This document shows positions 1 through 27,573 of a stretch of 27,573 nt of DNA, piece after piece. The notes under the pieces were generated by a model. The model worked only from the letters and a program-made list of their open reading frames with translations, did not search any database and was not told where the DNA came from. The stretch's first letter is position 1. Each line of letters opens with the position of its first letter. Both the position numbers and the translations under genes were made by a program. The stretch spans positions 14,236 to 41,808 of the forward strand of contig DYJV01000015.1 in the NCBI GenBank assembly GCA_020722945.1, given 5' to 3'. The DNA comes from Candidatus Methylomirabilis sp. (lineage in GTDB: Bacteria > DYJV01).

Positions 1-338
1 AGTATCTTTGCTGCCCTTTCAGTGTAAAGATTAATTCCTTCCCAGTTTGGCCGATCCACTGTTTTCTGCATAAAAAAACCATCTTTATCAAACCAACGAG
101 GGAGGATACCTCCAAGAAAGAACCCCCTTTTTCTAAGGATATTTACTGCAGCACCGACCCATGGTGATGAAAGTTTGAGACAGACTTGGGTCACTTTACA
201 ATTTTTCTCAGATATCAATTTTTCTTCAGACTCCAATGCTAATTCAAAATCAACACCAATATTGCCAACAGTCATACGTGCTGCTTGTGCAAAATCAAAT
301 ATCTGAGTAGATATTTCAGTTCTCCCTTCAGACGAAAC
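1..338 (-). pseudogene. 5'-truncated remnant of an RsbW-like/GNAT-like regulatory protein (runs off left edge)
   Basis: An open frame reads leftward from just after an in-frame TAG at 339-341 and continues past the window edge. Its product holds stretches such as FDFAQAARMTVGNIG, KLSSPWVGAAVNILRKRGFF and GGILPRWFDKDGFFMQK. These look like the C-terminal acetyltransferase-like half of two-domain proteins that carry an RsbW-type ATPase domain in front (recognised from memory, not checked). The only ATG is at 273-275, inside the conserved-looking part, and no canonical start lies between it and the TAG. No ATPase domain can be read upstream in any frame before the AT-rich gap. I therefore infer that the 5' half is lost. 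A short but intact gene starting at 275 is the alternative. Confidence 0.4.
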
Positions 339-502
339 CTATGATACTGTCAAGAAAATAATCACACCCTATCCACCTAACATAATTTTTAAATTAAATA
401 TTTATACCTAAATTTAAAAAGTAAATAAATCAAATAGGTTAACAATAATTAGTTAAAATTTCAAAATTGTATCTAAATAAAAGATGAAGTTATAAAAATA
501 TT

Positions 503-2260
503 TTACGGAGTATAAGTGTATTCAGGAACAATATTTTTTATAAATGCTCTTTTATCTTCTACTTTAAATAAATCATCTATCTTTTGTTTCAGCTCCTCAA
601 AATCGTATCTAAAAGGTTTTGCAATAAATATTGACTCATACTTTGTTTTAAGCTCAGCACTATCAAGAAGTAGCTCCTCATAAAGCTTCTCACCTTTTCT
701 TAATCCTGTAAATTCAATTTTTATATTATCCTTGTTGTATAAAGCAATCATTCTACTTGCAAGATCAACTATTTTTACCGGTTCACCCATATCAAGTATG
801 AATATCTCCCCACCCTTTGCCATTGCAGTTGCCTGCAAAACAAGCTTGCAAGCTTCAGGAATAAGCATAAAAAATCTTGTTATCTCAGGGTGTGTAACAG
901 TCACAGGTCCACCTTTGAGGATCTGCTCTTTAAATTTGGGGATCACACTTCCGCTGCTATCAAGAACATTACCAAATCTAACACTTGATATCACTGTCTT
1001 TCTTGAATCTATACTTTGAGCATATATCTCAACAACTCTTTTGGAAGCCCCCATTACACTTGTAGGCCTAACAGCCTTGTCAGTAGAGATAATAAGCAAT
1101 TTATCAACAGAGTGCTTGATAGATAAATCAATTACATTTATAGAGCCCAAGATATTATTTACAATACACTCATCAACATTCTCTTCACAAATATGAACAT
1201 GTTTGTATGCAGCAGCATGGATAACTATGCTTGGTTTGTGTGTGGTAAAAACTTTATCAAGGGTGTCTTTATCTGTAACTGAAATCAATCTGATGATTGC
1301 ATGAGGAAACTCCTCATAAACTCTGTATAGATTGAACTCTGAATTATCCACTAAAATAAGTTTCTCAGCACCAAAAGTAGAACATTGTCTGACTATCTCA
1401 CTACCTATACTCCCACCAGCACCTGTAATAAGGAGCGTTTTCCCCTTTATAAAATTTTTTATTAGCTCTGTATCAAGGTCTTTAGGTTTTCTTGCTAAAA
1501 GATCCTCTATCGATATATCCTCTAATTTTTTATTCTCCTCAAAGTATATAGCTTTCTTTATCTCAGCTACTCCATTTTTTTTCAATAAATTAAAAATATT
1601 ATCAAGCTTTGAAGGTGAATATTCGGTGGTAATTATTGCAGAGTGGATCCCCTTTCTTTTTACTATTTCAGGGAGATTCTTTAATCTTTCTATCTTTAGA
1701 TTCAGCATATATGTCTCAAAAAGATTTTCATTTTCATCAAATATTACTATAGGCTGATATTCTATTTCGCCGTTGAGGTAACTTTTGATAATATTTTCTG
1801 TCCGTGTATTTGCACCTATGATTAGTGCAGGTTTTAAGTCTGTTCTTATATTTTCAGCTATCAATCGTTTTGATATTCTTAAAACACCAATAAATATAAA
1901 TGAGATTGCAAAATCTATAAAGATAACACTCCTTGGAAAAGGGTTAAAGAAATCTGAAAAGAAATTAAAGAGAGTAAAAAATATAAGATATGTTAAAAGA
2001 TGAGCCTTAAATATCTTTTTGGCATCAATAAGACTGAAGAATCTCCATGCTACAAAGTAAATTTTGAAAATAAAGAGGAAAAATATCTTTAAAATAGATA
2101 GAATTATAAAACTTTTATATAACCCTGCAAAAAACTCATCACCTATATCAAAGTTAAATCTGAGATAAAATGATAGGTATAAGGAGAAGAAAGATATAAA
2201 AATATCTGCTGTTAAAAAAAAGATAGCTCTGATACTCTTTGTAGGCTTTAAAATAGTCAT
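503..2260 (-). CDS. Membrane-bound nucleotide-sugar 4,6-dehydratase/epimerase (FlaA1/CapD/PglF/WbpM type)
   Basis: 585 residues, the full length of the membrane-anchored polysaccharide dehydratase family. Several hydrophobic segments fill residues about 11-130. A first nucleotide-binding-like region (LKPALIIGA) lies near 142-150. The catalytic short-chain dehydrogenase domain starts with TGAGGSIGSE at 279-288. The usual YxxxK is replaced by MxxxK (M403 GAS K407) after the STDKAVRPTS segment, as is known for PglF-type enzymes that make UDP-4-keto-6-deoxy-GlcNAc. By family it acts on a UDP-sugar at the cytoplasmic face of the inner membrane and feeds glycan synthesis. The start codon overlaps the lgt stop (ATGA, 2257-2260), so it is probably the last gene of the operon. 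The exact sugar substrate cannot be read from sequence. Confidence 0.9.
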   Translation of the reverse strand: MTILKPTKSIRAIFFLTADIFISFFSLYLSFYLRFNFDIGDEFFAGLYKSFIILSILKIFFLFIFKIYFVAWRFFSLIDAKKIFKAHLLTYLIFFTLFNFFSDFFNPFPRSVIFIDFAISFIFIGVLRISKRLIAENIRTDLKPALIIGANTRTENIIKSYLNGEIEYQPIVIFDENENLFETYMLNLKIERLKNLPEIVKRKGIHSAIITTEYSPSKLDNIFNLLKKNGVAEIKKAIYFEENKKLEDISIEDLLARKPKDLDTELIKNFIKGKTLLITGAGGSIGSEIVRQCSTFGAEKLILVDNSEFNLYRVYEEFPHAIIRLISVTDKDTLDKVFTTHKPSIVIHAAAYKHVHICEENVDECIVNNILGSINVIDLSIKHSVDKLLIISTDKAVRPTSVMGASKRVVEIYAQSIDSRKTVISSVRFGNVLDSSGSVIPKFKEQILKGGPVTVTHPEITRFFMLIPEACKLVLQATAMAKGGEIFILDMGEPVKIVDLASRMIALYNKDNIKIEFTGLRKGEKLYEELLLDSAELKTKYESIFIAKPFRYDFEELKQKIDDLFKVEDKRAFIKNIVPEYTYTP

Positions 2261-3021
2261 TTACCCTTTCTCTTTTTTATGTAGATGAAGGCAATAATTG
2301 AGATAGTAAAAACAACTATGCTTACTGCCTGTGATGTAGATATAAATCCTAACATTCCCCGAGGGTCCCCTCTAAAACATTCAACTACAAATCTTCCTAT
2401 TGAATAGAGGATTCCATATAGGCATACCACCTGTCCATAAAAAGTTCTACCTTTTTTTAAAACATAAAGAAGAATGAGGAATATCAAAAAATTTGCAATC
2501 ATATGGTATATCTGAGTAGGATGAAGATATACATTAATAGGAGCAAGACTCATCGGGGATGTAAATTTTACCGCCCATGGTAATGAGCAAGGCTTCCCAT
2601 AACAGCATCCCGCAAACAGACAACCTATCCTCCCTATTGCCTGCCCAAGTGGAAGAACAGTCAGTAGTATATCACCAAGTTTTAAAATATTTAGATCTTT
2701 ATGCTTTAACTTATAAAGTAAGCCTGCTCCAACAGCAGCTATAAATCCACCGTAGTAAACCAATCCCCCCTCCCATATTTTTAAAATATTGAGAGGATTT
2801 TTTAAGTAAAATTTATACTCAACTATTACATACATTAATCTTGCTCCAATAACTGCAGATATCAGCAGATAAAAAGATATATCAAAGATGAGATCTTTAC
2901 TGAAATTATCCTTTTCTGATAGATAAGCCGCAAGATAGATTGCTGCAAAGAAACCGAGTGCAACAAATAAACCGTAAAAATGAACTTGAAATCCATATAT
3001 TTCGAAAAGTAGTGGATGCAT
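2257..3021 (-). CDS. lgt: Prolipoprotein diacylglyceryl transferase
   Basis: 254 residues with about seven hydrophobic segments. Lgt transfers diacylglycerol from phosphatidylglycerol to the lipobox cysteine of prelipoproteins, the first step of lipoprotein maturation, in the inner membrane. Recognisable motifs are WEGGLVYYGGF (83-93), the family signature GRIGCLFAGCCYGKP (130-144), HPTQIYHM (167-174) and GRFVVECFRGDPRG (209-222), which carry the conserved Arg, Gly, His and Glu positions. The cysteine-rich form of the signature occurs in many Lgt proteins. It starts 2 bases after the lspA stop and overlaps the next gene by ATGA, so enzymes 1 and 2 of the pathway are translationally adjacent here. 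Confidence 0.96.
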   Translation of the reverse strand: MHPLLFEIYGFQVHFYGLFVALGFFAAIYLAAYLSEKDNFSKDLIFDISFYLLISAVIGARLMYVIVEYKFYLKNPLNILKIWEGGLVYYGGFIAAVGAGLLYKLKHKDLNILKLGDILLTVLPLGQAIGRIGCLFAGCCYGKPCSLPWAVKFTSPMSLAPINVYLHPTQIYHMIANFLIFLILLYVLKKGRTFYGQVVCLYGILYSIGRFVVECFRGDPRGMLGFISTSQAVSIVVFTISIIAFIYIKKRKGK

Positions 3022-3023
3022 AT

Positions 3024-3512
3024 TTAACCTCTTCTCTTATTAATAAAGAAATTACTATATAAAATTAAAACAACACCAATAGAGATATAACTATCAGCAA
3101 AGTTAAAAGCTGCCCAATGGAAATTTTTCCAATATAGGTCAACAAAATCAACCACATAACCGTAAAAATATCTGTCAATTATATTTCCAAAAGCACCTGC
3201 AACAATAAGAGTAAAGCCAAAACGCTCTATAGGTGATATAGATTTGGAAAATAGTGTAAATATATATATTGCAAGAGCAGTAAAGATAGGGAGAAGTATA
3301 AGGAGAGGAAACCTTAATGATTTTTCAAGGTTACCTAATAGCCCAAAAGCAACCCCACTATTTTTAACATAAATAAGTGAGAAAAAACCTTTAATAACAT
3401 CAATTTTTGTAAAAAAGTTAAAGTGTGTTTTGACATAAAGTTTAGATAGATAATCGATGAGTATCAAAAACGAGAGTATAGGGAGGTCTTTTAATATTCT
3501 CTTAAACAACAT
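3024..3512 (-). CDS. lspA: Lipoprotein signal peptidase II
   Basis: 162 residues with four predicted membrane segments, typical of the family. This aspartic peptidase cleaves the signal peptide of diacylglyceryl-modified prolipoproteins in the inner membrane. The catalytic pair is visible: D113 in GNIIDR and D140 in FNFADS. The conserved KNSGVAFG segment is at 50-57. Its ATG follows the TAG stop of the nitrilase-fold gene with no bases between, and lgt starts 2 bases after its own stop, so the three genes are almost certainly cotranscribed. In many bacteria lspA follows ileS. Here ileS is about 12 kb away on the other strand. Confidence 0.96.
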   Translation of the reverse strand: MLFKRILKDLPILSFLILIDYLSKLYVKTHFNFFTKIDVIKGFFSLIYVKNSGVAFGLLGNLEKSLRFPLLILLPIFTALAIYIFTLFSKSISPIERFGFTLIVAGAFGNIIDRYFYGYVVDFVDLYWKNFHWAAFNFADSYISIGVVLILYSNFFINKRRG

Positions 3513-4688
3513 CTACTCATTCCCTGAAGGTAAGTTGTAGATAGACTCTTCACCACCCAAAAGCTCTTTGCTATCCATCTTGTTCCACTGGTTGTTTGCA
3601 TACTTATAAACACCATTTACCTTGACCGGAACTCTTGAACTTCTCGGATCCTTATCCCTCAAAAAATCAAGTTTGACATGAAAAAGTCTTGTCTTGGAAG
3701 TAAACCTTATGCGTGATAGTGGAGCATTATTAAAATCATCAATATCGATCTCTGAAAATTTTAAACGAGGTATTTTGCAATTTTCAGATAAAACTATATG
3801 ACTATATCCAAAATTACAATCTTTTCTGTCCAATGTTTCGAGGTAAGATTCGTCAGATGAGTTGACAAATATAGAGATAGTATCCCTTGTTCCGGGAGTT
3901 TTAAAGAGATGCTCCCCATAAAAACCTATAAGTGTATCCCTAAAAACTCTATGCTCAGGTTTTGGATTGCACTCAATAACTATAAGTAGGTCCAGATCTT
4001 GTCTTTTTGTAAAGTAAAGCTCATTTGCTTTCTTTACGATAGAGTATATATTTGACCAGTAGTTATCTCTATAAACAAAATCAAAACATATCAGTGCCAT
4101 AAAATTAAAAGGGATCATGCTTGAAGTAAAGAGATAAAAATATTTGCTTTTGTATAAGTCCATATTTGCATCAAGAGACTCTTCACCAGAAAAAGGGTGT
4201 GTCTTTGCCTGTATGAAAACTTGTAACCTTTCAGAGTTGTCCTTTATGATTACAAACTCAAGATTTACAGGTTTATCAGAAGGGGTATCATTTGCATCGT
4301 TGCTGACTATGTCGTATGCTTCTTCATTAAATTGTTTAAATTTGGTAAGATAGTTGTAAAAATTAGAAAAGTTGAGATGCTCACTTCCAAAGATAACTAC
4401 ACAATTTTTATCTAACTTCTCATCCAATATTTCGATAAATCTGTCTACAAACTCGCAAGGGATCGAATCTTCAGGGAAGATTATAAAATTACTATTCGAT
4501 ATTTTACAATTTTTGTCATCATACTTATCAAATATTTTTATTATCTGTTCAAATTTATCTTTAGGTTTTTCACTAACATAAAGAAACCCTTTTTTCTTTA
4601 ATTGGCAGGGAACCTGAGCAGCAAGAAGGTTGATATTGCTTAAATTTGAGAAGAATAGAGGGACTCTTTTATCTATTATACCTATCAT
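3513..4688 (-). CDS. Soluble nitrilase-superfamily (carbon-nitrogen hydrolase fold) protein of unknown role
   Basis: 391 residues, no signal peptide and no membrane segment. The Glu-Lys-Cys triad of the nitrilase fold can be read in order: E73 in IIFPEDSIP, K162 in QAKTHPFSGEE, and C201 in ALICFDFVYRD. The residues around each (FPE, K-x-H-x-F-x-x-E-E, I-C-F/Y-D) match the family. The 39-residue Lys-to-Cys spacing is closer to soluble nitrilases and amidases than to Lnt. Lnt, the lipoprotein N-acyltransferase, belongs to this superfamily but has an N-terminal multi-helix membrane domain that is absent here. The gene abuts lspA with zero spacing and lgt follows, so a link to lipoprotein or envelope metabolism is a guess from context. 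The C-terminal ~90 residues match nothing I recognise. No strong Shine-Dalgarno precedes the ATG. Confidence 0.75.
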   Translation of the reverse strand: MIGIIDKRVPLFFSNLSNINLLAAQVPCQLKKKGFLYVSEKPKDKFEQIIKIFDKYDDKNCKISNSNFIIFPEDSIPCEFVDRFIEILDEKLDKNCVVIFGSEHLNFSNFYNYLTKFKQFNEEAYDIVSNDANDTPSDKPVNLEFVIIKDNSERLQVFIQAKTHPFSGEESLDANMDLYKSKYFYLFTSSMIPFNFMALICFDFVYRDNYWSNIYSIVKKANELYFTKRQDLDLLIVIECNPKPEHRVFRDTLIGFYGEHLFKTPGTRDTISIFVNSSDESYLETLDRKDCNFGYSHIVLSENCKIPRLKFSEIDIDDFNNAPLSRIRFTSKTRLFHVKLDFLRDKDPRSSRVPVKVNGVYKYANNQWNKMDSKELLGGEESIYNLPSGNE

Positions 4689-4750
4689 TTGAGGTTTCCG
4701 TAATATTTTTTAGGTAAAGATGTGAAATTGAGCATTTAAAATTTTATAAA

Positions 4751-5185
4751 TTAAAATTTATCCCTGAAATCTCTATAACCCTTTAAATTGTGAGATTCAA
4801 TGTTAAAATGTTTAGATAAAATGTAATTAGTCCCCTCTGTAAGTGGAAAATTTTGGAAATTGTTTCTATTTACCCACTCTGCATTTAAAACTTCACTCTT
4901 GTCAATTTTAAGATTGAAATCTTGACAAATAGACTTAAAAAAAATTATTAAGTATTGAAAATCGTTAAAGAAAACTTCAAAAATATCAAAGAGTGAAGGG
5001 TTGTAAATAGTAAGTCCAACTTCCTCCCAAACCTCCCTCTTTACACAATCAAATACACTCTCACCATCTTTTAGATTGCCACCTGGCATAACATAAAGAT
5101 TTTTAAAGGGTGGAATGGCTCTCTCTGTTATTAAAATATCTTTTGCACTATTTTCAATAAGGGCTACGCACCCTACTTTAATCAT
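4751..5185 (-). CDS. NUDIX hydrolase
   Basis: 144 residues, a single compact domain. A perfect NUDIX box runs from G36 to L58: Gly, five residues, Glu42, seven residues, then REVWEEVGL (50-58). The metal-binding glutamates E51, E54 and E55 are all present, so it should be an active Mg-dependent hydrolase of a nucleoside diphosphate linked to another moiety. The substrate is not readable. MutT-like (oxidised nucleotides), nucleotide-sugar and ADP-ribose types are all possible. Its ATG overlaps the argG stop as ATGA (5182-5185), so translation is probably coupled. A 62-base AT-rich gap separates it from the nitrilase-fold gene downstream. Confidence 0.9.
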
Positions 5186-6378
5186 TTGGATATCATATTT
5201 CTTATCTTTAATCTTAAGGCATTTAGTTTGATAAAACCATCAGCATCTTTTTGGTCATAAACATAATCCTCTTCAAAAGTTGCAATTTCGGGATTGTAAA
5301 GTGATTTGTCAGATTTTCTACCTGCAATTATGACATTACCTTTGTAAAGTTTGACCTTTACAACTCCTGATACAACACTCTGCATTTCATTAAACATCCC
5401 TTGTAAAATCTCTCTGTCAGGGGAAAACCAAAATCCATTGTAAACAAGCTGGCTATACTTTGGAACAAGTGAATTTCTTAAATTTAAAACTTCTCTGTCA
5501 AGAGTAAGTGATTCAACCGCTCTATGTGCATGGTAAAGGATTGTGCCTCCGGGAGTTTCATAAACGCCCCTTGATTTCATCCCAACAAATCTGTTTTCAA
5601 CAATATCAACTCTTCCAATACCATGTTTACCACCTAACTCATTTAACTTTTCAAATAGTGATGCAGCAGACATAGCCACCCCATTTATCATCGTAGGGAT
5701 ACCTCTATCATAAGTAATTTCGATATATTCAGGTTTGTCTGGTGCTTTTTCTGGGGAAACTGAGAGAAGAAACATATCCTCATCAGGCTCTCTCCATGGA
5801 TCTTCAAGTATTCCACCCTCAAAACTTATATGAAGAAGATTTCGGTCACTGCTGTAAGGTTTCTCTTTGGTCACAGGCACAGGAATACCATTTTTATTTG
5901 CAAAATTAATCAACTTTTCTCTTGAATTGAGATCCCATATCCTCCATGGTGCAATAACTTTGATTTCAGGCATAAGTGCATAGTAAGTAAGTTCAAATCT
6001 TACCTGATCATTCCCCTTCCCTGTGGCCCCATGGCTTACAGCATCTGCTGACTCTTTGCGAGCTATCTCTATCTGCTTTTTTGCTATCAGAGGACGAGCT
6101 ATTGATGTTCCAAGAAGGTAGTAATTTTCGTAGATTGCAGCACCTTTAAACATCTCAAAAACATAATCTTTTACAAACTCATCTTTAAGATCTTCAATGT
6201 AAACTTTTGATGCACCTGTTTTGAGAGCTTTCTCCTTTATCCCATCAAGCTCCTTACCTTGACCAAGGTCTGCTGCAAAAGCAATAACTTCACAGTCGTA
6301 ATTTTCTTTCAACCATTTTAGTATAACTGATGTATCAAGACCTCCAGAGTATGCTAATACTATCTTTTTTATGCTCAT
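5182..6378 (-). CDS. argG: Argininosuccinate synthase
   Basis: Joins citrulline and aspartate with ATP hydrolysis to AMP, the penultimate step of arginine synthesis, in the cytoplasm. The ATP-binding PP-loop AYSGGLDTS is at residues 9-17. Other family stretches include [17 protein letters not shown] and [15 protein letters not shown]. Counted from the start chosen here the protein has 398 residues, the usual length. An ATG five codons upstream (6391-6393) also opens the frame, but the sequence GGAGG lies about 6 bases before the ATG at 6376-6378, inside the longer reading, so the protein most likely begins [13 protein letters not shown]. The gene follows tolB by 18 bases and overlaps the NUDIX gene. 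No other arginine gene is in the window. Confidence 0.96.
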
Positions 6379-6396
6379 TTTATCCTCCATCAATTT

Positions 6397-7683
6397 TTAA
6401 TAATTCCCATTATACCACGTAGGGTAAGATTTATCAAATTTATCATTTGTTACCTGAAATATCTTTGCTGATTCAAGGTTTAGGACAAATATCTGCCTTC
6501 CTGATGAGACCAATCTTGTAAATAGAAGATATTTCCCATCCTCAGAAACTGAAACAAATTCATCAGAATGCTCCCCAAAGGTAAGCTGCTCATAGTGCAT
6601 CTGAGACACCCCCATACGGCATATTTTGAATTTCCCATCCACAAATGAAGAGAAGTATAAATATGTATCATCATGTCCCCAAGCAGGGTATGCAGAGTAT
6701 TTGGAATTAAAAGTAAGTCTGGTCGAAATGTCTCTCTCTAAATCATAAATATAAATCTGAGGAGTTCCTGTCCTACTTGAAACGTAAGCTATCTTCTTGC
6801 CGTTGTGGCTCCAGACAGGGTTGGCTTCATTATAGCTATTGTCAGTAATTTTTTTGATTAGTTCACCATTCATATTGAATAGTCCTATTTCAGCATCACC
6901 GTTGTCCTCAAACATCATAGCAAAGATACCGGTTTTAGGATTGAGATCAGCTCCAGCAGAAAATGAACCTTTCTGGAAAATAAGCTTTATCTGACCTGTT
7001 TTAAAATCTTTTTTGTAAATACCTGCACGCCCATTCTCAAATGATGTAAAATAGAGTGTATCGCCATATATCTTTGGATCTATGTTGGTATGATTACTCT
7101 TGACAAGGACTTTTTTGCCGCTGCCATCATAATCAACAAGATATATCTGCTTTAAACCATCTTCATTTGCAACATAGACAATCTTATTCTCAAATATCCC
7201 CTTCTCACCAGTAAGTGCTTCAACTATCTCATTGGATATCTTGTGGGCAACTTTTCTATAAAGGTTCACACTACCGTAATAATTTTTAAAAAGTTTCTCC
7301 TTTTTAAGGAAAAGATCAAATATCTTCATTTTGATGGAGATGTTGTTATCTTGAGTTTTTGATATTTCCCCCTGAATTATAAACTCAGCTTTACCGAGTT
7401 GTTTGAGTATAGCTGGTGATATATTAAAATTATCAAGTGCTCCACCTTGGCTGAAAGTTATTAAAAAATTATTTGAAAATTCGAGATCTTTTGTTATCGT
7501 AGACATTATCTCATTATTTATCTGGTCATCAAATCCTACATCAGCTTTGAACTTCACGATATATAAAGGTATTTTCCTTTTATCCTTTGCTTTTACATTA
7601 ATATCAAGCTGAATTTGTGCAAATATATCCCCTGAAAAGAGAATCAAAACAAAAATTAATAAGAATTTAGCTACCCTATTCAT
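6397..7683 (-). CDS. tolB: Tol-Pal system periplasmic beta-propeller protein
   Basis: TolB sits in the periplasm, binds Pal and helps the Tol machine keep the outer membrane attached during division. From the start chosen here it has 428 residues, close to the usual 430. A signal peptide is clear: MNRVAKFLLIFVLILFSGDI with likely cleavage after FAQ or nearby. An N-terminal domain runs to about residue 165. A series of propeller blades follows, with repeats of the type PVWSHNGKKIAYVSSRTGTP and PAWGHDDTYLYFSS. The frame opens 20 codons earlier (7743), but that extension would put a charged, poorly hydrophobic tail before the signal peptide and would overlap a TATAAT-like box, so the ATG at 7681-7683 is preferred. 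No tolQ, tolR, tolA or pal is adjacent. Confidence 0.93.
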   Translation of the reverse strand: MNRVAKFLLIFVLILFSGDIFAQIQLDINVKAKDKRKIPLYIVKFKADVGFDDQINNEIMSTITKDLEFSNNFLITFSQGGALDNFNISPAILKQLGKAEFIIQGEISKTQDNNISIKMKIFDLFLKKEKLFKNYYGSVNLYRKVAHKISNEIVEALTGEKGIFENKIVYVANEDGLKQIYLVDYDGSGKKVLVKSNHTNIDPKIYGDTLYFTSFENGRAGIYKKDFKTGQIKLIFQKGSFSAGADLNPKTGIFAMMFEDNGDAEIGLFNMNGELIKKITDNSYNEANPVWSHNGKKIAYVSSRTGTPQIYIYDLERDISTRLTFNSKYSAYPAWGHDDTYLYFSSFVDGKFKICRMGVSQMHYEQLTFGEHSDEFVSVSEDGKYLLFTRLVSSGRQIFVLNLESAKIFQVTNDKFDKSYPTWYNGNY

Positions 7684-7731
7684 TTTAAGCCCTCTTAGAC
7701 TACCATAAGATTTATTTCGATTTACAAGAAA

Positions 7732-7784
7732 ATTATAAATCAAACTGCGAAAAATCTTTAATACATTCTTTGATAAACTGTCAA
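7732..7784 (-). promoter_or_regulatory. Candidate promoter(s) for the tolB-argG-lspA-lgt operon
   Basis: Read on the minus strand, a consensus TTGACA (7779-7784) is followed 15 bases later by TATTAA (7758-7763). A second, perfect TATAAT lies at 7732-7737 with only a weak -35 upstream of it. Either would give a short leader before the tolB ATG at 7683. Box matches are read directly; use in the cell is inference. Confidence 0.45.
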
Positions 7785-7825
7785 TAAGTTTATTTAATAG
7801 TAATTTTGGTATTTATGGATAAAAG

Positions 7826-7841
7826 TTAGATAAATATCTAA
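7826..7841. promoter_or_regulatory. 16-bp palindrome, possible operator between tolB and recA
   Basis: TTAGATA (7826-7832), two bases, then TATCTAA (7835-7841): a perfect inverted repeat with 7-bp arms. The position between divergent promoters fits a dimeric repressor site, possibly for SOS control of recA. It matches no LexA box I know, and AT-rich DNA produces such palindromes by chance. Confidence 0.25.
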
Positions 7842-7963
7842 ATTAACAGATAAAAACAGTTAAGAGAAGATGTTATTTTTTATAACTATAAAAATTTATT
7901 TTAATTGATAAGAGATTAAAAAATTTAATTTAACTGAAAAAGGGTAAAATATTTTGTTTTTTC

Positions 7964-7992
7964 TTGACCTTTGAGCGGTTATTTTATATTAA
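7964..7992 (+). promoter_or_regulatory. Candidate recA promoter
   Basis: TTGACC at 7964-7969 matches the -35 consensus at five of six positions. TATATT (7985-7990, 15-base spacer) or TATTAA (7987-7992, 17-base spacer) could serve as -10. Transcription would start about 25 bases before the recA ATG at 8024. The TTG of this -35 box could be misread as an upstream recA start codon. Confidence 0.45.
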
Positions 7993-8023
7993 AAACAATC
8001 AAATTCAAGACAGGGAGTATTAC

Positions 8024-9103
8024 ATGGCAGTCAAAGATAAGAGACCAATTGACGAAAGCACATCTTCTGAAGCACTAAATTCTGCTCTATTCCAGATAGA
8101 GAAGCAGTTTGGGAAAGGCTCCATAATGAAGCTTGGAGAGAAAGATTTCATCCCTGATATTCCTGTTGTAAGCACAGGCTCTATCTCTATTGATTTTGCT
8201 ATCGGTGTTGGAGGGGTTCCAAGAGGGAGAATTATAGAGATATTTGGTCCAGAATCTTCAGGGAAGACCACACTTGCCCTTCATATTGTTGCAGAAACCC
8301 AAAAATTAAACGGAGTTGCTGCATTTATAGATGCAGAGCATGCTCTTGATCTCAATTATGCTAAAAAATTAGGTGTCAAAATTGATGAAATTCTTCTCTC
8401 ACAGCCAGATTGCGGTGAAGATGCCCTTGAAATTGCAGAAATACTTGTGAGAAGTAATGCGGTTGATATCATTGTAATAGACTCTGTTGCCGCACTTGTT
8501 CCAAAAGCAGAGCTTGAAGGGCAGATGATCGATTCGCAGATAGGACTTCAGGCAAGACTTATGTCAAAAGCCCTTAGAAAACTTACAGCCATGATCAGTA
8601 AAACAAACACTATCCTTATATTTATCAACCAAATAAGAATGAAGATTAATACTATGGGGTTTGGTGCAAATCCAGAGACTACAACAGGCGGGAATGCACT
8701 TAAATTTTATGCTTCAATCAGGATGGATATCAGGAAGATAGCTACACTAAAAAAAGAGAGTGACACAATTGGTAGCAGAACACGGGTTAAGATAGTCAAG
8801 AACAAAGTAGCACCACCATTTAAAATTGTTGACTTTGATATTATTTACGGTCAAGGAATAAACAGAGTGGGGGAGATAGTAGATATTGGAGTTGAAAAGA
8901 AACTTATCAAGAAGATAGGAGCATGGTACTCTTACGGAGATGAAAGGCTTGGTCAGGGAAGGGATAATGCTGTTGATTATATCAAGAAAAACCCTAACCT
9001 TTTGAAAGACCTCGAAGCCAAAGTTTACGAGAATCTTAAAGCAGACAACGATTTTTTTACATTAGAGCACAAAATAGAAGACGAGCCAGAAATAGAACTT
9101 TAA
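8024..9103 (+). CDS. recA: Recombinase RecA
   Basis: Forms ATP-dependent filaments on single-stranded DNA, promotes strand exchange and triggers SOS co-cleavage. It has 359 residues from the ATG at 8024. Walker A GPESSGKT is at 75-82, Walker B is in [17 protein letters not shown], and the L2 loop core [14 protein letters not shown] is intact. The start is placed at 8024 because AGGGAG precedes it by 7 bases and [11 protein letters not shown] begins like a normal RecA. A TTG 20 codons upstream (7964) would lie in the -35 box. Just before the L2 core the sequence reads [12 protein letters not shown], one or two residues longer than the RecA forms I know. It heads the plus-strand housekeeping operon. 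Confidence 0.98.
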
Positions 9104-9137
9104 AAAAATAGATAGAATTAAACTAAGGGGAGTCAAA

Positions 9138-10244
9138 ATGAAGCTTGAGCTTGACGATATACTAAAAGCAGCCCTCAAATTTGGAGTTTCTGATATACAC
9201 CTAAAAGTTGACAGGCCACCAAGTTTTAGAATTGATGGTAAAATAAAGCAGCTAAAAGAGCATGAGCCACTCAATGGTGATGACCTTAGAAAAATGGTTG
9301 ATACTATTGTCCAAACAGTCGAAAGGAAGAAGGAGCTCGATACTCGTCGCAGCACTGACCCTGCATACGAAATACCGGGAGTTGGGAGATTCAGGGTAAA
9401 TATATTTTATCAGAGGGGGAATCTTTCAATAGTGTTAAGAAGTATCCCAACCGTCATTCCCAATATTGATGCGATATCTGTTCCTCCAGTCATAAAAGAG
9501 ATAGCTCTTGAAGAGAGGGGGCTAATCCTTGTAACAGGGATTACAGGAAGTGGTAAATCTACAACACTTGCTGCAATGATTGACCACATCAATGAAAACA
9601 AAAATTCACATATACTCACAATAGAGGATCCTATAGAGTTTGTGCATCAAGATAAGAAGTGTGTTATCAATCAGAGAGAGATAGGGAAAGATGCAACTTC
9701 CTTTGCAGACTCTTTGAGAGCAGCATTAAGGCAAGACCCTGATATTATACTTGTTGGTGAGATGAGAGATTTAGAGACAATAGAGACTGCTCTTCATGCA
9801 GCAGAGACAGGACACCTTGTAATGAGCACTCTTCATACACTTGATGCAAAAGAAACAGTCAATAGGATAATTTCACAATACCCTCCACACCATCAGGAGC
9901 AAGTCAGGATTCAGCTTGCTGAAGTGCTAAAAGCAGTTATATCACAGAGGCTCCTCCCCAGAAAATCAGGCAAAGGTAGGATTGCAGCAATAGAGATATT
10001 AAGAACATCTTCAAGGGTCAAGGAGTGTATCAAGGTCAAGGAGAAAACTTCAGAGCTTTCTGATGCTATGGCACAAGGTAGAGTTACAATGGGTATGCAG
10101 ACTTTTGACCAGGCACTATTAGACCTGTATAACAAGGATATTATATCTTACGAAGAGGCAGTCAAAAATGCTAACAACCCTAACGATTTTGCACTTGCTG
10201 CACAAGGGATTGGTGGTGGAGATGCATCATCTTTTACATCTTAA
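9138..10244 (+). CDS. pilT: Type IV pilus retraction ATPase, PilT/PilU family
   Basis: 368 residues, a hexameric secretion-type ATPase. By family it powers retraction of type IV pili (twitching motility, DNA uptake) at the cytoplasmic side of the inner membrane. Walker A GITGSGKS is at 134-141, Walker B DIILVGEMRD at 202-211 and the His box STLHT at 230-234. The N-terminal PAS-like domain begins with the family's GVSDIHLK. The C-terminal AIRNLIRE motif of classical PilT is not present. The region instead reads MGMQTFDQALLDLYNKDIIS, closer to what I remember of PilU or secondary PilT copies. AGGGGAG precedes the ATG, 34 bases after recA. No other pilus gene is in the window. Confidence 0.9.
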   Translation: MKLELDDILKAALKFGVSDIHLKVDRPPSFRIDGKIKQLKEHEPLNGDDLRKMVDTIVQTVERKKELDTRRSTDPAYEIPGVGRFRVNIFYQRGNLSIVLRSIPTVIPNIDAISVPPVIKEIALEERGLILVTGITGSGKSTTLAAMIDHINENKNSHILTIEDPIEFVHQDKKCVINQREIGKDATSFADSLRAALRQDPDIILVGEMRDLETIETALHAAETGHLVMSTLHTLDAKETVNRIISQYPPHHQEQVRIQLAEVLKAVISQRLLPRKSGKGRIAAIEILRTSSRVKECIKVKEKTSELSDAMAQGRVTMGMQTFDQALLDLYNKDIISYEEAVKNANNPNDFALAAQGIGGGDASSFTS

Positions 10245-10274
10245 AATCTATAATTCAAATAAAAGGAGATTGTA

Positions 10275-12923
10275 GTGACAGGGAGTGAAATCAGGAAAAA
10301 ATTTTTAAAATATTTTGAATCAAAGGGTCATACAATAGTCAAAAGCTCTTCCCTTATCCCTATTAACGATCCCACTCTTATGTTTGCAAATGCTGGGATG
10401 AACCAATTTAAAGACCTCTTTCTCGGTTTTGAAAAGAGAGATTATACAAGGGCTACTACATCCCAAAAATGTGTTAGAGCAGGAGGGAAGCACAACGACT
10501 TAGAAAATGTTGGGAAAACTGCAAGGCACCACACATTCTTTGAAATGCTTGGGAATTTTTCATTTGGTGATTATTTCAAAGAGGATGCAATTAATTTTGC
10601 ATGGGAATTTTTAACAGAAGAGCTGAAACTTGACAAAGATAAATTGTGGGTGACTATTTACCTTGACGATGATGAAGCTTTTGATATCTGGCACAAAAAA
10701 GTAGGAGTTTCTACTGACAGAATCATCCGACTTGGGGAAAAGGATAACTTCTGGTCAATGGGTGATACTGGTCCCTGCGGACCCTGCTCAGAAATTATAT
10801 ATGACCAAGGTGAACATATGACTTGTTCTAAAGAGTGTGGGATAGGTAAATGTGACTGCGATAGGTTTTTAGAGATATGGAATCTTGTCTTTATGCAGTT
10901 TAATAGGGATTCAGATGGTAATATGACTCCTCTTCCTAAACCAAGTATTGATACAGGTATGGGCTTAGAAAGGATTACAGCAGTTGTTCAGAAAGTAAAT
11001 AGCAATTATGAAACTGATTTATTAATGGACATCATAAATGATATCTCAAAACTTACCAATATAAAATATGGTTATAATGAGAGGGACAATATTTCACTCA
11101 GGGTAATAGCTGACCATATCAGAGCAGTAACTTTCCTTATAAATGACGGAGTTCTCCCATCAAATGAGGGTAGAGGATACGTATTGAGAAGGATTATGAG
11201 GAGAGCAGCAAGGCATGGGAAGCTGCTCAATATCAATGAAGCTTTTTTATACAAAATAGCAATGAATGTTGGTGAAAAGATGAGAGATCAGTATCCTGAG
11301 ATACTTGATAATCTCAAATATATTCAAGAGATTATCAAGATTGAAGAGGAGCGGTTCCTTGCAACAGTTGATAAAGGACTTCTGATACTCAATGAGGAGA
11401 TTTCTAATCTCAAACAGAGTGGTAAAAATATTATTACAGGTGAGGTTGCATTCAAATTATACGATACTTTCGGATTCCCTCTTGATCTTGTAGAGGATAT
11501 TGCGGCAGAGCAGAACTTCTCAGTAGATAAAAAAGGTTTTCAAAATGAGATGGCAAGACAGCAGGAGCAGTCAAGGAAATCGTGGGTAGGTTCTGGTGAA
11601 TCGGGTATAGATGAAATTTACAAAAAACTCTCTTCAGACAATATAAAAACGGTTTTTACAGGTTATACTGAGTTAAAAACAGATAGTAAAATTATCGCCA
11701 TAATAAAGGATGGCAAAATTTTAGATTTAGCCTCTGAAATTGGTGTAAAATACGATATTATTACACTTGATACACCATTTTATGGTGAATCGGGTGGTCA
11801 GGCTGGAGATAAAGGGGAGATACTCTCTCCAAATTTTAAATTTGAAGTTTACGACACAAAAAAATTTATGAATATTGTTGTTCATAAAAGTATATTAAAG
11901 AGTGGGAGAGCTGCTACAAATGACAATGCCACTTTAATAGTTGATACCAAAAGAAAACTTACAGCCGCAAATCATACCGCTACCCACCTTTTGCAGTATG
12001 CATTAAGAAAGGTATTGGGTGAACATGTAAAACAGGCAGGATCAATGGTTAATAGTGAAAGAGCACGATTTGATTTTACACACTTCAAATCACTTACTTT
12101 TGAAGAACTCTCAACTATCGAAGACCTCGTAAATCAGGCTGTTATCTCAAATATTCCACTTAAAATAGATGAGATGCCGCACGACGATGCAGTAAAGATG
12201 GGAGCTATGGCACTTTTTGGTGAAAAGTATGGTGATATAGTAAGGGTAGTTCAAGTTCCGGGTGTAAGTGTAGAGTTATGTGGAGGCACACACGTAAAAG
12301 CAACAGGTGATATAGGACTTTTTAAAATAATAAACGAATCAAGTATTGCAAGTGGTGTAAGGAGAATAGAAGCACTTACTGGACATAAGGCTCTCCTTTA
12401 TATTAGAGAGATGGAATCTGATTATATCAACTCTCTTAACTTTTTTAAAACCAAAAGGGGTGAACTCTCAAATAAAATATCTTCACTCTCAGAAGATTTA
12501 AAAGAGACTCAAAAGAGATTAGAGAAGCTTTCACATCAGCAATCTTCAAAAACAATAGAGGGTGATATTGATAATGCCACTGAAACAATAAATGGGGATA
12601 CCAAGCTCATCTGCTACGCAGTCAATGATCAAGGTCAGAAAGAGTTAAGAATGATTCTTGACAGAGTAAAAGATAAAGTATCAAAAGGGGTTATAATTCT
12701 TGCTGGTAAAGAGGGTGAAAAGGTTTCATTTATCATATCAGTAACCAAAAATCTTACAGAAAAGGTAAAAGCAAACGAACTTATGACTATTATTACACCT
12801 TTGATAAATGGCAAAGGTGGTGGTAGAGTAGATATGGCACAAGGTGGTGGCAGCAACTCTCACAACATAGACAAAGTATTTAAAGTTATTAGAGAGAGTG
12901 TTTTAAAATCTCTTGGATTATAA
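10275..12923 (+). CDS. alaS: Alanyl-tRNA synthetase
   Basis: 882 residues, the normal full-length form. It charges tRNA-Ala and edits mischarged Ser and Gly. The catalytic class II core occupies the first ~400 residues, including the RATTSQKCVRAGGKHNDLEN stretch. The editing domain carries the zinc-site motifs HTATH (567-571) and CGGTH (669-673). The C-terminal domain ends with the glycine-rich GKGGGRVDMAQGGG segment. The start codon is GTG, with AAGGAGA about 6 bases upstream. It lies 30 bases downstream of the pilT-like gene and 15 bases upstream of the M16 peptidase, inside the recA operon. Confidence 0.98.
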   Translation: MTGSEIRKKFLKYFESKGHTIVKSSSLIPINDPTLMFANAGMNQFKDLFLGFEKRDYTRATTSQKCVRAGGKHNDLENVGKTARHHTFFEMLGNFSFGDYFKEDAINFAWEFLTEELKLDKDKLWVTIYLDDDEAFDIWHKKVGVSTDRIIRLGEKDNFWSMGDTGPCGPCSEIIYDQGEHMTCSKECGIGKCDCDRFLEIWNLVFMQFNRDSDGNMTPLPKPSIDTGMGLERITAVVQKVNSNYETDLLMDIINDISKLTNIKYGYNERDNISLRVIADHIRAVTFLINDGVLPSNEGRGYVLRRIMRRAARHGKLLNINEAFLYKIAMNVGEKMRDQYPEILDNLKYIQEIIKIEEERFLATVDKGLLILNEEISNLKQSGKNIITGEVAFKLYDTFGFPLDLVEDIAAEQNFSVDKKGFQNEMARQQEQSRKSWVGSGESGIDEIYKKLSSDNIKTVFTGYTELKTDSKIIAIIKDGKILDLASEIGVKYDIITLDTPFYGESGGQAGDKGEILSPNFKFEVYDTKKFMNIVVHKSILKSGRAATNDNATLIVDTKRKLTAANHTATHLLQYALRKVLGEHVKQAGSMVNSERARFDFTHFKSLTFEELSTIEDLVNQAVISNIPLKIDEMPHDDAVKMGAMALFGEKYGDIVRVVQVPGVSVELCGGTHVKATGDIGLFKIINESSIASGVRRIEALTGHKALLYIREMESDYINSLNFFKTKRGELSNKISSLSEDLKETQKRLEKLSHQQSSKTIEGDIDNATETINGDTKLICYAVNDQGQKELRMILDRVKDKVSKGVIILAGKEGEKVSFIISVTKNLTEKVKANELMTIITPLINGKGGGRVDMAQGGGSNSHNIDKVFKVIRESVLKSLGL

Positions 12924-12938
12924 GAGAGAAGGGAATTA

Positions 12939-14309
12939 ATGAAAACAACTTTACCCTATTTAAAAATAATTAAGAGTATTACTCTAATTAATATTTTTCT
13001 ATTTCTATCTCTGCTACCTATTTTTAGTGGAGATCTAATCAACTATAAACTCAAAAATGGTATGGAAGTTATCCTTATTGAGAAGAGAGATCTTCCAATT
13101 GTAAATATAAATATAATTTACAAAGTAGGATGCAAAGATGAATACAACGGTATTACAGGGATATCACATATGCTTGAGCATATGAATTTTAGAGGTTCAC
13201 AACACTTCCCTGATGGATTTATGGAAAAGTTTGTTACCAAAAATGGTGGTATAGAAAATGCGTCCACCTCTTTTGATTATACAAGATACTATGTGACTAT
13301 TAGACCTGAAGCTATAGAGCAGGTTCTATCTGTTTATGCTGACAATATGGTAAACCTTCAACTTGACAATGATAAATTTCTTAAAGAGAGGAGTGTTGTT
13401 TATCAGGAGAGGTTATGGAGGGTGGACAATTCACCTGATGGCTATCTATACTATGCAATACACAAACTTGCTTACCTTGAAGCACCATATAGATGGACAC
13501 CAATAGGTTTTACATCTGATATCCTAAATTGGTCAATAAACGATATATCAGATTTTTACAAGAAGCACTACTCCCCTGATAATGCAGCTATTCTGATAGT
13601 AGGTGATATCGATAAAGATAAAGTTAGAAAAATAGTAGAGGAGAAATTCTCAAATATAAAGCCTTCAGGGTATAAAGGTAAGTTTACCGAAGAACCAGAA
13701 CAGAATGGGGAAAGGAGATTGAATCTCCAATTTATCTCATCCAACAAGAAACTTGCTCTTGCATACCATATCCCACCCCTTGCAGACAACTCTACTCCTG
13801 CTCTTGATATTCTGACTTACTACCTAACAGGGAGAGATAATTCAATATTAAAAAGGAAGTTGATAAGGGAGAAAAAGCTTATTTCACAGATAGATGGTGG
13901 GAATCAAGAGAGGAAGCATTCTGCTCTTTACCTTATATTTGCCACTATCAATCAAGAATCAGATTTTAAAACAGTGGAAGATGCTATATATGAAGAGCTG
14001 CAACGCATAAAGAATGGTGATATTTCAGAAGAGGAGTTTGAGATATCAAAAAATAAAGCTATATTTGACAATATTTACTCTAAAGAGAGTATATCATCAA
14101 TAGGTCAGATTCTATCTTTCTATCTTGCACTTGGGAGGGTTGATTACTACAACAATTACCAAAAGCTGATAAGCCAGACTACCAAAGATGATCTAAAAGC
14201 TATTGCATCACAAATTTTCAACAAAAACAACCTTTCTGTCATCAATCTCTACCCGATAGATGGGAAAGCTTCCACTTACACACCACCTATTTCAGGCGAT
14301 ATGAGATAA
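12939..14309 (+). CDS. Exported M16-family zinc metallopeptidase
   Basis: 456 residues, about the length of one bacterial M16 (processing-peptidase-like) unit. The inverted zinc motif HxxEH is at H77-M-L-E80-H81 in GISHMLEHMNFRGS. The third ligand is probably E157 in VVYQER, at the expected ~76-residue distance. The N-terminus (about residues 10-30) is hydrophobic and ends in LLPIFSG, a likely signal peptide or anchor, so it probably acts in the periplasm on peptides. Bacterial M16 genes often come as an active/inactive pair; here only one copy is present, with the active motif intact. It lies 15 bases after alaS with AGAAGGGA before the ATG. The substrate is unknown. Confidence 0.88.
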   Translation: MKTTLPYLKIIKSITLINIFLFLSLLPIFSGDLINYKLKNGMEVILIEKRDLPIVNINIIYKVGCKDEYNGITGISHMLEHMNFRGSQHFPDGFMEKFVTKNGGIENASTSFDYTRYYVTIRPEAIEQVLSVYADNMVNLQLDNDKFLKERSVVYQERLWRVDNSPDGYLYYAIHKLAYLEAPYRWTPIGFTSDILNWSINDISDFYKKHYSPDNAAILIVGDIDKDKVRKIVEEKFSNIKPSGYKGKFTEEPEQNGERRLNLQFISSNKKLALAYHIPPLADNSTPALDILTYYLTGRDNSILKRKLIREKKLISQIDGGNQERKHSALYLIFATINQESDFKTVEDAIYEELQRIKNGDISEEEFEISKNKAIFDNIYSKESISSIGQILSFYLALGRVDYYNNYQKLISQTTKDDLKAIASQIFNKNNLSVINLYPIDGKASTYTPPISGDMR

Positions 14310-14328
14310 ACATTATTTTGAGGATAAG

Positions 14329-15252
14329 ATGAAATACCAGCAGATAAAATATGAAAAATTAAATACATATCCACTTACAGAGCGTGAGAGCAAAGTTTCT
14401 GTTGATAATTTTTTTAAAAGTAATGAGAGAGATTTTATAGATAAACTCCCCAAAATTTTGGCAGGTGAAGATTTAAAAAATATAATTGAAATTACTTTAA
14501 AAGCTGTAAAGGGGAACAACAAGGTTATACTTGCTATGGGTGCACATGTAATAAAAGTTGGACTATCACCCTTGATTATAGAGCTTTTAAAAAAAGGTGT
14601 TATTGATCTTATTGCACTCAATGGAGCTGGTATAATTCACGACTCAGAGATAGCAATGAGTGGGAAAACATCTGAAGATGTTGATAAAAATCTCGATCAT
14701 GGTAATTTTGGGATGAGTGAAGATACAAGTTTTCAGATTAATAATGCAATTAATATAGGTTTTAAAGATGGTTTGGGATTGGGTGAAAGCATAGGTAGAT
14801 GGCTTAAAGAGGGGGATTTTAAATACAACAATTATTCAATCTTATACAATGCTTATCAGCTTGATATCCCTGTTACCGTTCATGTAGCATTAGGGACAGA
14901 CATTATACATATGTCAGAACATGCTGATGGGAAAGCTATAGGGGAATGCTCTCTTAGGGATTTCAAAATTTTCTGTAATAGCGTAAAAGATCTCCAAAAT
15001 GGTGTTTTTTTTAATGTAGGTTCAGCAGTTATTCTACCAGAAGTTTTCCTTAAAGCAGTTACTCTTGTAAGAAATCTTGGTTACAAACTCGACGATTTTA
15101 CAACTGTTAATCTTGATTTTATAAAACATTACAGGCCTATGACAAATGTTGTTACAAGACCTGTAAAAAATAAAGGTAAAGGGTTTTACCTTGTAGGGCA
15201 TCACGAAATAATGTTGCCACTAATATTTACAACTTTATTAGACAAATTATAA
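14329..15252 (+). CDS. Conserved protein of unknown function, possibly deoxyhypusine-synthase-like fold
   Basis: 307 residues, soluble, no signal peptide. Conserved-looking glycine/histidine stretches are GAHVIKVGLSP (71-81), NGAGIIHDSEIAMSG (98-112), DHGNFGMSEDT (123-133), VALGTDIIHMSEH (186-198) and GHHEIMLPL (290-298). I recall similar proteins annotated as hypothetical in other bacteria. The order of the N-terminal elements (VGLSPLIIELLKKGVIDLIALNGAG) resembles the Rossmann-like part of deoxyhypusine synthase. That enzyme's catalytic-lysine segment is not recognisable, so the hypusine reaction should not be assumed. It sits 19 bases after the M16 peptidase and 15 before ileS, hence probably in the same operon. 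Function: not known to me. Confidence 0.7.
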   Translation: MKYQQIKYEKLNTYPLTERESKVSVDNFFKSNERDFIDKLPKILAGEDLKNIIEITLKAVKGNNKVILAMGAHVIKVGLSPLIIELLKKGVIDLIALNGAGIIHDSEIAMSGKTSEDVDKNLDHGNFGMSEDTSFQINNAINIGFKDGLGLGESIGRWLKEGDFKYNNYSILYNAYQLDIPVTVHVALGTDIIHMSEHADGKAIGECSLRDFKIFCNSVKDLQNGVFFNVGSAVILPEVFLKAVTLVRNLGYKLDDFTTVNLDFIKHYRPMTNVVTRPVKNKGKGFYLVGHHEIMLPLIFTTLLDKL

Positions 15253-15267
15253 TTTTATGGAGGTTAC

Positions 15268-18030
15268 ATGGAGTTAAAAGATACACTAAATTTACCAAAA
15301 ACTGATTTCCCGATGAAAGCAAATCTTGCACAGAAAGAGCCTGAGTTCATAAAAAAATGGAATGAGGAGAATCTTTATCAAGAGATAATAGAAAGTAGAG
15401 CTAACTCAGATAGATATATCCTGCACGACGGACCACCGTATGCAAATGGAAATATCCATATGGGGCATGCCTTAAACAAAATTATCAAAGATTTCATCAT
15501 AAAATTCAAAACAATGAAGGGTTATTATAGTTACTACACTCCGGGTTGGGATTGCCATGGACTCCCAATAGAGCATCAGGTTGACAAAGAGCTTGGAAGT
15601 AAGAGATTTGAAAAGAGTGTCAATGAAAAGAGAAAATTGTGCAGGGAGTATGCAAAAAAATTTATAAATATCCAGAGGGACGAATTTATCCGTCTTGGAA
15701 TCTTTGGTGATTGGCAAAATCCATATCTTACTATGAATTACGAATATGAAGCAAAGATTGCAAGGGAGCTTGGTAGATTTTTTGAAAATGGGTATGCATA
15801 CAAAAAGAAGAAACCTGTCTATTGGTGCTCTTCTTGTGTTACAGCATTGGCAGAGGCAGAGGTTGAATATGCTGATCATACTTCTGAATCTATATATGTA
15901 AAATTTAAAGTTGTTGATGGAATCTCCAAAATATCTGAATCATTAAAAGATAAAGAGTGTTACTTTGTAATATGGACCACTACACCATGGACAATCCCTG
16001 CAAACCTTGCAATAGCTCTTCATCCCGATTTTGAATACTCTGTTGTCGAGTGTGGTAGTGAGGCATTGGTTATTGCTAAAGAGCTTGTTGAAAATTGTAT
16101 GAAGATTTTCGGTTTCCAAAATTATAAAGAGTTAATCACTTTCAAAGGTGAACAGGCAGAGAATATTGTATGTAGACACCCTTTTATAGAGCGGGATTCA
16201 CTTGTGATTCTTGGTAATCATGTTACTCTTGAAGCAGGGACAGGGTGTGTTCATACTGCTCCCGGTCATGGTGAGGAGGATTATGAGGTAGGGTTGAAGT
16301 ATGGTCTTGATATATTGACCCCTGTTGATGATTTTGGGAAATTTACAAAAGAAGTTTTGACTCCAGAGCTTGAAGGATTGCAAGTTTCAAAGGCAAATTC
16401 AAATGTAAACAATCTTCTCAAAAGTAAAAATGCTCTGATTAAAGAGTCAAAGATAACTCACTCATACCCTCACTGCTGGCGTTGCAAATCTCCTATAATA
16501 TTTAGGGCTACAGCACAATGGTTTATCTCCATGAGCCACAAAGAGCTTCGAGATAAGACCCTTGATGCTATTAATAACAAAGTAAAATGGATACCTTCAT
16601 GGGGTAAAGATAGAATTTACAATATGATCCAAAATAGACCAGATTGGTGTATCTCAAGACAGAGATCTTGGGGTGTTCCAATAACAGTCGCTTACTGCAA
16701 AGATTGTGGAGAGATAATATCAAACAAGGAGCTTTTTGATAAAGTTTATCAGATTTTCTTAAATGAGGGTGCAGATAGTTGGTTTGGTAGAGATATTTCA
16801 GAATTTCTTCCGTCAGGCTTCAGTTGTCCAAAGTGTGGGTGTAAAAATTTTGAAAAAGAGAGAGATATTCTTGATGTTTGGTTTGATTCAGGGTCATCAT
16901 TTGCAGCAGTATGTGAAGACAACCCCAAATTATTACCACGTCCAGATATGTATCTTGAAGGTTCTGACCAGCATAGAGGCTGGTTTCACAGTTCACTACT
17001 AATATCTATAGCAAACAGAGGTGCCCCACCCTACCGTGAAGTTTTGACACACGGTTTTGTTGTTGATGGTGAAGGCAAAAAGATGTCAAAATCTTTTGGA
17101 AATGTTATCTCCCCAAATGAGGTAATAAAAAATTACGGTGCTGAAATATTGAGATTATGGGTTGCGGCTCAAGATTATAGGGACGATATAAGGATATCTG
17201 AAGAGATTTTAAAGAGAGTCACTGAAAGTTATAGGCGTATAAGAAATACTGTAAGGTATCTTCTCGGATGCCTTGATGGTTTTGATTTTGAAAAAGATTC
17301 TATCCAATATTCTGAATTAAATGACATAGATAAGTGGGTTTTATTAAAACTGAACAACCTTATCGAAAGAGTCCTAAAAGCATACGATGATTTTGAGTTT
17401 CATGTTATGTATCATGCTGTCCATAACTTCTGTGTTGTTGATCTGAGCAACTTCTATCTTGATGTCCTCAAAGATAAAATGTATGTTGAGCTCAAAAATT
17501 CAAAAGATAGGAGATCTTCACAGAGTGCAATGTTTATAATAACCGAATCACTACTCAAGCTAATTGCCCCTATTTTGTCGTTTACATCTGAAGAAGCTTG
17601 GAAATACTTAAAACCAAATTCATCTTCAATTCATCTTGAAATTTTTCCAAAACCTGACAACAAATTTTTAAATAAATCAATTGAAGATAAATACAACAAA
17701 CTAATAGAACTAAAAGAGCTTGTCTCAAAGAATCTTGAAGATGCAAGGAGAGGCAAAATTATAGGGCACCCCCTTGATGCAAGTATATCTATAATATTTA
17801 ACAATAAAGATGACTTTAAATTTGCACAAGATAATTTTGAAGAGTTAAAAATGATACTTATAGTATCAAAATTGGAGATAAGCTTTGACTTTAACCTCTC
17901 TGAACCAAAAATAGAGGTCACTAAATCTACCGGAGAAAAATGCCAGAGATGTTGGAAGTATGAAGATAGTGTGAGCAGTGACCCTGATAAAGTGTGCACC
18001 AGATGTAGAAAGGTATTGGACAGTATGTAA
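15268..18030 (+). CDS. ileS: Isoleucyl-tRNA synthetase
   Basis: 920 residues, the standard bacterial form. It charges tRNA-Ile and edits valine. The class I motifs are HMGH (64-67, within GPPYANGNIHMGHALNK) and KMSKS (605-609). The editing domain includes TTTPWTIPANLAIA and the GTGCVHTAPGHGEEDY segment. A C-terminal zinc finger, CQRCWKY with CTRC about 20 residues later, is the bacterial type. TGGAGG lies 6 bases before the ATG. It is the last gene of the plus-strand run that begins with recA. The usual partner lspA is not downstream; a repeat-rich non-coding stretch follows instead. Confidence 0.98.
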   Translation: MELKDTLNLPKTDFPMKANLAQKEPEFIKKWNEENLYQEIIESRANSDRYILHDGPPYANGNIHMGHALNKIIKDFIIKFKTMKGYYSYYTPGWDCHGLPIEHQVDKELGSKRFEKSVNEKRKLCREYAKKFINIQRDEFIRLGIFGDWQNPYLTMNYEYEAKIARELGRFFENGYAYKKKKPVYWCSSCVTALAEAEVEYADHTSESIYVKFKVVDGISKISESLKDKECYFVIWTTTPWTIPANLAIALHPDFEYSVVECGSEALVIAKELVENCMKIFGFQNYKELITFKGEQAENIVCRHPFIERDSLVILGNHVTLEAGTGCVHTAPGHGEEDYEVGLKYGLDILTPVDDFGKFTKEVLTPELEGLQVSKANSNVNNLLKSKNALIKESKITHSYPHCWRCKSPIIFRATAQWFISMSHKELRDKTLDAINNKVKWIPSWGKDRIYNMIQNRPDWCISRQRSWGVPITVAYCKDCGEIISNKELFDKVYQIFLNEGADSWFGRDISEFLPSGFSCPKCGCKNFEKERDILDVWFDSGSSFAAVCEDNPKLLPRPDMYLEGSDQHRGWFHSSLLISIANRGAPPYREVLTHGFVVDGEGKKMSKSFGNVISPNEVIKNYGAEILRLWVAAQDYRDDIRISEEILKRVTESYRRIRNTVRYLLGCLDGFDFEKDSIQYSELNDIDKWVLLKLNNLIERVLKAYDDFEFHVMYHAVHNFCVVDLSNFYLDVLKDKMYVELKNSKDRRSSQSAMFIITESLLKLIAPILSFTSEEAWKYLKPNSSSIHLEIFPKPDNKFLNKSIEDKYNKLIELKELVSKNLEDARRGKIIGHPLDASISIIFNNKDDFKFAQDNFEELKMILIVSKLEISFDFNLSEPKIEVTKSTGEKCQRCWKYEDSVSSDPDKVCTRCRKVLDSM

Positions 18031-18052
18031 GACTCCGACACTATAAGAGCAG

Positions 18053-18074
18053 GCTGAAGTGCTGAAGGCTGAAG
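18053..18074. repeat. Three near-tandem GCTGAAG heptamers
   Basis: Copies start at 18053, 18061 and 18068, separated by one base and zero bases. They lie 23 bases after the ileS stop. Too short for a CRISPR or a classed satellite; probably the edge of a dispersed intergenic repeat. Confidence 0.5.
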
Positions 18075-18134
18075 GGAGAAACTAAAAAATAAAAACAAGA
18101 AGAGAAAAACGAAAGAAAGACCTCCCTACCAATG

Positions 18135-18222
18135 TTATAGTTTTTTTTAAAAATTCCCCTCAAAAGAGTGGAAAAGACCACCCCGTCACCTGACGGTGCC
18201 ACCCCTTGAGTAGAGGGGAATT
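18135..18222. repeat. REP/MITE-like palindromic element, copy 1
   Basis: The leader TTATAG plus a T-run and A-run (18135-18153) enters a palindrome whose outer arms are AATTCCCCTC (18152-18161) and GAGGGGAATT (18213-18222). Inside lie a hairpin CCGTCA/TGACGG (18183-18196) and a small stem CCCCT/AGGGG (within 18202-18218), giving a possible three-armed fold. Bases 18197-18217 recur, perfectly inverted over 21 bases, at 18387-18407 in copy 2. There is no coding capacity, so any movement would need an enzyme supplied elsewhere. Confidence 0.75.
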
Positions 18223-18303
18223 AGAAAATAGTTGATAGTTGTTGGTTGTTAGTGTTTAGAAAAGGAAAAAAGATAAAAGCAAAGAGATTTTTTTGACTTG
18301 GAT

Positions 18304-18338
18304 ATTATAGTTTTTAAAAATTTCCCTAAAAAAGGGAA
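18304..18338. repeat. Degenerate third copy of the palindromic element
   Basis: It carries the same leader (TTATAGTTTTTAAAAATT, 18304-18321), then a short inverted repeat TTCCC/GGGAA (18322-18326 and 18334-18338). It lacks the long interior of copies 1 and 2, which suggests an internal deletion or an end fragment. Confidence 0.5.
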
Positions 18339-18363
18339 CTAAAAGAGAAACCACCTCTCCTAT

Positions 18364-18452
18364 ATTATAGTTTTTTTAAAAAATTACCCTCTACTCAAGG
18401 GGTGGCAGGCAGAGCCTGATGGGGTTGGTCAATTATCCTTGAGTAGAGGGGA
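18364..18452. repeat. REP/MITE-like palindromic element, copy 2 (inverted relative to copy 1)
   Basis: The same TTATAG leader begins at 18364. The arms CCCTCTACTCAAGG (18387-18400) and CCTTGAGTAGAGGG (18437-18450) are a perfect 14-bp inverted repeat. An inner hairpin CAGGC/GCCTG lies between them. The core aligns with the reverse complement of copy 1 through a shared GGGGTGGC segment and a GGGGTGGTC-like segment. The inner stem sequence differs while the stem is kept, a compensatory pattern that argues for a selected structure. Confidence 0.75.
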
Positions 18453-18494
18453 AGTAGCGAGAGAAAACAGACTTAGAAAAAATAATTCAACATT

Positions 18495-18570
18495 CATAAT
18501 TCAAAATTTTTATAAAGTCACTCAGGTGTTCCAGCTCAATACTCCTGTAATTTTCAAAATTTGAATTATG
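18495..18570. repeat. AT-rich inverted repeat
   Basis: CATAATTC (18495-18502) pairs with GAATTATG (18563-18570). The pairing continues inward through AAAATTTT-like bases with one bulge, around a ~45-base centre containing GTGTTCCAGCTC. It could be a separate miniature element. No function can be assigned. Confidence 0.45.
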
Positions 18571-18589
18571 TAACATTTTTTTTATTTAT

Positions 18590-18617
18590 GGGGAAGCAGT
18601 TTAAATAACTCTTCCCC
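18590..18617 (+). terminator. GC-rich hairpin upstream of the polysaccharide cluster (possible terminator or leader hairpin)
   Basis: GGGGAAG, one bulged C, AGTT, loop TAAAT, then AACT and CTTCCCC give an 11-bp stem in AT-rich DNA. It is followed by CCAATTTTCT, a weak U-tract. It may end transcription from upstream or act in the leader of the polymerase gene whose start lies about 60 bases downstream. Confidence 0.4.
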
Positions 18618-18675
18618 CAATTTTCTAAATAAGAGAGTCTATTAAAAATTTTCCAATAAATAAGAGGGAATCAAC

Positions 18676-19827
18676 ATTTCAAATTTACTCCTTTACATTA
18701 TCAGCTTCTCTAACTTTATCTCAATAGCAGTTACAGAGATAGCTCTCGGATTTCTTGCAATACTATTTTTAATAAGGCTTTATAAAAGAGATTTTGAAAT
18801 ATCTGCCCTACCCCATCTAAAACTATTTTTAATATTTTTTCTGATTGTTAGTATATCTTTTATTATAAATCACCAAGCTATCAATAATTTACCCAAAAAA
18901 TTACTCTTCTGGTGGTTATACTTCTCCTTCTTTACAGGTTGTTTCCTACCCTACTCTTCAACCTTGTCAAAGAGAATAATAAATATCGGATTATTAGCAG
19001 CAGTAGGCTCTTCTCTTTATGGAGTAGTTCAGATATCTTTACTATATTGCCCAAGGGCCGAAGGATTTTACTCCCACAGCCTTACATCAGGGAACAATTG
19101 GGCTCTCTCATTAATCTTAGCTTACTCACTACTAATAGCAAAACTCTGGGACTCAAAAAAAGAGATGATATTTTATATTTTTACCACAATCGTTACAGCT
19201 ATCGGTATTCTATCTTCAGGAAGCAAAGGTCCACTGATATACTCTATCATCATTATAACAGTTTCAAATCTTATCTTCCTTGGGAAAAGGGGGGTATTTA
19301 TAACACTGATTATTATTTTATCATTTACATTGGGAGTGATAAAATCGGATACTTTGCAAAAAAGATTTTACGATATTTACAAAGGTTTTGATAATCCCTA
19401 CACATCAACAGGGAATAGAGTTGTTTTATGGAAACATTCATTAACAATCATAAAAGAGAATATATTTTTTGGAATCGGTAGTAATTTTAAAAAAGAGATT
19501 CAGAAAAAGGTTAATTTTCCACTCAAATGGAAATCACACCCACACAACGCATACCTTTCAATAGCTGTAAATAATGGTATACCTGCTTTGATTGCTCTAA
19601 CTGTGATATTTATAAGTATATATTTGAAATTATTAAAAGTTTCTGATAAAAATTCAGATAGAGGGAAATTTGCAATTATCGCAATACTTTTTCTCACACT
19701 CTACCTTATGGAGGGGATCACAGAGAATAACTTTAGTGATTCGGAGGTAAAGATATTTTTCTGGTTTACCATAGGATTACTTTACAACATAATATTTTTT
19801 AATAAAGGGAACTTACAAAGAGGATGA
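18676..19827 (+). CDS. O-antigen ligase/polymerase family membrane protein (WaaL/Wzy type), apparent ATT start
   Basis: Polytopic inner-membrane protein, 383 residues from the start proposed here. The family joins or polymerises glycan from undecaprenyl-diphosphate carriers at the periplasmic face. The hallmark loop SHPHNAYLSIAVNNGIPAL is near 287-305 (H290 central), after the GNRVVLWKHS stretch. The first canonical start in frame is TTG at 18964, which would delete about 96 residues and three membrane helices. The frame is open back to a TAA at 18661 and reads as good membrane protein throughout (LLLYIISFSNFISIAVTEIA). The codon ATT at 18676-18678 lies 7 bases after GAGGG, so I infer a rare ATT start. 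An assembly error or a lost start codon are alternatives. The ligase/polymerase distinction cannot be made. It overlaps the next gene by ATGA. Confidence 0.82.
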   Translation: MSNLLLYIISFSNFISIAVTEIALGFLAILFLIRLYKRDFEISALPHLKLFLIFFLIVSISFIINHQAINNLPKKLLFWWLYFSFFTGCFLPYSSTLSKRIINIGLLAAVGSSLYGVVQISLLYCPRAEGFYSHSLTSGNNWALSLILAYSLLIAKLWDSKKEMIFYIFTTIVTAIGILSSGSKGPLIYSIIIITVSNLIFLGKRGVFITLIIILSFTLGVIKSDTLQKRFYDIYKGFDNPYTSTGNRVVLWKHSLTIIKENIFFGIGSNFKKEIQKKVNFPLKWKSHPHNAYLSIAVNNGIPALIALTVIFISIYLKLLKVSDKNSDRGKFAIIAILFLTLYLMEGITENNFSDSEVKIFFWFTIGLLYNIIFFNKGNLQRG

Positions 19828-20447
19828 AGAGTAAAAATTTCATAAAATATTACTCTGAAAAGAGGGAAGAGATAGTTGATATCATTCCAAAAGATGTGAA
19901 AAATATACTTGATGTAGGTTGTGGGACGGGGGCAACTTGGATAGGTAGTGATTTTAATATTACAGGAGTAGAGATTAATTGCAAAATAGCTCTTGCTGCA
20001 AAGAGAAATATAAAAAATATTATTATAGCTGATGTTGAAAAAACTTACTTCAAAGGGCAACCATTTGATTGTATTATATTTGGAGATATACTTGAGCATC
20101 TTTACAATCCTTGGGACACTCTAAAGAGATATAAAAATTTTATTAGAAAGGGTGGTTACATAGTAGCAAGCATACCAAATATACAGTATTACAAAGTTTT
20201 AAAGAGACTTATATTTAAAGGTGAGTGGGAATATCAAGATTACGGAATACTCGATATTGACCATATAAGATTTTTTACATACAGATCAATCGTAAAACTT
20301 TTCCAAGAATCTGGATTAAAAATATTAAAGATTCAAAGAAAGATAAGAGGTTCTTCAAATTATAGATTATTAAGTAAAATAGCATTTAACTCTTTTGATA
20401 ATTTCATTACCCGTCAATTTATCATTTTAGCTTGCAAAGATGATTAA
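19824..20447 (+). CDS. Class I SAM-dependent methyltransferase (polysaccharide cluster)
   Basis: 207 residues, a compact methyltransferase. Motif I, ILDVGCGTG, is at 28-36, the acidic residue ending strand 2 is E50 in ITGVE, and the DILEH segment (88-92) follows. KGGYIVASIPN comes next, as in UbiG-like and glycan-cluster methyltransferases. The family moves a methyl group from S-adenosylmethionine to a small molecule or sugar; the acceptor is unknown. It overlaps the polymerase stop by ATGA (19824-19827) and the glycosyltransferase start by 8 bases. A sugar or lipid-linked glycan substrate is therefore a reasonable inference. It is cytoplasmic, with no signal or membrane segment. Confidence 0.85.
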   Translation: MKSKNFIKYYSEKREEIVDIIPKDVKNILDVGCGTGATWIGSDFNITGVEINCKIALAAKRNIKNIIIADVEKTYFKGQPFDCIIFGDILEHLYNPWDTLKRYKNFIRKGGYIVASIPNIQYYKVLKRLIFKGEWEYQDYGILDIDHIRFFTYRSIVKLFQESGLKILKIQRKIRGSSNYRLLSKIAFNSFDNFITRQFIILACKDD

Positions 20448-21414
20448 GGGATTATCTGTCATAATACCTAATTACAATGGAGAGGAGCTTTTAAAAAGTA
20501 ATCTTCCATATGTAATTGAAGCAGCATATCAGTATATCGGTAATAATGGTGAGATTGAAATTTTGGTGATGGATGATGCATCAAAGGATCTAAGTATCGA
20601 TGTTCTGAAAATTTTCTCTAATAAATACCCTTTTTTTAAATTTTTTGTAAATAGTGAAAATGTAGGCTTTGGTGAGAATTGCAATAGAGGTGTTAGTCTG
20701 GCAGTCAATGATATTGTGCTATTATTAAACACAGATGTTGTGATAGAAAAAGATTTTTTCTTAAAAATAACAAAATTTTTCAATAGTAGTGATATATTTG
20801 CCGTCTCTCCACTAATATTGGACACTAAAAAAGGGGTATTAGGTGGCTCGTATAAAGTTCCATATATCAGTCGTGGTGAAATCAAATATGAAAAATGGAG
20901 AGATAAAAAATTTAAAAGATCAGGTGCTTACTTTACGCTCTTCTGTGAGGCTGGAGCAGTTGCTATTGACCGGATCAAGTTTATCGAAATAAAAGGTTTT
21001 GACCAAATATACAGACCTTTTTACTATGAAGATGTTGATTTGTGTCTCAAAGCTTGGAATAAGGGTTGGGTATCACTCTTTACCCCTGAAATTGAGGTTG
21101 TTCATAACCATAAGAGCACAATAGGTAGAAACTACAACAAAAATTTTGTAAAAAGCACCATCAGGAGGAATAGATTCATATTTTTATGGCTAAATCTCCC
21201 TTCCACTTATATTTTCTTAAATCATATCCCGAATATAGTTCTAAGAATCTTAAGTTACTCATTAAGATTTGATTTTACCTATGTTAAAGGATTGTTAGAG
21301 GGGTGCAGATTTTTTAAAGATATATTAAAGATTCGTAAAGAGAGAGGGGAAATAGATATAAATAGGGTGATAGCAGAGATAAGGAGAGATTATGTTCGTT
21401 TCAAGGGGGAGTAA
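20440..21414 (+). CDS. Family 2 glycosyltransferase (GT-A fold, rhamnosyltransferase-like)
   Basis: 324 residues. The domain starts immediately with LSVIIPNYNG (5-14). DDAS (45-48) and the metal-site equivalent LLLNTDV (94-100) bind the nucleotide sugar. The acceptor-side acidic motif YYEDVDLCLKAW (195-206) carries the catalytic Asp/Glu positions. The form resembles WbbL/RfbF-type rhamnosyl- or other deoxyhexosyl-transferases; the sugar is not certain. The C-terminal ~100 residues contain a hydrophobic stretch (FIFLWLNLPSTYIFLNHI) that may hold it to the membrane. It overlaps the methyltransferase by 8 bases and the ApbE gene by 23. Confidence 0.9.
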   Translation: MIKGLSVIIPNYNGEELLKSNLPYVIEAAYQYIGNNGEIEILVMDDASKDLSIDVLKIFSNKYPFFKFFVNSENVGFGENCNRGVSLAVNDIVLLLNTDVVIEKDFFLKITKFFNSSDIFAVSPLILDTKKGVLGGSYKVPYISRGEIKYEKWRDKKFKRSGAYFTLFCEAGAVAIDRIKFIEIKGFDQIYRPFYYEDVDLCLKAWNKGWVSLFTPEIEVVHNHKSTIGRNYNKNFVKSTIRRNRFIFLWLNLPSTYIFLNHIPNIVLRILSYSLRFDFTYVKGLLEGCRFFKDILKIRKERGEIDINRVIAEIRRDYVRFKGE

Positions 21415-22420
21415 ACTCCAATTTAAAACATTTCTCATTCTATTTATGGTAGTTACTGTAACAGCAATATATATATTACAACGGGATAAATTTAAGTTAT
21501 CAGCAGAGAAAACAGAGATACTTATGGATACAGTTGTTACAATTGTTGTGTATGGACAAGATAAAAATAGATTGGATAATTTATTGGAGCAAGCTTTCAA
21601 AAAGATGAAAGAGTATTCTCTGATCTTGAGTAATTACAACCCAGAGAGCGAAATATCAATGATAAATAAATATGCAGGTGTAAAACCTGTAAATGTGTCT
21701 GATTTGACTATAGAATTTTTAGAAAAATCTATTGAACTATGTAAATTAACAGATGGTTACCTCGATATCACAATTGGAAATCTCCTAACTTTATGGGGAT
21801 TTGCATCAGATAACCCAAAATTGCCAAGCAAATTTGAAATAGAGGAATCTATCAAAAAAAAAGGATTTGACAAGATAAAGATTAATAAAGAGGAGAAAAC
21901 AGTTTTTATAGAGGATAACTTTATCTCTATAGATGTTGGAGCAACGGCAAAGGGGTTTATTGTTGATAAGATCACACAATTTTTAAGTAAAAGTATATCA
22001 AAAGGTGCTCTGAATGCAGGTGGGAATATCAGATTTATAGGTTTAAAAGATAAGGGTAAATTGTGGAAAGTTGGGATAAGGGATCCATTTTCAGAAGATA
22101 GGGGTAAAATAATAGATAAAATTGAAGTTGGAGAGTGGTCAGTTGCTGCTTCTGGGGATTACGAAAGGTTTTTTATTCAGGATGGGGTCAAATACCATCA
22201 TATACTAAATCCTTATACAGGCTACCCTGCAAACTATTTTCATAGTGTTACAGTTACAGCTAAAGATGCAGTTACAGCCGATGGACTTTCAACCGCAATA
22301 TTTGCAATGGGTGAAAAGGTTTTCACATTAGATTATATTAGTAAATTCAAGAAGATAGATAATTTTAGAGTAATTACTATTGATTCCAAAAGAGATATAT
22401 TTGATTCAGAGAAAGATTAA
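21392..22420 (+). CDS. apbE: FAD:protein FMN transferase (ApbE family)
   Basis: 342 residues. ApbE links FMN to a threonine of target proteins such as Rnf/Nqr subunits, using FAD and Mg. Motifs in order: IDVGATAKGF (180-189), LNAGGN (207-212), HHILNPYTGYPA (269-280) and TADGLSTAIF (295-304) with D297. One hydrophobic segment near 13-29 without a lipobox cysteine suggests a membrane anchor facing the periplasm. The ATG lies inside the glycosyltransferase gene (23-base overlap) and has AAGGAGA upstream, which supports this start. The location at the end of a glycan cluster is unusual; no obvious flavoprotein target is in the window. Confidence 0.93.
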   Translation: MFVSRGSKLQFKTFLILFMVVTVTAIYILQRDKFKLSAEKTEILMDTVVTIVVYGQDKNRLDNLLEQAFKKMKEYSLILSNYNPESEISMINKYAGVKPVNVSDLTIEFLEKSIELCKLTDGYLDITIGNLLTLWGFASDNPKLPSKFEIEESIKKKGFDKIKINKEEKTVFIEDNFISIDVGATAKGFIVDKITQFLSKSISKGALNAGGNIRFIGLKDKGKLWKVGIRDPFSEDRGKIIDKIEVGEWSVAASGDYERFFIQDGVKYHHILNPYTGYPANYFHSVTVTAKDAVTADGLSTAIFAMGEKVFTLDYISKFKKIDNFRVITIDSKRDIFDSEKD

Positions 22421-22531
22421 TCTTACTTTGATACTTAAAAACAAAGGATATTTAATCTTGCTTGAATTTTATCTATTTTTATTTTATGCTGGCATAAACC
22501 ATCCATTTGAAAGCTATTTTTTTAATGATAA

Positions 22532-22540
22532 TGTTATAAT
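22532..22540 (+). promoter_or_regulatory. Extended -10 promoter candidate for the AsmA-like gene
   Basis: TGTTATAAT: a perfect TATAAT (22535-22540) with the TG of an extended -10 one base upstream. No good -35 lies at 16-18 bases; TTGAAA at 22507-22512 is 22 bases away. The 190-base gap after apbE supports a separate transcript start here. Confidence 0.4.
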
Positions 22541-22610
22541 CAAAGTGAATAGTTATAACTATTTTAAATGTTACATAAACTTTAATTTCTAATTATTTAG
22601 GGGTTTATAT

Positions 22611-24149
22611 ATGAAAAAAATATTTTTGATTCTCTCTGCTATTATAATATTTACCCTATTGGGAATCTATATCCTTCTTTTTACAACTTTTGGGAACTCT
22701 ATCATAAAAGATAAACTTGAACAGAAGATAACAACCTTTACACAGCTGCCAGTAACAATTACCAAGTTTAAGCTATCACCATCAAATATTTTATTATCTG
22801 TAAAATCTGACAACGCATTTGAAGGAACTTTAAATTCTGACTTTTCAATATTATCAAAAAATATCAGTGGGAAATTTGACGGTAAAGTATTAGACTTTTC
22901 TAAATTTGAGAAATTTACAAAGAGAAAATTAATTGGTAAGTGTAACATCTCCTCAACATTTTCAGGTAATATAGACCAAGATATTAAAGTAGATATAAAA
23001 AGCAACATATTTGATGGAGATAGTAGAGTAAAATTGACAATAAAAAAGGGGAAACCTAATGAGTTATTTTATATCTTAAAAGATTTAAAGATAGAATCTA
23101 TCTTACTTTTTCTTACTTACAAAAATTATTCAAACGGTTTTATCGATTCCAAAGGTAACATTAACTTTTTAGAGAAGAAGGGTTCTAATGAGACAATGTT
23201 TACAGGAAGAATTGAGAATGAGCTGATAAATAAAGATTTTGATTTGACTCTCCCCCCTGCAAAATTTAATGGTAAAGTAATAAAAACATTAAAAGATAAT
23301 AGTGTGTCTATATTTGGCAAAGTTTACTCAGATCTTGCAAACATCACTATTGACAACTCCTCATTTAACCTAACAACCAAAGATTTTAAATCAGATTATA
23401 CAATATCTATTCCAAATATCTCATTACTTAAAGGTATCACCAAACATAAATTAAAGGGTAATTCTCAAATCGAAGGGAAACTTTTTTTTAATAAAGAGCT
23501 TCTTACAACTGGTTTGCTCAGGCTAAACAAGAATCTTATAAATTACGAATTTAAAGAGAGTAAACTATATGCAAATTCAGATAAACTTGATTTTATGGAT
23601 CTACTTAAAACATTATCTTACCCTCAAGTATTTGAAACTTATGCAAAACTTGATTTCATATACGATCTACCCTCAAAAAGTGGTAAAATTGCACTCAAAT
23701 TTGATAGTGGTGTATTGAAAAATATAGACTCTTTGAAAGATTTTAAAAGATATACAGGTGTTGATTTTGATTTAGAAATTTACAAGAATGGTTTTATGAA
23801 CTGCGATATAAAAGATAAGATATTAAATATTGTTTTTGACTTGAAGAGTCAGAAAACAGAAATCTCATCCAAAAAAACAATTATAGATAGTGAAAAGGGT
23901 GAGATAGATTCGTTAATCAATTTAGATATATTGGGGATGCCTATAGGTATGCATCTATCTGATAATGTTTCAAAACCGACTATAAAGATAAATACAAAAG
24001 AGCTTCTAAAGAATCAGCTTATCTCCCCACCTGATCCAATAGAGAAAATAGATGAAAAAAAGGTCAAAAAAGATATAAAAAAGGGTGTTAAGAAACTAAA
24101 AGGTAATCTAAAAAATATCAAAAATAAGCTCTTTAAATCAGACAAATAA
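22611..24149 (+). CDS. AsmA-like, single-pass membrane-anchored envelope protein
   Basis: 512 residues. One N-terminal membrane helix (about 4-27) is followed by a long body of short alternating hydrophobic/polar strands, and a lysine-rich tail (about 470-512, KKVKKDIKKGVKKLKGN). This architecture fits AsmA/YhdP-like proteins, thought to form periplasmic bridges for phospholipid transport to the outer membrane. I recognise the architecture, not a definite sequence signature, so the assignment is tentative. A GGGG purine run lies about 10 bases before the ATG. The basic tail is unusual and could contact anionic lipid or LPS. Its neighbours (polysaccharide genes upstream, convergent carB downstream) do not decide the function. 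Confidence 0.6.
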   Translation: MKKIFLILSAIIIFTLLGIYILLFTTFGNSIIKDKLEQKITTFTQLPVTITKFKLSPSNILLSVKSDNAFEGTLNSDFSILSKNISGKFDGKVLDFSKFEKFTKRKLIGKCNISSTFSGNIDQDIKVDIKSNIFDGDSRVKLTIKKGKPNELFYILKDLKIESILLFLTYKNYSNGFIDSKGNINFLEKKGSNETMFTGRIENELINKDFDLTLPPAKFNGKVIKTLKDNSVSIFGKVYSDLANITIDNSSFNLTTKDFKSDYTISIPNISLLKGITKHKLKGNSQIEGKLFFNKELLTTGLLRLNKNLINYEFKESKLYANSDKLDFMDLLKTLSYPQVFETYAKLDFIYDLPSKSGKIALKFDSGVLKNIDSLKDFKRYTGVDFDLEIYKNGFMNCDIKDKILNIVFDLKSQKTEISSKKTIIDSEKGEIDSLINLDILGMPIGMHLSDNVSKPTIKINTKELLKNQLISPPDPIEKIDEKKVKKDIKKGVKKLKGNLKNIKNKLFKSDK

Positions 24150-24164
24150 AAAGAGCATTGGTTA

Positions 24165-24185
24165 AACTTTAAATGATTTAAAGTT
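24165..24185 (+). terminator. AT-rich hairpin in the convergent intergenic region
   Basis: AACTTTAAA and TTTAAAGTT (9-bp perfect arms, 3-base loop) begin 16 bases after the AsmA-like stop. The stem has little G+C and no clear U-tract follows on the plus strand, so termination is only plausible. Confidence 0.3.
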
Positions 24186-24217
24186 ATCAAAAAACTGATA
24201 TTTGAGCAAACAATAAA

Positions 24218-24242
24218 TATCTCATAATTATTTCATGAGATA
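24218..24242 (-). terminator. Possible carB terminator hairpin
   Basis: Read on the minus strand, TATCTCAT (24235-24242) pairs with ATGAGATA (24218-24225), and TTTATTGTTT follows. The first arm lies in the last carB codons. An 8-bp stem plus a T-rich tail fits a weak intrinsic terminator. Confidence 0.35.
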
Positions 24243-27200
24243 AAAATCCTGCAGTGGCTTTACCCCCTTATCACAATTTTTTGAAGCCTCTATCGCCATT
24301 ATAGCTGCTTTGGCTCCTTCAAGGGTTGTAAAATAGGGGATATTATACAAAACAGTATTACTCCTTATCTCTGTGGAGTCCTCCTTTGATTTTACATCAG
24401 CAGGACTATTGAGCACAAGGTCTATCTCCTTATTTTTTATGTAATCTATAATATTTGGACGCCCTTCATTCATTTTAAAAATTTTCTTATTTTCAATACC
24501 TCTCTCTGAAAGGAAATTGGATGTCCCCTCTGTTGCATATATCTCAAAATCAAGCTCTTTAAATTTTTTTGCAAGCTCATCTACACCCTTTTTATTCCAC
24601 ATAGTTATCAAAACCTTACCACTTGTGGGGAGTGTATTATTTGCTGATATTTGTGATTTGAGGAATGCAAGTGGGAAATTTATATCTATACCCATTACTT
24701 CACCTGTAGATTTCATTTCAGGACCAAGTAATGTATCAACTCCGATAAACTTTGAAAATGGGAAAACAGCCTCTTTAACAGAGTAGTATCTGGGGGTTAT
24801 ATTCTCTTTGAGATTAAAATCTCTTATCTTCTTCCCAAGCATTAGTTTGGCTGCAATTCTTGCAAGGAGTATCCCTGTCGATTTTGATACAAAAGGGACT
24901 GTCCTTGATGCTCTTGGATTGACCTCTAAGATGTAAACATCCCCGTTTTTTACTGCAAATTGAACATTCATCAAACCTATAACTTTTAGGCTGAGTGCAA
25001 GCTCGATAGTTTGCCTTTTTATCTCCTGAATAATTGATTCTGGAAGTGAATATGGTGGCAAAGAGCAAGCACTATCTCCAGAATGTATCCCTGCACCCTC
25101 TATATGCTCCATTACTCCACCAATAAAAACTTCCTCCCCGTCAGATACACAATCAACGTCTATCTCATAAGCCTCTGATAAAAATTTGTCTATTAAAACA
25201 GGATGTTCTGGAGATACTTTTACCGCTTTTTTCATATAGTTTTCAAGGCTATCCTCATCATAAACTATCTCCATAGCCCTCCCCCCAAGAACATAAGATG
25301 GTCTTACAATAACAGGAAAACCTATCTTTCTGGCTATTTTAAGAGCTTGAGTGTAATCAAAGGCAGTGTCATTTTCAGGCTGCCTGAGATTGAGTTTGTT
25401 TATAAGTTGTTTGAACTTTTCTCTGTCTTCAGCAACATCAATATTGTCAGGGTCTGTCCCAATAATAGGAGCTCCTGCATTTTTGAGTCTCTTAGCTAAT
25501 TTGAGAGGTGTCTGACCACCAAACTGAACTATGATCCCATCAGGATTTTCTGTAGATACAATATTCATAACATCTTCAAAAGTAAGTGGCTCAAAATATA
25601 ATTTATCTGATATATCGTAATCTGTGCTGACAGTTTCAGGATTACAGTTTACCATGATTGCTTCGTAATTCTCCTCCCTTAGTGCAAAAACAGCATGAAC
25701 ACAGCAGTAATCAAACTCTATCCCCTGACCTATTCTATTGGGTCCTCCACCTAAGATCATAACTTTCTTTCTATCTGTCTTTGCAGATTCATCCTCATCT
25801 TCGTATGTAGAGTAGAGATATGGAGTATATGCCTTAAACTCTCCTGCACATGTATCAACCATTTTGTAGACAGGTTTGATGTTAAAATTTCTCCTCAACT
25901 GGGCAATATCATCCTCTTTTTTGTTTGTGAGCTGAGCAATACGCCTATCAGAGAAACCTTTTTTCTTGAGAAGAGTAAGATTGGTTGAATTGAGCATTGA
26001 AAATGGCTGTTCAACAAGAGCAATCTCCTCTTTTATTATGTCAAGGATATTATACAAAAACCATTTATCAACAAAAGTCAATCTATGTATCTCGTCAATG
26101 CTCATACCACGTCTAAATGCTTCACCTATTGCCCATAGTCGTTTACTGTTGGCATCACGGAGATTATCACGTAACTGCTCCTCTGATATCTCTTCAAAAC
26201 TTATATCGAGCCCATAAGTATCCTCTTCCAGAGATCTTATAGCTTTTTGGAGAGATTCTTTGAATGTCCTACCGATCCCCATAACCTCACCGACAGATTT
26301 CATTTGGGTGGTAAGAGTGGAATTTGCTCCGGGAAATTTCTCAAATGTAAAGCGAGGAATTTTGGTAACTACATAATCTATTGTAGGTTCAAATGATGCA
26401 GGTGTCTGCTTTGTTATATCGTTTTTTATCTCATCAAGTGTATAACCAACTGCTAATTTGGCAGCTATTTTGGCAATTGGGAAACCAGTGGCTTTTGAAG
26501 CAAGTGCCGAACTTCTCGAAACTCTTGGATTCATCTCAATTATAACAAGCTCTCCACTATCAGGGTTGACTGCAAACTGGATATTAGAACCACCTGTATC
26601 AACACCTATTTCACGAATTACATCAATAGATGCATTCCTCATTATCTGATACTCTTTGTCAGTAAGGGTCTGAGCAGGTGCAACCGTTATGCTATCTCCA
26701 GTGTGAACTCCCATTGGATCAAGATTCTCAATAGAACATATAATAACAACATTGTCATTTTTGTCCCGCATCACTTCAAGCTCATACTCTTTCCACCCAA
26801 TAAGTGATTTCTCTATAAGTATCTCATTAACGGGACTACAATTTAACCCCCACTTTACATAGTTTTCGTATTCCTCTATATTGTAGGCAATATTTCCACC
26901 AGTGCCGCCAAGGGTAAATGAAGGTCTTATTATTACAGGGAAACCTATATCTTTGATTATCTCATTTGCTTGCTCGACATTGTTAGCATAGCCGCTTTGT
27001 GGAAGTTTAAGACCTATCTTCTGCATTGCTTTTTTGAAAAGCTCTCTATCTTCAGCTTTTTTGATAGATTCAAGCTTTGCAGCAAGAATTTCAACATTAT
27101 ACTTCTCAAGAACACCAGCTTCCGCAAGTCCAACTGTAATATTGAGTGCAGTCTGCCCACCAAGAGTTGGCAAAAGAGCATCAGGCCTCTCCTTTTCTAT

Positions 27201-27431
27201 TATCTTTGTAAGAAACTCAACAGTAAGAGGCTCTATATATGTTCTATCTGCAAAGTCTGGGTCTGTCATTATTGTGGCAGGATTACTATTGACAAGAACA
27301 ATATCGTAACCCTCCTCTTTAAGAGCCTTACACGCTTGAGTCCCTGAATAATCAAATTCACATGCCTGACCGATTATGATGGGACCTGAACCTATAAGTA
27401 AAATTTTCTTGATATCTTCTCTTTTAGGCAA
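24228..27431 (-). CDS. carB: Carbamoyl-phosphate synthase large subunit
   Basis: 1067 residues, full length. With the CarA amidotransferase it makes carbamoyl phosphate from glutamine, bicarbonate and two ATP, for arginine and pyrimidine synthesis. The internal duplication is plain: [20 protein letters not shown] opens the first half and [19 protein letters not shown] the second (from about residue 560). Each half has an ATP-grasp domain. The last ~130 residues form the allosteric MGS-like domain. The start codon is TTG (27429-27431), with GAGG about 7 bases upstream and the usual [11 protein letters not shown] beginning. carA is not in the window. Together with argG, two arginine-route genes occur here in separate transcripts. 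Confidence 0.98.
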
Positions 27432-27463
27432 AATAAACCTCTCAGTATAATTTTAGTTTAAGA

Positions 27464-27492
27464 AATCTAACATATAAGGGATAAATTTTCAA
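27464..27492 (-). promoter_or_regulatory. Candidate carB promoter
   Basis: On the minus strand, TTGAAA (27487-27492), a 17-base spacer and TAGATT (27464-27469) lie about 35 bases before the TTG start. The spacing is ideal and the boxes are moderate matches. The remaining upstream sequence to the window end (27493-27573) is AT-rich, and I see no gene in it. Confidence 0.35.
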
Positions 27493-27573
27493 TATTTAAT
27501 TTATAGTGCAACTGTAAGATGATAGTGTATAGAAAAGTTCGCAATTTTCATATAAGATAAGCTTCTCTTAATT

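Follow-up and report, generated by a model that had tools for sequence, protein, structure and literature searches.

An undescribed family of nitrilase-like proteins encoded with a Nudix hydrolase among arginine-biosynthesis genes

Results

A protein family linked by gene order to argG, a Nudix hydrolase and argH

We found that a 27,573-nucleotide stretch of a Candidatus Methylomirabilis contig (hereafter the window) encodes an undescribed member of the nitrilase superfamily, belonging to a family that two lineages commonly carry but that is rare in the rest of our sample (Table 1). The protein probably acts in the cytosol as a carbon-nitrogen hydrolase (amidase), and its gene order ties it to a Nudix hydrolase and to amino-acid biosynthesis; from the neighbouring genes, we read the latter as the synthesis of arginine and, in many genomes, also of lysine. 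Its resemblance to its homologues, together with its predicted fold, is far beyond chance. When searched alone, the window protein gave no meaningful match in Pfam, NCBIfam, PHROG or the PDB, and no match among plasmids, phages and genome contigs. Its one strong match was to the PADLOC LmuA model PDLC03850 (74.9 bits, 1.1e-21, residues 34-282). A search of 386 genomes with this model returned two further genomes with a 390-residue homologue (41-43% identity), and an alignment built from the first homologues led to six loci in a genome collection. The window protein is 33-44% identical over its full length to homologues from two other lineages. The first-pass annotation, made from the window sequence, knew of no described family with such a placement, and the lack of a described family holds: the window protein matches no nitrilase model of Pfam, NCBIfam or PHROG, and we found no description of the family in the open-access literature searched.

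Table 1. Position of the nitrilase-like gene and its neighbours in the window.
Feature	Coordinates	Strand	Evidence and remarks
Nitrilase-superfamily protein, 391 aa from ATG	3513..4688	-	Residues E73, K162, E169/E170, C201; conservation; predicted model and fold; LmuA model
Nudix hydrolase, conserved partner gene	4751..5185	-	PF00293, 2.2e-15; neighbour in homologous loci
argG, argininosuccinate synthase, conserved neighbour	5182..6393	-	NF001770, 642 bits
lspA	3024..3512	-	TIGR00077, 112.5 bits; argH occupies its place in homologous loci
lgt	2257..3021	-	TIGR00544, 149.2 bits; family elsewhere without lgt linkage

Among genomes sampled one per species, many of them metagenome-assembled genomes (MAGs), the family is present in 161 out of 277 members of the Geobacter-type class (the one that includes a MAG titled Geobacteraceae) and in 8 out of 12 genomes of another phylum (that of genome G244). 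Of the 386 genomes, which are spread over the domain, none outside the window's genome and the G244 phylum had a full-length member. The tree of the family follows the two lineages. In the remaining 116 of the 277 class members, some of which may be incomplete genomes, the family was not found, and the gene therefore looks dispensable. Neither Pfam nor NCBIfam gives a nitrilase match for this family, which occurs in well over 100 Geobacter-type genomes.

To describe the neighbourhood, loci were picked by protein similarity only, blind to their neighbours, and neighbours were counted in the best-scoring loci. All 38 best-scoring homologue genomes carried at least one of argG, the Nudix gene and argH within approximately 1.5 kb of the nitrilase-like gene, and nearly all of those with sufficient flanking sequence had the order argG-Nudix-nitrilase-argH, which occurs in two lineages. 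Where more flanking sequence is available, the cluster is preceded by argB and argD-like genes and followed by lysA, dapF, dapA and dapB. In Geobacter sulfurreducens, argG is GSU0153. The same arrangement recurs in lower-scoring genomes, some of which have a second copy apart from the arg genes; in one genome (G446), the sole family copy lies apart from them. Genomes without the gene have argG-argH or argG-Nudix-argH, as if the Nudix gene had come first and the nitrilase gene had been added beside it. The intermediate order without the nitrilase gene (argG-Nudix-argH) is seen at loci L095, L099, L100, L103, L104, L105, L109, L111 and L113. As further observations, the Geobacter-type copies that have no arg genes around them (L063, L064, L069, L076, L077 and L078) fall into two groups in the tree and have varied neighbours, some of them transposase-like, and one locus (L041, genome G585) reads pdxA-nitrilase-argH, with argG and the Nudix gene missing upstream.

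The window keeps the order argG-Nudix-nitrilase, with lspA-lgt standing where argH usually lies; the argH of this genome is on another contig (C2) of a fragmented assembly (184 contigs, contamination 5.8%). The argG and Nudix genes overlap by 4 bases, and the Nudix gene lies upstream of the nitrilase-like gene at a distance of 62 bases. Since the window argG is 77% identical to its closest relative, the argG of the only other genome of the same order, the contig looks native. The window Nudix protein has diverged (31-39% identity to the other Nudix neighbours), so that its orthology rests on position. It also matches the PADLOC candidate PDC-S07 (6.7e-14), which is probably a mere general Nudix match.

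Predicted fold and active site

The first-pass annotation had proposed a soluble protein without membrane segments, with a nitrilase fold and a Glu73-Lys162-Cys201 triad, and each of these points agrees with our analysis. The three residues lie at the positions given there and, together with Glu169 and Glu170, are invariant in 45 of 45 non-redundant homologues. Asp203, Arg207, Cys240-Asn-Pro-Lys243 with His246, and Phe256-Tyr-Gly-Glu259 are invariant in the same 45 sequences. Judged from the alignment, this pattern speaks for what would be a functional enzyme whose substrate is conserved rather than a decayed relic. No membrane segment was detected in the protein: over 19-residue windows, its Kyte-Doolittle mean peaks at 1.58.

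An AlphaFold2 model computed from the 45 non-redundant sequences reached a pLDDT of 85.4 and a pTM of 0.89, with stretches of low confidence close to the active site, among them residues 167-174 and 205-209. It supersedes a poor model from 8 sequences (pLDDT 57), the structure search of which was meaningless. Using the new model, Foldseek returned eight structures at E < 0.001, all of the nitrilase superfamily, and the match to yeast Nit2 had an E-value of 1.5e-5. The best among the VIA-align matches listed was the N-terminal amidase 5k61 (Z 17.7, rmsd 3.9 Å, 254 residues), and the matches to XC1258 (Z 17.1, rmsd 3.3, 235 residues) and to 3n05, a NAD synthetase with a nitrilase-type domain (Z 16.6, rmsd 3.5, 240 residues), scored similarly; the other matches listed are nitrilase-superfamily amidases, nitrilases and NAD synthetases with a nitrilase-type domain. 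These top scores are ties within the superfamily, and the substrate is not readable from them. DRT1 and Lamassu structures were not among the fold matches listed, an absence that does not exclude likeness. As modelled, the protein has the predicted alpha-beta-beta-alpha sandwich of the nitrilase superfamily, and the invariant residues would supply its Glu-Lys-Cys triad with a second Glu.

Yeast N-terminal amidase Nta1, Nit2/omega-amidase and D-carbamoylase have the predicted fold and the catalytic residues in common with the window protein but only about 11-16% identity to it, and none of the 45 members matched PF00795 (CN_hydrolase) at E <= 0.1. Profile searches of the PDB found no nitrilase, and when the family profile was compared with that of an ordinary CN hydrolase from the window's genome, only the Glu motif aligned (probability 1.9%). 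The assignment to the superfamily therefore rests on the predicted fold and the residues.

A proposed amidase near the argG-argH step

Starting from the family, the conserved gene order, the predicted fold and the invariant residues, which were observed or computed directly, we infer the catalysis, the class of substrate and the cooperation with the Nudix enzyme as follows. Cys201 would attack an amide, with Glu73 as general base; the intermediate would be stabilised by Lys162 together with either Glu169 or Glu170, and the product released would be ammonia or an amine. Less certainly, the substrate may be a small amide- or ureido-bearing metabolite from near the argG-argH step, and the Nudix enzyme may clear a related by-product, so that the two would form a housekeeping or damage-control pair. 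The place between argG and argH, together with the Nudix gene, points to a reaction close to arginine synthesis, either a step or a repair, that has not been described. An amidase had been among the options of the first-pass annotation and is still the best guess. The pairing resembles NitFhit, in which a nitrilase is likewise combined with a hydrolase of nucleoside-polyphosphate-type compounds; this is an analogy only, as Nit is fused to Fhit in NitFhit, whereas here the genes are separate and Nudix takes the place of Fhit. We also considered a missing step of the arginine pathway (the deacetylase) and rejected it. In each of the 13 genomes tested, genomes that carry the gene among them, ArgJ scored above its cut-off, which indicates that the nitrilase-like protein is no substitute for the normal deacetylation, and in the window's genome ArgJ is encoded elsewhere. 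A literature search on argininosuccinate anhydride repair yielded nothing useful.

Relatives in anti-phage defence and other readings

The nearest catalogued relatives of the family are anti-phage effector nitrilases. All 45 members match the PADLOC LmuA model (best 7.1e-31) and 19 match RT_UG5-nitrilase weakly, the window protein itself having no match to the latter at E 0.01; profile comparison gave probabilities of 97.1% for LmuA and 97.3% for a STAND protein. LmuA proteins with C-N hydrolase domains have been reported (PMC10586767), and DRT class 3 proteins (DRT1/UG5; PMC13275509) have a nitrilase-type domain with a catalytic tetrad, as the family is predicted to have. One relative, in genome G002, adjoins a true LmuB: the Lamassu-type pair at L019:10597-15934 consists of a nitrilase-like LmuA and a 1191-residue LmuB-like SMC protein (LmuB, 6e-64). 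By analogy with what has been proposed for Lamassu LmuA and DRT1, the window protein could be a domesticated or stand-alone anti-phage effector, its nitrilase destroying an essential metabolite once triggered. The E, K and C motifs of LmuA align with the family, and the window protein has the LmuA-type N-terminal C-N hydrolase effector domain. However, the match stops at profile position 288 of 604, within an ORF of 391 residues that has neither the C-terminal docking domain of LmuA nor the reverse transcriptase domain that DRT class 3 carries in the same protein, and the window neighbours are argG, Nudix, lspA and lgt rather than LmuB and LmuC. In addition, the branches to the LmuA and STAND domains in the tree are very long, and the family had no hit in viral contigs, plasmids or phages. 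Because the locus is a stable housekeeping one in two lineages and no sensor partner accompanies the gene, we favour the amidase reading over a role in defence, which we regard as unlikely, if the strongest of the alternatives.

The family is a tractable housekeeping relative of suicide-effector nitrilases, and such a relative in a culturable group would offer an easier handle on their substrates. The DRT1 authors pose the substrate of the nitrilase as an open question (PMC13275509). We can speculate, at long odds, that the abortive-infection nitrilases of Lamassu, DRT and STAND proteins arose either from this family, as a housekeeping branch, or in parallel with it, and that the family acts on the same essential nitrogen metabolite as they do; if so, its substrate would show what the suicide effectors destroy. 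On the STAND side, genome G137 encodes two large related STAND-like proteins (L090:1365-5732 and L090:12548-17023) in which the nitrilase-like domain is flanked by a Ser/Thr kinase on one side and by NB-ARC and TPR repeats on the other. We know of no described defence system with this architecture.

The gene might also be an ordinary passenger, a nitrilase-fold amidase unrelated to arginine and held in place by operon inertia, since gene order within long operons can persist without common function. The class members in which the gene was not found, the second copies outside the arg genes and the pdxA-nitrilase-argH locus would all fit this reading. It explains less well why two distant lineages strongly retain the Nudix-nitrilase pair between argG and argH and why the pair is found beside argG in the window too, and we give it a fairly small chance of being right. 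A glutaminase subunit, as in NAD synthetase, that provides ammonia from glutamine to a neighbouring amidotransferase or synthase is a more doubtful proposal still. The closest folds do include NAD synthetases that have a nitrilase-type domain (3n05), but the scores of these matches do not separate them from the rest of the superfamily, the gene has no ammonia-using synthase as a constant neighbour, and ArgG uses aspartate, not ammonia.

Finally, we rejected the suggestion of the first-pass annotation that the nitrilase-like protein acts with LspA and Lgt in lipoprotein maturation or peptidoglycan metabolism, a reading that we now consider very improbable: the genes do abut in the window, but homologous loci carry argG, Nudix and argH, with lspA or lgt beside the gene at none of those surveyed (the 38 best-scoring genomes and the lower-scoring ones), the protein has no membrane segment, and a normal lnt is present elsewhere in the same genome (292.9 bits to TIGR00546, G000:C91). 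The first-pass annotation had itself named a lack of conserved lspA/lgt linkage among homologues as grounds for refutation. The catalytic domain of Lnt has the nitrilase-superfamily fold, as the window protein is predicted to have; Lnt also has a fused membrane domain, which the window protein lacks, along with any match to TIGR00546. The earlier description of the junction was accurate, in that the TAG stop of the nitrilase-like gene is followed at once by the ATG of lspA and the lspA stop is 2 bases from the start of lgt, but it left out the conserved Nudix and argG genes on the other flank. What stands of that interpretation is the fold, the triad, the solubility and the lack of a described family, and the adjacency to lspA-lgt is a local rearrangement or coincidence of the window's genome.

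Two other genes of the window were noted. A 307-residue protein at 14329-15252 matches deoxyhypusine synthase (PF01916, 30.5 bits) and is flanked by peptidase-like and isoleucyl-tRNA-synthetase-like genes. At 24228-27431 lies a carB-like gene (carbamoyl-phosphate synthase large subunit), recognised by reading the sequence, which would be a further arginine/pyrimidine gene on the contig of the nitrilase-like protein.
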